A stretch of DNA of 58,418 bases. Origin: Candidatus Fermentithermobacillaceae bacterium. Its GTDB lineage: Bacteria; Bacillota; Sulfobacillia; Fermentithermobacillales; Fermentithermobacillaceae. This document shows, one piece after another, positions 1 through 58,418 of this stretch. The position numbers were made by a program, and so were the translations under genes. The DNA lies in assembly GCA_012512325.1 (NCBI GenBank), contig JAAZEL010000046.1, positions 1-58,418 on the forward strand. The letters are read 5' to 3'. Each line of letters begins with the position of its first letter. The stretch's first letter is position 1. Under the pieces are notes generated by a model. That model saw only the letters and a list, made by a program, of their open reading frames with translations. It had not been told where the DNA came from and did not search any database.

Positions 1-261
1 CCTGAGGTACCTGTCCCAATAGTCCTCGGCCTTGGACTTCCATTGGTCCCGCTCAAGGGTGAGCACCTGGATCATCTCGTTCACGGCCTCATGGGAAGGC
101 TCCTGCGCTTCCGAAGACTCCTGGGCTTCCGAAGACCCCTGGGCTTCGGAAGGTTCCTTCCCCGCCGTTTCGGGCTGCCCCATCGGAGCCTCAAACGGCT
201 TCCTCGAAGTCTCAGGCTGCTCAACTTCCGGCATAAGTAAATCCTCTTGTCTCTTATCCAT
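1..261 (-). CDS. grpE: GrpE nucleotide exchange factor, N-terminal part (cut by window edge)
   Basis: This frame is not in the ORF track because it runs off the window. Translating the minus strand from ATG at 261 gives 87 residues, starting MDKRQEDLL and ending DYWDRYLR. The acidic, Glu/Ser/Pro-rich leader and the closing YWDRYLR match the start of the long GrpE coiled coil (family pattern YLRxxADFxNYRRR). GrpE releases ADP from DnaK as a dimer. It starts 5 bases after the dnaK stop, so it is the third gene of an hspR-dnaK-grpE operon. A second ATG at 234, with AGAGGAT upstream, is an alternative start. The leader repeats SEAQ-type tetrapeptides (GSSEAQESSEAQEPS), giving a low-complexity tail. 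The domain call rests on the last ~25 residues and on context. Confidence 0.85.
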   Translation of the reverse strand, partial: MDKRQEDLLMPEVEQPETSRKPFEAPMGQPETAGKEPSEAQGSSEAQESSEAQEPSHEAVNEMIQVLTLERDQWKSKAEDYWDRYLR

Positions 262-266
262 AAGCT

Positions 267-2195
267 TTACTTCCCGCTTTCCTTATCATCGGTCTTTTCC
301 TTGAACTCTGCGTCAAACACATCCTTCTTGTCACCGCCACCCGAAGACGCGGCATGGCTTTGGGGACCCGAAGCCTGACCCTCTTGAGCTGCCTGTTTGT
401 ACAGTTCCTCCGCCAACTTGGCGGCTGCATCCCGCAGATCATCGGAAGCTTTCTTCATTCTGTCAGTGTCATCACTGTTCAGCGCCTCTCTGGCTGCAGA
501 CAAGGCCTCTTCTGCTTTGGCCTTGTCATCTGAAGATATCCTGTCGCCGACGTCTTTGAGACTCTTCTCCACTGAGTAAATCAGCTGGTCCAGTTGGTTC
601 TTCGCCTCAATTCTCTCCCGTTGCTTCCTGTCTTCTTCCGCGTGTCTCTCAGCTTCTTCCACCAGGCGGTCAACTTCTTCCCTGGGAAGCTGGGTAGATG
701 CCTTGATGGCGATCTTCTGCTCTTTACCTGTCCCTTTATCCCTGGCTGAAACGTTCAGGATTCCGTTGGCGTCAATGTCGAAAGACACTTCGATCTGAGG
801 CACGCCCCTTGGCGCAGGGGGAATCCCTGAGAGGGTAAACCTTCCCAAGGTCCTGTTGTCCCGTGCCATGGGCCTCTCACCTTGAAGCACATGTATCTCG
901 ACTGTGGTCTGCATGTCGGCCGTGGTAGTGAAAATCTGGCTCTTTCTCACCGGGATGGTTGTGTTTCGTTCGATGATAGGCGTCATCACGCCGCCGAGGG
1001 TCTCAATGCCCAGGGTCAGTGGCGTCACGTCCAGGAGCACAATATCCTTCACGTCTCCGGCAAGTACGCCGGCTTGGATTGCAGCGCCCATAGCCACTAC
1101 TTCGTCAGGGTTTACGCCCCGGTTGGGCTCCTTACCGGTAAGGGTCTTCACCATCTCCTGAATCTTGGGCATTCTGGTGGACCCACCGACCAGGATCACC
1201 TCATCCAAGTCTTCCACACTGAGTTTGGCATCTTCCAAGACCCTTCTTACCGGGCCGGCACACCTTCTGGTGAGGTCATCGGTGAGTTCTTCAAACTTAG
1301 CCCTGGTGAGCCTCACCTCCAAGTGGAGAGGCTGGCCGTCCCTGGCGGCGCTGATGAACGGCAAGCTAATAGTTGTCTCAAGCACCTGGGAAAGCTCGAT
1401 CTTGGCTTTTTCGGCAGCCTCTATGAGGCGCTGGAGCGCCTGCCTGTCTTTCCTCAAGTCAATTCCGTAATCTTTCCTGAACTCTTCGGCTACATAGTCC
1501 ACGATCCTCTGGTCGTAGTCGTCGCCCCCTAGGTGGGTGTCGCCGGCTGTAGCCAGCACTTCCACCACACCGTCGCCTACTTCCAGGAGGGATACGTCGA
1601 AGGTGCCTCCGCCCAGGTCGAATACAAGGATTTTTTCGTTTTTCTTCTTGTCCACCCCGTACGCCAGGGAGGCGGCTGTAGGTTCATTGATAATCCTCAG
1701 CACCTCAAGCCCGGCTATCCGGCCTGCGTCCTTGGTAGCCTGCCTCTGGGCATCGTTGAAGTAAGCCGGGACGGTGATAACCGCCTTGGTAACCGGCTCG
1801 CCCAGGTATTTTTCGGCATCCTCCTTGAGTTTCCGCAATACATGGGCAGACAGTTCCTCAGGCGTCAGCTCCTTGTCTATCGAAGGCACATATATGCGCA
1901 CTTCGTCGTGTTTACCGCGCCTCACAGCGTAGGGCACGCGCTCGCGTTCAGCTTCCACTTCGTCGTAACGGCGGCCGATAAACCTCTTAATGGATGAAAT
2001 CGTGTTTTCCGGGTTGAGCACGGCCTGGCGTCTGGCAAGCTGGCCTACCAGTTTTTCCCCTTTCTTGCTGTACGCCACAACTGAAGGAGTGGTCCGCGAA
2101 CCCTCTGCGTTGATTATTACAGTCGGCTCAGAACCTTCCATCACAGCGATAACCGAGTTGGTGGTACCCAGGTCAATACCTACAATCTTGGACAT
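267..2195 (-). CDS. dnaK: Chaperone protein DnaK (Hsp70)
   Basis: Full-length Hsp70 of 642 residues. The ATPase domain opens with [11 protein letters not shown], and the phosphate-2 signature [14 protein letters not shown] lies near residue 190. The adenosine motif [11 protein letters not shown] lies near residue 325. The substrate-binding domain follows ([12 protein letters not shown]), then a helical lid and an Ala/Gly/Ser-rich tail ending DDKESGK. It refolds and holds client proteins in the cytoplasm in an ATP cycle driven by DnaJ and GrpE. The operon order is hspR, dnaK, grpE; dnaJ or a cbpA-like gene may lie beyond the window edge. Several long antisense ORFs overlap it, which is usual for GC-rich dnaK genes, and they are not counted as genes. 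Confidence 0.98.
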
Positions 2196-2260
2196 AAACG
2201 CACCTCCACACCATCACAAGTTTGTCTCTCCGGGCGCATCATGGCCCGCAGCATCACGCT

Positions 2261-2632
2261 TCACCGTGTCTCTCTTACCAGTCCGTTCTTGGCCTCACTA
2301 GCGTCCCCACTGTGCCTGTCTTGCTTGGCGGCGCCTGGTGAATCCTGAGGCCGGCGGCTGACGTGTGTACGGATCTGAGAATCTCCCTCCTCCATGGCGA
2401 TTATCACCCGGATCCCTTGCGGATTTATGCCGCACTGCCTCCAGAGATATATGATGCGGGCGAGCAACTTGAGATCGTTGCTGGAATACAGGCGGATGTT
2501 GGAATCGGTCCGGGCGGGCGATATGAGCCCTTCGTTTTCTATCTGTCTGAGGAACTGCGGTGTTTCACCAAGAAGACGCGCAGCCACTCCTATGGTGTAA
2601 ACAGGTTCGTCGGGACCGTGAAAGAAATCCAC
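2261..2632 (-). CDS. hspR: MerR-family heat-shock repressor, HspR-like
   Basis: A 123-residue winged-helix protein starting at GTG, with AAGGGGAT as ribosome site. The N-terminal ~75 residues (VYTIGVAARLLGETPQFLRQ, then GLISPARTDSNIRLYSSND) follow HspR more closely than generic MerR proteins: the PARTD...RxYS wing is characteristic. HspR represses dnaK operons and uses DnaK as a co-repressor in actinobacteria. Here it is the first gene, 65 bases before dnaK, so autorepression with feedback from DnaK is the natural inference. The C-terminal ~45 residues are polar and not recognised. No clear HAIR operator (CTTGAGT-N7-ACTCAAG) or CIRCE element was found upstream. Confidence 0.85.
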   Translation of the reverse strand: MDFFHGPDEPVYTIGVAARLLGETPQFLRQIENEGLISPARTDSNIRLYSSNDLKLLARIIYLWRQCGINPQGIRVIIAMEEGDSQIRTHVSRRPQDSPGAAKQDRHSGDASEAKNGLVRETR

Positions 2633-2772
2633 GAGATCATCCCCTTGTTAAGAAACCTATTCGAAGTCAATAGCTTTCTTAATGAGTACCAATAGCAATT
2701 ATATCCCAAACGGTCAAGGGATTTGTACATGGCTCAGCATGGGCACAGCCTAGGATTCGGCCAATGGGAAAC

Positions 2773-2801
2773 CGGATTCGATGCAGAACCGGTCGAATCC
2801 G
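2773..2801. terminator. Hairpin without U-tract between meaB and hspR
   Basis: CGGATTCG pairs with CGAATCCG across a 13-base loop. It lies in the 262-base gap after the meaB stop and before hspR. A terminator for the mmd-meaB operon is the likeliest role, but no run of T follows on either strand. The rest of the gap holds a TATAAT-like hexamer (2698-2703 on the minus strand) without a good -35 partner, and nothing else recognisable. Confidence 0.4.
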
Positions 2802-2894
2802 CCAGACGAAGCAACGAGTCGGCCACTTCCTAACCACCTCAGGATAGGGGTGTGACCGACTTGCGAACAAAAGCCAACAACTACTCGTTGCACT

Positions 2895-3893
2895 CTATTC
2901 GTCGATCTTGGCTTCAAGGCACAAGTGCTGCCTGATTAAGTCCTTTGCCACGGCAGCCGGGTAGGTCTTGCCCTCTGACAGCTGCTTCAGAGCTCCGTCA
3001 AGACTACCGTCTGCACGTGCCTTGGCTAGGATGTAGTCAACCGTATCCCGTCTTATGTTGTCTTCCAGTGCGGCGATGTAGCTCCTGGCAATCCTCTCCT
3101 CCAGCAAGCCATTCTGCTTGAGAAACTCCGAGTGCTCATCGATCTTATCCAGGAGCTCAACTACGCCTTTGCCCTGGGATGCCACCGTCTTGAGGACAGG
3201 GGGCTTCCACTGCCATTCCCTGTTCAGCCCCAGCATTGCTTCCAGCACGGCAACCGCCCTGTCGGCATCCGGGTGATCGGCTTTGTTTACGCAGAACACA
3301 TCGCCGATTTCCAAAATCCCGGCTTTGATCGCCTGGATATCGTCACCCAAACCCGGAGCCATTACAACCAGAACTGAATGGGCATAGCGCATAATATCCA
3401 CTTCTGACTGGCCTGCACCTACCGTTTCAACCAGTATGTAGTCAAAGCCGAAAGCATCGAAAAGGGTTATTATGTCGCCTGTATGCCGGGAGAGTCCCCC
3501 CAGGTATCCCCTGGACGCCAAGCTGCGGAAGAATACCTCATCGTCGGTGGTACGTGAGCGCACCCTCACCCTGTCTCCAAGTATGGCACCACCGGTAAAG
3601 GGAGAAGAGGGGTCTACAGCAATCACTCCGACTGAATGCCCGCGCTCGCGTATGGCTCCGATTAGGCTGTCCACCAAAGTGGACTTACCCACCCCGGGTG
3701 ACCCTGTTATTCCGATGACCTTGCCACGTCCTCTGAGCTTATAAGCCTCTTCCAGGATATGCCCAGCATGTTCGGAACCGTTTTCGACAAGGGTTACGGC
3801 CCTTGCCAGGGCGGCCCTCTTCCTGTCCCGCAAACCCTGGATTATCTGATTATGCAAATACAACACCATCCCGTCCGGATTGCCGATAGACAT
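2895..3893 (-). CDS. meaB: Methylmalonyl-CoA mutase-associated GTPase MeaB (ArgK family)
   Basis: A G3E-family GTPase. The core begins MVLYLHNQIIQGLRDRKRAALARAVTLVEN and carries the Walker A motif GITGSPGVGKST. VIAVDPSSPFTGGAILGDR, DYILVETVGAGQSEVDI (Walker B/switch) and NKAD (base recognition) follow in order. MeaB guards and reloads the B12-dependent mutase by gating cofactor exchange. The ORF is open back to 4070, but that start would overlap the mutase subunit and add residues absent from the family, so the ATG at 3893 was chosen; 3869 is also possible. Neither has a strong ribosome site, so coupling to the upstream gene may matter. It is the last gene of the methylmalonyl-CoA operon. Confidence 0.93.
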   Translation of the reverse strand: MSIGNPDGMVLYLHNQIIQGLRDRKRAALARAVTLVENGSEHAGHILEEAYKLRGRGKVIGITGSPGVGKSTLVDSLIGAIRERGHSVGVIAVDPSSPFTGGAILGDRVRVRSRTTDDEVFFRSLASRGYLGGLSRHTGDIITLFDAFGFDYILVETVGAGQSEVDIMRYAHSVLVVMAPGLGDDIQAIKAGILEIGDVFCVNKADHPDADRAVAVLEAMLGLNREWQWKPPVLKTVASQGKGVVELLDKIDEHSEFLKQNGLLEERIARSYIAALEDNIRRDTVDYILAKARADGSLDGALKQLSEGKTYPAAVAKDLIRQHLCLEAKIDE

Positions 3894-4008
3894 CTTGAGT
3901 CTAAGGCCGTCGCACGGCCAGCCCCAAGGGCGCGCCACAGCGATGTACCCCACGCCCCGGCTCATGAGCTTGTCATGAACTTGCCGCAGCGGCCTGCCGG
4001 AGTTTGCT

Positions 4009-4413
4009 TTACCGCTTGAGGTTGGCCTTGGTATATTCCACAATATCCTGGGTGTTGGTTCCCGGGCCAAACACTTCGTCTACGCCGTTGGCTTTCAGGA
4101 ACTCAACGTCCTCCGCAGGGATAATACCGCCTGCAAGCACCAATACGTCTAACTCTTCAGCGCCCTTTTCTTTCTTGAGACACTCAACCACCTTGGGAAG
4201 GAGTGTGTTGTGGGCCCCTGAAAGAATGGAGCAGGCCACCACGTCAACGTCTTCCTCCACTGCCATCCTGGCCAGCTCTTCGGGAGTCCGGTGCAGGCCG
4301 CTGTAGATGACCTCCATACCCGCATCCCTAAAGGATCTGGCAATCACCTTAGCCCCTCGGTCATGGCCGTCCAGGCCCGGTTTCCCTACGAGAACCCGGA
4401 TTTTCCTATCCAT
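4009..4413 (-). CDS. Methylmalonyl-CoA mutase, small B12-binding subunit
   Basis: A 134-residue cobalamin-binding domain. It shows the base-off/His-on signature DGHDRG (DxHxxG) in [15 protein letters not shown], then SILSG (SxL) and the GG of VLAGGIIP, so the lower axial histidine is present. The track extends the ORF to 4578, but ATG at 4413 has AAGGAGGGG seven bases upstream and fits the family length. In split mutases this subunit pairs with a ~550-residue catalytic subunit that binds the CoA ester. That partner is not in the window; it must lie elsewhere. It sits between mmdB and meaB and interconverts succinyl-CoA and (R)-methylmalonyl-CoA when assembled. Confidence 0.92.
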
Positions 4414-4574
4414 CCTGTACCCCTCCTTAGGATCGCCAACTATATCCGTCTCCAAGGTCTCACATTGTTTAGTCAAATTGATCAGATTTGTCCAATTGCC
4501 ATTCCCATCAGTTTCATCAATCCGATCAACCTCATTCACCGGACAACCGATGGAAGCGACTCTACGCCAGGATC

Positions 4575-5711
4575 TCACGAAAGCAGAGCTATCAATACCC
4601 CTGCGGCAACCGCCGTCCCGATGACCCCGGCCACGTTAGGCCCCATTGCGTGCATGAGCAAGAAGTTCTGTGGGTTTTCCTCCTGCCCCACAACCTGGCT
4701 GACCCTTGCGGCCATGGGAACCGCTGACACTCCGGCGGAACCGATAAGAGGGTTCACTTTGCCTCCGGTTGCATAATACATTAGTTTGCCCAGCAACGCC
4801 CCGCCTGCGGTGCCTCCGGCAAATGCCACTATTCCAAGGGCAATAATTTTGATGGTATCAAGGGTCAGGAAGTTCTCAGCGCTCATGGTAGCGCCCACAG
4901 AAGTTGCCAACAAGATGACTACAATATTGTTGAGCTCATTCTGGGCAGTCTTGGACAACCTATCTGTAACCCCGCATTCCCTGAACAGGTTGCCTAGCAT
5001 AAGCATGCCGATGAGAGGAGCCACCGGAGGTAGAAACAGCCCAACCAAGATGGTAACAACGATGGGGAACACGATTTTCTCTGTCTTGGACACCTGCCTC
5101 AACTGGCTCATAACTGTGCTGCGTTCCTTCTTGGTTGTCAGAGCTCTCATGATGGGAGGCTGTATAAGCGGGACCAGGGACATATATGTGTACGCCGCCA
5201 CAGCGATCGGGCCCAGGAGCTCCGGAGCCAGCTTCATTGCCGTGTAAATTGCAGTCGGCCCGTCGGCCCCTCCGATGATCCCGATGGCGCCTGCCTGGGG
5301 GAGGGTGAATCCCAAAGCTTTTGCCATAAGCATGGCAAGAAATACGCCTATCTGGGCAGCGGCTCCAAGCAGGATAGTCGAAGGGTTAGCCAAAAGCGGC
5401 CCAAAGTCCGTCATGGCTCCAACCCCCAGGAAGATGAGGGGCGGGAATATCTCCTTCTCTATTCCAAAGCTAAGATAGTACAACAACCCGCCTGGCATGT
5501 CCCCCTCAGGAGGATTCATGATGGGAGCAAGGGGCAGGTTGGCCAGTATGGCTCCAAAGGCGATGGGTACCAAGAGAAGGGGCTCGAATCTCTTGTATAT
5601 GGCAAGGTATAGCAGCAAGATGCCGATCAGCATCATGACAACATTGCCCAAGGTAAGTTGGGAAAAGCCAGTGGTCTCCCATAGCCTTTCAACCAGTGTG
5701 CCTACGTTCAT
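4575..5711 (-). CDS. mmdB: Sodium-pumping decarboxylase, beta (membrane) subunit
   Basis: A 378-residue polytopic membrane protein of the OadB/MmdB/GcdB family. Conserved stretches include [17 protein letters not shown], the pore signature [14 protein letters not shown], and [14 protein letters not shown] followed by [18 protein letters not shown] near the C-terminus. In this family the Asp in GGADGPT takes part in sodium translocation. It decarboxylates the carboxybiotin delivered by MmdC and exports sodium. A GGAGGAAGGTG site precedes ATG 5711. It follows mmdC closely and is followed by the mutase B12 subunit, tying the pump to propionate/succinate metabolism. Confidence 0.97.
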
Positions 5712-5744
5712 TGTGTGAATACACCTTCCTCCGGCTTAAGGTAT

Positions 5745-6155
5745 CTAACTGTCAAGGCGGATAAGCACGTCTCCCGTCTGTACAGTCGCGCCTTGGCTCA
5801 CAAGCACCTCAGTCACCGTGGCGTCAAAAGGCGCAAGGATTTCGTTTTGCATCTTCATGGCCTCGAGCAGCAACAGTATGTCGCCTTTCTTGACACTGGC
5901 CCCTGCTGCAACCTTGATCTCGGTGATAACGCCGGGGATAGGCGCTGTGACATCACCGGCTCCGGCCTGAGCGGGTTTAGGCGCAGGCGTGGCAGCAGGT
6001 TTAGGGGTAACCGCAGGTTTCTGAGGCAAAGCCGGGGGCTGGGATGGGCTTACCACGGGTTTCCTTGCCACAGCTTCCCTTTCAACACCCTGCCCGATCT
6101 CTTCAACTTCAACCTCAAACACTTCATCATCTATCTTAACCCTAAATCGCCTCAC
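5745..6155 (-). CDS. mmdC: Biotin carboxyl carrier subunit of methylmalonyl-CoA decarboxylase
   Basis: A 136-residue biotin carrier starting at GTG, with AAGGAGG seven bases upstream. A short N-terminal segment (RRFRVKIDDEVFEVEVEEI) leads to an Ala/Pro/Lys-rich flexible linker at about residues 35-65. The biotinyl domain follows with the canonical LEAMKMQNEI; the Lys of AMKM is the biotinylation site. It shuttles carboxyl groups from MmdA to MmdB. The Pro/Ala linker is typical of Veillonella and Propionigenium MmdC. A biotin ligase is not in the window. Confidence 0.96.
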   Translation of the reverse strand: MRRFRVKIDDEVFEVEVEEIGQGVEREAVARKPVVSPSQPPALPQKPAVTPKPAATPAPKPAQAGAGDVTAPIPGVITEIKVAAGASVKKGDILLLLEAMKMQNEILAPFDATVTEVLVSQGATVQTGDVLIRLDS

Positions 6156-6194
6156 GTTAGATCCTCCTTCATTGACAATTAGATGGTGCTTGAC

Positions 6195-6566
6195 CTATCT
6201 CAACGCATGAATCCTTGATGTCTTGCCCCATATTCCGGCATCAGAAATCCTGCGCACAAACACTGGAACTGTCTTGTGTCCCAGGTATGCATGTAAAGCA
6301 GCTACAATGGCCGCTTTACGCCGCGCATCCAGTGCATCAAAAGGTACAGGTTCTGGGTCAAGGTCCTGTTGCGCGACACTCTGTGACGCCACCTGGGTAC
6401 CTGAATCGACAGAACCGGCGCCTTCTGTGGCCTTCTTGCCGTCTCCGGCTGACGCCGTCCTGTGAATCAGGTTGATCATGAATGCGATGACGATAAGCAC
6501 CGCAAACACAACTGTCATGTTCACCACAGTCAGAATCAAACCGCCTGCAATGGTATCAGGTATCAT
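6195..6566 (-). CDS. mmdD: Sodium-pumping decarboxylase, gamma/delta small membrane subunit
   Basis: A 123-residue OadG/MmdD-type protein. A single N-terminal membrane helix (GLILTVVNMTVVFAVLIVIAFMINLI) is followed by a Ser/Gly/Ala-rich linker. The C-terminus, FDALDARRKAAIVAALHAYLGHK, resembles the assembly segment of delta subunits. It holds the MmdA carboxyltransferase to the membrane pump. GGAGGGATGTAG precedes ATG 6566, and mmdA ends 36 bases upstream, consistent with one operon in the order A-D-C-B. The extra epsilon subunit found in Veillonella is not seen. Confidence 0.93.
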   Translation of the reverse strand: MIPDTIAGGLILTVVNMTVVFAVLIVIAFMINLIHRTASAGDGKKATEGAGSVDSGTQVASQSVAQQDLDPEPVPFDALDARRKAAIVAALHAYLGHKTVPVFVRRISDAGIWGKTSRIHALR

Positions 6567-6602
6567 CTACATCCCTCCACACGCCGCCGTCGGACAGCAT
6601 GA

Positions 6603-8168
6603 TCACAATGGTATGTTGCCATGCTTCTTACGTGATTGCTCAATCATTTTCGTCGATGTAAGCTCAAGGGCGTCTATGACCCTGGGACGGAGCTCCTGGG
6701 GATCGATTACGTCATCGATGTAACCCCTGCCCGCCGCGACATACGGGTTAGCGAACACTTCACGGAACTCCTTGATTTTCTCTGCGCGCTTGGCCGCAGG
6801 ATCTTCCGCCTCGCTAATCTCTTTCCTGAATACCACATTTGCGGCACCTTCAGGCCCCATAACCGCGATCTCCGCATGGGGGAACGCAAATACCATATCT
6901 GCGCCAAGATGCCTGGAACACATGGCGATGTAAGCCCCGCCGTAGGCCTTCCTGGTAATCACGGTTACCTTGGGCGCGGTAGCTTCCGAATATGCGTACA
7001 AGAGCTTAGCCCCGTGCCTGATGATGCCGCCGTACTCCTGGTCAACGCCAGGGAGATAGCCGGGTACGTCTACCAGGGTTACCAGAGGGATGTTGAAAGC
7101 GTCGCAGAATCTCACGAATCTGGAAGCCTTGTCTGAAGCATCGATGTCCAAACACCCTGCCTTAACCATTGGCTGGGATGCAATGATACCGGCCACCCTA
7201 CCGCCAAACCTGGCAAATCCCGTTATTATGTTGGCGGCGAAATACTTCGACACTTCGAAGAAGGCCCCGTCGTCCACCATGGAGTATATCACGTCATACA
7301 TGTTGTAACCCTTATTGGGATCCACAGGGACAACTTCCCGAAGCATGGGATCCAACCTGCCGGGCTCGTCCCCCGTCTCAACAAAGGGCGGATCTTCCTG
7401 GTTATTGGAAGGCAGATACGACAGGAGGGTCCTGATCATTTCGAAACAGGTGCGCTCGTCAGGGGCCATAAAATGGGCTACACCGCTTATCTGGTTATGT
7501 GCGAGCGCGCCTCCCAGCTGATCAACGGAAACTTCCTCACCGGTAACAGCTTTGATAACCTGGGGCCCTGTTATGAACATGTTGGATATGCCCTCAACCA
7601 TGAACACAAAATCAGTGAGCGCCGGCGAGTATACGGCGCCCCCTGCACAAGGCCCGAGTATCACCGATATCTGCGGAATCACACCTGAATACTTCACATT
7701 CCGGTAGAAGATGTTGCCGTAACCCTTGAGGGCGTCTACCCCTTCCTGAATCCTGGCGCCGCCCGAATCGTTCAAAGACACAAAGGGCACTCCGACCTTG
7801 GCCGCAAGATCCATGATCTTGCAGATTTTCTCAGCGTGCATCTCGCCCAAGGAACCACCTATCACAGTAAAATCCTGTGCGGCAACGCATACAGCCCTGC
7901 CGTTGACCAGGCCATATCCTGTAACCACGCCTTCCCCGGGCGCCTCCGTTTCTGACATGCCAAACTCAGTAGCCCTGTGGACGATAAAGGCGTCAGTCTC
8001 GACAAAAGTACCAGGATCGAAAAAGGCAGCTATACGTTCCCTTGCAGTCATCTTGCCCTGCTGGTGCTGCCTGTCGATTCTCTTTTGGCCACCGCCTTGC
8101 TCAACCTTGCTGCGGCGTTCCCTCAGTTCCTTGAGTTTCTGTTCCAACTGCATGGATGAATCTGACAA
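6603..8168 (-). CDS. mmdA: Methylmalonyl-CoA decarboxylase, carboxyltransferase (alpha) subunit
   Basis: A ~521-residue carboxyltransferase of the AccD/PccB/MmdA family. Features are KMTARERIAAFFDPGTF, the oxyanion-hole regions SGGARIQEGVDAL and GPCAGGAVYSPALTDF, and the C-terminal half VPGYLPGVDQEYGGIIRHGAKLLYAY, then KAYGGAYIAMCS. It moves the carboxyl of (S)-methylmalonyl-CoA to biotin on MmdC. The track uses 8219, but TTG 8168 has GGAGGTG six bases upstream in the same frame; the next ATG (8153) lies too far from any such site. Acetyl- or propionyl-CoA carboxyltransferase is the alternative, but adjacent mmdD, C and B settle it. The gap back to rex (8169-8467, 299 bases) shows no convincing promoter or Rex site. 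Confidence 0.95.
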   Translation of the reverse strand: MSDSSMQLEQKLKELRERRSKVEQGGGQKRIDRQHQQGKMTARERIAAFFDPGTFVETDAFIVHRATEFGMSETEAPGEGVVTGYGLVNGRAVCVAAQDFTVIGGSLGEMHAEKICKIMDLAAKVGVPFVSLNDSGGARIQEGVDALKGYGNIFYRNVKYSGVIPQISVILGPCAGGAVYSPALTDFVFMVEGISNMFITGPQVIKAVTGEEVSVDQLGGALAHNQISGVAHFMAPDERTCFEMIRTLLSYLPSNNQEDPPFVETGDEPGRLDPMLREVVPVDPNKGYNMYDVIYSMVDDGAFFEVSKYFAANIITGFARFGGRVAGIIASQPMVKAGCLDIDASDKASRFVRFCDAFNIPLVTLVDVPGYLPGVDQEYGGIIRHGAKLLYAYSEATAPKVTVITRKAYGGAYIAMCSRHLGADMVFAFPHAEIAVMGPEGAANVVFRKEISEAEDPAAKRAEKIKEFREVFANPYVAAGRGYIDDVIDPQELRPRVIDALELTSTKMIEQSRKKHGNIPL

Positions 8169-8467
8169 CCGGTTCACCTCCGCCGGGAATTCATAAGGCT
8201 GCCACATTGGATCAGCCAATAACCAGCCAACGTTCAGTCCAAAGTTACGTTAAACCAAACATAGCATAACACAAAGACAATAAAGGGGGAAGCGCAGTTT
8301 GAGCGCAAGGGGAAGCGGGTTTTCCACATGCTGCTGTGTTAGTTTTGGATCTGACATACAGTCCAATTTGGCACGATATGAAGGTATGTCCGAGACCCTC
8401 ACCGACAAGAACCCCAGGCCCTGTCTTCTGAAACACGATGAAACCGCGTATATCCGTCCGGAAATCC

Positions 8468-9097
8468 TTATAGGTAAAAACCAAGTTCCTGAAGATCTGA
8501 AGTCACATCGCTGTTCTGGATCCTTACACCGGGCGGAACCTTGATCCTTACAGGAGCAAAATTAAGGAAGCCTCTTATTCCTTTGGAGATGGCATAGTTG
8601 ACGACTTCTTGGGCAACATTGGCCGGCACTGCAACTACACCGATCTTGATATCTCCTGAAGCCGTCACCTCTTCCAGTTCATTCAGGTGCCGTACGGGTA
8701 CACCCTCTATTTCGGTGCCCACCTTGGCCGGGTCGATATCAAACAGGCCCTTGACAACAAACCTGTAATTGGGAGCAGTTTCCTTTCTGGTAGTCAGGTA
8801 TCTGGCAAGGGCAGTCCCAAGCTCACCCACGCCAAAAATGACGATATTCATCTCCCTGTCGGCTCCCAAGATCGCCGTGAGCTCTTTTCTCAGCCCCAAG
8901 ATGGGGTATCCCACGCCTTGTTTGCCGAACTCCCCGAACAGCGCCAGGTCCTTCCTTACTTGTGCACTGTTGACCGCCGCAAGATCCCCAATCTGAGCTG
9001 AAGAGATGTAGTCATCAGGCCCTGCTTCTATGTCCGTCAAGATCCTCAGATATGTGACAAGCCTGCGGATTACAACATCCGGAATCTTGTTTCGCAT
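8468..9097 (-). CDS. rex: Redox-sensing transcriptional repressor Rex
   Basis: A 209-residue Rex. The N-terminal winged helix reads IPDVVIRRLVTYLRIL, then ISSAQIGDLAAVNSAQVRKDLALFGEFGKQGVGY, which is close to the family consensus. The Rossmann domain has the NADH loop VIFGVGELGTALARY, and the tail has FAPVRIKVPPGVRIQNSDV. Rex releases DNA when NADH rises, derepressing fermentation and respiration genes. ATG 9097 has GGAGGT upstream. Its position just before mmdA suggests control of the sodium-pump operon; the only near-consensus site found in the window is before gdh (28081-28098). Confidence 0.97.
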   Translation of the reverse strand: MRNKIPDVVIRRLVTYLRILTDIEAGPDDYISSAQIGDLAAVNSAQVRKDLALFGEFGKQGVGYPILGLRKELTAILGADREMNIVIFGVGELGTALARYLTTRKETAPNYRFVVKGLFDIDPAKVGTEIEGVPVRHLNELEEVTASGDIKIGVVAVPANVAQEVVNYAISKGIRGFLNFAPVRIKVPPGVRIQNSDVTSDLQELGFYL

Positions 9098-9178
9098 TGA
9101 GCCTTACCTCCTTGCTGTCGTCCGGTGAGCAAGTTCACTCGTGTTTCTCCGGTACATCCACGGACGGCCATGGACCTT

Positions 9179-9724
9179 TTAACCACGGTATTTCTTAGAC
9201 AACGTTTCTGTGTAAACAATGATTCTTCCTGCCAGTATTCCCACAAAAATCCCTGTGGGTATCGCAAACAACAGAAGATAAGGGAGGTAGAACATGACAC
9301 CCATCTGGCGGAGGATTATGCTTGCCACGAAAAGCTGGGTGACGTTATGGGTAACGGCACCTGCCACGCTTATACCTACAACCGACAAGCCGTGCCCGAA
9401 CACCTTCTTGAACCCGCACATCACGGCAGTGGACGCCAGGGCTCCTGAAGTGCTTAAATAATAGGCCACATTGAGGAATGTTCCCGATAACAAGCTGCCC
9501 AGCAGCGTCCGCAAGAAGCTTATCGCCAGGGCCTCGCCGGGCGTCATGGTCATCACTGCATACAGGGCCACGATATTGGCCAACCCTAGTTTGGCGCCGG
9601 GAACCACATAGGGGATGGGGATCATGGCTTCAACCACGTGCAAAGCAGTAGCCAAAGCGACCATTATTGCAATCCGGGTCAGCGTTCTTGCTCCGTTTGC
9701 TCTCAAACCCGTTTGCTCCACCAT
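9179..9724 (-). CDS. Gx transporter / heptaprenyl-diphosphate synthase component I-type membrane protein
   Basis: A 181-residue membrane protein with about five hydrophobic segments. PYVVPGAKLGLANIVALYAV and ISFLRTLLGSLLSGTF are hallmarks of the family named for heptaprenyl-diphosphate synthase component I, later grouped with ECF-type substrate-binding membrane proteins (Gx transporters). Actual substrate unknown. It overlaps the end of cca by 22 bases and has a weak ribosome site, so it is probably translated by coupling. No FMN-binding or RnfG-like partner, often next to this family, lies nearby. Confidence 0.85.
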   Translation of the reverse strand: MVEQTGLRANGARTLTRIAIMVALATALHVVEAMIPIPYVVPGAKLGLANIVALYAVMTMTPGEALAISFLRTLLGSLLSGTFLNVAYYLSTSGALASTAVMCGFKKVFGHGLSVVGISVAGAVTHNVTQLFVASIILRQMGVMFYLPYLLLFAIPTGIFVGILAGRIIVYTETLSKKYRG

Positions 9725-11010
9725 TCAAGCAAGATTTGGGACAAAGTTTGTTTACGGTTCATTTCAGGATGCTGCAGAACAACGTCTTCCAGGTATTCAA
9801 GAGCTTCTCCGACAACCTGCCCCTGTTCCACATCAAGGAGTTCCATGATTTCATTGCCGTCAAGGGCAAGTGTCATGAAATCCTGACAATCAGATTGTAA
9901 CATCAACCAATACCCGGCCGACAAGAACAAGAAGTCGTCGGGCAAGCCGCCGTTGCCACGGCCCAGCCAGATGGCCCGTTTTACGTCCATGAGCCGCTCC
10001 AGCTGCTTTACTCCCCAGTGATACACTATCCTCCTCGCCATGTATCCCGGATCCTTAGTGTATCCGCCTGGTTGTTTCCACAAACCTGAATGGCCCTTGG
10101 GCAGGGACCGCTTGTCCAAGATAAGCTCAGGATCGCAGTTCAGAACCAACCATTCTACTTGTCTTGTCAGGCTCGCGGGAAGGTTGAACCTTGACTGTAC
10201 GTCGTCTGGCTTCGTTTCGGTAATCCCCAACAACACCGCCAGCCTGGCTGGAAGGTCGGGTTGACACAAGGAAAGAGCCGCTGCCACCTGATGAGGGGCC
10301 TGATCCAGCTCAGGCAGGATTGTGGCGCTGAGCCCGTATTCGTATAAGTCCGTCACGCCTTGGCACACGGCCGGGGACGTCAGGATCCTCCGCAACTCGG
10401 CAAACACCCTCTCGCCTGACACCCGGGATAGCAGGCCCTTACGTTCCCGGATGGCCTCAACCAGTTCAGCATCGAAGTTCAAACCCAGACAGGTTCTAAA
10501 CCTCACGGCCCTCAAGATCCTCAGGGGATCTTCTTCAAAGCGCTCCCTGGCATCTCCTACACATACAAGCGCCCTGTGCTCAAGGTGTTCCAGGCCTCCG
10601 AAAGGATCGAAAATCTCACCGGTAAAAGGATCCCAGGCCATGGCGTTGATGGTAAAGTCGCGGCGTTCCAGGTCTTTCCCCAGGGGCACTCCGAACACAA
10701 CCTGGCTCGGGTGCCGTTTATCGCGGTAGTCTTTCTCAGCCCGAAGGGAGACCACGTCCACATCCCCGACTGAGACCCTGCCGAGCTCAATCCCCACAGT
10801 GCATGCTCCCGGGAACACCTGCAATATCTCTTGAGGATCCATGTCCACAGCCACGTCCCAGTCTTGGGGCTGCCTTCCAAGCAAGACATCCCTTACCGGG
10901 CCTCCTACAATAAGGGGGGTACCTCCGCTATTCTTGAGGGCTGAAGCTATCGCTTGCACTTTGAAGGGTATCTTACCGGGGTCAACATATGCTTTCATGG
11001 GCCTTTTCAT
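9703..11010 (-). CDS. cca: CCA tRNA nucleotidyltransferase (class II, poly(A) polymerase family)
   Basis: A 435-residue nucleotidyltransferase. Motif A is LIVGGPVRDVLLGRQPQDWDVAV, with the catalytic DxD in DWDVAV. RRDFTINAMAWDP is the ribose-selection region, and EDPLRILRAVRFRTCLGL is the conserved neck helix. The C-terminal body is variable. It adds or repairs the 3' CCA of tRNA; poly(A) polymerase activity cannot be excluded by reading. The start overlaps the GGDEF gene by 29 bases and its end overlaps the Gx gene, so three unlike genes are translationally chained. ATG 10998 is an alternative start. Confidence 0.92.
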   Translation of the reverse strand: MKRPMKAYVDPGKIPFKVQAIASALKNSGGTPLIVGGPVRDVLLGRQPQDWDVAVDMDPQEILQVFPGACTVGIELGRVSVGDVDVVSLRAEKDYRDKRHPSQVVFGVPLGKDLERRDFTINAMAWDPFTGEIFDPFGGLEHLEHRALVCVGDARERFEEDPLRILRAVRFRTCLGLNFDAELVEAIRERKGLLSRVSGERVFAELRRILTSPAVCQGVTDLYEYGLSATILPELDQAPHQVAAALSLCQPDLPARLAVLLGITETKPDDVQSRFNLPASLTRQVEWLVLNCDPELILDKRSLPKGHSGLWKQPGGYTKDPGYMARRIVYHWGVKQLERLMDVKRAIWLGRGNGGLPDDFLFLSAGYWLMLQSDCQDFMTLALDGNEIMELLDVEQGQVVGEALEYLEDVVLQHPEMNRKQTLSQILLEWWSKRV

Positions 11011-12535
11011 GGCTCTTCGCTTTTGCTGCCAGAAGCTGGTTGTCAGCGGCTGCCATCAGCACCCGCGATTCATCCCCGTCGGCGGGGTAACACGATATGC
11101 CGAAACTCGCACCAGGAACCGGAATATGCCTTCCAGACAAGTCTGTGAGTTTTGCATCAAGCCAGCCTGATATCACGCTCTTTATGCGCCCGCATGCCAG
11201 TTCAGGGCGAACCCCGGGCAGCAAAACGATGAACTCGTCACCTCCGAAGCGTCCTACTATGTCATCTGCCCTGAACCCGCGCTTGAGACTCTGGGAGATG
11301 TGTACCAACACCCGGTCGCCTGCCAAGTGCCCGAAATTGTCGTTTATGGATTTCATCCTGTCTACGTCTAGCAACACGATTGATATGCACTCGGGCCCCT
11401 TGTTCTGCTTGGCGCTTTCCAGAAGCCGATCCAGGGCGGACACGGTGCTTCTTCTATTATACAACCCGGTTAGGCTGTCAGTCTCGGCAGCTTTCTTGAC
11501 CTGGCTGTGCAACTGTGCCACCTCCAGTGCCGACGCGATGTGTCCCGCCACCGCCATGAGGAGCTTGACATCTGTCGGCGTGAAACCGTGCTTCTCTGCT
11601 TTTTGCACAACCAGTACCCCCAGCCGCTTACCCCGTACCTCAAGGGGTACATATACTTCCGACGCCACGTCGGGTGCACCTTTGTAGTACCTGTCGTCTA
11701 TGGCCACATCGGGCACATTCTGTGGCTGGCCGTGTTCCATGACCCACCATGAAACCCCCGTTCCACGGGGGATCTTAAGGCCTAGCACTTCTTGGGACAT
11801 CCCTAAACCCGCTGAAATCACGAGGTTCTCGCCTTTTTCGTCGGGGAGCAGTATGGAACAGTCGGTATAGCGCATTTCCGTGGACACGATATACAGAATG
11901 TGATTCAGCAAGTCGTCCAAATCCAAGAGCTTTTTCATCTCCTGGGTGATGCGAAATATCACGCTCATTTCTTTCGACGCGATGATTTCTCTGTCTGCTT
12001 CCTGTGACTCTGAGGGGATCTGGGTTCCACGCGAAGCCACCTCCCATGCGGGATCAAGTTCCTCCGGGCCCAGCACGTCCAGGAGCCAACTACCGCCTGA
12101 TATCGATTGAAGGATCCGCTCGGCCTTAGACTGCCGGGATACCTCACTGATGGTGATAACAGTCTTCAGCGAGGTTTGTTCCGGTTTGTCAACGGGTTTG
12201 GCCGCTAGTCTCAAAACCCGCTTTTGGCCGCTGGCCTCATTCTCGATCTCGCAGTCAAACTTAAGATCCGCTCCTGAAACCGGTGAAGCGCTGTCTACAA
12301 GATCGATCCATCTGGCAAACTCCTTGTGATTGCCTGTATGAGGAGGAACGATGCTGTGCATGAACTCCCGAAACGCCTTCCCCACCATCCCCTGTACATC
12401 GCAGTTGAGAAAGGAAGCTGCCTTGGGGTTGGCAAATGCAATGCAGCCTACACGGTCTACCAACAGAATCCCCATGTCAACCACATCCAGCGCCGTTGCG
12501 AGCACCTCTGACTGGAGGGCAAACCCGCCGTTCAC
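10982..12535 (-). CDS. PAS-GAF-GGDEF diguanylate cyclase
   Basis: A ~517-residue cytoplasmic signalling protein. A PAS domain (about residues 8-115: VVDMGILLVDRVGCIAFANP) is followed by a GAF domain (about 185-345: SILLPDEKGENLVISAGLG, then VPLEVRGKRLGVLVV). A GGDEF domain (about 355-515) begins DSLTGLYNRRS. The active site GRFGGDEF is intact and is preceded by the RxxD inhibitory site (RADD) at standard spacing, so an active c-di-GMP synthase with product inhibition is expected. The track starts at 12667, but GTG 12535 has AGGAGGTGA four bases upstream and avoids overlap with lgt. No membrane segment or EAL domain is present. It overlaps cca by 29 bases. Confidence 0.93.
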   Translation of the reverse strand: MNGGFALQSEVLATALDVVDMGILLVDRVGCIAFANPKAASFLNCDVQGMVGKAFREFMHSIVPPHTGNHKEFARWIDLVDSASPVSGADLKFDCEIENEASGQKRVLRLAAKPVDKPEQTSLKTVITISEVSRQSKAERILQSISGGSWLLDVLGPEELDPAWEVASRGTQIPSESQEADREIIASKEMSVIFRITQEMKKLLDLDDLLNHILYIVSTEMRYTDCSILLPDEKGENLVISAGLGMSQEVLGLKIPRGTGVSWWVMEHGQPQNVPDVAIDDRYYKGAPDVASEVYVPLEVRGKRLGVLVVQKAEKHGFTPTDVKLLMAVAGHIASALEVAQLHSQVKKAAETDSLTGLYNRRSTVSALDRLLESAKQNKGPECISIVLLDVDRMKSINDNFGHLAGDRVLVHISQSLKRGFRADDIVGRFGGDEFIVLLPGVRPELACGRIKSVISGWLDAKLTDLSGRHIPVPGASFGISCYPADGDESRVLMAAADNQLLAAKAKSHEKAHESIC

Positions 12536-12644
12536 TCTATCACCTCCTTTTGCCCTTGAATTTGCAACCGTACATAGACTATGTCGGATTAACGCGGGAA
12601 ACAATTGATAGTGTCCAGAACTTGGAAGTCCACCAACTAGACTA

Positions 12645-13397
12645 TCACAGAGGGGAACGTTTTTCAACGCCTGTTTTTCCCTTGAGGTACAGGAAAACGC
12701 CCAGACTGATTGCCAGCATCAAAGCGGAAAACCATTGGGCGTAGCTCAACCCTAACACGAAAGAACGGTTATCCCGGAAGAACTCAAGGGCAAACCGTAT
12801 CCCGGAGTACCCTGCCATGTAGATTAGGAACAAACCGCCGTCAAACCATACTCGTTGGGACATTCTCAGCAGAAACACAAACAGGAGGAAGTCGGCTGCG
12901 CTTTCATAGATTGGATAGGGATGTCTCAAACCCGGAGCATACCTGGTAAGCACTCCCCAGCTCCCACCGGTCAAAATGCCGTAACAGCAACCATTGAACA
13001 GGCAGCCCCACCTGCCTATGGACTGACCCAAGGCCACTCCGGGGACTACTATGTCGAACAGCACACCCAAGGGCATTTGCTTGACGCGGCAGTACAAACC
13101 CACGGCGATGATCCCCCCAAGGAGCACACCGTGAATCGAAAGGCCGCCGTCTCTCAGATCGAAGACAGCCTTGAGGTCCGGATAGGCCTCTACGTTCAAA
13201 GCCACATGCAGCAACCGCCCGCCCAAGACTCCTGACACGAACAACAGCAGGAAGAAGTCCAGCAGCGAGTCGGGATCCATCCCTTTCTTCCTGGCTATTC
13301 TACTTGCCATCAAGGCGCCGAGCACATACCCCAGTCCCACCATGAGGCCGTAAGAGTAGAACTTGATGCCGCCCAAAGTGAAAAGCACAGGTCGCAT
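12645..13397 (-). CDS. lgt: Prolipoprotein diacylglyceryl transferase family protein
   Basis: A 250-residue polytopic membrane protein of the Lgt family, which moves diacylglycerol onto the lipobox cysteine of prolipoproteins. YSYGLMVGLGYVLGA at the N-terminus, LSIHGVLLGG (the His region) and GQSIGRWGCLFNGCCYG (the Lgt signature region) are present. The usual signature is GRxGNFxN; here the first Asn is Cys and a Cys-Cys pair follows, a variant I recall from other anaerobic Bacillota. Whether this copy is the main Lgt is therefore uncertain. AGAGGTGA lies just before ATG 13397. The C-terminus is rich in hydrophobic and basic residues. Confidence 0.85.
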   Translation of the reverse strand: MRPVLFTLGGIKFYSYGLMVGLGYVLGALMASRIARKKGMDPDSLLDFFLLLFVSGVLGGRLLHVALNVEAYPDLKAVFDLRDGGLSIHGVLLGGIIAVGLYCRVKQMPLGVLFDIVVPGVALGQSIGRWGCLFNGCCYGILTGGSWGVLTRYAPGLRHPYPIYESAADFLLFVFLLRMSQRVWFDGGLFLIYMAGYSGIRFALEFFRDNRSFVLGLSYAQWFSALMLAISLGVFLYLKGKTGVEKRSPL

Positions 13398-13494
13398 ATG
13401 ATCACCTCTATCAATAATACCACTTCGGAATAATCAGATGCCATTCAATGCATGCTATCAACATAAAACACGGTTTGCCGGGGGGAAAGGCACA

Positions 13495-13902
13495 GTGTCT
13501 CTGAGACAGCGCACAGCGTACCTGCTCTTGGGGGTCGTTATCGGCGCATGTTTATCCTTGGGAGGGTTGATGGTTCTGGCCAATTACGCGCCTGATGTCT
13601 ACTTCAGCTGGCAGCAGATGATAACCGGCACCGCCCTGGAAGACGATACCGCCCAACTCCTGCCCGACCAATCGGTGCTCAAATCCCTCATCCAGGATAT
13701 CCTGTCTTCGGAGCAAGGAAAAGCTCTGGTAAGCGACATTATACGTACCCAGGCTCCCCTGACCTGGAGACAAATGCTTGAGGAAGCCACAGGCTCTGTC
13801 GAATTTCGGGAGACTCTGGTAGAAGCGCTGGATTCCTTCTTCAAGACCGAGGAAGGAGCCACGCTAATCAGGCGTGTAGTTGAGGACGCCATGAGACGGT
13901 AA
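13495..13902 (+). CDS. Uncharacterised single-pass membrane-anchored protein
   Basis: I do not recognise this family. The track starts at 13438; GTG 13495 is better because GGGGAAAGG lies four bases upstream and the membrane helix then falls at the N-terminus. The ~135-residue product has one hydrophobic segment (YLLLGVVIGACLSLGGLMVLA). A predicted external, helical, acidic domain follows, with two similar segments: LIQDILSSEQGKALVSDIIRT, and LVEALDSFFKTEEGATLIRRVV. This S/T-EE/Q-G-x-x-LΦxxΦΦ pattern suggests an internal repeat of a short helical unit. It is a single-gene transcription unit ending at the hairpin at 13941, divergent from lgt. Confidence 0.7.
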   Translation: MSLRQRTAYLLLGVVIGACLSLGGLMVLANYAPDVYFSWQQMITGTALEDDTAQLLPDQSVLKSLIQDILSSEQGKALVSDIIRTQAPLTWRQMLEEATGSVEFRETLVEALDSFFKTEEGATLIRRVVEDAMRR

Positions 13903-13940
13903 GCCGGCCAGGTAGTAAGGGAAGCAGCCAATAGGCGAAA

Positions 13941-13962
13941 AGGGCGCCGGTACAAGCGCCCT
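13941..13962. terminator. Bidirectional rho-independent terminator
   Basis: AGGGCGC pairs with GCGCCCT around an 8-base loop. On the minus strand the stem is followed by TTTTCGCC, and on the plus strand by CTTATTACTT. It sits between the convergent 13495-13902 gene and the ABC ATPase gene, so it probably serves both. Confidence 0.75.
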
Positions 13963-14055
13963 CTTATTACTTCGTCGGCTCTGGACCTGTTAGCCTGGAA
14001 GGTTCCCGATATCAAGTGCCTGTGCCTTCGTGTCCGGAGCCGGCTCCGTGACCCG

Positions 14056-14790
14056 TCAGGCGGAAGCGTCAGCCTCGGGCATGGCAGCAAGCAGCTCCCT
14101 GGCATCCAGCCTGTCTTCGACCTTCTCATCTGACATGATCTTGCCGTCCCTGAGGGAAATTATCCTCTCAGAATGCCTGGCAATATCCGGGTCATGGGTT
14201 ACCAACACGATGGTTATCCCCTGTTCATGGAGTTCTTGGAAGATTGCCATGATTTCTTCCCCTGAACGGGAGTCCAAGTTACCGGTAGGCTCATCGGCCA
14301 GGATCACCTTAGGCCCGCCCACAATAGCCCTGGCAATGGCCACTCTTTGCTGCTCGCCTCCTGACATCTCAGTGGGCTTATGCTGCGTCCTGTGGCCAAG
14401 CCCCACAGCCTCAAGGGCTTTTGCCGCCCTGGCGCGCCGTTCCCGCGAAGAAGTACCCCTGTATATCAAGGGCAGCTCGACATTAGATGTGGCATCTATC
14501 CTTGATAGCAAATTGTACGACTGAAAAATGAACCCAATGCATTTGTTGCGTATTTCCGCAAGTTCGTTATCGGACTTCTTGCTCACATCTTCACCGTCAA
14601 GGTAATACTCCCCTGAAGTAGGCCTGTCGAGACACCCCAGGATATTCATCAAGGTTGACTTACCTGACCCGGAGGGCCCCATTATTGCCACAAACTGGCC
14701 TTTTGGAATCTCCATGTCAACTTCCCTGAGGGCAGGCACTTCAACCTTCCCCATACTGTATACTTTTGTGAGTCCCCGTATCTTTATCAT
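14056..14790 (-). CDS. ABC transporter ATP-binding protein, LolD/MacB type
   Basis: A 244-residue ATPase. It has Walker A GPSGSGKST, the Q-loop FIFQSYNLL, signature MSGGEQQRVAIARA, Walker B VILADEPTGNLD and the H-loop VTHDP. The ADEPTGNLD string and LMNILGCLDRPTSGEYYLDGEDV place it in the MacB/LolD/FtsE-like group that works with MacB-type permeases. The track starts at 14856; ATG 14790 has GGAGGTG seven bases upstream and fits the family. No permease or periplasmic adaptor gene is adjacent, so its membrane partner must be encoded elsewhere. The C-terminal ~20 residues are an acidic, Ala-rich extension. Confidence 0.93.
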   Translation of the reverse strand: MIKIRGLTKVYSMGKVEVPALREVDMEIPKGQFVAIMGPSGSGKSTLMNILGCLDRPTSGEYYLDGEDVSKKSDNELAEIRNKCIGFIFQSYNLLSRIDATSNVELPLIYRGTSSRERRARAAKALEAVGLGHRTQHKPTEMSGGEQQRVAIARAIVGGPKVILADEPTGNLDSRSGEEIMAIFQELHEQGITIVLVTHDPDIARHSERIISLRDGKIMSDEKVEDRLDARELLAAMPEADASA

Positions 14791-14906
14791 TTGATTGCAC
14801 CTCCGGCGCGCCCTTTGCTTCCTATTCTTGACGCAATACATGGAACGAAGTTCCATTCCCGGCCCCCCCGGGTGCCGAAAACCTCAGGTCACTGAGGAAT
14901 CTCTGC

Positions 14907-17657
14907 TTACCTGGTGATCCCGGGTGTAAACACATCTACCTGCCTCTGGGTAACATATGTATTCTTTACCCGGACTACCCTATCCTCCAATTCGTATTCT
15001 ATGGTCAACCTTACGCCCCACAATACCGTAAACTCTCCTGAGCGTTCCCAGAGCACCCGGAAGCTCTCGCCCGGATCAAAGTCAACCGCGGTAACCCGCG
15101 CTCCTTCAGGCAGTCTCCATGCGGCTTTCCCTGAGAACAGCGCATACTTTCCCGTAACCCACTTCAAGGGCCCTGTGAGTTCCAGGTATACCTCCGGCGG
15201 GGTAACGCTTGAGCAGGAGAACTCCCTGGTTTCCGGCGCCTCGTCGGTGGCTACATGCCACGATTTCTCAAGCAGCACATTGTCATGATTATCGTACGAA
15301 ACCGCCCTCACCAGGTACCGGCCTGAAGGGCCGAAGGTGTGGGCGACTTCCAGGTGAGGCTGCCCCTGGATCACCACTGTCTCCCCGTCCCCGAAATCCA
15401 CTTCCCAATACGAATGATATGTCTCCTGGGGCTTCCACAAGGTAGTATGTTTGGACCTGTACACCACCCTTACCGTTGGAATATCCTCCTCTTCACCTGG
15501 TACATCCTGTACCGGGCCCTGGATTCCTTTATCCTCTTTGTCCAGCGCGCCTTGGTCCCATGTTCCCTGGCCCCACTGGAACTCAGCCGACTCTCTTCCG
15601 TCCCAATCGCCTTGAAGGGGCGGACCTTCATCGCCCATGAAACCGTCCACACTGACCCTGACCTTGCTGATCAGCTCGCGTTCGAACACGGACTCCACCT
15701 TTCCCCCGGGGGTATACGGGTTGACCGTGCCCGTCCTGACAAGCTTCAGGCCCACCCTGTAGCACTCGTGCTTCAGCAAGACCTCTGCCTTCGCTCCTCC
15801 GGCCAACATCCGGTGCCAACCCGAAACCGGCAGCCACCGCTCTCCGTCGTAGCCCTCAACCCAGAGGGCACACCCCCACCCTTCAGGCAATGAAGGCACG
15901 CTAACTGAAACGTTGAACACCCGGTCGCCGGCGGTATCCCAAACCGGTGCCACATACGAAGGCTGCCAGCTTGATACTGCGATTTCCTCCATGTCCTGCA
16001 CTGCGTTGAACCGGGCTGTCTTATCCGGCTCAAGCAGCAAGGCAACTATGGTTTGCTGTACCTGCTTGTCCTTTAAGAGGTTCAGATAGGACGGGGACAG
16101 AAATCCGGAAAACACCCTGATTACATCCCTGGGCCCTTGGGGCGGGACGGCAGAGTCCACTTCGCAGAATAGGTCATTCGGGCCTACCTGGGGCCACACC
16201 AGCCCCAAAAGGTTGGTAACCTTGCCTGTTACGGTAACAAAACGGGTCTTCCTGGTATATGCTGACGAAGAAGCCATCCGGTTAAGCTGCTCTAGGTAGT
16301 AGTTGGCAGGCACCCTGTAGAACCTCTGGCCGGCAGAGGTGCCCAGGTTGACCAACGCTTCTTCCTTCACCAGCCTTCTCAAGAAGGGGCTCTCGGGGCC
16401 GTCCAGGTATCCGATGGAACTGACTATGCGATCTGCAATTATTCTCTGTACTTCCGCTTTCACGGTTATCAACGCCTTCTTGGCGTAGTGCAGGAGCGCC
16501 TTGAGCCCGTAGTGTATGATGGCATCTTTGAGGCTGCCGGGCCCAGGGCCCTGGGAAGGTGCGAGTAGGCTCTGCCCCAGGCTCCCCGACGAAGCCATCC
16601 GCACCACGTACTGGTTTCTGCCAACGGCCATTGCCAGGAGTTCATAATATGCAACGGTGAAATCTTGTCCGGCCTGGGGCGGGCCGTCTGAGGTTTCGGC
16701 CGACGGCCCGAGTGGCGGCCTAGTGCCCCCGGCAATGCAGTTTTCCCATATCAGGGGGCGGTTTTGCTTGATCCACCCTGCGAAAGTCTGCGTGGGTGAA
16801 TCCGCAGGCACGTATGGGAGGGACAGGAACCTTTCTTGCACATATTGGCTGTACAGGGGCTCATAGATTTCCCTAGCTCTCTTTGCCACCCACCAAGCTT
16901 CGCTTTCCCACTGGAAGTTCCCGGTACCCAGGGAACTCGGCAAGTCCCCTGTGCTCCTTGGAGATATGGCTGCAGGATCCAACACAGAGCTCACATCACC
17001 TAAGGGCGAAAATCGGGAATACCGTGTTTCCTGTTCAAACATGCACTCATGTTTCACAACCGTGCATGCTTGAAACAGCAGATCCGCCAGGAACGAACCT
17101 CTCTGGGGTGTGCTGAGCATGATGGCGTTGTCTACCAATCCGTCGCGGATGATTCCCGTTTCCAGCCCGAACCTGAGAACCAGCCCCGAAACTCCGTAAG
17201 CGGCGACGTCCAATATGCCGCATCCCGTATCCTCCACGGTTTGTTCCAATACCTTGCGCAACGAATGAGCCCCTGAATCCAGGTCCCCGTAGGGCTCCCC
17301 AGGGGTGTGCACGAACAAGGTTGTCCCAAGGCGATACCCTGACTCTTCCAGGCGGGACACCAGGCCTGCCCGGGTCCATACGCTCGGGCCGTCATTGTCC
17401 GATGGCTCACCGATGAGCACCAACGGCTTGGACGGGATAGTCCTTTGGGCTGAGTGTTCGCCCGAGGGCGCTGCCGGCCGGGGCGAAGCCGCCAAGGGTG
17501 ATGCAAGGTTAAGCAATATGCACAGCGATGACACAACCGCAACCATCCTGACTCCTGTCAGTCGGGTTAAGGCAGATCTGGTTTTGCCCCCGGAACTCCC
17601 GGGTAACCGGGCAAATAACCGGCCGGTTAGACAGGCAAGAAGGGCTTTAGTCATCAC
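14907..17657 (-). CDS. Exported lipase-fold (probably inactive) protein with PKD-like domain
   Basis: A 916-residue protein with an N-terminal hydrophobic export segment (VAVVSSLCILLNLASPLAA). An alpha/beta-hydrolase domain lies at about residues 77-200. Its elbow region DVAAYGVSGLVLRF aligns without gaps to the lipase pattern DIVAHSMGGLVARY, and IMLSTPQRGSFLAD matches lipase GTPHRGS. In that alignment the nucleophile Ser is Gly155, with a Ser two places on, so ordinary catalysis looks lost. Near residue 765, VDFGDGETVVIQ...VAHTFGPSGRYLVRAV is PKD-like. Two starts are possible: GTG 17657, overlapping the upstream gene, or ATG 17546 with AGGAG five bases upstream. A cell-surface role is inferred; the function is unknown. 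Confidence 0.72.
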   Translation of the reverse strand: MMTKALLACLTGRLFARLPGSSGGKTRSALTRLTGVRMVAVVSSLCILLNLASPLAASPRPAAPSGEHSAQRTIPSKPLVLIGEPSDNDGPSVWTRAGLVSRLEESGYRLGTTLFVHTPGEPYGDLDSGAHSLRKVLEQTVEDTGCGILDVAAYGVSGLVLRFGLETGIIRDGLVDNAIMLSTPQRGSFLADLLFQACTVVKHECMFEQETRYSRFSPLGDVSSVLDPAAISPRSTGDLPSSLGTGNFQWESEAWWVAKRAREIYEPLYSQYVQERFLSLPYVPADSPTQTFAGWIKQNRPLIWENCIAGGTRPPLGPSAETSDGPPQAGQDFTVAYYELLAMAVGRNQYVVRMASSGSLGQSLLAPSQGPGPGSLKDAIIHYGLKALLHYAKKALITVKAEVQRIIADRIVSSIGYLDGPESPFLRRLVKEEALVNLGTSAGQRFYRVPANYYLEQLNRMASSSAYTRKTRFVTVTGKVTNLLGLVWPQVGPNDLFCEVDSAVPPQGPRDVIRVFSGFLSPSYLNLLKDKQVQQTIVALLLEPDKTARFNAVQDMEEIAVSSWQPSYVAPVWDTAGDRVFNVSVSVPSLPEGWGCALWVEGYDGERWLPVSGWHRMLAGGAKAEVLLKHECYRVGLKLVRTGTVNPYTPGGKVESVFERELISKVRVSVDGFMGDEGPPLQGDWDGRESAEFQWGQGTWDQGALDKEDKGIQGPVQDVPGEEEDIPTVRVVYRSKHTTLWKPQETYHSYWEVDFGDGETVVIQGQPHLEVAHTFGPSGRYLVRAVSYDNHDNVLLEKSWHVATDEAPETREFSCSSVTPPEVYLELTGPLKWVTGKYALFSGKAAWRLPEGARVTAVDFDPGESFRVLWERSGEFTVLWGVRLTIEYELEDRVVRVKNTYVTQRQVDVFTPGITR

Positions 17658-18327
17658 CCATCCCCGCCTTCACTCCTGATTTGGGCCACAGCCCCCTGTT
17701 GGCGATCGCCAACCGGGTGGCAGGGTAACCCAACCGGAAGCATGTTTCCAATTCTTCTTTCCACTCATCAGGCGAGACTGCCCTGGGTCCTCCGGGTTCA
17801 AGCACCAGGAGCTCAGCCCAGGACTCCCCGGGCTTGAGGGTTATGTGCCGGCTGCCATACTCCAACTCCACCGTTCCGTCCCGTCTCGTGCTTGAGACTC
17901 TGAGTTTCCCCGAAACCACCCTGGCCAGATTGTTCACCAGCTCAACATCTTCGCCGTCAATGCCTGGGACCACCAGGGAAGCAGGTGCCGTGAGGTCCAA
18001 GGCCGCCCTGCCTGTCCTGGAGAAGATCAAACGTTCATCGAATGGCACGCCCTGGGAAGTGGCACTGTAATACACCCCCAGGCACACACCGAAAAGGCTC
18101 TTCCTTTCGGGCAATATCAGGGTTTGTTCAGAGGCGTCAATGAACACCCGGAACGACTCAGGCATGGAAAGCGGCCATCCCGTGATGGCGTTCAAGGAAG
18201 ACTCTTCCACTGTTACGAACACGAAGGAGTCGGCGAAGTGCATCCATCGCAGGGACAGCGCGGCAATGAGCAAACAAGCGCATACGATCAATAAGATCTT
18301 GAGCACAAGGCCGATACGGTCTTTCAT
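17647..18327 (-). CDS. Uncharacterised membrane-anchored protein coupled to the exported lipase-fold protein
   Basis: I do not recognise this 226-residue protein. One N-terminal membrane helix (IGLVLKILLIVCACLLIAALSL) is followed by an external region that looks beta-rich, including RVFIDASEQTLILPERKS, then LVVPGIDGEDVELVNNLARVV and YGSRHITLKPGESWAELLVLE. GGGGGAG lies just before ATG 18327. Its stop overlaps the long reading of the lipase-fold gene by 11 bases, so the two probably work together at the cell surface. No catalytic motif was seen. Confidence 0.72.
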   Translation of the reverse strand: MKDRIGLVLKILLIVCACLLIAALSLRWMHFADSFVFVTVEESSLNAITGWPLSMPESFRVFIDASEQTLILPERKSLFGVCLGVYYSATSQGVPFDERLIFSRTGRAALDLTAPASLVVPGIDGEDVELVNNLARVVSGKLRVSSTRRDGTVELEYGSRHITLKPGESWAELLVLEPGGPRAVSPDEWKEELETCFRLGYPATRLAIANRGLWPKSGVKAGMGDD

Positions 18328-18378
18328 TGATACTCCCCCACCCTCATGAAGCTACACTTATGTGAGGGCCGGCCGAGG

Positions 18379-18441
18379 GACAAAACAAACGGCCCGGCCT
18401 CACCGGAACACACCCAGGGTGTTCCGTCAGGTCACCGGGCC
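18379..18441 (-). terminator. Nested-hairpin terminator, possibly an attenuator
   Basis: On the minus strand GGCCCGG pairs with CCGGGCC and encloses a second perfect hairpin (GGAACAC/GTGTTCC). The outer stem is followed by GTTTGTTTTGT. It lies 36 bases after the glycerate kinase-Nudix stop and before the 18327 gene, so it should end the upstream operon. A TATAAT with TTGCCA sits just upstream, so it could also attenuate a promoter for the 18327-14907 pair. Confidence 0.7.
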
Positions 18442-18454
18442 CTTCGCATCATGC

Positions 18455-18485
18455 ATTATATCACATGTATGCCGTTTTATGGCAA
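18455..18485 (-). promoter_or_regulatory. Possible sigma-A promoter for the 18327-14907 pair
   Basis: On the minus strand TTGCCA (18480-18485) and a perfect TATAAT (18455-18460) are separated by 19 bases, two longer than ideal. The expected start point is only a few bases before the nested hairpin at 18441. Confidence 0.4.
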
Positions 18486-20030
18486 TAGCTCGGCGGCTTT
18501 TTCGATAAGCTTCACCGTCTTGGGATAGGTCTTAAGCCCCTGGAGGTCTTCGGGGGTAACCCACATCACCCTGGCAGTCTCCCCCGGTTGAGGCGCGGGC
18601 TCCCCTCCTGTGTACCTCATGGCGAAGTAGTGAACGGTTTTCTCAACAGGAACACATCCTTCGCCGGGAAACCTGTATGTGTGCGAGCCTGCATAAGCTA
18701 AGATCTCACAATCAACTCCCGTTTCCTCTTTGACTTCCCTTAGGGCGGCCTCCTCAAGAGCCTCTCCTTGGTCCACATGGCCTTTGGGCAAGGTCAGATA
18801 ACCAAACCTGTCTTCGATAAGCAGCACCTGGATACCTCCGTTGCCTTTCCGGAACACCACCCCTCCCGCGGACAACTCCTGTCTCACCCCACGGCCGCTG
18901 AGGAGTACAGCCCTGGACAGCTTGGCGATCTGCCTTGCGACAAACGGCAGGCTTATCTCTGTCTTCGCCATAGCGTCTTCTACGCTACCGGGACCGGTCG
19001 TGCTGTCAAATACAGCGGTGATCTCCCAAGGGTACCCTCGGAGCACACCGTCGCCCAGGCCGCCGCCAAGGGCTATCACAGGGATGCCCCGCTCAAACCC
19101 GGCCCTGGCTACGGCGTATGGCACCTTGCCTTTTTCAGTCTGGGAATCTATCCTGCCCTCGCCTGTTATGATGAGGCCCGCTCCTTCTAATTCGTCCATG
19201 AAACCCGTCTCCCGAAGGACAAAACCTGCACCGTCCACGAGCTTGGCCCCGAAAAACGCCCACAGGGCCGCCGCCAAGCCCCCGCCTGCCCCTGCCCGGG
19301 GCACATCTCTGGGATCCCGTCCCAGGTCCCGTCCAAGCACCGAACCATACCGGTCCATGTAGCGGTCAACTTCATCAAGCCGGTGCAGCTCAAGCCCCTT
19401 TTGCGGCCCGTATACCATGGTTGCCCCTTGGGGGCCTGTCAAGGGATTATCCACGTCGCAGATTGCAATTACCTCGACATCTTGGAACTTCTCAGGGATG
19501 TCACCTGGATCCACACGGAAAACCCGCTTCAACCCGTAAATGCCATGGGGCACCTGGCGGCCTGCTTCATCCAGCACCTTGCCTCCGGCAGCTTGCACCA
19601 TACCTATGCCGCCGTCGTTCATAGCAGTCCCGCCTACCCCGACAAGGATTCGACGGGCGCCTTGTGCTGCGGCCACCGCCATGAGTTCACCCACCCCGTA
19701 GCTTGTGGCTGCCATGGCATCGCGTTCTTCAGGCGCAACCAGGGCAAGCCCTGAGCTGGCGGCGCTTTCTATCACCACAGTACCGTCGGGAAGCAGCCCC
19801 ATCCCGCAATCCACAGTCTTACCGTAAGGCCCCGTCACCTGTACGTTCCGTACCGTTCCGGACTTGACGGATACCAATACCCCTACTGTACCGTCACCGC
19901 CGTCCGCCAGAGGTATTTCAACCACCCGCGCCTCGGGAAACCCTTGTCTGAACCCCTGGGCAACCAGGGCGCATGCCCTGGGAGCCGGCAAGCTCCCTTT
20001 GAAGGCATTCGTAGCAACCAGCACTTTCAC
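18477..20030 (-). CDS. Glycerate 2-kinase fused to a Nudix hydrolase
   Basis: A 517-residue single ORF with two domains. Residues 1 to ~380 are a GlxK/GarK-type glycerate kinase: KVLVATNAFKGSL, then PLADGGDGTVGVL, GGTAMNDGGIGM, GAGGGLAAALWAFFGA and ITGEGRIDSQTEKGKVP. Residues ~382-517 are a Nudix hydrolase with a complete box (GHVDQGEALEEAALREVKEETGV, Gx5Ex7REUxEExGU) in the context RFGYLTLPKGHV, which resembles diadenosine-polyphosphate hydrolases. The kinase phosphorylates D-glycerate at C2; the Nudix substrate is unknown. The start is GTG. No stop or frame shift separates the domains, so the fusion is real unless it is an assembly error. An M19 family gene lies 23 bases upstream. Confidence 0.93.
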   Translation of the reverse strand: MKVLVATNAFKGSLPAPRACALVAQGFRQGFPEARVVEIPLADGGDGTVGVLVSVKSGTVRNVQVTGPYGKTVDCGMGLLPDGTVVIESAASSGLALVAPEERDAMAATSYGVGELMAVAAAQGARRILVGVGGTAMNDGGIGMVQAAGGKVLDEAGRQVPHGIYGLKRVFRVDPGDIPEKFQDVEVIAICDVDNPLTGPQGATMVYGPQKGLELHRLDEVDRYMDRYGSVLGRDLGRDPRDVPRAGAGGGLAAALWAFFGAKLVDGAGFVLRETGFMDELEGAGLIITGEGRIDSQTEKGKVPYAVARAGFERGIPVIALGGGLGDGVLRGYPWEITAVFDSTTGPGSVEDAMAKTEISLPFVARQIAKLSRAVLLSGRGVRQELSAGGVVFRKGNGGIQVLLIEDRFGYLTLPKGHVDQGEALEEAALREVKEETGVDCEILAYAGSHTYRFPGEGCVPVEKTVHYFAMRYTGGEPAPQPGETARVMWVTPEDLQGLKTYPKTVKLIEKAAELLP

Positions 20031-20053
20031 GGTGAAATCCTAGTCTCCTTCTA

Positions 20054-21091
20054 TTACCCGATCACTGCCCTCAACACACGCATCCAGTTTCTACCGAGAA
20101 TCCCTGCTATCTGCTGTCCCGATATGCCTCTCTTGAGAAGTTCGAAAGTAAGCAGGGGGAGTTTGCCAATGTGAGTTACAGGTTCAGGCCCCGGTTCGCC
20201 GAAGCTATCGAAATCCGTTCCCAAGCCTACATTGTCTTCGCCCGCCACTTCCATGGCGTGGATGATGTGGTCTGCAACCTGGGATATGGTGGCTTGCTCA
20301 TCCGTGCCCGTTATGTATTCATGGTTGAACGAGATGCCAACCAACCCTCCGGCCTCACCGATTGCCTTGAGCTGTGCATCTGTGAGGTTCCTCGGATGGG
20401 GAAGCAATACATGGCAATTGACGTGGCTTGCCACGAAGGGTGCCTGGGCTACATCCAATACATCCCAGAACCCTGCTTCTGACAGATGGGATACGTCAAC
20501 GACCATCCCAAGCTTGGCCGCTTCTTCCACAACTCTGATGCCGAAAGGAGTGAGCCCGCCCCGGGAAGCTGAAAACGCGGCCCCGTCGCCGAGGAGGTTT
20601 CTGTCATTCCAGGTCAAGGTCAGCATCCTGACCCCCAGCTTGTGATACATCCTGAGAGTTTCAAGGCTTCCCTCAAGCATTGCGCCGTCGCCAAGGCTGA
20701 GCATAATGCCCGCTTCGTCCGCTTCCTGGGCGTCTTCAATATCTGACGTGTGGAACACATGCCTTACCCCAGGCGCCGATGCCAATCCCAAGAAAGCGTC
20801 AATGTAGTCAAGAGCCTGCCGCACTCCCCTGATGGGATACAGTCTTTCATGGGGAAAGGCGCTGAGGATCACGCAATCCACGCCCGCCTGTCTGAGCCTG
20901 GGCAGGTCAGAATGACCCATTGACGATTCCTCTCCGAACTTCCTGACACCCTTGATCACATCGAGCAGCGTTCCCTGGTGCCCGTCGATCACCAAATTTT
21001 CAGAATGGAGTTCTTCCGCCCGCTCCATCCGGATCTCTTCCATGGCAGGACCGTTTTCGCCCTTCTTCTTGAAAATGGAAGCTATGTCCAT
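20054..21091 (-). CDS. M19 dipeptidase-family protein with altered metal site
   Basis: A 345-residue member of the renal-dipeptidase fold. It keeps GHSDLPRLRQAGVDC, LTLTWNDRNLLGDG, DVSHLSEAGFWDV, ASHVNCHVLLPHPRNLTDAQLKAI and GLGTDFDSF. Of the five classical metal/active residues, both later histidines and the final Asp are present. The N-terminal HxD reads H-Q-G (near residue 38) and the bridging Glu of SLEGG reads SLGDG (near residue 134). The two-zinc site is thus probably incomplete. A conventional D/L-dipeptidase is unlikely; a changed activity or a non-enzyme role is possible. GAGGAGG lies ten bases before ATG 21091. It is the first gene of a pair with the glycerate kinase fusion. Confidence 0.85.
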   Translation of the reverse strand: MDIASIFKKKGENGPAMEEIRMERAEELHSENLVIDGHQGTLLDVIKGVRKFGEESSMGHSDLPRLRQAGVDCVILSAFPHERLYPIRGVRQALDYIDAFLGLASAPGVRHVFHTSDIEDAQEADEAGIMLSLGDGAMLEGSLETLRMYHKLGVRMLTLTWNDRNLLGDGAAFSASRGGLTPFGIRVVEEAAKLGMVVDVSHLSEAGFWDVLDVAQAPFVASHVNCHVLLPHPRNLTDAQLKAIGEAGGLVGISFNHEYITGTDEQATISQVADHIIHAMEVAGEDNVGLGTDFDSFGEPGPEPVTHIGKLPLLTFELLKRGISGQQIAGILGRNWMRVLRAVIG

Positions 21092-21242
21092 GTGCCAGTG
21101 CCCTCCTCTTTGAGCTGCCTTCGTTTCTAATGTTCTCTTTTGTGCTCAAGTTTACCTTTTCGACTTGGCCGGAACAGCCTGCCGGGATCAAAGGATTCAA
21201 GGCAACTCAGTTTGACCTCGCCATTTGCCCCCGTTGCTGTAA

Positions 21243-21270
21243 ACATAAGACCCGCGCCCTTCATATTATG
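21243..21270 (+). promoter_or_regulatory. Sigma-K-like promoter upstream of the unknown cassette
   Basis: AC (21243-21244), 17 bases, then CATATTATG (21262-21270) fits the Bacillus sigma-K pattern AC-N16/17-CATAnnnTA except the last base. It lies ~50 bases before the first cassette gene. Such short motifs occur by chance, so the support is mainly the position and the neighbouring pdaB. The rest of the 227-base gap shows nothing clear. Confidence 0.4.
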
Positions 21271-21318
21271 TGATGATCAAGCGCCGACTTGACTATTTCG
21301 CCGTAAGGAGGGCTGACT

Positions 21319-21600
21319 GTGGCCAACAGTCTTACAAAGGAAACCTTGGATCTTGTCTCGGCCCTGAGGCCGTTTACCGGTAGGAGAGGCCGGGGCGTGA
21401 TAGATACCCTCATCAGTCTCACTGGCAGTTCCGTGTCCTTATCCGATGGAATCGAATTGACAACCCTGGCAGAGCAGGCCGGAAATCTGCTGGCTAGCCG
21501 GGTTGACTCGGCGGTTTCCCTGTTCATCATCCTGGTTGTGGTGTGGCTGGTGCAGGTATTCACCCTCTCGAGTATCAACCCTGAAATATCCCAGGCTTAA
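21319..21600 (+). CDS. Uncharacterised small membrane protein (cassette gene 1)
   Basis: I do not recognise this family. The 93-residue product starts at GTG with AAGGAGG seven bases upstream. A basic amphipathic N-terminal half (SALRPFTGRRGRGVIDTLISLTGS) is followed by a helical segment and one C-terminal membrane helix (VSLFIILVVVWLVQVFTL). The tail ends NPEISQA. It is the first gene of a plus-strand cluster of five, 12 bases before the next, behind a sigma-K-like promoter. A role in the spore envelope is an inference from neighbours only. Confidence 0.75.
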   Translation: MANSLTKETLDLVSALRPFTGRRGRGVIDTLISLTGSSVSLSDGIELTTLAEQAGNLLASRVDSAVSLFIILVVVWLVQVFTLSSINPEISQA

Positions 21601-21612
21601 GGAGGAATTCAG

Positions 21613-21828
21613 ATGAAGATTTTCGGAGTTGACGTCAACCCGTATGAACTGTTCTTGATCCTGATCCTGCTCTTGGCGGCAACAGGTGCGTTTGACGCCC
21701 ATGCGGCCCGTGCAGGCAAAAAAGACTCTTCGCAAAAACGCGAGAGCCCTGTAAGATTCCTGAAGGCCCCCAGAAGGCGCGCTGCCGGGAAGACATGGGG
21801 TTCTGACAGACAGGATAAGCAGAGCTAA
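21613..21828 (+). CDS. Uncharacterised small membrane protein (cassette gene 2)
   Basis: A 71-residue protein with AAGGAGG seven bases before ATG. The N-terminal half holds one membrane helix (NPYELFLILILLLAATGAF). The C-terminal half is strongly basic (RESPVRFLKAPRRRAAGKTWGSDRQDK), likely cytoplasmic and able to bind nucleic acid or anionic surfaces. The hydrophobic stretch FLILILLLA recalls the YjcZ-like peptide at 29074 but the proteins are otherwise unlike. No known family was recognised. Confidence 0.72.
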   Translation: MKIFGVDVNPYELFLILILLLAATGAFDAHAARAGKKDSSQKRESPVRFLKAPRRRAAGKTWGSDRQDKQS

Positions 21829-21928
21829 CAGCTTGGTTCAAGGATTTCATCCGGCGGCAAAAGGTCGGCACCATCCCCGGTAAGATACGCATAAGATGCT
21901 GAAACAGAGGTAACTGGAGGGAACTTGT

Positions 21929-22279
21929 GTGCACAACCTGGCTAGTTTACTCATGCAGATGGAGAAAATCGAATCGGAGATAAACACAAGACTGTCGAGT
22001 TTGCAAGACCGTACCGTGCAGGGAACTGCAGGCGACAGCCTGATCAGGGTGACAGGAGACATATGGTTCAACATTCAAAATATCACCATCGACCGGGACA
22101 AATTGGCCGCACAACCTTTCGACCTGGCGACCCTGGAACAGCTCGTGGCTGAAGCAGTAAATGACGCCATCAGCAAAGCGCGCAACCTGCTGAAGACCGA
22201 AATTGGAGGAGTGTTCGGTGGAAAAGTGCCTCCGGAGTTTGCAGGCTTCTTTGGGCGGAGCGGTGCCAACGGTGAATAA
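21929..22279 (+). CDS. Divergent YbaB/EbfC-like protein (cassette gene 3)
   Basis: A 116-residue protein starting at GTG with GGAGG eight bases upstream. An N-terminal helix (LASLLMQMEKIESEINTRL) precedes a short beta section (DSLIRVTGDIWFNIQNITID). The helix DLATLEQLVAEAVNDAISKARNLL follows, then KVPPEFAGFF. This layout, with LEQLVAEAVNDA and the closing PPEF/GF, matches YbaB/EbfC nucleoid-associated proteins, in which the pattern is LEDLVxAAxNDA...LPPGF. It lacks the Met-rich N-terminus and the usual recR/dnaX neighbours, so it appears to be a paralogue adapted to this cluster. DNA binding is plausible but unproven. The next gene starts inside its 3' end. Confidence 0.72.
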   Translation: MHNLASLLMQMEKIESEINTRLSSLQDRTVQGTAGDSLIRVTGDIWFNIQNITIDRDKLAAQPFDLATLEQLVAEAVNDAISKARNLLKTEIGGVFGGKVPPEFAGFFGRSGANGE

Positions 22280-23300
22280 GGGCGGCCTCTGCGAGCTTGC
22301 CCAGGCTTTCTTGACAGGTGAAGGTTCAGGCCATCCCAATGCGGTGCGGGAAAAAGCAGGCCTGCTTGCACTGTTGAATCTCATGGGTATCTTGGAAGTG
22401 TTCTATGCAGCCGGCCAACCTGCTGAACATCGGGTATCCGGGGCAACCCGGGAAAGCCAGATACCCACCGAAAGCGCCGGGCAGAAGACACACCCGGAAA
22501 CACCTGCCGGCAGCCGGGAATTGTCTGAACCACCCCAAGGGGTTGAAACCGCAGTTCCTCTCCCGGACGACAAAGAAGGCTTCAGGCTTCCCTTACAACC
22601 GCAGGCTTCACCCGATACCGATACCCGCCCTGAACCAGCAAAGCCGGACGCTCTGGCCCCTCTGATGGCGGCCATCCCTTCCCTTCTTGCCGGCAAGGAA
22701 GGGGGAATTGAGCCTGCGCTGGTATCAGCCATGTTGAAATTGATTGCATCCCTTTCAAGAACCAAGCCCGCCTCCACCGTCAAAGGCGGTTCACCCGAGG
22801 GTGAACCTGCTCAAGCCCCTGTTGATTCAGGCGAGCCTTGTGCCGGTGAGACGTCCAAGGACGATGCAACAATGCCTTCCCACCATGCCGGCTTGGGACT
22901 TGACCCCAAGCTCATAGCCTCTCTCATCAATTTCTTGGCGGGAGTCGACAGGACCAAGACAGAGTCAAACGCCAGCCCAAGCAATCAGCCCTTAGCGGAG
23001 GCCCCCGTCAAGGGCGAAGAAAAGTATGAACTAAGCTTGTCGAGAGACGGCCGGTCAGTGTTGGCTAAACGCATACCCCAAGCCATACCGCCCAAGGCGT
23101 CCCAACAACCCCCGTCCTTTTCCCAGTTCCTGAAGCAGCCGCCCCGACCCGCGAAAGCTCCCCCGGAGCGGCCGCCGGACAGCCACAAGCCGGGTGTGGG
23201 GATACGCAGGGGGTGGAGCAAACAGCGACGCTACTCCGACAACCAAGGGCCGGATGAAACCCGGTATGGCAACAAGCCTACTTTTGCCTGCCACAGGTAA
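22218..23300 (+). CDS. Uncharacterised Pro-rich protein with helical repeats (cassette gene 4)
   Basis: A ~360-residue protein of no recognised family. The track starts at TTG 22203; GTG 22218 has GGAGGA seven bases upstream. It overlaps gene 3 by 62 bases in another frame. An N-terminal helical part (GGLCELAQAFLTGEG...GLLALLNLMGILEVFYAA) is followed by long Pro/Glu/Thr-rich stretches. Two short amphipathic repeats break these up: LVSAMLKLIASLSRTK and PKLIASLINFLAGVDRTK, both ending RTK. The C-terminus is Pro/Arg-rich (PPSFSQFLKQPPRPAK). Coding is supported by its length, ribosome site and tight packing, not by homology. A scaffold or envelope role is a guess from composition. Confidence 0.7.
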   Translation: MEKCLRSLQASLGGAVPTVNKGGLCELAQAFLTGEGSGHPNAVREKAGLLALLNLMGILEVFYAAGQPAEHRVSGATRESQIPTESAGQKTHPETPAGSRELSEPPQGVETAVPLPDDKEGFRLPLQPQASPDTDTRPEPAKPDALAPLMAAIPSLLAGKEGGIEPALVSAMLKLIASLSRTKPASTVKGGSPEGEPAQAPVDSGEPCAGETSKDDATMPSHHAGLGLDPKLIASLINFLAGVDRTKTESNASPSNQPLAEAPVKGEEKYELSLSRDGRSVLAKRIPQAIPPKASQQPPSFSQFLKQPPRPAKAPPERPPDSHKPGVGIRRGWSKQRRYSDNQGPDETRYGNKPTFACHR

Positions 23301-23352
23301 TATATTGCTCCCGGGCAGACTATGTTTCTTTGAGAACCTAAGCTGAACCGAA

Positions 23353-23373
23353 GCCGGGGATAGCATCCCCGGC
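23353..23373. terminator. Perfect hairpin between the cassette and pdaB
   Basis: GCCGGGGAT pairs with ATCCCCGGC around a 3-base loop, ~20 bases before the pdaB ribosome site. No T-run follows. It may stop or thin out transcription from the cassette, or stabilise a processed pdaB message. Confidence 0.45.
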
Positions 23374-23396
23374 CCAGCCCCTCGGGAGGAGTTTCC

Positions 23397-24188
23397 ATGC
23401 GTATCAACAGAAGGGTGGCCTTTGCTGCGCTTGCCCTGATTCTTGTGGCAGGGGGCGTTTTCTATGGCCTGCGCCCGCCTGGGATAAGGCCCGTTTTCGA
23501 AGAGTACGACCCACGCCTTGCCATGGGCACTGAAATGCCCGTGTTCTACGTGCACACTGACAGGAAGGCACTGGCGCTTACCTTTGATATTTCTTGGGGT
23601 GACAAGACCCCCGAGAAAGTGCTGGATGTGCTGGCTAAGCATAACCAGAAGGCTACATTCTTCCTGTCAGGGCCGTGGGCCAACCACTACCAGTCCATAG
23701 TCTCCCGTATCGTCCAAGACGGCCATGAGATTGCAAGCCACGGACAGGAACACGTTAACCTCAGTCAGGAGAGCAAAGACGATATCAGGAAGAATATACA
23801 GTCAGCCCATGACATACTGGTCAAGCTCACAGGTACCACGCCCAGGTATTTCAGGCCCCCGAACGGGGACTACGATGATCTGGTGGTGCTCACGGCAAGG
23901 GAACTTGGGTATGAGACCGTAATCTGGGCTGTGGACAGCCTGGATTGGAAGAACCCCGGCGCTTCGTACATTGTGGAAAGGGTGTCAAAGCTCAGTTTCC
24001 CCGGGGCAATACTGTTGTTCCATGCGTCCGATTCGGCAAAGCAGACCCACGAAGCCCTGTCTATGGTGTTGGAGAACCTCAAGTCTGCCGGCTACGAAAT
24101 CATGACTCTGGGCGAGCTCATGTCCTTGGGCAAACCGGCCAGGGATGACCCCAGGGGCAGGCCCCTGAGCGAACTGCCGGGCAATTGA
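23397..24188 (+). CDS. pdaB: Polysaccharide deacetylase, PdaB-like sporulation type
   Basis: A 263-residue NodB-fold protein with an N-terminal membrane anchor (VAFAALALILVAGGVFYGL). Motif 1 is LTFDISWGDKTP, the TFDISWG variant typical of PdaB instead of TFDDG. Motif 2 is SHGQEH (HxxxH-like, GHEIASHGQEH), motif 3 is RPPNGDYDD, and DSLDWKNPG and LLFHAS follow. PdaB is needed for spore cortex maturation in Bacillus subtilis. GGGAGGAG precedes ATG 23397. Its position after the unknown cassette suggests a shared sporulation context. A general peptidoglycan or chitooligosaccharide deacetylase is the alternative. Confidence 0.88.
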   Translation: MRINRRVAFAALALILVAGGVFYGLRPPGIRPVFEEYDPRLAMGTEMPVFYVHTDRKALALTFDISWGDKTPEKVLDVLAKHNQKATFFLSGPWANHYQSIVSRIVQDGHEIASHGQEHVNLSQESKDDIRKNIQSAHDILVKLTGTTPRYFRPPNGDYDDLVVLTARELGYETVIWAVDSLDWKNPGASYIVERVSKLSFPGAILLFHASDSAKQTHEALSMVLENLKSAGYEIMTLGELMSLGKPARDDPRGRPLSELPGN

Positions 24189-24190
24189 CA

Positions 24191-24226
24191 TCCGGGGCAG
24201 CCCTTGCGGGCAGCTTGTGCCCCGGA
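24191..24226. terminator. Hairpin between convergent pdaB and thiN
   Basis: TCCGGGGCA pairs with TGCCCCGGA; inside the loop GCCC and GGGC can also pair. It fills nearly the whole 40-base gap between two converging genes. It lacks a T-run on both strands. Confidence 0.55.
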
Positions 24227-24228
24227 GG

Positions 24229-25020
24229 TTACCTGCGGTTAAGCACCACTAGGGCAAAACCTGACCTGACCGAAATGCTCGCCGTGGTGCCAAGCATTTC
24301 GTTGGACACGCCAAGGGTACTGCCCCTGCGGAGAGTTGCGCTGTCAAGACGGTACTTGAGATCAGTGGCGTTAACCCCGGCAAGCTGGGGAGTAAGGGGA
24401 ATTACCGTCACCCAATCACCCGGGTTGCCGGAGAATACCCGCTCAGGGATGCCAAACGGGTATTCAACGCCCGAAACGCCGAAGATCACGGTATCTTCCG
24501 AGTGGAGAATGAGATCCAATCCCCTCTTGGCGTAATGCTCTATCAGGAACACATTGGCTAACTCATGGTCCAGGCGCTTTCCTCCCGTGGCCCCTATCAC
24601 AATTGCCGCGCCATAACCTCTGGACGCAATGAGGTCAAGTGCTACCTCAGTGTCTGTTTTGTCTTTCTCCTGTGCCAGACTGATTATGGAGCAGCCTGCC
24701 AGTCGGAAGTGGGCCACGGTCTCCGGTTGAGATGAATCGAAATCTCCGACGACTACATCCGGAACCATGTTGTGGTGCTTCAAAAACTCACAACCTGAAT
24801 CAGCGGCAACCACAAGGGAGGCACGGTCAAACAACGCCTTGTCAGGAGCATCCTTGGAGCCGCCTGCTACCACCACTGCATATGTAGGATTGTGCTTCAC
24901 CCTTGTGGCATGATTCCAAGGCGGTTGCTGCCGCCTGCCGGTCTCGGGACACAGGTTCTCCTTGCCGGTGGGCTCTGTGCCGTCTTCCCAAGTACAAGCT
25001 GACATCTGTAAGGCCCCCAT
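24229..25020 (-). CDS. thiN: Thiamine pyrophosphokinase
   Basis: Up to 263 residues. TYAVVVAGG starts the core, followed by VVAADSGCEFLKHHNMVPDVVVGDFDSS, EKDKTDTEVALDLI and GATGGKRLDHELANVFLIEHYA, all hallmarks of thiamine pyrophosphokinase (GDFDS and KDxTD bind metal and ATP). It makes thiamine diphosphate from thiamine and ATP. The first ~40 residues do not fit the family, and GTG at 24900 may be the true start, though no start has a strong ribosome site. It is convergent with pdaB and divergent from the 25250 gene. Confidence 0.93.
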   Translation of the reverse strand: MGALQMSACTWEDGTEPTGKENLCPETGRRQQPPWNHATRVKHNPTYAVVVAGGSKDAPDKALFDRASLVVAADSGCEFLKHHNMVPDVVVGDFDSSQPETVAHFRLAGCSIISLAQEKDKTDTEVALDLIASRGYGAAIVIGATGGKRLDHELANVFLIEHYAKRGLDLILHSEDTVIFGVSGVEYPFGIPERVFSGNPGDWVTVIPLTPQLAGVNATDLKYRLDSATLRRGSTLGVSNEMLGTTASISVRSGFALVVLNRR

Positions 25021-25192
25021 CCATCTTCCGGTACAAGAATATAGCTGATAAATCTCTCTTGCCGTTCAGCTTGATTCTACACTCTTTTGTCGATCCCTCA
25101 AACAAAACAATGCTCGTTTTGGGCAGGATATCCCACCCAAGAGAAGAAACTCCACCGGAGAGGTAGACTATTGTAGGGGTACTCAAACTCAG

Positions 25193-25207
25193 TCAAGGTT
25201 TCCTTGA
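25193..25207. promoter_or_regulatory. Short perfect palindrome, possible operator
   Basis: TCAAGG-TTT-CCTTGA lies in the 229-base gap between thiN and the serine hydrolase, ~43 bases before the hydrolase start. It could be an operator or a small hairpin. No promoter could be assigned with confidence. Confidence 0.25.
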
Positions 25208-25249
25208 TAAGTTCGAGAAAGGAGATGAACTCCCGAAAAGGGGAACACA

Positions 25250-26077
25250 GTGAACGAAAAATCCTTAGACATAATTTGGGCCAAGATGGCTGCTGAGCTC
25301 GAAGAAACCTGCCGGAAAGCCGGAGTCATGGGCTATTCCATCCGCGACCTCAAGACCGGACGGAAGGCGGGTTTCCGGGAAGATGTCCTGTTCCCGACGG
25401 CCAGCACCATCAAAATCCCCATTCTGCTCGGTGTGGCAATCCGCGTTCACAGGGGCGACTTGGACTGGACTCAGAGAGTGGCCGTGGAAGACAAGGACAA
25501 GGTAGGAGGAAGCGGCGTGCTGGGCCGCTTTGCCTACAAGGCCGACATCGCCCTCAGGGATCTGGCGGGCCTAATGATATCTCTCTCGGACAACACCGCT
25601 ACCAACATCTGCATCGACCTCGCCACCATGGACCTGGTCAATGAGACCATGAGGTCTTTGGGCCTAACCAACACCTTGCTTCGGCGCAAGATGATGGATA
25701 TAGAAGCCGCGAGACGCGGAGATGAGAACGTATCCACTCCCGGGGAGCTGGCCACACTGGTCGCTAAGATCCAGGGACGGGGCGGCATTCCCGGCGCAGT
25801 CGCCGAAGATGTGCTTTCCATCTTGTCTTTGCCTAAAACAGGGCCGTTCACCATGGGGCTGCCGGAGGACGTCAAGAGGGCCAACAAGCCGGGTGGTTTG
25901 GGCAATCTTTCGGTGGACGCAGGCATTATCTACCCCACTTCCGACCGGCCCTTCGCCCTTGCAGTGTGCGGCAGTTTCCTACCCGGCCGGCCCGAGGAAG
26001 CCACCGCCGAAGTCGTCCGGAAGGCTTTCGGCTACATGAAGATCCTGGCCGAGTGCACTGAACTGGGAAGATCTTGA
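25250..26077 (+). CDS. Serine hydrolase of the class A beta-lactamase fold
   Basis: A 275-residue protein starting at GTG with AAAAGGGG upstream. The active-site SxxK is STIK (residues 52-55, FPTASTIKIPILLG), and SDN lies at 113-115 (ISLSDNTATN). The third motif appears to be KPG (ANKPGGLGNLSVDAG) instead of KTG. The region of the deacylating Glu166 (RRKMMDIEAARRGDENVSTP) shows Met at the aligned place, so a true beta-lactamase is doubtful. There is no signal peptide or lipobox, so it appears cytoplasmic, unusual for this fold. An esterase-like or D-amino-acid peptidase activity is possible. Confidence 0.85.
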   Translation: MNEKSLDIIWAKMAAELEETCRKAGVMGYSIRDLKTGRKAGFREDVLFPTASTIKIPILLGVAIRVHRGDLDWTQRVAVEDKDKVGGSGVLGRFAYKADIALRDLAGLMISLSDNTATNICIDLATMDLVNETMRSLGLTNTLLRRKMMDIEAARRGDENVSTPGELATLVAKIQGRGGIPGAVAEDVLSILSLPKTGPFTMGLPEDVKRANKPGGLGNLSVDAGIIYPTSDRPFALAVCGSFLPGRPEEATAEVVRKAFGYMKILAECTELGRS

Positions 26078-26178
26078 ACGTGATGCCAACGGCGCTCCAT
26101 AGCGTGGGAGGCGTGGGCAGAAGGTCTCGAGCCTGATGAGCCTAATGTATACAGGGCATGTCGGGCGCACCCAAGTAG

Positions 26179-26205
26179 AAAAGGGCCTTTTGAAAAGGCC
26201 CTTTT
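26179..26205. terminator. Bidirectional rho-independent terminator
   Basis: AAAAGGGCC and GGCCCTTTT form a stem whose A and T runs make it work on both strands. It follows the serine hydrolase on the plus strand. It is the clearest terminator in the window. Confidence 0.85.
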
Positions 26206-26748
26206 CTGCTATGGCTGCGGTACGGATTCGCTGTTTTCTGCAACTCATGCTGCATCCGCCGGTGCATATGGGCTTCGTCCCTTGGTTCCGTCAGCGCCTC
26301 ATCTACGCTGTGTTCGACCAAAACCCTGAATCGCACCCTGTGCGTTCTTGCAACCCCTGTGTGTTTAACCTCATCACCGAATTCCGGTCTGCCTTGGCCG
26401 AATCTTATACTGCCTATCTGGTGCGATGGTTTTCGCGTATCTCGTACAATCCCTGTTGTGTATCTGCCCCAAGCCTTGCTGCGTTATGCGCGTCGTTAAC
26501 TGCCTGGTTTGTTGCTGCATATGATGCCCATGGCATCGGGTACGCCTGTTGCTTGACTTGAGCCGCTTAGATTTGTGCAACCTAAGGCGCGTATGTCCTG
26601 CATCTAATGTTGCATTTCAGCCCCAACCCGCGCTTCTTGTTTGCTGCAAGTCCCATGTGATTGCTACTTAAGTTGCTGCGATCGCTGCTACGTACCTGAC
26701 TCCGCAACCCATCTGCCGGCAAGCTCCCTGGGAGCCCCCAACAGAAGC
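26206..26748. other. Gene-free stretch with repeated GCAGCAA words
   Basis: No convincing gene is seen in these ~540 bases. Short ORFs on both strands lack ribosome sites, and the longest plus-strand ORF (26136-26561) runs through the terminator stem. On the minus strand, GCAGCAA occurs four times (plus-strand TTGCTGC at 26476, 26512, 26641 and 26673), with near copies at 26661 and 26682. Its base composition looks plainer than the flanking genes. It lies downstream of gdh on the minus strand. It may be a decayed gene, a long 3' region or an unrecognised RNA. Confidence 0.4.
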
Positions 26749-28011
26749 TTATAGGAAAATCCCACGGATCTTCTGAACAGCGATCAAGCGCTTAAGCGCC
26801 ACGATGTACGCTGCCATTCTCATGGGGATCCTCATCTCGTGTGCAACTCGGTATACTTCGTTGAAGGCCTTGACCATGATTCTTTCCAGGTTGGAATTCA
26901 CGGTTTCAAGATCCCAGTAATGGTGCTGCAAGTTCTGGACCCACTCGAAGTACGAGCAAGTGACTCCGCCTGCGTTGGCGAGAATGTCAGGGCATGCTAT
27001 GATGCCTCTCTCTTCGAGCACCTTATCGCCGGCAAAGGTTGTCGGCCCGTTGGCGCCTTCCGCGACAACCTTAGCTTGAACTTCTCTTGCGACTTCTTCC
27101 GTGATCTGGTTCTCCAGAGCAGCCAGCACCAGGAAGTCACACTTGCACGTAAGAATCCCATGGTTGTCTGTTGCCTTGATTCCGTCTTGCTTGTACCCTT
27201 CAATGAGGCGCCGCGGATGCTTCTCCACGTGCTCCAACAGAGCAGGTATGTCTATACCGTCTTCGCAATAGAGCCCGCCTGATACGTCACTTACGGCTAT
27301 TATCTTGGCGCCTGCGTCATACAGGTACTTGGCTGCATTGCTGCCTACGTTGCCGAACCCCTGGACTGCAACGGTAGACTGGGCAAGATCCATGTTGAGT
27401 TTTTTCGCAAGTTCCCTGGTGACAAAGAACACTCCCAATCCTGTAGCCTCTTTGCGGCCTAGAGATCCGCCTGCTTCCACCGGTTTGCTGGTCACGACGC
27501 CTGGGGAATACACGCCTGCGAGGGTGCTGTAAGTGTCCATAATCCAACCCATCATCTGCTGGGTAGTGTTAACGTCAGTAGCCGGAATGTCTTTTTCAGG
27601 TCCGATGAAGTCTGCTATCTTGGCTGTATAACCCCTGGTAATCCTTTCAATCTCGCCCTGGGACAAGCCGGTGGGATCTACCGTCACCCCACCCTTAGCC
27701 CCTCCATAGGGAATGTCAACTACGGCACACTTGAAGGTCATCCAAGCTGCCAAAGCCCTTACTTCATCCATGTCTACGTCAGGATGAAAGCGGATCCCGC
27801 CTTTGGCAGGGCCTCTGATGGTGCTGTGCTGGACGCGATAGCCGGTAAACACACGGATGCTCCCGTCATCCATCTTGACAGGAAAGTTGACTGTGAGTTC
27901 CCGTTCAGGATAGCGCAAGGTTATGTAGTCCTGCTTATCCAACCCCGCGATCTCCGCGGCCGCGTCTAGCTGTTCGAGCATGTTCTCGAATGGATTGGTT
28001 TTCTGAGCCAT
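26749..28011 (-). CDS. gdhA: Glutamate dehydrogenase (Glu/Leu/Phe/Val family)
   Basis: A 420-residue hexameric-type dehydrogenase. FTGYRVQHSTIRGPAKGGIRFHP and CAVVDIPYGGAKGGVTVDP hold the catalytic Lys residues. DIPATDVNTTQQMMGWIMD, the dinucleotide loop VQGFGNVGSNAAKYLYD and the C-terminal ANAGGVTCSYFEWVQN follow. It interconverts glutamate and 2-oxoglutarate with NAD(P). The length and VYSPGVVTSKP region match RocG/GudB-type catabolic enzymes. AAGGGTGGT precedes ATG 28011. A Rex-like operator lies 70-87 bases upstream, suggesting redox control. Confidence 0.96.
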   Translation of the reverse strand: MAQKTNPFENMLEQLDAAAEIAGLDKQDYITLRYPERELTVNFPVKMDDGSIRVFTGYRVQHSTIRGPAKGGIRFHPDVDMDEVRALAAWMTFKCAVVDIPYGGAKGGVTVDPTGLSQGEIERITRGYTAKIADFIGPEKDIPATDVNTTQQMMGWIMDTYSTLAGVYSPGVVTSKPVEAGGSLGRKEATGLGVFFVTRELAKKLNMDLAQSTVAVQGFGNVGSNAAKYLYDAGAKIIAVSDVSGGLYCEDGIDIPALLEHVEKHPRRLIEGYKQDGIKATDNHGILTCKCDFLVLAALENQITEEVAREVQAKVVAEGANGPTTFAGDKVLEERGIIACPDILANAGGVTCSYFEWVQNLQHHYWDLETVNSNLERIMVKAFNEVYRVAHEMRIPMRMAAYIVALKRLIAVQKIRGIFL

Positions 28012-28068
28012 GTGACCACCCTTCTCGCTTATTCAGTAATCCCCATTCCCACAACCGGGAGCCTTGAT

Positions 28069-28108
28069 GGTAAGGTACACTTGTTACGAGCATCACAAAT
28101 ACCTTACC
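28069..28108. promoter_or_regulatory. Extended dyad containing a Rex-like operator
   Basis: The outer arms GGTAAGGT and ACCTTACC are perfect and 24 bases apart. Inside them, at 28081-28098, the minus strand reads TTGTGATGCTCGTAACAA, one base from the Rex pattern TTGTGA-N6-TCACAA. It lies upstream of gdh. The remaining 28109-28363 bases, before the coat gene, show no clear promoter. Confidence 0.55.
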
Positions 28109-28363
28109 AACATGCACTATATAGTTTCAGAATCAAGAAATCAACCTATATTTTCGACGATAAGGATCAAGACCCGTCAAGTTACATCACCGGACACGGC
28201 CCAAACGCCAACAACCGGTCCAACGAGGACGGGAACCGAACCCGGCGGCCGCTAAGAGAGACACACCTGAGGGGACAATATTGGCTCAGCCAATTGGGTA
28301 TTGCACGCCTGCTTGCATAGGTCCCGCGCTTTCTCGGCATCCTTAACACGAGGTGATATTGAC

Positions 28364-28936
28364 ATGACCCATCAGTTAACTCAAAAGGAACGGTCGCTTT
28401 TGCAGGATCAACTGGCCCATGAAGAAATCTGCATTAAGAAGTACAGGGGATATGCAAACCTCACCCAGTCCCGGGAGCTGCGCAACCTGTTCAACGAACT
28501 TGCTCAGGAAGAGCAAAACCACTACGACACCATCAACAGGTACCTGGGCGGCCAGGGCGGCGGTCAGCAAGGGCAGCAGCAACTGAACTGGCAACAACAG
28601 GGCCGGCAACAAATGCAACAAGAGCCGCTACAGACCAGAGGTTCAGGGTTTGAGCCCGGCCAGTTCGACAGGCAGACCCATTCATGGGCTGAGGAATCCC
28701 ACCAACAGACTCAACAAGGACAGGGGCAACAGGCAGGCGCCCCTGACGACGCAGCCATGTGTCAAGACATGCTCATGACGGAGAAGTTCATTTCCGGCGC
28801 TTACGACACATCGGTATTTGAATCAGCCAACCCCCAGTTAAGGAAAGACCTGCAGAAGATCCAGGATGACGAGCAAAAACACGGTGAGAAGATCTTCAAC
28901 TACATGCAGAAACACGGTTACTACAACCCGCAATAG
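28364..28936 (+). CDS. CotF-type spore coat protein with duplicated ferritin-like halves
   Basis: A 190-residue protein. ATG 28364 has AGGTGAT upstream; the track start at 28301 lacks support. The first half (LLQDQLAHEEICIKKYRGYANLT...LFNELAQEEQNHYDTINRYL) and the second half (MCQDMLMTEKFISGAYDTSVFESANPQLRKDLQKIQDDEQKHGEKIFNYMQKHGYY) are both ferritin-like helical pairs; the second matches the Coat_F domain well. Between them lies a ~75-residue Gln/Gly-rich linker (GGQQGQQQLNWQQQ). CotF proteins sit in the inner spore coat, and the Gln-rich linker could be a transglutaminase target (inference). It is monocistronic and ends at the hairpin 28958-28996. Confidence 0.9.
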   Translation: MTHQLTQKERSLLQDQLAHEEICIKKYRGYANLTQSRELRNLFNELAQEEQNHYDTINRYLGGQGGGQQGQQQLNWQQQGRQQMQQEPLQTRGSGFEPGQFDRQTHSWAEESHQQTQQGQGQQAGAPDDAAMCQDMLMTEKFISGAYDTSVFESANPQLRKDLQKIQDDEQKHGEKIFNYMQKHGYYNPQ

Positions 28937-28957
28937 GTTGATTTAGTCACTCGAGAA

Positions 28958-28996
28958 GCTGCACCGGGGAAACACGGCAACCTTCCCCGGTGCAGC
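28958..28996. terminator. Long perfect hairpin after the coat gene
   Basis: GCTGCACCGGGGAA pairs with TTCCCCGGTGCAGC, a perfect 14-bp stem with an 11-base loop. It lies 21 bases after the coat gene stop. No T-run follows. Confidence 0.65.
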
Positions 28997-29035
28997 CTGC
29001 AAGCCTCTCAATGAGTAGCAACTTCTCCCCATTTA

Positions 29036-29044
29036 CATAATATG
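29036..29044 (+). promoter_or_regulatory. Sporulation-type -10 element (CATAATATG)
   Basis: CATAATATG matches the CATAnnnT core of sigma-E/sigma-K promoters and lies 30 bases before the 30-residue YjcZ-like ORF. No matching -35 was found at the right distance, so this is weak. The cassette promoter at 21262 has the sister sequence CATATTATG. Confidence 0.3.
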
Positions 29045-29073
29045 AACTAGGTTAACGGAGAGGAGGCTCAATC

Positions 29074-29166
29074 ATGGGAGGCAGACACGGTGATTTCTTC
29101 TTTGACGAATCCTTGGCGTTCATCATCTTCCTGATTCTCATCCTGCTCATCCTGGGATTAGACTGA
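29074..29166 (+). CDS. YjcZ-like 30-residue sporulation peptide
   Basis: Too short for the ORF track. ATG 29074 is preceded by GAGAGGAGG seven bases upstream and encodes MGGRHGDFFFDESLAF followed by IIFLILILLILGLD and TGA. A Gly-rich, aromatic start followed by one short membrane helix is the pattern of the YjcZ/YhjA family of tiny sporulation proteins found by the dozen in spore formers. It lies between two hairpins and just after the CotF-type gene. Its function is unknown even in model organisms. Confidence 0.78.
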   Translation: MGGRHGDFFFDESLAFIIFLILILLILGLD

Positions 29167-29181
29167 CAGATGAACGACAGA

Positions 29182-29206
29182 TGGCCGCACATCCCCTGTG
29201 CGGCCA
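29182..29206. terminator. Perfect hairpin after the YjcZ-like gene
   Basis: TGGCCGCACA pairs with TGTGCGGCCA around five bases, 15 bases after the stop codon of the small ORF. No T-run follows. Convergent with the glutaredoxin gene, so it may serve both. Confidence 0.6.
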
Positions 29207-29244
29207 GCATCCTTCCCAAGCCGGTAATATCGTTCGGGGCCCGA

Positions 29245-29487
29245 TTAGAGCCCGAGGAGCTCATCGATCCTTGCTTTGTCGAAGCCCACCACAACGTTGC
29301 CGCCGATACTAAGCACAGGAACTCCCCATTGGCGTGAAATCTCGAACATCTCACGTGCGGCTTGGACGTCCACTGAAACGTCTTTCTCGGTAAACTCAAT
29401 TCGGGCGTTTTTCAGGTAGTCTTTGGCTCTCACACACCAAGGACACGTAGGGGTGGAATATACAATGACATCATGTTCGGCAGCCAT
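29245..29487 (-). CDS. Glutaredoxin-like protein
   Basis: An 80-residue thioredoxin-fold protein. ATG 29487 has GGAGGTG five bases upstream; the longer track start has no such site. The active site is TPTCPWCVRAKDYL (CPWC), with the cis-Pro in WGVPVLSIGG and the GSH-site region VVVGFDKARIDELL. This resembles NrdH/YruB-type glutaredoxins of anaerobes that take electrons from thioredoxin reductase or glutathione substitutes. The downstream (28937-29244) coat-related region is convergent. Confidence 0.9.
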   Translation of the reverse strand: MAAEHDVIVYSTPTCPWCVRAKDYLKNARIEFTEKDVSVDVQAAREMFEISRQWGVPVLSIGGNVVVGFDKARIDELLGL

Positions 29488-29742
29488 GTCAGCACCTCCG
29501 TATTGTTGGGTCATCAAGTTCATTACGATTCCTTGGATATATGTTCTCCGACTTGGAGGGGAATTTCAACGTTTGCTGCCAATTTACACAATCGAGCATA
29601 GGTGCGGAACGCAAGTCCTGGCTTTCCAGGTGCTATACCGTCGCGGTCCAGGGCATACTAGAAACACCATGGAGGCCTGCACATGCTGTCAGGCTTCCAA
29701 TGCGGCCACTGCCGCGGCAACAGCCGGCGACAGTCCTGCGAG

Positions 29743-29949
29743 GTGAAGGTTTTGCACAAGACGTCCCTTTCCACAAGAGGTCAAGTGGTCATCCCGGTCC
29801 GGATACGGAACAAACTAGGTCTGAGGCCGGGCACGAAGTTTACCGTGTACGACCTTGATGGCAAGATAGTGCTGATACCTGAACTTGACGACCCTGTAGG
29901 GCACGGACTGGGTTTCTTCAACAGGAAAAACGCCGCCCAAGGGGAGTAG
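29743..29949 (+). CDS. AbrB/SpoVT-type DNA-binding protein (putative antitoxin)
   Basis: The core LSTRGQVVIPVRIRNKLGLRPGTKFTVYDLDGKIVLIP is a textbook swapped-hairpin AbrB domain. The track starts at 29683 within unrelated-looking Cys-rich sequence; GTG 29743 is one option, and TTG 29752 has GAGGTG six bases upstream and may be better. The product is ~65-70 residues. It lies 4 bases before a PIN-like gene, the layout of a VapBC toxin-antitoxin pair. A transition-state regulator is the alternative. The preceding gap (29488-29742) shows no clear feature. Confidence 0.85.
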   Translation: MKVLHKTSLSTRGQVVIPVRIRNKLGLRPGTKFTVYDLDGKIVLIPELDDPVGHGLGFFNRKNAAQGE

Positions 29950-29953
29950 CCTT

Positions 29954-30418
29954 ATGGCACCGAAGGATCAGGACAGGGCATCCCTATGCAGTGACTCGCC
30001 TTGCATCATCGACGCCCCGGCGTTAATCGCATATCTTCAAGGAACTTCCAAGGGAGAGGTAGTGCAGAGGCTCATGGAACATGCTCATACCTGTGGGGCG
30101 AAGATGAAGACCACCGCCCTGGACATGATTGCGGTATTCCTCAAAGGCATGACCGAACACGGAGATTCCTTCCCCGAACTGCTTGCTCTGTTAGACCAAC
30201 TTCCCGTCCGGATGGAGCCCATCACAGAGGAAGCCGCTCTAGAGGCAGCCAGAATCATGGCCGAATACCGGGGCCTTGGGGTCGGGGCAGGGCTATGCAT
30301 CTATCTGGCAAGGACAGAAGGAGGCACCCTTATCACTGGGGATGCGGCTGTGTACCATAGCAGCCTTCTGCCGAAGGATAGGATGGTGTATGCAGGCAAT
30401 GATGACCCGCAGGTGTAG
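29954..30418 (+). CDS. Degenerate PIN-domain protein (putative toxin partner)
   Basis: A 154-residue protein with AAGGGGAG before ATG 29954. It shows the PIN layout CIIDAPALIAYLQGTSKGEV (first acidic residue, Asp20), GLGVGAGLCIYLAR, and TLITGDAAVY (last Asp130). In active VapC toxins the middle Glu sits in a NLAEVY-like motif and the second Asp in GLSLGDRACLALA. Here those places read DMIAVF and GLGVGAGLC, so two of four acidic residues seem to be missing. It may be an inactivated toxin kept with its AbrB partner or a changed nuclease. Confidence 0.75.
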   Translation: MAPKDQDRASLCSDSPCIIDAPALIAYLQGTSKGEVVQRLMEHAHTCGAKMKTTALDMIAVFLKGMTEHGDSFPELLALLDQLPVRMEPITEEAALEAARIMAEYRGLGVGAGLCIYLARTEGGTLITGDAAVYHSSLLPKDRMVYAGNDDPQV

Positions 30419-30536
30419 GCGGAATGCCCCCCCAGCCGTCCCATCAGCCACAAGCGCGAAGGACAACCAGGTTGGATTGTAGAATGTGTGGAACAGCTGA
30501 CCACAGGATGGGAACCATGGGATAGGAGGAGATAGC

Positions 30537-31025
30537 ATGGGCGTGAAGTTCGAGGTGGTAAACATCGAAAAGCCCGAAAACTTGAACATGATACTTGGCC
30601 AGTCCCATTTCATCAAATCAGTGGAAGATCTCTACGAGGCCATGGCCAACGCCGGAGGCGGTATCAAGTTCGGAATCGCATTTCTTGAAGCAAGCGGGCC
30701 CCGCCTGGTGCGTTTTGCCGGCAACGATGAAACCTTGGTTGAGCTTGCGAAGAACAATGCCTTGGCTCTTGGAACAGGCCATGCTTTCATTGTTTTCATG
30801 GAAAACGGATTCCCCATAAACGTGCTGAACAACATCAAGATGGTGCCTGAAGTAGTTAACATCTTCTGCGCCTCTGCCAACCCGGTCCAGGTGATTGTGG
30901 CCGAAACCGAACAAGGGCGCGGGATCATGGGGGTCATAGACGGAGGCACGCCTCAGGGCGTGGAAGGGCCTGATGACATCCAGGCACGCAAATCATTCCT
31001 GAGGCAGATAGGTTATAAGCTCTAA
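30537..31025 (+). CDS. Adenosine-specific kinase family protein
   Basis: A 162-residue protein matching a small family defined by an archaeal adenosine-specific kinase. Hallmarks are NMILGQSHFIKSVEDLYEAM, GIKFGIAFLEASGPRLVRFAGND, GTGHAFIVFMENGFPINVLNNIK and CASANPVQVIVAETEQGRGIMGVIDG. GGAGGAG lies five bases before ATG 30537. The enzyme class is known from few members; adenosine phosphorylation in this organism is inferred. It ends convergent to hbd at a strong hairpin. Confidence 0.9.
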   Translation: MGVKFEVVNIEKPENLNMILGQSHFIKSVEDLYEAMANAGGGIKFGIAFLEASGPRLVRFAGNDETLVELAKNNALALGTGHAFIVFMENGFPINVLNNIKMVPEVVNIFCASANPVQVIVAETEQGRGIMGVIDGGTPQGVEGPDDIQARKSFLRQIGYKL

Positions 31026-31124
31026 GCCATCTTGCCCACCGGACTTGTTGGAGTAGTCGAGGCAGCCCGTCCGTGTCCGGGGACCATGGGGCGCAGGCCA
31101 GATGCTCCGGACCGACAATAGGCC

Positions 31125-31154
31125 GGGCCGCTGCCTGAATCCTGGCAGCGGCCC
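31125..31154. terminator. Perfect 11-bp hairpin between convergent genes
   Basis: GGGCCGCTGCC pairs with GGCAGCGGCCC around eight bases. It lies between the adenosine-specific kinase and hbd, which converge. Only GAAAAC follows, not a T-run; on the other strand the stem is followed by GGCCTATTG. Confidence 0.65.
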
Positions 31155-31184
31155 GAAAACTGCCTTGCCCAAGCCCGGCAAATC

Positions 31185-32030
31185 TTAGTACTTGAAGAAC
31201 CCCTGACCGGCCTTCCGCCCAAGGTGGCCCTTGTCTATCATCTCTTTGAGCAACGGGCACGGCTTGTACTTGTCATCGCCGAAATCTTTATGCAAGGTAT
31301 CCATGATAGCATATAGCACATCTATCCCGATCAGGTCCGCAAGCGACAGGGGCCCCATGGGATGATTGGCTCCCAGCTTCATGGCGGTGTCGATGTCCTC
31401 AGCCGATGCCACACCTTCCATCAGGAGGTACGCTGCTTCATTGAGCATGGGGCACAACAGGCGGTTCACCACAAATCCGGGCGACTCATTCACGGTCGCC
31501 GGAGTCTTGCCCAGTTTAACGCACAATTCTCTGGCCGCATCCATGGTGGCGTCAGAGGTCTTGTCACCTTTTATGAGTTCCACAAGTTTCATGACAGGTA
31601 CCGGGTTAAAGAAGTGTATCCCCATGAACCTGGCCGGGTTTTCAACCGATTCTGACATGGCAGTGATGCTCAGGGAAGAGGTATTCGAGCCTATGAGCAC
31701 ATCGGTGCCAACTGCCTGGGAAATCTTGGTCAGGACATCCTTCTTAACTTCCATGTCCTCGTAAACCGCTTCGATGACCGCCCCGGCATCCTTGAGGTCA
31801 TCGTAGTTGTCGGAATAGGTAAGCCTGGACAGCATTTCGTCTTTGGCCTCAGGGGTTATCCTTCCCCTCTGCACGCCCCTGTCAAGGCTTTTCTCAATGC
31901 CCTGGTATCCTTTGGACGCCAACTCCATTGTGGCATCCAGCAAGACAACGTTAAACCCCGCAGCGAGACACGTTTCTGCGATCCCTCTGCCCATTGTTCC
32001 GGCGCCTACTACTCCAATCTTTCCCGTCAT
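31185..32030 (-). CDS. hbd: 3-hydroxybutyryl-CoA dehydrogenase
   Basis: A 281-residue enzyme. IGVVGAGTMGRGIAETC is the NAD loop and HFFNPVPVMKLVELI the 3-hydroxyacyl-CoA signature with the catalytic His. NRLLCPMLNEAAYLL and MGPLSLADLIGIDVLY form the C-terminal domain. It reduces acetoacetyl-CoA in butyrate-type fermentation or works in reverse in fatty acid oxidation. ATG 32030 has AAGGAGG seven bases upstream; the track start two codons earlier is a TTG too near that site. No thiolase, crotonase or acyl-CoA dehydrogenase lies beside it, so the rest of the pathway is elsewhere. Confidence 0.95.
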   Translation of the reverse strand: MTGKIGVVGAGTMGRGIAETCLAAGFNVVLLDATMELASKGYQGIEKSLDRGVQRGRITPEAKDEMLSRLTYSDNYDDLKDAGAVIEAVYEDMEVKKDVLTKISQAVGTDVLIGSNTSSLSITAMSESVENPARFMGIHFFNPVPVMKLVELIKGDKTSDATMDAARELCVKLGKTPATVNESPGFVVNRLLCPMLNEAAYLLMEGVASAEDIDTAMKLGANHPMGPLSLADLIGIDVLYAIMDTLHKDFGDDKYKPCPLLKEMIDKGHLGRKAGQGFFKY

Positions 32031-32205
32031 GCACAAACCTCCTTTCTAAAGAATACCTTCTACAACCAGCAGTATATTCCTGCCGAAGCGAACCCGCGGC
32101 AAGACCCGGAGCCTGGATTCAGTCGGTTGGGGCCATGCCAAGGGGGAGCCGAACTGAGTCCCATTGAGACCGGAGGAGGACCCTGGGGGCTGGAGGTTCC
32201 GGCGC

Positions 32206-33270
32206 TTAGCCCCTCCGTCCGCTTGCGACAACCTGAAAGAATTTGAGCAATACCCTGAGAATCCCTGCCAGGGGCACTGCGAGAAATATCCCCCAGAAAC
32301 CGAAAAACTCACTCCCTGCGAAGATGGCAAATATCACCCACAGGGGATGGAGCCCTATCCGCTCACCTGTCACCCGTGGAACGAGGACGCTGGAATCAAA
32401 CCATTGTATGAAACCTACCAGGGCAAGGGCCCAGAGCCCGGTAACAGGCGACTTGAGGAATGCAACCACAAGGATGGGCATGCTGCCTATGGCCGGCCCG
32501 AAATACGGGATAAACTCCCCAAGCCCGCTTATCACTCCTAGAACTGCACCGTACTTGAGTTGGAGCAGAGTAGACATGATCCACACCGTGACGGTCACAA
32601 ACAGAGCAACCAGTGATTGTCCCCTGATGAAACCCGCAAACACCCTGTCTATGTCCCTCACCAGGTCCATGTAGTAGAGGGGGTGGTGAGACATCGTTAT
32701 TAGGATCTCACGCCTCCACTTGTTTATGTCCCTGAGGATGTAATATGCGATTACCGGTGCAAGCACAAGGTAAGGCACAAAGCCCGCTGAAGACACAATC
32801 CCTTGCACCAGAGCTTCGCCGGCGCCGGCAAGCCGGGTTTCCAGCCGGAAAAGAGCCTTGGTCACCCCTTGTACAAAGTCTTCGGGCAGGTTATACTCCC
32901 TGCCCAGTTCATAAGCCCTTGCAGCAACATCCCTTATAGACTCAACGTACTTAGGGATTTCAGCCGAGATTTCCCTTAGATCCCCGAAAAAGCGCGGGAC
33001 AAAATACAAGCCCAACACAAGGGCGGCGGTAAAGATTGTGAGGTACACCAGGCTGATGGCGGCGGATCGGGACATGCCCCTGCGGTTAAGCAAGTCCACG
33101 GGCGGCTCAAGGATGTAACTTAAAAAAGCTGCAATGATGAACGGGATAAGCACCTTGCGCAACAGCGCAAGCAAGACTGCAAGTACAATGATTATTCCCA
33201 GGTAGACTACTGCTCGCAGATAGACTGCTCGTTGGCGCCTAGACGTGCCCGCCTGTGAACCTTCCTGCAA
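32206..33270 (-). CDS. AI-2E family transporter
   Basis: A 354-residue membrane protein with about eight helices. The N-terminal YLGIIIVLAVLLALLRKVLIPFIIAAFLSYILEPPVDLL and the core GVISGLGEFIPYFGPAIGSMPILVVAF, followed by VPRVTGERIGLHPLWVIFAIFAG, are hallmarks of the AI-2E/TqsA/PerM family. Substrates are mostly unknown; some members export autoinducer-2 and others act as Na+/H+ antiporters. The start is TTG with only a weak ribosome site and overlaps the small upstream gene by 32 bases, suggesting coupling. Confidence 0.94.
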   Translation of the reverse strand: MQEGSQAGTSRRQRAVYLRAVVYLGIIIVLAVLLALLRKVLIPFIIAAFLSYILEPPVDLLNRRGMSRSAAISLVYLTIFTAALVLGLYFVPRFFGDLREISAEIPKYVESIRDVAARAYELGREYNLPEDFVQGVTKALFRLETRLAGAGEALVQGIVSSAGFVPYLVLAPVIAYYILRDINKWRREILITMSHHPLYYMDLVRDIDRVFAGFIRGQSLVALFVTVTVWIMSTLLQLKYGAVLGVISGLGEFIPYFGPAIGSMPILVVAFLKSPVTGLWALALVGFIQWFDSSVLVPRVTGERIGLHPLWVIFAIFAGSEFFGFWGIFLAVPLAGILRVLLKFFQVVASGRRG

Positions 33271-33442
33271 TACGTCCGATGCTTCCCTGCGCCCTCCTCC
33301 ATGCTCTCCTTGCCCTCCGCTCCATAGCCAGCTTAGCCCGTTCCGAAGGGGTCATTGGCTCTTTTGTCATCATCATGAAGCCCAAGACTACTCCTGCTAT
33401 GGCGCCCAGTGCCAACCCATCCCAAAACGTCCTCTGTTTCAT
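33239..33442 (-). CDS. Small single-pass membrane protein of unknown function
   Basis: A 67-residue product if started at ATG 33442, which begins MKQRTFWDGLALGAIAGVVLGFMMM. AAGGAG lies 12 bases upstream, a long spacing. The track start at 33529 adds residues without a clear site. One glycine-rich membrane helix near the N-terminus is followed by a basic tail (RAKLAMERRARRAWRRAQGSIGRIAG). The pattern recalls YtxH-like proteins but is too short to assign. It overlaps the AI-2E transporter gene. Confidence 0.6.
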   Translation of the reverse strand: MKQRTFWDGLALGAIAGVVLGFMMMTKEPMTPSERAKLAMERRARRAWRRAQGSIGRIAGRFTGGHV

Positions 33443-33525
33443 GCCCAGATGCAACTCCTTTTTCCCGGTGAGTACTCCCAGGGCAAATGCCCATTTCATT
33501 GCCCTGATGCACAGTTTCCTGAAGA

Positions 33526-33765
33526 TCATGAAGAGCGCTCAGCTTCACGCCGTAGGCCCGTTCCCCGACCGGATTGGCTTGCCGGGGGTGAACCGGGCAG
33601 TACCCCGCCGTCGAGGCCTTCAGGGATTGCAATGCCGTTTGGTTCCAGCCGGTACATTCTGACACCCTGGTCGGTGGACTCAAATTCGATACTGCAATCC
33701 CAGCAGTAGTATTGTCCCTGCCCGATTCTCCCTGTAGACCTACTCTTGCACTTGGGGCAGTTCAT
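33526..33765 (-). CDS. Small zinc-ribbon protein
   Basis: A 79-residue protein. ATG 33765 has GGAGG seven bases upstream. The N-terminus MNCPKCKSRSTGRIGQGQYYCWDC carries two CxxC pairs 16 residues apart, a zinc-ribbon (rubredoxin-knuckle) finger. The remainder, FESTDQGVRMYRLEPNGIA then a Gly/Pro/Ser-rich tail, is not recognised. Nucleic-acid or protein binding is likely. The gap on to rarA (33766-33972) holds nothing recognisable. Confidence 0.75.
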   Translation of the reverse strand: MNCPKCKSRSTGRIGQGQYYCWDCSIEFESTDQGVRMYRLEPNGIAIPEGLDGGVLPGSPPASQSGRGTGLRREAERSS

Positions 33766-33972
33766 GCACACGCCTCCCGACCGGTGAAATTTATCCCGTC
33801 AGAAGCATTGTTCCCTTGCAAGCTCACGATTATCCATGAACAAACGAGCACACCCCTGCAAATGCTTGAGCCTCTCATGTGCCGGAAGAGCCATGCCGTT
33901 GAAGCATCACCCAGGCGATTTCATACACTTGCAGGACTCGATCAGGAGGGGCTGCGGAGGAAACTTGCAGCA

Positions 33973-35412
33973 TCAAGACTCTTTTTTGCGCCTGACGCGT
34001 CCGGGGTTTACGTCGTTTTCCCCCGGTTTGTAGTATTTGGCGCCCTTTAGTTGTTCAGGAAGGTATTGCTGCTCAACGTAATGGCCCGGATAATCATGGG
34101 GATAAAGGTAACCGTCGCCGCGGCCCAGGTGCTTTGCTCCGGAATACCCCGCGCCCCTGAGGTGCACCGGCACAGGATAGGCAGGCTTCTCCTTCACATC
34201 CTGAAGGGCCCTGTCTATGGCAAGGTAAGCCGAATTGGATTTGGGCGCCAGGGCAACGTACACAGTCGCCTGAGCCAAGGGTATCCTCGCCTCGGGCATC
34301 CCAAGGTGTTCCGCGGCCCTGAAAGCCGCCTCCGCCAACACAAGCGCCATAGGGTCGGCCATCCCTACGTCTTCAGCGGCGCATATCACGAGCCGCCTGG
34401 CAATATATCTGGGGTCCTCCCCCGCGTGGATCATACGGGCCAGCCAGTAAAGGGCCGCGTCAGGGTCGCTTCCCCTCATGCTCTTGATATAGGCGGATAT
34501 TATATCGTAATGCCAATCCCCTGCCTTGTCGTACAAGCCCACCGGGCTCCGGGTAAGCTCGGCAAGTTTGTCCAGGGTCAAGGCCCTTTTGCCCTCAAGC
34601 TTGTCTCCGGCATAATACAGGGCTTCCAACACGTTCAGGGCTGTGCGGGCATCCCCTTTTGAATGCGCAACTATGCGGTCCAGCGCTCCATCCTCTATTA
34701 TCAGCCGGGATGCGACCAATGCAGTTGCTTCCGCCTTCTTTGTTCCGCCCAGGTTTTCACCTGCCAAGAGCCCTCTTTCAGGGTCACTTATGGCCCTGTC
34801 CAGCAAAGCCCGGATATGCTCCGGGGTGAGATGTTCAAAGCGGAATATCCTCATCCGGGACAGGAGGGCTGAGTTAACCGAGAAATAAGGGTTTTCGGTG
34901 GTAGCGCCGATGAGTATCAAGGTACCCCTCTCCACGTGAGGCAACAGCACATCTTGCTGGGCTTTTGAAAAGCGGTGGATCTCATCTAAGAACAAGATCG
35001 TCCTCTTGCCGGCTTTCCTGGCTTGACGTGCAAAATCCACGATCTTGCGGACATCCTGCACCCCTGAAGATACAGCCGACAGTTCCCTGAAGTAAGACCG
35101 GGTCTTCGAAGCAATCAGCCGCGCCAGGGCAGTCTTGCCTGTGCCGGGAGGCCCCCAAAATATCATCGATATCAGCCTATCCTCTTCAACCATGCGCCTA
35201 AGGGGCTTCCCGGGCCCCATTAGCTCCTCCTGGCCCAGGTACTCATCGAAATCCGACGGGGTCATCCTGAGCGCCAAGGGTGCGCCCGGGGGTACATAAG
35301 CTATCCCATCAGTGCCGGCCCGGGCGGCATGCCCAGGCCGGCCGTGCTCCTGCCCGGCCGTGCCCGGCTCCAGCTCATCAAGTTGATCGCCCCATAACCC
35401 TTTTTGGCTCAT
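33973..35412 (-). CDS. rarA: Replication-associated recombination protein RarA (MgsA)
   Basis: A 479-residue clamp-loader-like AAA+ ATPase. It has [17 protein letters not shown], Walker [13 protein letters not shown], Walker [17 protein letters not shown], sensor 1 [11 protein letters not shown] and the arginine-finger region [15 protein letters not shown]. The C-terminal tetramerisation domain includes [27 protein letters not shown]. It acts at stalled replication forks. Its start overlaps the threonine aldolase stop by four bases (ATGA). The N-terminal ~45 residues before MTPSDF are longer than usual and Gly/Ala-rich. Confidence 0.96.
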
Positions 35413-36446
35413 GCACTCAACGCTTCCTTTACCCGCCTTATCGCCTCGTCTATGTCATCAAAACCCACATCGTTGTGGGTAACCATCCTTACTTTGTACT
35501 TTGTGGACGGATTGAACAGCACCCCGCGGCGCTCCATCAGGGCAGCAAACCCCGATGCATCCATTCCGGCGCCCTTGGTCCCCACCAAGACCATGTTGGT
35601 CTGGACGGTGCTCATGTCAATGTCCAGCCCCGGGACGGATGCAAGGCCTTGGGCCAGTCGCTTGGCTTTCTCATGGTCTTCTGCAAGGCGCTTGGTCATC
35701 TTCTCCAGGGCAACTATGCCCGCGGCTGCCAGGATACCCGCCTGACGCATCCCACCCCCAAGGACCTTCCTGGCCCTACGGGCCCTTTCGATGAAATCCT
35801 TGGGCCCTGCGACCAGAGAACCCACAGGGGCGCACAACCCCTTGGACAGGCAGAATTGAACCGAATCTGCAAACTTGGTGATCTGCTTCACGTCAACTCC
35901 CAGGGCGGCGGCAGCGTTGAAAACCCTGGCACCGTCAAGGTGCACCGCAATCCCTTGGGCTTTGGCCAGTTCATAAATGGCCCTCATGTTTTCAAGGGGC
36001 AGCACGCACCCGCCGGACCTGTTATGGGTGTTTTCCATGCATATCAACGCCGTCCGGGGACAATGGATGTCATCTTCCCTGATGGCTGCTTTCACATCCT
36101 CCGGATCCATGGCGCCGCGGGTGCCCGGAACAGTCCTTATCTGGACCCCCGACAGCACCGCGGGACCGCCCGCTTCGTACATGAAAATATGGGCATTGGA
36201 TTCCACGATAATCTCATCGCCTCGGTTGGCCCGCGCCATGATGGATACCTGGTTGCCCATGGTGCCCGTGGGCACAAACACGGCCGCGTCTTTGCCAACC
36301 ATCTCGGCGCCCAGGGCTTCCAGCCGGTTTATCGTCGGATCTTCTCCGTAGACGTCATCGCCCACCTCCGCCCTGGCCATCGCCTCGCGCATTTCAGGAG
36401 TAGGCTGCGTCACGGTGTCAGAACGCAAGTCTATGGTTTTCTTCAA
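35409..36446 (-). CDS. ltaE: Low-specificity L-threonine aldolase
   Basis: A 345-residue PLP enzyme of the beta-eliminating lyase family. [19 protein letters not shown] opens the domain, followed by [43 protein letters not shown] (PLP Asp/Arg) and [13 protein letters not shown], where the Lys in LSKGL binds PLP. It splits L-(allo)threonine into glycine and acetaldehyde. TTG is the start codon with GGAGGGG five bases upstream. It overlaps rarA by four bases, an operon of unrelated functions. Confidence 0.95.
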
Positions 36447-36552
36447 TTGGGCCCCTCCGTTCGGTCTTGTACAAGAGTTCCTTGATTCCCTCTTCTTAAC
36501 TGTGTACCTACTTCAACTCCGGCTTTATCCAGCCCGGGTAAGGTATGTGGTG

Positions 36553-36924
36553 CTAATCAGCAATCCCTGCCCTCTGTGCAACCCTATGCACCCATTTAAC
36601 AAATTCGTCTTCAGTGCGACCGGTGAACCTCTCAATGGGGTTGGCCCCGCTGAAACCGATTACCGTCGGCAAAGTCATGATCCCGAACTTCTGGGCTAAT
36701 TCCCCCTCTTCATCCACGTTTACTTGCAGGAAGTTTATCTGCCCCCGGTACCTGCTTTCAAGGTCAGGCAGCACCCTGCTGATGACCCCTGCCAGCTGCT
36801 TGCACGGCATGCACCAAGGCGCCCAAAACCTCACCACAGACGCCCTGTAACTTGTGATCTCCTTGTCAAACGTCTTGGTGGTTACGCCCTTCATCTGAAC
36901 TTCCTTCTTCTCTGTTTGGTCCAT
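36553..36924 (-). CDS. Thioredoxin family protein with WCMPC active site
   Basis: A 123-residue thioredoxin. ATG 36924 has GGAGGAAGG four bases upstream, better than the track start at 36948. The core is VVRFWAPWCMPCKQLAGVI, NFLQVNVDEEGELAQKFGIMTLPTVIGF (with the cis-Pro in TLPT), and FTGRTEDEFVKWV. The active site is WCMPC instead of WCGPC, which would change redox potential or partner choice. A charged leader (MDQTEKKEVQMKGVTTKTFDKE) precedes the domain. It lies between coaE and ltaE in the same direction. Confidence 0.93.
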   Translation of the reverse strand: MDQTEKKEVQMKGVTTKTFDKEITSYRASVVRFWAPWCMPCKQLAGVISRVLPDLESRYRGQINFLQVNVDEEGELAQKFGIMTLPTVIGFSGANPIERFTGRTEDEFVKWVHRVAQRAGIAD

Positions 36925-36989
36925 ACAGCCTTCCTCCCGGTCATTCACTTAATCTGAACACCACAGACCCGAAAACCAGAGATTCGGGC

Positions 36990-37637
36990 TTACCGCCCCA
37001 ATCTCCTGTTGAGCCCTTGCCACAGCTCCCTCACCCTGCTCTCGGTATCAGCCGGGCTGCCCGAGTTATCTATCACAACATCGGCACGGGCTAGCTTTTC
37101 TTCCATGTCCATCTGCGATCTAATCCTGCTCAAAGCCTCTTCCCTGGAGTAGCCGTCCCTTTGCCGGAGCCGCTGTATCTGAAGCTCCAAATCTATCGCC
37201 ACCACCCATATTTCATCGCAAATCTTGTCCAGCCCGACCTCAAACAAGAGGGGCACATCCAGCACCGCGCACATGGGGGTGCCTCTTTCGGCCGAGCTCC
37301 GGTCAAGTGCGTCCAGGATGTTGTGGATCTCACCTATTACATGGGGATGCACGATGGAGTTGATATCGGACAGCGCTTCCCTGTCGTTGAACACTATCCG
37401 CCCCAATGCCTTGCGGTCAAGAGTTCCGTCAGGGGCCACTATCCCTTCCCCGAACCTTTCCACCAGCTTCAGGAAGCCGGGAGTGCCCGGCCTGGTCACC
37501 TGGTGCGCTATCTTGTCCGCGTCGATGACATGTGCGCCCAACCGGCTCAGGTAACGGGAGACAGTGCTCTTACCTGTGGCTATGCCTCCGGTAAGCCCGA
37601 GGACGTATAGGTTTTGCCACCGATCGGGTTTACACAT
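36990..37637 (-). CDS. coaE: Dephospho-CoA kinase
   Basis: A 215-residue P-loop kinase. The Walker A motif GLTGGIATGKSTVS is followed by GAHVIDADKIAHQV, IVHPHVIGEI, LDVPLLFEVGLDKICDEIWVV (the V-P-LLFE motif) and QRDGYSREEALSRIRSQM. It phosphorylates the 3' hydroxyl of dephospho-CoA, the last step of CoA synthesis. ATG 37637 overlaps the polA stop by eight bases; the track start at 37667 lies deeper in polA. polA-coaE is a common Bacillota order. Confidence 0.96.
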   Translation of the reverse strand: MCKPDRWQNLYVLGLTGGIATGKSTVSRYLSRLGAHVIDADKIAHQVTRPGTPGFLKLVERFGEGIVAPDGTLDRKALGRIVFNDREALSDINSIVHPHVIGEIHNILDALDRSSAERGTPMCAVLDVPLLFEVGLDKICDEIWVVAIDLELQIQRLRQRDGYSREEALSRIRSQMDMEEKLARADVVIDNSGSPADTESRVRELWQGLNRRLGR

Positions 37638-40344
37638 GGGCCCAGCTTTCTCCAACGTCAATCTCAACCTTCAACGGCACCTTGAGCTCCATGACTCCTT
37701 CCATTTCCTCTTTGACCACTTGCACCATGCAGTCCTCTTCTTCAGGCGGAATCTCGAAAACCAACTCATCGTGAACCTGGAGAATGATCCTGGAAGCCAG
37801 CCCTTCGCGCATAATCCTCCTGTGCAGGCGGACCATGGCCAGCTTGATGAGGTCAGCGGCGCTTCCCTGGATGGGGGTGTTTATGGCCGTCCTCTCGGCA
37901 AACCCCCGCCTCGCCCTGTTCCGGGAGCGGATGTCAGGTATGGGCCTCCTCCTCCCCAGGATGGTGGTCACATACCCTGTCTGCCTGGCCTGTTCCACCA
38001 TTTCATCCATGTACCGCTTCACCATGGGGTACCTGCGGAAGTAGGCGTCAATGAATCCCCTGGCTTCCTCCCTTGAAACGCCTGTATTCCTGGCCAGCCC
38101 GAAGTCAGATATGCCGTAAATCACCCCGAAATTGACCGCCTTGGCCCTGTCTCTGAGTTCAGGCGTAACCCGGTCCATGGGGACTCCGAACATCTCTGAA
38201 GCAGTCGCCCTGTGAATGTCCTGATCCCGCCTGAAGGCTTCTACCATGGATTCGTCGCCTGACATGTGGGCCATCACCCTGAGTTCGATCTGGGAGTAGT
38301 CAGATGCCAGGAATAGCTTGCCCGGCGCCGGCATGAAGATCTCCCTGATTGCCCTCCCCGATTCGGTCCTTACAGGTATGTTCTGCAAGTTAGGCTCAGA
38401 GCTTGAAAGCCTGCCCGTGGCGGTGACGGTCTGATGGAAATTCGAGTGGATCCGGCCTGTAACCGGGTTGATCACGCTTTCCAGTGTATCCAGGTAAGTA
38501 GACTTCAACTTGGCGTAATGACGGTGTTGGAGAATCTTTTCGGGAAGAGGGTGGATTGAACTGAGAGTCATGAGCACCTCAGCATCGGTAGAGTACCCCG
38601 TCTTGGTCTTCTTGACCGGCGGCAGCTTCAGCTTTTCAAACAAGATGTAACTGAGCTGTTTGGGTGAACTGAGGTTAAACTCTTGTCCGGCGATTTCATA
38701 GATCTCCCGTTCCAGTGCATCCATTGTTTGGGCAAACCGATCCCTGAGTGCCTGGCCTTTGGGGAGATCTACGGCGATTCCCATGGCTTCCATGGCGCCC
38801 AGCACCTCGATCATGGGAAACTCCACATCCCGGGCTAACGTCCAAAGGCCGTTCCGCTCCAGGTCTGTTCTCATTTCATCTGCCAGTCTCAGGGCAAAGT
38901 ACGCCCCCTGAGCCAGGTGGGCCATGTGAGCTCTTGCGGCATCATCACCTAACCTCAGATCCTTGGGCAGATCGTCAATGCTTTGAGGCATGTCCCCACC
39001 CAGATAACCATTGACCAGGGCGTCGAGCTTGTAGCTTGTACGAGTGGGATCCAGCAAGTACGCCCCAACCATGGCGTCAAACCCAAGGCCCTTGAGAAAT
39101 ATGCCTCTATGGAAACCCAGGGTGTAAAGCCACTTGAGATCGAAACCGAACTTCTTGACCTCAGGATCCTGCAGGACAGGTCCGAGGTACTTCCACATAA
39201 GGTCCTGGTAAGCGTCTGAACAAGCCAAATCCCCTGAGCGGAAATCGATCAGATAGGGGCGATCACCCGCTGAAATCCCCAAAAGCCGCGGCCATGAGAA
39301 CTCACGGATTACATGGGTATGGACGCCGGTGGTAATCCCGCCTGGGCCCGCGTACACCGACATATACCCTGATTGTCCTATCCGTTCCGCAAGGTCTCTG
39401 AGCCTTTGCTCCGTATCTATGAGCTCATATGTGTCCGACATCCCGCCTGAAACCGATGCCTGCGCGTCTTGTTGTTCAAACCTGTCAAGCCTTCTCAGCA
39501 AGCTTTGAAACTCCATTGAGTTAAAGAACTCACGGGCCTTTTCAACGTCAGGTCCTTCCCACTTAGCGTCTCCCACGTCAACGTGGCACGGGGCGTCGCA
39601 GTCGATGGCGGCCAACCGTTTGGACAAAAGCGCTTCCTCCTGATGCTCTTTGAGCAGTCTCTGAACCCTTGAAGGGGAGACTTTAGCTATGTTGACGAAG
39701 ATCTGCTCTATGTCGTCGTATTGGTTGAGGAGATTGATTGCGGTCTTGGCGCCTATCCCTTTCACCCCTGGGATGTTGTCAGACTGGTCGCCGGCAAGCC
39801 CCTTGAAATCGGGGATCTGCTCGGGCCATACTCCCATGTCCTCTTTGACCCCGCCCCTGTCGTATTGCTTGGACTGACTGATCCCTCTGACAAAAAGGAT
39901 GGCTTCCCGTCCCTCGCCCACCAGCTGGAGACAATCCTTGTCGCCTGAAAGGATGAGCACTTCGAAGCCTTCTCCGCTGTACTTGCACGCCAAGGTGCCT
40001 ATTATGTCGTCGGCTTCATACCCGGGAAGTTCAACGCAAGATATGCGCAGCACTGAAAGGGCTTCTTTCAGCATGGGCAGCTGCACCTTGAATTCGTCCG
40101 GACTGGGCTTCCGGGTAGCCTTATACGCTTCGAACTCAGCATGCCTAAACGTGGGCGATGGATGGTCGAAAGCACAGATGATGTAATCAGGCTGTCTCTC
40201 GTCGATAAGGCGGAAAAGCATGGCAAGGAATCCGTACACGGCGTTGGTCGGCACACCTTTACTCGTAGAAAGGGGGGGGAGTGCGTAAAAGGCCCGGTTG
40301 GCTAGGGAGTTGGCATCTACCAGCAGAAGTCGTCGGCCACCCAT
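37630..40344 (-). CDS. polA: DNA polymerase I without 3'-5' exonuclease motif
   Basis: A 904-residue enzyme. The N-terminal 5' nuclease (LLLVDANSLANRAFYAL, CAFDHPSPTFRHAEFEAYKATR, GLAGDQSDNIPGVKGIGAKTA) is complete. The middle domain around residue 330 reads MSVYAGPGG where active enzymes have DxE, so proofreading is predicted to be absent, as in Bacillus. The polymerase domain is intact: TVTATGRLSSSEPNLQNIPVR, FLASDYSQIELRVMAHMSGD (motif A), RDRAKAVNFGVIYG (motif B) and LQVHDELVFE (motif C). It fills gaps and removes RNA primers. GAGGGGTG precedes ATG 40344. Confidence 0.98.
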   Translation of the reverse strand: MGGRRLLLVDANSLANRAFYALPPLSTSKGVPTNAVYGFLAMLFRLIDERQPDYIICAFDHPSPTFRHAEFEAYKATRKPSPDEFKVQLPMLKEALSVLRISCVELPGYEADDIIGTLACKYSGEGFEVLILSGDKDCLQLVGEGREAILFVRGISQSKQYDRGGVKEDMGVWPEQIPDFKGLAGDQSDNIPGVKGIGAKTAINLLNQYDDIEQIFVNIAKVSPSRVQRLLKEHQEEALLSKRLAAIDCDAPCHVDVGDAKWEGPDVEKAREFFNSMEFQSLLRRLDRFEQQDAQASVSGGMSDTYELIDTEQRLRDLAERIGQSGYMSVYAGPGGITTGVHTHVIREFSWPRLLGISAGDRPYLIDFRSGDLACSDAYQDLMWKYLGPVLQDPEVKKFGFDLKWLYTLGFHRGIFLKGLGFDAMVGAYLLDPTRTSYKLDALVNGYLGGDMPQSIDDLPKDLRLGDDAARAHMAHLAQGAYFALRLADEMRTDLERNGLWTLARDVEFPMIEVLGAMEAMGIAVDLPKGQALRDRFAQTMDALEREIYEIAGQEFNLSSPKQLSYILFEKLKLPPVKKTKTGYSTDAEVLMTLSSIHPLPEKILQHRHYAKLKSTYLDTLESVINPVTGRIHSNFHQTVTATGRLSSSEPNLQNIPVRTESGRAIREIFMPAPGKLFLASDYSQIELRVMAHMSGDESMVEAFRRDQDIHRATASEMFGVPMDRVTPELRDRAKAVNFGVIYGISDFGLARNTGVSREEARGFIDAYFRRYPMVKRYMDEMVEQARQTGYVTTILGRRRPIPDIRSRNRARRGFAERTAINTPIQGSAADLIKLAMVRLHRRIMREGLASRIILQVHDELVFEIPPEEEDCMVQVVKEEMEGVMELKVPLKVEIDVGESWAHV

Positions 40345-40461
40345 TTCGCTGTCACCCCTCAGTAGTATTTACAGTATCAGTATATTGGTCCTCGGACGGC
40401 TTGGCAATTTAAACGCCCGGGGGTGCCCCTGCCAGGGGTCGGAATTTTTCCTGTAAAGCAA

Positions 40462-40506
40462 GGCCGCCCGTCGTTCAACGGGCGGCCGACCACTAACTAA
40501 GTGGTC
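40462..40506. terminator. Tandem hairpins between anti-sigma gene and polA
   Basis: GGCCGCCCGT pairs with ACGGGCGGCC (40462-40487), directly followed by GACCACT pairing with AGTGGTC (40488-40506). They lie in the 217-base gap after the anti-sigma gene stop and before polA. Neither has a proper T-run; on the minus strand the larger stem is followed by TTGCTTTACAGG. The polA promoter should lie beyond, but none is clear. Confidence 0.6.
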
Positions 40507-40561
40507 TACAAGAGGCATACGCTATTCTGCTTAATTATGCGATTTCTCTTGGCAGGTTAAC

Positions 40562-41800
40562 TTACCCATTGCCTGGCTTACGCATTACCCTTCGCACCAG
40601 GAAGAACCCTGCGACCAGCAGGATAGCTGCAGGAGCCACCCGGGCGAGGAACATAGCCAGGTCTTGCCATGCCTCCACAAAGGCCTTCCAAATCTTGCCC
40701 CAATATGACGGGGAGCTCCTCCGAGAACCTTCTTCTGCAATGTTCACTGACAGGAAGGACATGGCAGACGATTTTTCCAGCACATTCTGCTTGCCCTTCA
40801 AGGTCTCTATCTCGGTCCTTACCCGGGCCAGTTCACCCTCGACCTGCAGAAGTTCCCCTACGGTATTGGCATTCCCCATGATCTGCAGGAGCCTCTGTTC
40901 CTGCTGTACCTTGTGCTTGATCCGGGCCTCTAAGTCCACGTATTGCTCAGTGACGTCCTGTTCAGCTATGTCTTCTTGGGTAACCCTTCCCAGGACCGAT
41001 ATCTCATCAATGGCAAGATCCAGATGCTCAGAAGGCACCCTGGCCGTCATGTAGAATGCCGTGGACCGCTGGCTGCCTTCAGCGACAGACATGGAAGACG
41101 ATTCCACATATCCCTGATAAGAACGGACTATGTGGATGGCTTGCCTGGATACGTCATCGACGCCTCCCTGGCTGACTTCCAGGGTCAATCTCGCCCTCCT
41201 TATGAGCTTCCTTTCGATACCGGCGGTAGCGGCATCGGTAAAGTAATCTTCCCCGGACCACTCTGCGCCGCTTTCACCTGAACGCTGGATAGCTTCACCT
41301 TCAACGCCTGAAGGCATTTCAGCCATCCCAAAAAACTGTTCGCCTTCAAGGCCGGGAACACCCATGCTCCGATCAGCCTCTCCCTTAGAAGTCAATGGGG
41401 CATCATAACGCCTTGCCCAGAACAACGTGCCTGCCGACGACAGTATCATAATCACCAGACAGGCAGCCAAGGCCAAAGCAACCCTCCTGAAGCCGCCACG
41501 GCGCAAGGAAGGCAGCTTCCAACGGAGCCGGCCCGGCTTAGGCGAAGTCTCAAGCTCTTCCACCTCAGCTTGGGCCGCCTGCGCACCGGCCACGGCTCCC
41601 ATAATCCTGGCATGCAACTCAGGCGGAGGCTCAAGTACCGGGAGGGACTGGAGAGCAGACTTAACCTGCCGTAGCTCCTCCAATACCGCATTGCAATGCC
41701 TACATGTCTGCAAATGAGCTTCCACAAGGCCATGAGCTTCGGGATCAAGTTCGTCGTCCAAGTATGAAGACAGAAGTTCAGCAACTTCACGGCAAGTCAC
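40562..41800 (-). CDS. Zinc-finger anti-sigma factor with DUF4349 domain
   Basis: A 412-residue membrane protein. The N-terminal ZAS domain carries H-x3-C-x2-C (EAHLQTCRHC, near residue 30), typical of zinc-binding anti-sigma factors that hold an ECF sigma factor. A central membrane helix (VALALAACLVIMILSSAGTLF, ~106-128) follows. An external DUF4349-like domain includes RARLTLEVSQGGVDDVSRQAI, DVTEQYVDLEARIKHKVQQEQRLLQIM and a coiled coil, ending in a second membrane helix. GTG start, overlapping the sigma gene by four bases. Release of the sigma factor by proteolysis upon an envelope signal is the family model. Confidence 0.9.
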   Translation of the reverse strand: MTCREVAELLSSYLDDELDPEAHGLVEAHLQTCRHCNAVLEELRQVKSALQSLPVLEPPPELHARIMGAVAGAQAAQAEVEELETSPKPGRLRWKLPSLRRGGFRRVALALAACLVIMILSSAGTLFWARRYDAPLTSKGEADRSMGVPGLEGEQFFGMAEMPSGVEGEAIQRSGESGAEWSGEDYFTDAATAGIERKLIRRARLTLEVSQGGVDDVSRQAIHIVRSYQGYVESSSMSVAEGSQRSTAFYMTARVPSEHLDLAIDEISVLGRVTQEDIAEQDVTEQYVDLEARIKHKVQQEQRLLQIMGNANTVGELLQVEGELARVRTEIETLKGKQNVLEKSSAMSFLSVNIAEEGSRRSSPSYWGKIWKAFVEAWQDLAMFLARVAPAAILLVAGFFLVRRVMRKPGNG

Positions 41801-42414
41801 GCTTCATCCCTCCTTCCGTCCTGTTTGACGTAAGATGGAAGGATTTGTTCCGCAGCTATCAATTTTCTTAAAATATTCCTTGCCCTGTGGATCCGGGACT
41901 TAACCGTACCCAGGGATGTATCGAGGATTTCGGCAATTTCCTGGTACGAATAACCCTGCACGTCACATAAAATCAACACCGCCCGGTAATGTGGTTCCAA
42001 GTCGTCCAGGATGGCAAAGAGCTTTTCCCCCAGAAACTTGGCCTCGACAAGGTCTTCAGTGCTGTCTACCGGATCTTCCACCTGCCTTTGAACTTCTGAG
42101 TCGGAGAACTCCACCGGGGCATCGAGGGAATATACCTGGGCCTTCTTGCGCCTGCGCAAATGATCCAGGGAAGCGTTCATGCATATCCTATAGATCCAGG
42201 TGGAAAACTTGCTGTCCCCCCTGAAACCGGGCAAGGCTTGGTGGGCCTTAAGGAACACTTCCTGCACTATGTCCATGGCATCTTCACTGTCGGATACCAT
42301 GCGCAAGGCAACGTTATACAGTTTGGTTTCATATGCCCTTACAAGAGCCTCAAAAGCAGATAGATCGCCTCTTGACGCCCTTTCAACCAGAGCCTCTTCA
42401 TTTTGCAAAGCCAC
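41797..42414 (-). CDS. ECF RNA polymerase sigma factor (SigW/RpoE-like)
   Basis: A 205-residue group IV sigma factor. Region 2 (FEALVRAYETKLYNVALRMVSDSEDAMDIVQEVFLKAHQAL, FRGDSKFSTWIYRICMNASLDHLRRRKK) and region 4 (LEPHYRAVLILCDVQGYSYQEIAEILDTSLGTVKSRIHRARNILRK) are complete. The start appears to be GTG behind a run of G. The next gene, its anti-sigma factor, overlaps by four bases, so the pair is made together. A stress response at the cell envelope is the usual role; the regulon is unknown here. Confidence 0.95.
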   Translation of the reverse strand: MALQNEEALVERASRGDLSAFEALVRAYETKLYNVALRMVSDSEDAMDIVQEVFLKAHQALPGFRGDSKFSTWIYRICMNASLDHLRRRKKAQVYSLDAPVEFSDSEVQRQVEDPVDSTEDLVEAKFLGEKLFAILDDLEPHYRAVLILCDVQGYSYQEIAEILDTSLGTVKSRIHRARNILRKLIAAEQILPSYVKQDGRRDEA

Positions 42415-42435
42415 CGGTTTCCCCCCCCGGTATTA

Positions 42436-44286
42436 CTATTCCTTCTCAGCCTTCCGGCACAGCCCGAGTTCCTTAAGCTGCTCATCTGACACTTGGGACG
42501 GTGCACCTGTCAACAGGCATGTTCCCTTGGCGGTCTTGGGAAATGCAATCACGTCCCTTATGGTGCTTGCTCCCACCATCACCATCAAGAGCCTGTCGAG
42601 CCCGAAGGCGATCCCGCAATGGGGAGGCGCCCCGTACTCAAAGGCTTCCAGGAGAAAACCGAACTTCTCCTCGACTTCTTCGGCCGAGAGGCCGAGAAGC
42701 CTGAACATCTTGTCCTGAAGTTCCCTTTGATGTATACGTACGGAACCTGAGCCCAGTTCCACTCCGTTCAACACCAAGTCGTAAGCCCGTGCCCGCATCC
42801 GGGCTTTGTCTGTATCATCGTCAGATTCAAGCAAGTGTGCGTGCCTGGCAACAGGGCTGGTAAACGGATGGTGAGCCGCCTGCCAACGGGAATCCTCTTC
42901 GTTTCTTTCCAGAAGCGGGAACTCTGTGACCCACAAGAACTCATACTTGTCTTCCGGTATCAGTCCCAGCTTCTCCCCCAGAGTCAGACGGATCCTGCCC
43001 AAGGCCGTCACAGCCACCTCAAACGGGCCTGCGACTATCAGTACCAGGTCCCCTTCCTTGGCGCCGGCAGCCTGTGCAATGCCGGCCACCTCTTCATCTG
43101 ACAGGTGCTTTCGCACAGGGGACTTGGCTCCGCCCCCGGGAAGATAGGCCAGATGTATGAGGCCAGCAGCCCCAAACTCCTTAGCCTGCGCGGTAAGTAA
43201 ATCAAGTTCCTGCCTGGACATGCCTGCACATCCAGGGGCGCAGATGGCCCTCACCGTACCCTTGAGTTCAACTGTATTCCTGAACACCAGGAAGCCCGAT
43301 TCCCGCACCACACCGGTGATGTCGTGTATTTCCATCCCGAAGCGCGTATCGGGCTTGTCAGTGCCGTACCGCTCCATGGCCTCATCCCGCGTCATCCTGG
43401 GGAAAGGCAATCCGATTTCAACACCCAGGACTTCATTCCACAGGTGTTGCATCATCCCTTCCATGAGGGCAAACAACCGGTCCTCGTTTGCAAAGGACAC
43501 TTCGATGTCGATCTGGGTGAATTCAGGCTGCCTGTCAGCCCTAAGATCCTCGTCCCTGTAGCAACGGGCCAGCTGGAAATACTTGTCCACTCCCGAAACC
43601 ATGAGAAGCTGCTTGAACAGCTGGGGCGACTGGGCCAGGGCAAAAAAACTGCCCGGTTCCAACCTTGAAGGAACAAGGTAATCCCTGGCGCCTTCAGGAG
43701 TGCTCTTTGTCATGGTAGGCGTTTCTACCTCCCAAAACCCTTTCCGGGACAGGTAGTTCCTTATTGCCAACGTTGCCTTGTGCCTTAGCTCAAGGTTCCT
43801 GAGCATGGGCAACCTTCTGAGGTCGAGATACCTGTATCTCATCCTCAGCCCCTCGTCAGGCTCGGCTTCATCGCGGATTACGAAAGGAGGCGTCTTGGCC
43901 CTGTTGAACACCTTGATGTCATCGGCCATGACTTCAATCATGCCTGTGGGAGAATTCGGGTTTTCGGTGCCCGGCGCCCGCTTTACCACAGTGCCTGACA
44001 CGCACAGCACATATTCTGAACGCACTTTCTTGGCAAGCTTGAAACTCTCAGGGGTTCTGTTGTGATCCGTTACCACCTGCACCATGCCCGTGCGATCCCG
44101 GAGATCGATGAAAATCAGTTCGCCCAGGTCCCTCTGGCGGTTAACCCATCCCATGAGCACCACCTTGGAACCGGCATCTTTCTCCCTGAGTTCGCCACAG
44201 TAGCAAGTACGGCCCTGGCCTTCATAGCCGGATACTGCAACTGGCGGTGTTGCGTTTGTGAGTTTTTCTCCTTCAGCTGCTGCCAC
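42436..44286 (-). CDS. aspS: Aspartate-tRNA ligase (bacterial type with GAD domain)
   Basis: A 616-residue class II synthetase. The N-terminal OB domain holds VLMGWVNRQRDLGELIFIDLRDRTGMVQVV. Motif 2 includes YFQLARCYRDEDLRADRQPEFTQIDIE, and motif 3 is GIAFGLDRLLMVMVG. The bacterial GAD insertion (~300-410) is present. It charges tRNA-Asp, and possibly tRNA-Asn, with aspartate. GTG 44286 has AGGAGG nine bases upstream and overlaps hisS by 14 bases. The ~25-residue N-terminal extension is longer than usual. Confidence 0.97.
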   Translation of the reverse strand: MAAAEGEKLTNATPPVAVSGYEGQGRTCYCGELREKDAGSKVVLMGWVNRQRDLGELIFIDLRDRTGMVQVVTDHNRTPESFKLAKKVRSEYVLCVSGTVVKRAPGTENPNSPTGMIEVMADDIKVFNRAKTPPFVIRDEAEPDEGLRMRYRYLDLRRLPMLRNLELRHKATLAIRNYLSRKGFWEVETPTMTKSTPEGARDYLVPSRLEPGSFFALAQSPQLFKQLLMVSGVDKYFQLARCYRDEDLRADRQPEFTQIDIEVSFANEDRLFALMEGMMQHLWNEVLGVEIGLPFPRMTRDEAMERYGTDKPDTRFGMEIHDITGVVRESGFLVFRNTVELKGTVRAICAPGCAGMSRQELDLLTAQAKEFGAAGLIHLAYLPGGGAKSPVRKHLSDEEVAGIAQAAGAKEGDLVLIVAGPFEVAVTALGRIRLTLGEKLGLIPEDKYEFLWVTEFPLLERNEEDSRWQAAHHPFTSPVARHAHLLESDDDTDKARMRARAYDLVLNGVELGSGSVRIHQRELQDKMFRLLGLSAEEVEEKFGFLLEAFEYGAPPHCGIAFGLDRLLMVMVGASTIRDVIAFPKTAKGTCLLTGAPSQVSDEQLKELGLCRKAEKE

Positions 44287-45553
44287 CTGAGACTTCCTCC
44301 TTTAAGAAATCTACCACCTGTCCGGTCGGAACCTGCTTCTGCCATCCGTGTTCCATGGACCTTATTGTCACAAGACCTTGCCTGACTTCTTCCTCTCCGA
44401 GTATCGCAACATACCTGGCATTCAGCCTGTCGGCATGTTTCATCTGCGCCTTCACGCTTCTCCCAAGAGCGTCGAAGTCGCCGGAAATCCCGGCTCGGCG
44501 CAAGTCAACGAGGAGCTTGAAGCCTGCCTCGGGAATACGTCTATCTTCACTGTCAGGGAAAAGCACAAAACAATCAATGGATACCTCTGGCATCAACGGC
44601 CTTTCGCCCTTCTCCGCCGCCAGAATCAGCCTCTCAACACCCGCGGCAAACCCCACTCCGGGGCACGGTTTGCCGCCCAGTTCCTCAACGAGCCCATCGT
44701 AGCGCCCTCCGGCGATGACGGTATCCTGGGCTCCAAGGGGAGGCCACTTGAGTTCGAACACCGTCTTCGTGTAGTAGTCCAGCCCCCTGACCAGGGTTGG
44801 ATCCACGGCGTACTCAATTCCGAGGGATGTCAGTATCTCTTGAAGGGCCGCCCAATGTCTACGGCAATCATCGCACAGGTGATCCTGCATCAAGGGAACG
44901 TCCGCCACGGCTTCCCGGCACCCTTGGTTCTTGCAATCCAGAATCCTGAGGGGGTTGACCTCAAGCCTCTCCCGGCAATCCTGGCACAGCTCACCCGCCC
45001 TGTCCGAAACGTGCTTGAGGAAATCCTCCCTGTAAGCCTTTCGGCATTCAGGGCACCCGATGGTGTTGATATACAGTGTGGTGCCTGTAAGGCCCAGTTC
45101 CTCCGCTATCCTCACCCCAAGGAGGATCACTTCCGCATCTGAGTAAGCAGAGGGCGAACCCAGTATTTCCACGCCATACTGTACAAACTCCCTGTACCGG
45201 CCTGCCTGGGGTTTTTCGTAGCGGAACATGGAACCCAGGTAGAACAGTTTTCTCGGCAAAGGGCCTCCGGCAAGCCCGCGTTCCAAGAACGCCCTGGCAA
45301 CAGGGGCGGTGCCTTCAGGCCTGAGGGTCAGATCCCTGCCTCCCTTGTCCTTGAATGTGTACATCTCTTTGCGGACAATGTCAGTGGCCTCCCCCACCGC
45401 CCTTGCGAACAGTTCGGTGTGTTCGAACATGGGAGTCCTGATCTCCTCAAAGTTGTAAATCTTAGAGAGCCGTCTAAGGAGCGCTTCGATATATGCCCAC
45501 TTGTGCGACTCGGGAGGCAAGATATCATTGGTGCCCCGAGGTGCTCTAAGCAT
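44273..45553 (-). CDS. hisS: Histidine-tRNA ligase
   Basis: A 426-residue class II synthetase. It begins MLRAPRGTNDILPPES, with motif 1 near EEIRTPMFEHTELFARAVGEATDIV, motif 2 RKLFYLGSMFRYEKPQAGRYREFVQYGVEI, and the histidine motif VRGLDYYTKTVFEL (RGLDYY). GVGFAAGVERLIL is motif 3. A C-terminal anticodon-binding domain follows. GGGAGGGG lies five bases before ATG. It is coupled with aspS, the standard Bacillota arrangement. The 47-base gap before it leaves no room for a T-box. Confidence 0.97.
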   Translation of the reverse strand: MLRAPRGTNDILPPESHKWAYIEALLRRLSKIYNFEEIRTPMFEHTELFARAVGEATDIVRKEMYTFKDKGGRDLTLRPEGTAPVARAFLERGLAGGPLPRKLFYLGSMFRYEKPQAGRYREFVQYGVEILGSPSAYSDAEVILLGVRIAEELGLTGTTLYINTIGCPECRKAYREDFLKHVSDRAGELCQDCRERLEVNPLRILDCKNQGCREAVADVPLMQDHLCDDCRRHWAALQEILTSLGIEYAVDPTLVRGLDYYTKTVFELKWPPLGAQDTVIAGGRYDGLVEELGGKPCPGVGFAAGVERLILAAEKGERPLMPEVSIDCFVLFPDSEDRRIPEAGFKLLVDLRRAGISGDFDALGRSVKAQMKHADRLNARYVAILGEEEVRQGLVTIRSMEHGWQKQVPTGQVVDFLKEEVSGGSS

Positions 45554-45600
45554 TGCTACCCCTCCCAGGGATTTTGTTTGTTCATCTAAGATACCATACT

Positions 45601-46272
45601 TTAGAACAAAAAGGGGTTTTCTGTGCGTTCCCTTCCCACGGTGGTAGGTTCACCGTGGCCCGGATATATAACGGTATCGTCGGGTAGGATCAAAACCTTA
45701 TTGCGGATGCTGTCAAGGAGCTGTCCGGTGTCGCCGCCCGGAAGATCCGTCCTGCCCACGCTCACGCTGAAGATGAGGTCTCCTGAGAAGAGCACTCCCG
45801 GTACCCGGCGCCCGGAGTCCCCGCTCCCAGGCCGGTACAGGCATACGGAGCCAGGGCTGTGCCCCGGTGTCCCCAGCACTTGAAGGCCGGTATTCCCGAA
45901 GGTGATCACGTCCCCTTCCTTCACGAAGCCGACCTCTTTTGGCCGAATCATTGTTTCATTACCGGGAAATGCCCTCATCCAACCCGGATCCTCCAGAAAA
46001 ACGCTGTCAGCCTTAGAGATCAGCACGGGGACCGGCTTCTTGGCCTGGATAAACCCAGTTTCAAGGAAATGGTCGATATGGCCGTGGGTAATCACGATGT
46101 ACCGAAGGTCAAGCCCCCGGCTGTCGATGAAATCCAGGATTTCCTGGCCGTTCCCGCCAGGATCTATCGCCACGGCTTTCCCTGACCCTTCATCTTCTGC
46201 AACGTAGCAGTTTGTCTGCAGCAAGCCCACCACGAGCGTGTGTACCTTCACCGGCAACCCGCCTTTCATCAT
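45601..46272 (-). CDS. MBL-fold metallo-hydrolase (glyoxalase II-like)
   Basis: A 223-residue metallo-beta-lactamase-fold enzyme. The metal motif THGHIDHFLETG (HxHxDH), LGTPGHSPGSVCLY, LFSGDLIF and YPGHGEPTTVG supply the full dinuclear site. It is of the small hydroxyacylglutathione-hydrolase-like type that sits in the relA-dtd-hisS neighbourhood of many Bacillota. Substrate unknown; a thioester such as a bacillithiol or CoA adduct is possible. GTG at 46251 with AAAGGCGGG upstream is an alternative start. Confidence 0.92.
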   Translation of the reverse strand: MMKGGLPVKVHTLVVGLLQTNCYVAEDEGSGKAVAIDPGGNGQEILDFIDSRGLDLRYIVITHGHIDHFLETGFIQAKKPVPVLISKADSVFLEDPGWMRAFPGNETMIRPKEVGFVKEGDVITFGNTGLQVLGTPGHSPGSVCLYRPGSGDSGRRVPGVLFSGDLIFSVSVGRTDLPGGDTGQLLDSIRNKVLILPDDTVIYPGHGEPTTVGRERTENPFLF

Positions 46273-46304
46273 GGAATCAACCTAAACCGCCAGGCGTATC
46301 CAGG

Positions 46305-46754
46305 TCAAAACTCCTTCTCGCTTGAAATCAATATGGTAACAGGCCCGTCGTTGACCAGTTCCACTTGCATGTATGCCCCGAAAACCCCCGTCTTGACGGT
46401 CAAGCCCATGCGCTGCAATTCCTCTACCACTTTCAGGTACAAGTGCTCACCCTTTTCAGGGGGAGCGGCTTGGTCAAAACCGGGCCGCTTGCCCTTCTTG
46501 ACGTCACCGTACAGGGTAAACTGGGACACCACAAGGACCTCCCCGGAAACATCCAGAAGAGATAGGTTCATCTTGCCTTCCTCGTCAGGGAACACCCTGA
46601 GGCCGGCAAGCTTGCCCGCCATATATGACACATCTTTTTCAGTGTCGTTTTTCCCCACGCCTAAAAGCACAAGGGCCCCCGGGCCGATGGCTGAGACTTC
46701 CGCACCATCCACTACCACTCTTGCGCTTCTCACCCGTTGGAATACAGCCCGCAC
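46305..46754 (-). CDS. dtd: D-aminoacyl-tRNA deacylase
   Basis: A 149-residue enzyme. It begins [17 protein letters not shown] and contains [15 protein letters not shown]-like and [23 protein letters not shown] (with the catalytic SQFTLYG). The Gly-cis-Pro motif lies in [13 protein letters not shown]. It removes D-amino acids, and glycine, from mischarged tRNA. GGGGAGG lies four bases before ATG; the relA stop is three bases upstream, so they are coupled. Confidence 0.97.
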
Positions 46755-46757
46755 ATC

Positions 46758-48968
46758 TTACCTCCCCTTACCGAAAACACGTTTTACCGTTATGATTCCT
46801 TCTATCTGCCTGATCCCGGCAACCACTTTCTTGAGTTCATCCAGGTCATGGGTCTCAAATTGGATGTTGATCGTTCCAGTCCCGTCAGGCCGTCCCCTGG
46901 CCGTGGCGTTGGTGATGTTGGAGCCCATGTCGGCGATGACCGATGTGATTTCAGCAAACAGTCCAGGCCTGTCCACACCCTCCGCCAGTATTTCTACGGG
47001 ATACGAAGCCCTTACCTCGGTTTGCCACGCCGTTTCGATAAAACGTTCAGTATCGGTAAGGGACATAAGGGTGGGGCAATCAAGCCTGTGGACGGTAACG
47101 CCCCGTCCCCTTGTGATATACCCGATTATGGGATCTCCGGGTACAGGTGAACAGCATTGGGCCAGGCGCACCAAGATCCCGTCCATCCCTTTGACGATGA
47201 CCGCTTCTTCCGGCCCCCTCGGTTTCCTGGGGACTACCTTGGGGGCTTCCTCGTCCCGCTTGGGCAACAGATCCGGCGCCGTCCTGACGGCTTCGTCGCG
47301 TAACTTGGTGGTCACGTGGACTGCGCTTATGCCCCCGTAGGAAATGGCCGCATACAAGCTTTGTATATCAGGGTAGTTCATCTTGCGCAGCACGTTCCCG
47401 GCTACCCCGGCTTCTATGAGATCCCCCAGCTTCACACCTAGTTTCTGCTGCACCTCAGCCTCAAGGGTGGCCTTGCCCCGGGCAATGTCTTCCTCCCTGA
47501 GCTGTTTCCTGAAAAACGAGCGTATCTTAGATCGCGCCTGGGACGTCTTTACTATATCCAGCCAGTCCCGGCTGGGCCCGGATGACTGCCGGGAAGTGAG
47601 TATCTCCACTATATCCCCTGTATTGAGCTTGTAGGACAAGGGTACCCGCCTGCCGTTGCCCTTTGCCCCCACACACCTGTGGCCCACGTCTGTGTGAATC
47701 CTGTAGGCGAAATCAAGGGGCGTTGAGCCCACGGGCAAATCGATCACATCGCCCTTGGGAGTGAAGACAAACACCTCGTCGTTAAACACGTCGATCTTGA
47801 GGGCTTCCATGAACTCCCCGGCGTCGGTCATCTCCCTTTGCCAGTCCAGGAGCTGGCGCAACCACGACATCTTTTGGTCAAAGGATTGGTCCGACTTCCT
47901 TTCTTTGTACTTCCAGTGAGCCGCGCTGCCGTACTCGGCAGTCCTGTCCATCTCCCTGGTCCTTATCTGTAACTCGAAAGGCTGCCCTAAAGGCCCCAAC
48001 ACGGTGGTATGGAGTGACTGGTAACCGTTGGGCTTGGGCATGGCGATGTAGTCTTTGAACCTTCCGGGCATGGGCTTCCATAGGTTATGGACCAAACCCA
48101 GCACCTCGTAGCAATCACTCACAGTGGCGGTGATCACCCGCACCGCCAGGAGATCATATATCTGGGAAAGGTCGGTGCCCTGGCGTTGCATTTTCCTGTA
48201 TATGCTGTACAGATTCTTGGCCCTTCCCTGGACTTCCGCCTGTATGCCGTGGTCTGAAAGCAGGCTTTGCAGACGGCTGATCACCATGGCTACCTCGGCT
48301 TCACGCTCGCTGCGCTTGCTCGCTATCTGTTCCGCCAGTGCCTGGTATTCTTCAGGGTAAAGGTACCTAAACCCCAGATCTTCAAGTTCCCACTTGAACC
48401 GCCAAATCCCCAGGCGGTGGGCAAGGGGCGCGTATATATCCAGGGTCTCTTCGGCGGTTTGCCGCTGTTTCTCAAGGGGGAGGGCGTCAAGAGTCCTGAG
48501 GTTGTGCAAGCGATCGGCAAGCCTGATAACCACAACCCGCCAGTCTTCCGCCATGGCAAGGAACATCTTTCGCAGGTTAGACACTTGTTCTTCCATCCGC
48601 GAGTGGAACTGTATCCTGCTGAGCTTGGTTACGCCGTCCACCAGCCTGGCTATCTCGGTGCCAAACTCCTGGGTTATTTGTTCGAGGGTAATGTCGGTGT
48701 CTTCCACCACGTCATGGAGCAAGGCAGCGGCCAGAGTGTGAGCATCCCCTTCCAGCTCAGATAGTATCCGGGCTACAGCAACGGGATGCTCGATATATTC
48801 CTCTCCTGACAGCCTGAATTGCCCTTCGTGAGCCTTGGCAGCAAAAACATAGGCCCTTTGGACCAGTTCCCTGTCCTGTTCCGTCAAGTAAGCACCTATG
48901 TCTGCTTGCAGTTTTTTCACTGCCATCGGCCCGGCCGTCTGCCCCCCTTTATTCTGAAAAAACGACAT
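46758..48968 (-). CDS. relA: Bifunctional (p)ppGpp synthetase/hydrolase (RelA/SpoT)
   Basis: A 736-residue long RSH protein. The HD hydrolase domain is intact (AKAHEGQFRLSGEEYIEHPVAVA, ALLHDVVEDTDI). The synthetase domain has VRVITATVSDCYEVLGLVHNLWKPMPGRFKDYIAMPKPNGYQSLHTTV and FELQIRTREMDRTAEYGSAAHWKYK. TGS (VFTPKGDVIDLPVGSTPLDFAYRIHTDVGHRCVGAK) and ACT domains follow. It makes and destroys the alarmone in response to starvation. GGGAGG is ~13 bases before the chosen ATG, and a second start 14 codons later is possible. Confidence 0.97.
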   Translation of the reverse strand: MSFFQNKGGQTAGPMAVKKLQADIGAYLTEQDRELVQRAYVFAAKAHEGQFRLSGEEYIEHPVAVARILSELEGDAHTLAAALLHDVVEDTDITLEQITQEFGTEIARLVDGVTKLSRIQFHSRMEEQVSNLRKMFLAMAEDWRVVVIRLADRLHNLRTLDALPLEKQRQTAEETLDIYAPLAHRLGIWRFKWELEDLGFRYLYPEEYQALAEQIASKRSEREAEVAMVISRLQSLLSDHGIQAEVQGRAKNLYSIYRKMQRQGTDLSQIYDLLAVRVITATVSDCYEVLGLVHNLWKPMPGRFKDYIAMPKPNGYQSLHTTVLGPLGQPFELQIRTREMDRTAEYGSAAHWKYKERKSDQSFDQKMSWLRQLLDWQREMTDAGEFMEALKIDVFNDEVFVFTPKGDVIDLPVGSTPLDFAYRIHTDVGHRCVGAKGNGRRVPLSYKLNTGDIVEILTSRQSSGPSRDWLDIVKTSQARSKIRSFFRKQLREEDIARGKATLEAEVQQKLGVKLGDLIEAGVAGNVLRKMNYPDIQSLYAAISYGGISAVHVTTKLRDEAVRTAPDLLPKRDEEAPKVVPRKPRGPEEAVIVKGMDGILVRLAQCCSPVPGDPIIGYITRGRGVTVHRLDCPTLMSLTDTERFIETAWQTEVRASYPVEILAEGVDRPGLFAEITSVIADMGSNITNATARGRPDGTGTINIQFETHDLDELKKVVAGIRQIEGIITVKRVFGKGR

Positions 48969-49063
48969 TCCCGGTGTGCCTCCCAGCCCGAATGTCGCTT
49001 TTTGTAAGCGTATGTATTGGATTGCACCTCAAACTTGCTGCTTACAAGGTGTCCCGTGTATCG

Positions 49064-49606
49064 TCAACTGTCGAGCTTCACCACTGAATACACGTCATAC
49101 CCCATTTTAGATAGATTAGCCCTACCAGGGATGTAAGTCAACTCAATCAGAAACACCACAGCAGCCACTTGACCGCCTAGTTTTTCCACCATATCAATGG
49201 TGGCGGCAATGGTACCTCCTGTTGCCAGCAGATCGTCAACCACAAGCACCCGCTGGCCGGGCTCTACTGCATCCTTATGTATTTCAAGGGTGTCGGTTCC
49301 GTACTCCAGCTCGTACTCCCCGCTGAGAGTCTCCCACGGCAGCTTCCCCTTTTTCCTGACCGGCGCAAAACCTTTGCCCATGGCATAAGCAAGTGCACTG
49401 CCCACCAGGAACCCCCTGGCCTCAGGCGCCACAATCACGTCAAATTGTATATCTTTGCACACACCTTTGAGGGCATCGATGCACTTCCTAAACACCTCAG
49501 GATCTTTCAGAAGCGGGGTTATGTCTTTGAAACTAACCCCCTTCCGGGGAAAATCCGGAATCACCCGAATCTTCGACATTATTTGTTTCTCAACGCTTTC
49601 CCCCAT
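49064..49606 (-). CDS. apt: Adenine phosphoribosyltransferase
   Basis: A 180-residue type I phosphoribosyltransferase. It carries [58 protein letters not shown] and the PRPP loop [16 protein letters not shown]. It salvages adenine to AMP. GAGGGAGGG lies six bases before ATG 49606; the start overlaps recJ by 17 bases. The recJ-apt-relA order is common in Bacillota. Confidence 0.97.
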
Positions 49607-52322
49607 GTCTTAACCCTCCCTCAAATCGTTGCATTAGCTGTCCTGCAGTTTTCCGGAGCCTGCGTCCCTGCACATACATGGGCGACCCTGACAGGCTCAC
49701 TTGTCCTTTGGGCCTGTGTAAGACAAACATAGGCATCCGGTTGACAAGGTCGGAAGATATCATATCCAGTTCCATCATAATGGAAATACACGACCCCAAC
49801 AGCACCAACTGCTGCTCATATGCGGCGCCTTCAAGCCCCGCAATGCCCTGTTTATACAAGGGGCTGGCTTCCCACACAGGTATCTTGCCGTTCCCCGGCC
49901 TCCCAATGAGAAATTTCCACACTCGCTCCACGTATTCCTTTGACGGGTAGCGAGCATGGAGCCACCTTATTGAATCGTCCACATATGTGTCCAGGAACAT
50001 GCTTTCCACTCCCGGGGTCATTGACAACTGCGTAAGCTTCTCGGAAGATTTCCCGGAAACGGGCGGGTGCACCACCAACAGCCTGAGCTCGCGTCCCAGA
50101 TCCTCGTCTATGAGTTCCCAAGGTGCCGTAGACACCACTACCCCGTCGCCCTTCTCCAGGATGACTCTTGCGTTGTGGGCAAGCGCCCCTCGCTGTCCGC
50201 TTAAGTGGAGCCCGGCTTGGGCGCCAAGACGTCTCAGCCCCACCCATATGGAGGCTGCGGCATCACTGCTCCATGTGTACACAACCGTAGGGCTCCCGTC
50301 CGGGATGTAACGGGCCAGACTCAGGTAATTACCCCCTAGCATGCTCCAGGGAAGCCTGACGTCTTCCACGTACAGGGACACCCTCTCCCGGCCAAGATAT
50401 GTGTCGCGGTTGGGGGTGAATACCAGGTCACAAGCTCCCGGAAAGCACACATGCAGACTCCTGTGGCCTGCGCCGAACCATATTAACCTGGCCTGATTGT
50501 AGTTTCCGCCCTTTGCGCCAATTGTGAGCTCAAGGTGTTCCCCGGTTTTGCCCAGCAATCTCGCCCCGGTGATCCTGGCTCCGAAAACCCCCAAAGCAGG
50601 CCTGGGATTCCCTGCCCCAAAGGGCTCCAAGGATACAAGGGGCATCAAAACGTCGTCGCGGCAATCCTCAACCCCTAGCAGCCCGTCCAACTGCAACACG
50701 GATTCGAGCAGTTTATCCTCCAAGAGCTTCCGCACCACGCCTTCAAACTTGTCAGCGAACGCGGGGATGTCTTCATCCCTCACCGAAAACCCCCCGGCCG
50801 ATTCGTGTCCCCCGTAGTTCACAAGGAATTCCCTGCATTCTGACAATGCCTGGTGCACGTTGAGTCCCGGGATTCCCCTTACCGAGCCCTTGAGCACCGG
50901 GCCTTCGCCTGCCATCAAGGCGCAGGGCCGCCAGTGCCTGTCCCTCACCTTTGAGGCCGCTATGCCCACAACTCCTTGATGCCACTCTCTTCCAACCTCA
51001 CAGATGGAGTAGCGGGGATAGCCGTAACGGGTCGCGCCGGTGTCCTTGCCTGCAGCCAACCAAGTCGCCGGATCACCGGCTGCGGGTTCCACCGCAAGCT
51101 TGCCAATTCTTTCATAACATTCCTCAAGTATCGCCAGTTCAATCTTGCGCCTTTCCCTGTTAAGCCTGTCCAGTTCCCGGGCAAGCTCAAACCCTTTACG
51201 CAAATCATTCTCACACAGCAAGGCGAACGCATCCCGAGCGTGGCTGAGCCGGGCTGCGGCATTGATCCTGGGAACCAAGGCAAACATCACATCCCGCTCA
51301 AACTCCAAGGGGCGGCCTTGGACAAGATCGCCCAAGGTCCCCTCATCCCAGCGCCCCAGCCCCTCCCATTCATCCGGTACGTTTTCACCCAACTTATCCG
51401 CCGCGGTGTCATTTGGGCTGTCATTGACGTCATATAGCCTAAGGTCTTGTCCCATCTTGAACACGCCTGATACGCAGAGCAAGGCCAGGATTCCCGGACG
51501 ATGTGTGCGCTGCAAGAGCTTCAGGCCTTGTCTTGCCCACAGGCGGTTAAGCCCGGTCACAGGATGCCCGTCTCCTGCAACGGACATGGCCAGCATGTCA
51601 GTGCCCCAATCGTGTGGTATCCCGTCCCCGAGACCCCTTTGGAGGAGAAAAGCCTTGGCCAATAGGTACGCAACCCCGGCACCTGTGAGATGGTGAAGCC
51701 TGAAACCCTCCCATGAAGGCAAATGGGGATTCAAGACTGAAACGGCGTCAGGCAGGGAAGGGCCCGGCCTGTGGTGGTCGGTGATGATCACGTCTATCCC
51801 AAAGCCCTTGGCCTTTTCGCATGCGTCCCACCCGGTGATCCCGCAATCGGCGGTGACTATCAGGTTGATTCCTTCCTCATGAAACCTGTCTATGAGCTTG
51901 GCGTGAAAGCCATATCCGTCCTGAAACCTGCATGGGAAGAATGCCTCCACATGCTGTATCCCCCCAAATTCCAGGCCTTCCTTGAGGATCACCGCGGAAG
52001 TCACGCCGTCGGCATCGAAATCGGAATATACGAGTACCTTTTCGCCGGAACCGGCCGCTTGGCCCAGCCTCTGCAAGGCTGCTTCAATACCCGGCAGAGC
52101 CATGAGGTCCGGAAGGGAGGATTGTCCTGTCCAAAGCTCCACTGCGTCTTGGATACAGCCGCCGGCCCGCCGAAGCAGCAATGACGCGGTTTCCGCCGGA
52201 ACGGCCAGCATCTCTGACAGGGCGTCAACTTGGGCCGGGTCGGTGGGCACCGGGTGGTCCCACCGGGCATAAGATCCTGTTATGTATGTCATGAGAACGT
52301 TTGCAAGTACATCTTCCTTCAT
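49590..52322 (-). CDS. recJ: Single-stranded-DNA-specific exonuclease RecJ, long form
   Basis: A 910-residue DHH nuclease. Motif I is [17 protein letters not shown], motif II has ADCG in [15 protein letters not shown], motif III is IITDHHRPG (DHH) with VLNPHLPSW, and motif IV aligns as [16 protein letters not shown] with its Asp in place. The DHHA1 motif is [14 protein letters not shown]. The OB domain and a ~300-residue C-terminal extension, often helicase-like in Bacillota RecJ, follow. It degrades single strands 5' to 3' in recombination and mismatch repair. The lapA stop is four bases upstream. Confidence 0.95.
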
Positions 52323-52326
52323 CTTG

Positions 52327-52737
52327 TTACAGGGTATCTCTCTCCGTCCTGTGAGCTTCCATGGCTATTTCCATGGCCCTTAGCTCTGCTTCCAGTCTCT
52401 CGGCTTTATCTCTCTGTTCCTCCAGAGCTTGCTCCAATTGCTTGACTTGTCTTGTAGACGCCTCAAGGGCCTTGGTAAGCTGCCTCACCTGCCCCCTGAC
52501 CTTGGCGCCTTTGAGCCAGGTCCAAACCGTCCCCACAAGCAGGCCGATTAGCAATGAGCCCAGGACCACGATTGCCATGTTGAGGGACAGGCTCCAACTC
52601 AAGAAGGTTATGGAAACCATTTGCGCATTCTGGACGGCAAATATCACCACCGGAATCAGCAGCAGCACCACCAATATGAGCAACGGACTCACCTCCCGGA
52701 TGTCCTGCCGGAGTATCAAGTTAACACGTCGGTTCAT
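52327..52737 (-). CDS. LapA-domain (DUF1049) membrane protein
   Basis: A 136-residue protein with two membrane helices (LLILVVLLLIPVVIFAVQNAQMVSITFLSW and LNMAIVVLGSLLIGLLVGTVW) and a C-terminal coiled coil (QLTKALEASTRQVKQLEQALEEQRDKAERLEAELRAMEI). This order, with the FAVQN...V.F..W pattern, is the LapA domain (LPS assembly protein A). The organism is presumably Gram-positive, so its role is probably general membrane scaffolding. ATGA overlap with the upstream DUF559 gene; recJ follows after four bases. Confidence 0.88.
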   Translation of the reverse strand: MNRRVNLILRQDIREVSPLLILVVLLLIPVVIFAVQNAQMVSITFLSWSLSLNMAIVVLGSLLIGLLVGTVWTWLKGAKVRGQVRQLTKALEASTRQVKQLEQALEEQRDKAERLEAELRAMEIAMEAHRTERDTL

Positions 52738-53417
52738 CTATGTCTACGACGCCGGTACGCCTTTTGCCTCTCTTCTGACACATCGGTTTCCTCTTTGTCC
52801 GGGGCTTTACTCCAATCGTACCCCTCGAGCAATTTCCCGAAATCTCCGGCTTCAGGGCCGAAATAATCGTCCATGGTTTCCTCCGGGCCCGAATGAGCGT
52901 CGTCCGTGCCGTCACCGCTGCCTCCAAGGGAAAGAGCCGCTTGACGCTTGCGCCTTTGGATGTTGAGCCCTATCCTCCTGGCCCGCTCCATGAGCTCATG
53001 CCGCGCTTTGTCCACTTGCTGCTTGAGATGGATATCTTCGAACCCCGTCCGGGCCGGTCGAGGCGGGCCCTGCTTCGACAGTTCCACAAGCTTGTTTACC
53101 CACCGTTTGAGTCCTGCCCTGTGGGATATCTCCATGGCAGGAATGCGTATCACCGAAAACCCCCAGCTTTCCAGTTCAGTTTGGCGCTTCCTGTCTTCCG
53201 ACTGACGGGAGGATGTGAGGTGGCTCCATCCGTCCACCTCCACAATGAGCCATTCATCCACCAGGAAGTCCACGGTGAACCGGTCTATCGGGACCTCCCT
53301 TTCAAACGCGACCCCTGCCTTCTTGAGGGCTCTTGAGAGTTTGAGTTCGCTGGAAGTGTCCTCGTGATAGCCCCATATTTCACGGGAAGTGTACTGCCTA
53401 CCGGGCCTCTTCTTCAT
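52734..53417 (-). CDS. DUF559-type endonuclease-fold protein with long tail
   Basis: A 227-residue protein. ATG 53417 has AAGGAGG six bases upstream, so the longer track ORF is not used. The N-terminal half shows ERE.PIDRFTVDFLVDEWLIVEVDGWSH followed by LESWGFSVIRI, a PD-(D/E)xK fold of the DUF559/Vsr-like group (Asp in VDF, Glu-x-Asp in VEVDG). The C-terminal half is charged and of low complexity, ending in AYRRRRHR. Nuclease action on DNA is possible but no partner methylase is present. It overlaps the S9 peptidase gene by 20 bases. Confidence 0.8.
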   Translation of the reverse strand: MKKRPGRQYTSREIWGYHEDTSSELKLSRALKKAGVAFEREVPIDRFTVDFLVDEWLIVEVDGWSHLTSSRQSEDRKRQTELESWGFSVIRIPAMEISHRAGLKRWVNKLVELSKQGPPRPARTGFEDIHLKQQVDKARHELMERARRIGLNIQRRKRQAALSLGGSGDGTDDAHSGPEETMDDYFGPEAGDFGKLLEGYDWSKAPDKEETDVSEERQKAYRRRRHR

Positions 53418-55533
53418 CGGAGGCCTCCTTTTCCCCTGACGGGAACGGCTTCGGGAGCTTGAGGACAACCTTGGCCGGCTCCGCAAGGGGTACTGAATAA
53501 TCGTCTCCGGGGCCCATATACGTGTCAAACCAAGCGACAATGTACTCCAACCTCTCCACCCTGTGCAGAGGTTTGCCCGATCGCGGCAGATTATGGTTTT
53601 CGCCGGGGAACCTGACCATAACCGCTGTCTTCTTGAGGTTTCTGAGCGCCGTGAACATCTCGTCTGCTTGGCTTATGGGACACCGCATGTCGTCTTCGCT
53701 GTGGATTAGGAGGAGAGGAGTTTCAATGTTACGCACGTACATAATCGGGGATCTTGACAGGTAAGCTTCAGGGTTGTCCCACGGATCCCCGTCGAACTCG
53801 AACTGGCCGTTCATGTAGGCGAGGTCGCTCACCCCAAACTGGCTGAACCGGTTACACGTGCTCCTGCAGGCGACTGCGGCTTTGAACCTGTTGGTGTGGC
53901 CGATTATCCAATTCGTCATATACCCGCCGTAACTGCCTCCGGTGACCCCCATCCTTTCATTGTCTACCCAAGGGAGCTTGGCAGCGAAATCCGCAATGGC
54001 CATCAGGTCGTTGTAATCCCCGCCTCCCCAGTCATGCCGCGTGGCGGCCACGAACTCCTGGCTGTACCCAATGCTGCCCCGCGGGTTGCCGAAAACCACC
54101 CCGTACCCCCGCGAAGCCAGCACCTGGAACTGATGGAAGAAAGCAAACCCGTAGGCCGAATGGGGGCCGCCGTGTATGTGCAGGATAACCGGATATGCCT
54201 TGCCGTCTTGCATCCCAATGGGTTTCATGACCCACGCCTGAAGTTTCAAGCCGTCGTACGCTTCCACCTCTACCTCTTCAGGAATGCTGAGATACCGGGA
54301 GTCAAGGAGATCCTGGTTGATTCTGGTCAGCCGCCGCACTTCCCCTTTGCCTTCCGGGGCTTCCAAGACCGTGTCCCCGGACTTGCCTGCATCCACACTC
54401 AAGTCGAGGCTCCAGATGTCGCAGATCACCTCAGGTGAGGTGACTGCAAGGGCGAACTTGTCGCAAGATGCGGCCTTGCTCCAGCCGTAGATGGCGCTGT
54501 TTCCGCCGGCAACAAGATTTACGGCCCTGGTGTCCACATCCACGCTGTAGAGGCCGGTTGCCCCGTGAGCCAGAGCGGTGAAGTAGATGGTTGTCCCGTC
54601 CGCGGACCACACAGGCCTTGATTCTGAAGGAGACACCATATCGGATCCGGGGGTCTGTCCCACACCCAGTTGGGCCGACCTTGTAAGGAAGGTGACGGGC
54701 CCTCCGCCGGCCTCAACCACGCATACCCCGGGAACGGTGGCACCCCTGTATTCGTTGTCATGCCCGAAGCAAGCAATCCGGCGGCCGTCAGGCGACCACG
54801 AAGGGGAGTACAGCACTGCGTCCCCTGATGTAAGTTGCTTTATCTCTCCGCCTCTTGCAGGCACCAGCCATAGGTCTCTCACCAAAGAAACCTCATAATC
54901 GGGAAACCTTGCCGATACAAACGCAATGTAGTTGCCGTCAGGCGACCATGCAGGGTCGAGGCAATCATACGGGCCTGAAGTAAGCTGGGTCAGCTCTCCT
55001 GAATCCACGTCCAGCACGAATATCTGGTAGTTGGTTTCAGGCAGGAATCCCACGGAATCCAGCTTGTGCCTGAGCCGGGTGAGCACCCTCACATCTGACT
55101 CCTTGCCTGAATTTGAACGGTCCTGACCCTTGGAAGGTTCCAAGGCACAGAAGGCTATTTTCTTCCCGTCGGGCGACCAGACCGGGCTCCTTACCCCTCC
55201 CTCCACCGATGTGGTCTTGGTGCCTTCGCCCCCTTTAACCGAGAGGATGTACAGCTGATTCTTATCCTTGCCCCTGTCAGACAGAAAGGCTACCTTGGTT
55301 CCGCAAGGTGACCACCTGGGGCAGGTATCGTTGCCTGTACCTGAGGTAAACTTCATGATTTCTGCTTGCGCCTTGTCTTGCCCGACCATGTATATCCGGG
55401 TGTTATACGGTTTTACTTCTCCCCGGTCAGTTACAGTTTTTACTTCAAACAGGATCTTGGTCCCATCAGGGGATATTTGAGGATCCCGTACCCATTTCAT
55501 GAGATATATGTCCTCCGAAGTCACAGGCCTCAT
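53398..55533 (-). CDS. S9 family serine peptidase (acylaminoacyl-peptidase type)
   Basis: A 711-residue cytoplasmic peptidase. Residues ~1-400 form a beta-propeller built of TolB-like repeats (PRWSPCGTKVAFLSDRGKDK, SPVWSPDGKKIAFCA, DPAWSPDGNYIAFVSARF). The C-terminal hydrolase domain has HIHGGPHSAYGFAFFHQFQ, GVTGGSYGGYMTNWIIGHTNRF (nucleophile Ser in GGSYGG), LIHSEDDMRCPISQADE (Asp) and GENHNLPRSGKP (His). It trims oligopeptides or N-acylated peptides. AAGGAGA lies eight bases before ATG 55533. It heads the long minus-strand block ending in aspS. Confidence 0.95.
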   Translation of the reverse strand: MRPVTSEDIYLMKWVRDPQISPDGTKILFEVKTVTDRGEVKPYNTRIYMVGQDKAQAEIMKFTSGTGNDTCPRWSPCGTKVAFLSDRGKDKNQLYILSVKGGEGTKTTSVEGGVRSPVWSPDGKKIAFCALEPSKGQDRSNSGKESDVRVLTRLRHKLDSVGFLPETNYQIFVLDVDSGELTQLTSGPYDCLDPAWSPDGNYIAFVSARFPDYEVSLVRDLWLVPARGGEIKQLTSGDAVLYSPSWSPDGRRIACFGHDNEYRGATVPGVCVVEAGGGPVTFLTRSAQLGVGQTPGSDMVSPSESRPVWSADGTTIYFTALAHGATGLYSVDVDTRAVNLVAGGNSAIYGWSKAASCDKFALAVTSPEVICDIWSLDLSVDAGKSGDTVLEAPEGKGEVRRLTRINQDLLDSRYLSIPEEVEVEAYDGLKLQAWVMKPIGMQDGKAYPVILHIHGGPHSAYGFAFFHQFQVLASRGYGVVFGNPRGSIGYSQEFVAATRHDWGGGDYNDLMAIADFAAKLPWVDNERMGVTGGSYGGYMTNWIIGHTNRFKAAVACRSTCNRFSQFGVSDLAYMNGQFEFDGDPWDNPEAYLSRSPIMYVRNIETPLLLIHSEDDMRCPISQADEMFTALRNLKKTAVMVRFPGENHNLPRSGKPLHRVERLEYIVAWFDTYMGPGDDYSVPLAEPAKVVLKLPKPFPSGEKEASDEEEAR

Positions 55534-55759
55534 GACAGAGTTCTCCTTTCATGAACCTACTGGATCCGCCGGCCCGCCGCCGATGCTTTCATCCTTTTTC
55601 GACAAACGGGAAGCTGCAACCGTGGACTCTAGGAGATCATAACATCAAATGCATAAAAAGAGGATTCTCCCTTCGGTTGTAGAATGAACACCTGATGGGA
55701 AGCAAGGCTGAATGCGTTTCAAGTCGCGGTCTGTTTCCCCTACGCCCATAAAGCTTAGA

Positions 55760-55765
55760 TATAAT
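55760..55765 (+). promoter_or_regulatory. TATAAT element before the transhydrogenase operon
   Basis: A perfect TATAAT lies ~40 bases upstream of the pntAA start. No good -35 was found 16-18 bases upstream (reads as cccta-like). The remaining 55534-55759 bases, between the divergent S9 peptidase and pnt operons, hold no other recognisable feature. Confidence 0.35.
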
Positions 55766-55805
55766 CGGATTGTGTTTTCCCAAAACTAAAAGGAGGTTTT
55801 TCGCC

Positions 55806-56981
55806 GTGCAGTTTCAAGGTCTTGTTTTCGGCGTTCCAAGAGAGATCATGCAAGGTGAAAGGCGCGTCGCAGCCATTCCTGAAACGGTCAAGAAGCTGGT
55901 GGCAGGAGGTGCCAAAGTCCTGGTAGAAAAGGGCGCTGGCACCGGGTCCTTTTTCCCTGACGAGGAATATGCAAAAGCCGGCGCAGTGCTGGTGGACGAT
56001 GTTGAGGAGCTCTTCGCGCAAGCCGACATTATCCTCAAGGTGAAGGAGCCTCTGTTTAACTCCGATAAGAACAAGCATGAAGTGGATATGATGCATGAAG
56101 GCCAGGTGCTGATTACCTTCTTGCACCCTGCCGCTCCGGCAAACCATGAGATGGTCAAGAACCTGGCCGCAAAAGGCGTCATCGGGCTGACCCTGGACGG
56201 GATTCCCAGGATCTCAAGGGCCCAGGCCATGGACGCTTTGACTTCAATGAGCACGGTTGCCGGGTACAAGGCCGTACTCATGGCCGCAAACAGGCTGCCC
56301 AAGTTCATGCCCATGATTGGTTCTGCAGTGGGTATGCTCCCGCCTGCGACAGTAACAGTAATCGGTACAGGCGTTGCAGGGCTTCAGGCCGTGGCAACTG
56401 CAAAAAGGCTGGGTGCCGTTGTCCATGCGATTGACATCAGGCCTGACGCCGCAGAGCACGCCAAGAGCCTGGGAGCAAGGACGGTTGATACAGGTGTCCC
56501 GGCCGAGATAGCAATCGGTGAAGGCGGCTACGCCAAGCATCTCCCCGAAGAGTGGCTCATCAAAGAACGGGAAGCAATCAAAGACACGATTCTCAAGTCA
56601 GATATCGTCATAGCTACCGCCCTTGTACCCGGACGGCTGGCACCGGTCCTCATTACCGAAGAAATGGTCAAAGCCATGAAGCCCGGTTCCGCAATCGTCG
56701 ACGTTGCCATTGACCAGGGCGGCAACTGTGAACTCACCGTAGGCGGAGAAGTAATCGAAAAATACGGTGTAAGCATAGACGGGACCAAGAACATCCCTGG
56801 CATGGTTCCTGAAAGCTCAACGACCATGTTTGCAAAGAATATCTTGAACTACGCTTCGAACATAGTTAAGGACGGGAAGATCGTCATCGATCTTGACGAC
56901 GAGATAGTCGCATCCTCACTGGTATGCAAAGACGGCGAACTGGTTCACGCCGGAGCCCGGGAAGCTATGGGACTCGACTAA
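55806..56981 (+). CDS. pntAA: NAD(P) transhydrogenase, soluble alpha-1 subunit
   Basis: A 391-residue protein starting at GTG with AAGGAGG nine bases upstream. It begins VFGVPREIMQGERRVAAIPETVKKLVAGGAKVLVEKGAG, and has SRAQAMDALTSMSTVAGYKAVLMAA and the NAD loop VTVIGTGVAGLQAVATAKRLGA. Then follow DIVIATALVPGRLAPVLIT and PGSAIVDVAIDQGGNCE. This is the NAD-binding dI domain. In bacteria with split alpha it acts with PntAB and PntB to move hydride between NADH and NADP+ driven by proton flow. Alanine dehydrogenase is related, but the next two genes settle the call. Confidence 0.95.
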   Translation: MQFQGLVFGVPREIMQGERRVAAIPETVKKLVAGGAKVLVEKGAGTGSFFPDEEYAKAGAVLVDDVEELFAQADIILKVKEPLFNSDKNKHEVDMMHEGQVLITFLHPAAPANHEMVKNLAAKGVIGLTLDGIPRISRAQAMDALTSMSTVAGYKAVLMAANRLPKFMPMIGSAVGMLPPATVTVIGTGVAGLQAVATAKRLGAVVHAIDIRPDAAEHAKSLGARTVDTGVPAEIAIGEGGYAKHLPEEWLIKEREAIKDTILKSDIVIATALVPGRLAPVLITEEMVKAMKPGSAIVDVAIDQGGNCELTVGGEVIEKYGVSIDGTKNIPGMVPESSTTMFAKNILNYASNIVKDGKIVIDLDDEIVASSLVCKDGELVHAGAREAMGLD

Positions 56982-57001
56982 TCAACAAGGGGTTGGCGTT
57001 A

Positions 57002-57280
57002 ATGGACGTACTTATTCTGATCGCGGTGTTCGCAGCTGCAACCTGGCTCGGATACAAGGTGATAAGTGAAGTGCCTTCACTGCTCCACACACCTCTTATG
57101 TCAGGCTCCAACGCCATTTCAGGCGTGACCATCCTTGGTTCCCTGGTTGCAACTGCACAGGCGGTGAACTATGGGAGCAAGGCACTCGGGGTTGTAGCCA
57201 TAGTCATGGCCTGCATCAACCTGGTAGGCGGATTTGTGGTTACAGACCGGATGTTGAGGATGTTTAAGAAACCAGAATAG
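57002..57280 (+). CDS. pntAB: NAD(P) transhydrogenase, membrane alpha-2 subunit
   Basis: A 92-residue membrane protein with AAGGGG upstream of ATG 57002. Three helices are evident, MDVLILIAVFAAATWLGYKVI, then LHTPLMSGSNAISGVTILGSLVATAQ, and GVVAIVMACINLVGGFVVTDRMLRMFKK. HTPLMSGSNAISG and NLVGGFVVTDRML are family hallmarks. It forms the proton channel with PntB. It starts 20 bases after pntAA. Confidence 0.96.
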   Translation: MDVLILIAVFAAATWLGYKVISEVPSLLHTPLMSGSNAISGVTILGSLVATAQAVNYGSKALGVVAIVMACINLVGGFVVTDRMLRMFKKPE

Positions 57281-57297
57281 ATTAACGGGGTGTCGAG

Positions 57298-58418
57298 ATG
57301 GATCAAGTATATGTTGTAGTTCTGATTGCGCTTGCAGGGTTGGTCCTCCTTGGCATTAGATGGATGAGTTCTCCCCGGACCGCTGTGCGTGGCAACCGGC
57401 TAAGTGCCTTGGCCATGTTCATCGCTGTGGTGTTGACCCTTTGGAAACACGGCATCTTAGACGCGACTCTCCTCTATGTCGCGATAGCGACTGGTTCGGT
57501 CTTGGGCTGGGTGATTGGCGCAAGAGCCAAAATGATCCAAATGCCCCAGATGGTGGCCCTGCTTAACGGGTTTGGGGGCGGGGCATCTGCCCTGGTATCC
57601 ATGATTGAGATCATGGGCGGCTTTCATGATATGGCCACGTTCAACAAGCTCAGCGGCCAACTGGGCCTGATTGTCGGGGGCCTGACTTTCAGCGGCAGTA
57701 TGATAGCTGCGGCAAAACTGGACAGGCGCATGACCCAGAGGCCGGTACACCTGCCCCACCATAACCTCCTGGCCAACCTGAGCATCGTGGCCATGTTGGT
57801 CTTGGGGCTTTCCACCCTGTTCCTTGATACGGGAGTAATCCCCATATCAGTGCTGGTGCTGGCCATCTCCCTGGCGTATGGAGTGATATTTGCCATCAGG
57901 GTCGGCGGAGCTGACATGCCCATTACCATCTCCCTCTTGAACTCGTTTTCAGGGCTGGCTGGGTCCATTGTCGGCTTCACCATTTCTGACCCGCTGTTGG
58001 TGGCCGTGGGAGCCATCGTGGGGGCATCAGGGCTTATCCTCACCCAGATCATGTGCCGGGCCATGAACAGATCCCTGGCCCACGTATTGAGCGGTGCCAT
58101 CGCCAAACCTTCAAAACCTAAGAAAGAAACGGTTGAGACGCCCGAAGCCGTAGCGGAACCCGCACAGACTGCCGTGGCACCGGAAAGGCCGGAAGCCGAA
58201 GCACCTGCAGAGGAACATGTGCAGGAAATCCCGCCAAGGCCCGCAGAGGAAGACGGGTTTGCCCGGGCCGGCCGTCTGCTTAGGGACGCCAAACGTGCCA
58301 TCATCGTTCCCGGCTACGGCATGGCCATAGCCCAGGCTCAGCAGCATGTAAAGAGGCTCATGGATGTTCTTGAATCAAGGGGTGCGCAGGTGGATTTCGC
58401 CATACACCCGGTGGCAGG
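57298..58418 (+). CDS. pntB: NAD(P) transhydrogenase beta subunit, N-terminal part (cut by window edge)
   Basis: This frame runs off the window and is missing from the ORF track. Reading from ATG 57298 gives MDQVYVVVLIALAGLVLLGIRWM. Transmembrane regions with LLNGFGGGASALVS and SLLNSFSGLAGSIVGFTI are PntB hallmarks. A ~55-residue Glu/Pro/Ala-rich linker (VETPEAVAEPAQTAVAPERP region) then leads to the NADP-binding dIII start, IIVPGYGMAIAQAQ. It forms the rest of the proton channel and binds NADP. The linker is longer and more acidic than in well-known PntB. It starts 17 bases after pntAB. Confidence 0.95.
   Translation, partial: MDQVYVVVLIALAGLVLLGIRWMSSPRTAVRGNRLSALAMFIAVVLTLWKHGILDATLLYVAIATGSVLGWVIGARAKMIQMPQMVALLNGFGGGASALVSMIEIMGGFHDMATFNKLSGQLGLIVGGLTFSGSMIAAAKLDRRMTQRPVHLPHHNLLANLSIVAMLVLGLSTLFLDTGVIPISVLVLAISLAYGVIFAIRVGGADMPITISLLNSFSGLAGSIVGFTISDPLLVAVGAIVGASGLILTQIMCRAMNRSLAHVLSGAIAKPSKPKKETVETPEAVAEPAQTAVAPERPEAEAPAEEHVQEIPPRPAEEDGFARAGRLLRDAKRAIIVPGYGMAIAQAQQHVKRLMDVLESRGAQVDFAIHPVA

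Follow-up and report, generated by a model that had tools for sequence, protein, structure and literature searches.

The question raised by this locus is what a protein of the YbaB family, which is usually regarded as a nucleoid protein with an unsettled job, is doing among unnamed small genes beside a sporulation-type deacetylase gene, and in which cell and structure its neighbors would act. The window analyzed here is a stretch of 58,418 nucleotides from a Candidatus Fermentithermobacillaceae bacterium, a group predicted to sporulate (PMC10215811). Four plus-strand genes, all listed in the initial annotation, were confirmed as open reading frames with strong Shine-Dalgarno sites ahead of every one of them: g1 (21319-21600, 93 aa, GTG start); g2 (21613-21828, 71 aa, ATG start); g3, here named YbaB2 (21929-22279, 116 aa, GTG start); and g4 (22218-23300, 360 aa, GTG start), which overlaps g3 by the 62 bases first reported (22218-22279). 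A pdaB-like polysaccharide deacetylase gene, the syntenic partner of the cassette in the order, follows on the same strand at 23397-24188, so the claim that pdaB comes next stood as to position, but the product scored just short of the curated cut-off of the PdaB equivalog TIGR02764 (232.3 against 237.4 bits), a cut-off passed by the pdaB products of two relatives. Elsewhere in the window, the product of 28301-28936 resembles, on reading, a spore coat protein of the CotF/ferritin-like kind; 18477-20030 looks, by reading, like a fusion of a glycerate kinase with a Nudix domain and adjoins an M19 dipeptidase gene, a pairing kept in relatives; and 14907-17657 encodes a 916-aa protein with a weak PKD match, a similar protein being present downstream of pdaB in two members of family f2.

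The initial annotation had made its reading depend on conservation of the cluster, and this was tested: the arrangement g1-(g2)-YbaB2-g4-pdaB is kept in the same order in 13 relatives from two families, and each of the 13 cassette-bearing order members has pdaB immediately after it. Within the same family, YbaB2 and g1 are missing from a single genus, represented by three genomes (G007, G010 and G012), which are also without SpoIVA and YpeB and give only weak, partial PdaB-type matches, and all other family and order members tested have SpoIVA, YpeB and PdaB, two of them with partial SpoIVA matches. Because the absence of YbaB2 and g1 coincides with that of SpoIVA, YpeB and a strong PdaB, the cassette is, judged by gene content, lost together with sporulation in this one genus.

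The YbaB/EbfC-like nature ascribed to gene 3 was upheld by domain and by structure. YbaB2 scored 52.3 bits against PF02575, the YbaB_DNA_bd domain (curated Pfam cut-off 25.5), and 47.4 bits against the NCBIfam equivalog TIGR00103, below its cut-off of 49.45, a shortfall that would be a sign of divergence only, because some cluster relatives of YbaB2 do pass TIGR00103, for example with 57.5 bits. The predicted structure has the alpha-beta3-alpha YbaB fold (pLDDT 83.7), and its top PDB matches, 1ybx, 1j8b and 1pug, reach TM values by target of 0.72-0.86. A second, canonical ybaB, whose flanking genes read as recR and dnaX, was found on another contig of the same genome. In a tree of 88 YbaB proteins, built on few columns and with long branches, 16 sequences with recR/dnaX motifs nearby and one unassigned sequence form a single branch (support 97/95), and all of the YbaBs near g4 (66/66) fall outside this canonical dnaX/recR branch. 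YbaB2 shows neither the dnaX-ybaB-recR context nor membership of the canonical clade, in agreement with the early remark that this YbaB relative sits away from its usual setting, and on the predicted model it truly has the YbaB fold, as a paralogue that has diverged.

Profile searches placed g1, g2 and g4 in no family of Pfam, NCBIfam or PHROGs. The g1 protein consists of an ALRPFxGxxGQxxIDTL domain and a C-terminal transmembrane helix (residues 65-83), was aligned across 13 order members and has distant homologues in the class and phylum; its N-terminal half, described at first as basic, is in fact neutral (5 K/R and 5 D/E in the first 50 residues), and with a whole-protein pI of 4.8 a basic g1 was ruled out. 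The g2 protein combines an N-terminal NPYELFLILILL membrane motif with a tail that is basic as originally described (13 K/R, 4 D/E). The pattern N[PA][FY]x[LVM]FL[IV]..L[LIV] was found once per locus in 10/13 order, 6/6 class and 30/80 phylum loci (46/99 altogether), located either in a separate small g2-like gene or in the C-terminal helix of g1, with 0 matches in a control made of the reversed proteins of the phylum loci; the NPFxLFLILILL membrane motif is thereby a further marker of the cluster. A membrane helix that is so nearly invariant suggests specific recognition, beyond mere anchoring. Tandem g1-type genes were also observed in one family, beside sleB-ypeB (L142:5227-6242, also L162 and L163).

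The g4 protein carries a REKAGxLALLNLxGI motif, helical repeats of the form [IL]DPxLIxxLLxLL, Pro-rich linkers and an HKPGxGIxR tail. The alignment supports the description of repeats ending in RTK for close relatives, but not beyond them, where [IL]DPxLIxxLLxLL is the conserved part. Structure prediction was poor (pLDDT 51), and g4 is predicted to be mostly unfolded, with short hydrophobic helices. A direct search with A6, the g4 profile made at class level, missed the g4 of the window; homology was shown by a broader profile and by profile-to-profile comparison of the g4 of this order with the phylum g4 family (hhalign probability 95.3, E 2.2e-8). Since order members were among the loci on which the broader profile had been iterated, the more independent support for g4 homology would be hhalign between separate alignments, together with synteny. 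A scan of viral contigs with g4 gave one match, locus L033, which is phage-like, contains none of the cluster profiles and was set aside as a chance match.

Beyond the order, a g1 profile built from order members only retrieved relatives from six further genomes in the class. YbaB is followed immediately by a short g4-like protein in five of these six class loci, which also have a subtilisin-like protease gene, and one class locus lies directly upstream of sleB-ypeB. The S8 protease found near g1 and YbaB2 in these other families of the class (L050:4658-5866, L051:4824-6035, L086, L087 and L089) has a T7SS mycosin as its best NCBIfam match and also matches Csp germination proteases. With wider profiles, g1 was detected in 77/399 and g4-like proteins in 88/399 phylum genomes, about a fifth. 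SpoIVA is present in 85/88 g4-positive genomes (Fisher p 4.8e-5) and 74/77 g1-positive genomes (Fisher p 3.4e-4), compared with 335/399 overall, kin genomes being included in both tests, and of the four exceptional genomes, two have a completeness of 61-75% and the other two gave E values of about 0.006-0.008; the homologues are thus almost all in spore formers, as the annotation required.

Neighborhoods were read in 80 phylum loci chosen by g4 regardless of other neighbors, the first 20 mostly with g1 nearby. Both sleB and ypeB lie within 5 kb of g4 in 40 of the 80, mostly divergent; SipL-SPOCS/LysM genes are neighbors in 21/80 and a gerA-gerB-gerC operon in 2/80; at least one of these spore neighbors (sleB-ypeB, SipL, GerA) is present in 56/80 and none in 24/80. 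The context of the cluster is not peculiar to pdaB, and across the phylum it is mostly found beside sleB-ypeB or SipL/SPOCS genes. YbaB lies within 2 kb of g4 in 46/80 loci, 42 of them on the same strand within 300 bases, and since nearly half of the g4 loci are without it, YbaB2 is not obligatory for g4 loci. The YbaB2-g4 pair is kept in locus L199, presumed to be from Syntrophothermus lipocalidus, a species listed as being without sleB (PMC3533761). A protease-like family (NVVGVGKG... SNNHVLA) with weak NAL1 and Trypsin_2 matches stands beside the cluster in 35/80 phylum loci, such as L206:2237-3238.

The timing and cell of expression may be read from the promoter. A sigma-K-type site lies ahead of g1 on the plus strand (21243-21270), with the -35 AC at 21243-21244, a 17-nt spacer and the -10 element CATATTATG at 21262-21270, and it agrees with the sigma-K consensus AC-N16/17-CATANNNTA, the last base being G and not A. 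A site of the form AC-N16/17-CATANNNT stands ahead of g1 across the order, with the -10 invariant in 14/14 members; the core TCATATTATG is unchanged in all 14 in a region that has otherwise diverged, the following base is T in 13/14, and no base change was seen from -1 to +8 of the -10 element nor in a TGA at +12 to +14, with variable flanks. The AC lies 16 or 17 bases upstream of the -10 in family f1, and f2 members have GC instead of AC at -35; in C. difficile and B. subtilis, a -35 of AC marks sigma-K and ATA marks sigma-E (PMC3789822). The CATATTATG sequence was found 3 times in the window against 0.14 expected. The two other occurrences are on the minus strand, at 16643-16651 and 29036-29044. 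In the phylum loci, where promoter motifs were counted by script and the statistics take in related genomes, sigma-K-type sites precede 29/94 cluster heads and 46/523 other genes (p 7e-8), typically 60-80 bases ahead of g1, and they precede sleB in only 1/42 genes, while sigma-G-type sites precede sleB in 6/44 against 0.36 by shuffling. From these counts, the cluster would probably be made in the mother cell, in contrast to sleB. The sigma-K-like AC-N17 promoter proposed upstream of g1 therefore holds, by its invariant core as well as by the enrichment of such sites phylum-wide, and with the conservation of the cassette and its near-restriction to spore formers it supports the proposal of a late-sporulation module. 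None of the three refuting conditions set by the initial annotation, occurrence in non-spore formers, want of a structural match to YbaB and lack of conservation, went against it when examined.

The reading that we favor, with somewhat better than even confidence, is that the cassette represents, in the Fermentithermobacillales, an ancient mother-cell sigma-K operon assembling a spore-envelope structure, with YbaB2 as the partner of g4. The cassette would be transcribed by sigma-K RNA polymerase in the mother cell at a late stage; g1 and g2, with one membrane helix each, would probably sit in the outer forespore membrane with their soluble parts toward the mother cell; and g4, Pro-rich and largely unfolded, has short hydrophobic helices that would be suited to self-assembly. 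As a chaperone or scaffold, and not for DNA packing, YbaB2 may bind and stabilize g4 and perhaps also g1, its coupling to g4 being reflected in the gene overlap here and in adjacency elsewhere, YbaB2 being usually encoded directly upstream of g4. The products may then build or load a structure at the boundary of cortex and coat, where PdaB (here) and SleB/YpeB (elsewhere) work. A wider form of this proposal is put forward more tentatively, at rather less than even confidence: that these loci represent an unrecognized, phylum-old sigma-K envelope assembly system. In it, a pair of small, membrane-anchored proteins marked by a near-invariant NPFxLFLILILL helix would act together with a helical-repeat protein that self-assembles and with a partner of YbaB fold whose work has moved from the chromosome to proteins.

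The strongest competitor, which we regard as possible but distinctly less probable, is that the cluster serves germination, its proteins positioning, storing or activating SleB/YpeB and PdaB, so that mutant spores would form normally and fail in cortex hydrolysis. The presence of sleB-ypeB at half of the phylum loci makes this rival serious. Class members likewise adjoin SleB/YpeB, two loci stand beside a gerA-gerB-gerC operon, and a sigma-K-made cortex enzyme has a precedent in sleC of C. difficile (PMC3789822). However, sleB has sigma-G-type and not sigma-K-type sites and would probably be made in a different cell from the cluster, the other half of the loci are elsewhere, many of them beside SipL/SPOCS coat-type genes, and ypeB and the cassette are on separate contigs in this order. 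A second alternative, close to the first suggestion that the module tethers DNA to a spore membrane, takes YbaB2 as a sporulation DNA-binding nucleoid protein that g1 and g2 would tether, along with the chromosome, to a membrane. It draws on the true YbaB fold and domain of YbaB2, on the DNA binding of family members (PMC9610160, PMC8581549, PMC2720974) and on the basic g2 tail, yet we consider it unlikely, since a promoter of sigma-K type points to production in the mother cell and not in the spore core, where the spore chromosome lies, which weakens the tether, and since YbaB2 falls outside the canonical clade and the cluster is repeatedly near envelope genes and not DNA genes. That this is an ordinary housekeeping operon lying near spore genes by chance, as the wide occurrence of YbaB and the metabolic neighbors of some phylum loci might suggest, appears highly improbable given its loss together with sporulation inside one family, its near confinement to SpoIVA genomes, its repeated and separate spore neighborhoods and its conserved sigma-K-type promoter.

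A diverged YbaB paralogue tied to spore-envelope genes throughout a phylum is a genetically clean case for asking whether this fold serves DNA or proteins. The unnamed families g1, g2 and g4, because they recur beside sleB-ypeB, are good candidates for missing coat, cortex or germination parts in non-model spore formers. A literature search, with most subscription papers outside its reach, found no paper linking YbaB to spores or YbaB with SleB and sporulation, and a YbaB review consulted does not mention spores.

Compared with known systems, YbaB2 has the fold, domain and size of the YbaB/EbfC nucleoid-associated proteins (PF02575, TIGR00103), but differs from them in having an order-specific DIWFN at the place of the canonical NG turn, in its position outside the dnaX/recR clade, in its spore-gene context and sigma-K-type promoter, and in a score slightly below the TIGR00103 cut-off. 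The cortex lysis genes sleB-ypeB (TIGR02869, TIGR02889) adjoin the cluster at many loci, but their proteins are different and sleB is without the sigma-K-type promoter of the cluster; in Moorella thermoacetica, ypeB and sleB are moth_0201 and moth_0202. Coat morphogenetic genes of the SipL/SafA type (PF12673, SPOCS and LysM) are likewise envelope-type neighbors, to which g1, g2, g4 and YbaB2 show no homology, whereas PdaB (YbaN), the sporulation polysaccharide deacetylase directly downstream in the cassette-bearing order members, is an enzyme and was not seen as a member of the cluster at the loci examined beyond the order. A functional parallel is EspL of the mycobacterial ESX-1 locus, a YbaB-type protein encoded inside a functional cluster that stabilizes EspE, EspF and EspH rather than acting in general gene control, its loss depleting these proteins and changing only one transcript (PMC6319747). 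EspL belongs to type VII secretion and not to sporulation, and its likeness to YbaB2 is drawn from its description and not from sequence or structure; by this analogy, YbaB2 may work much as EspL does, stabilizing the proteins of its own cluster.
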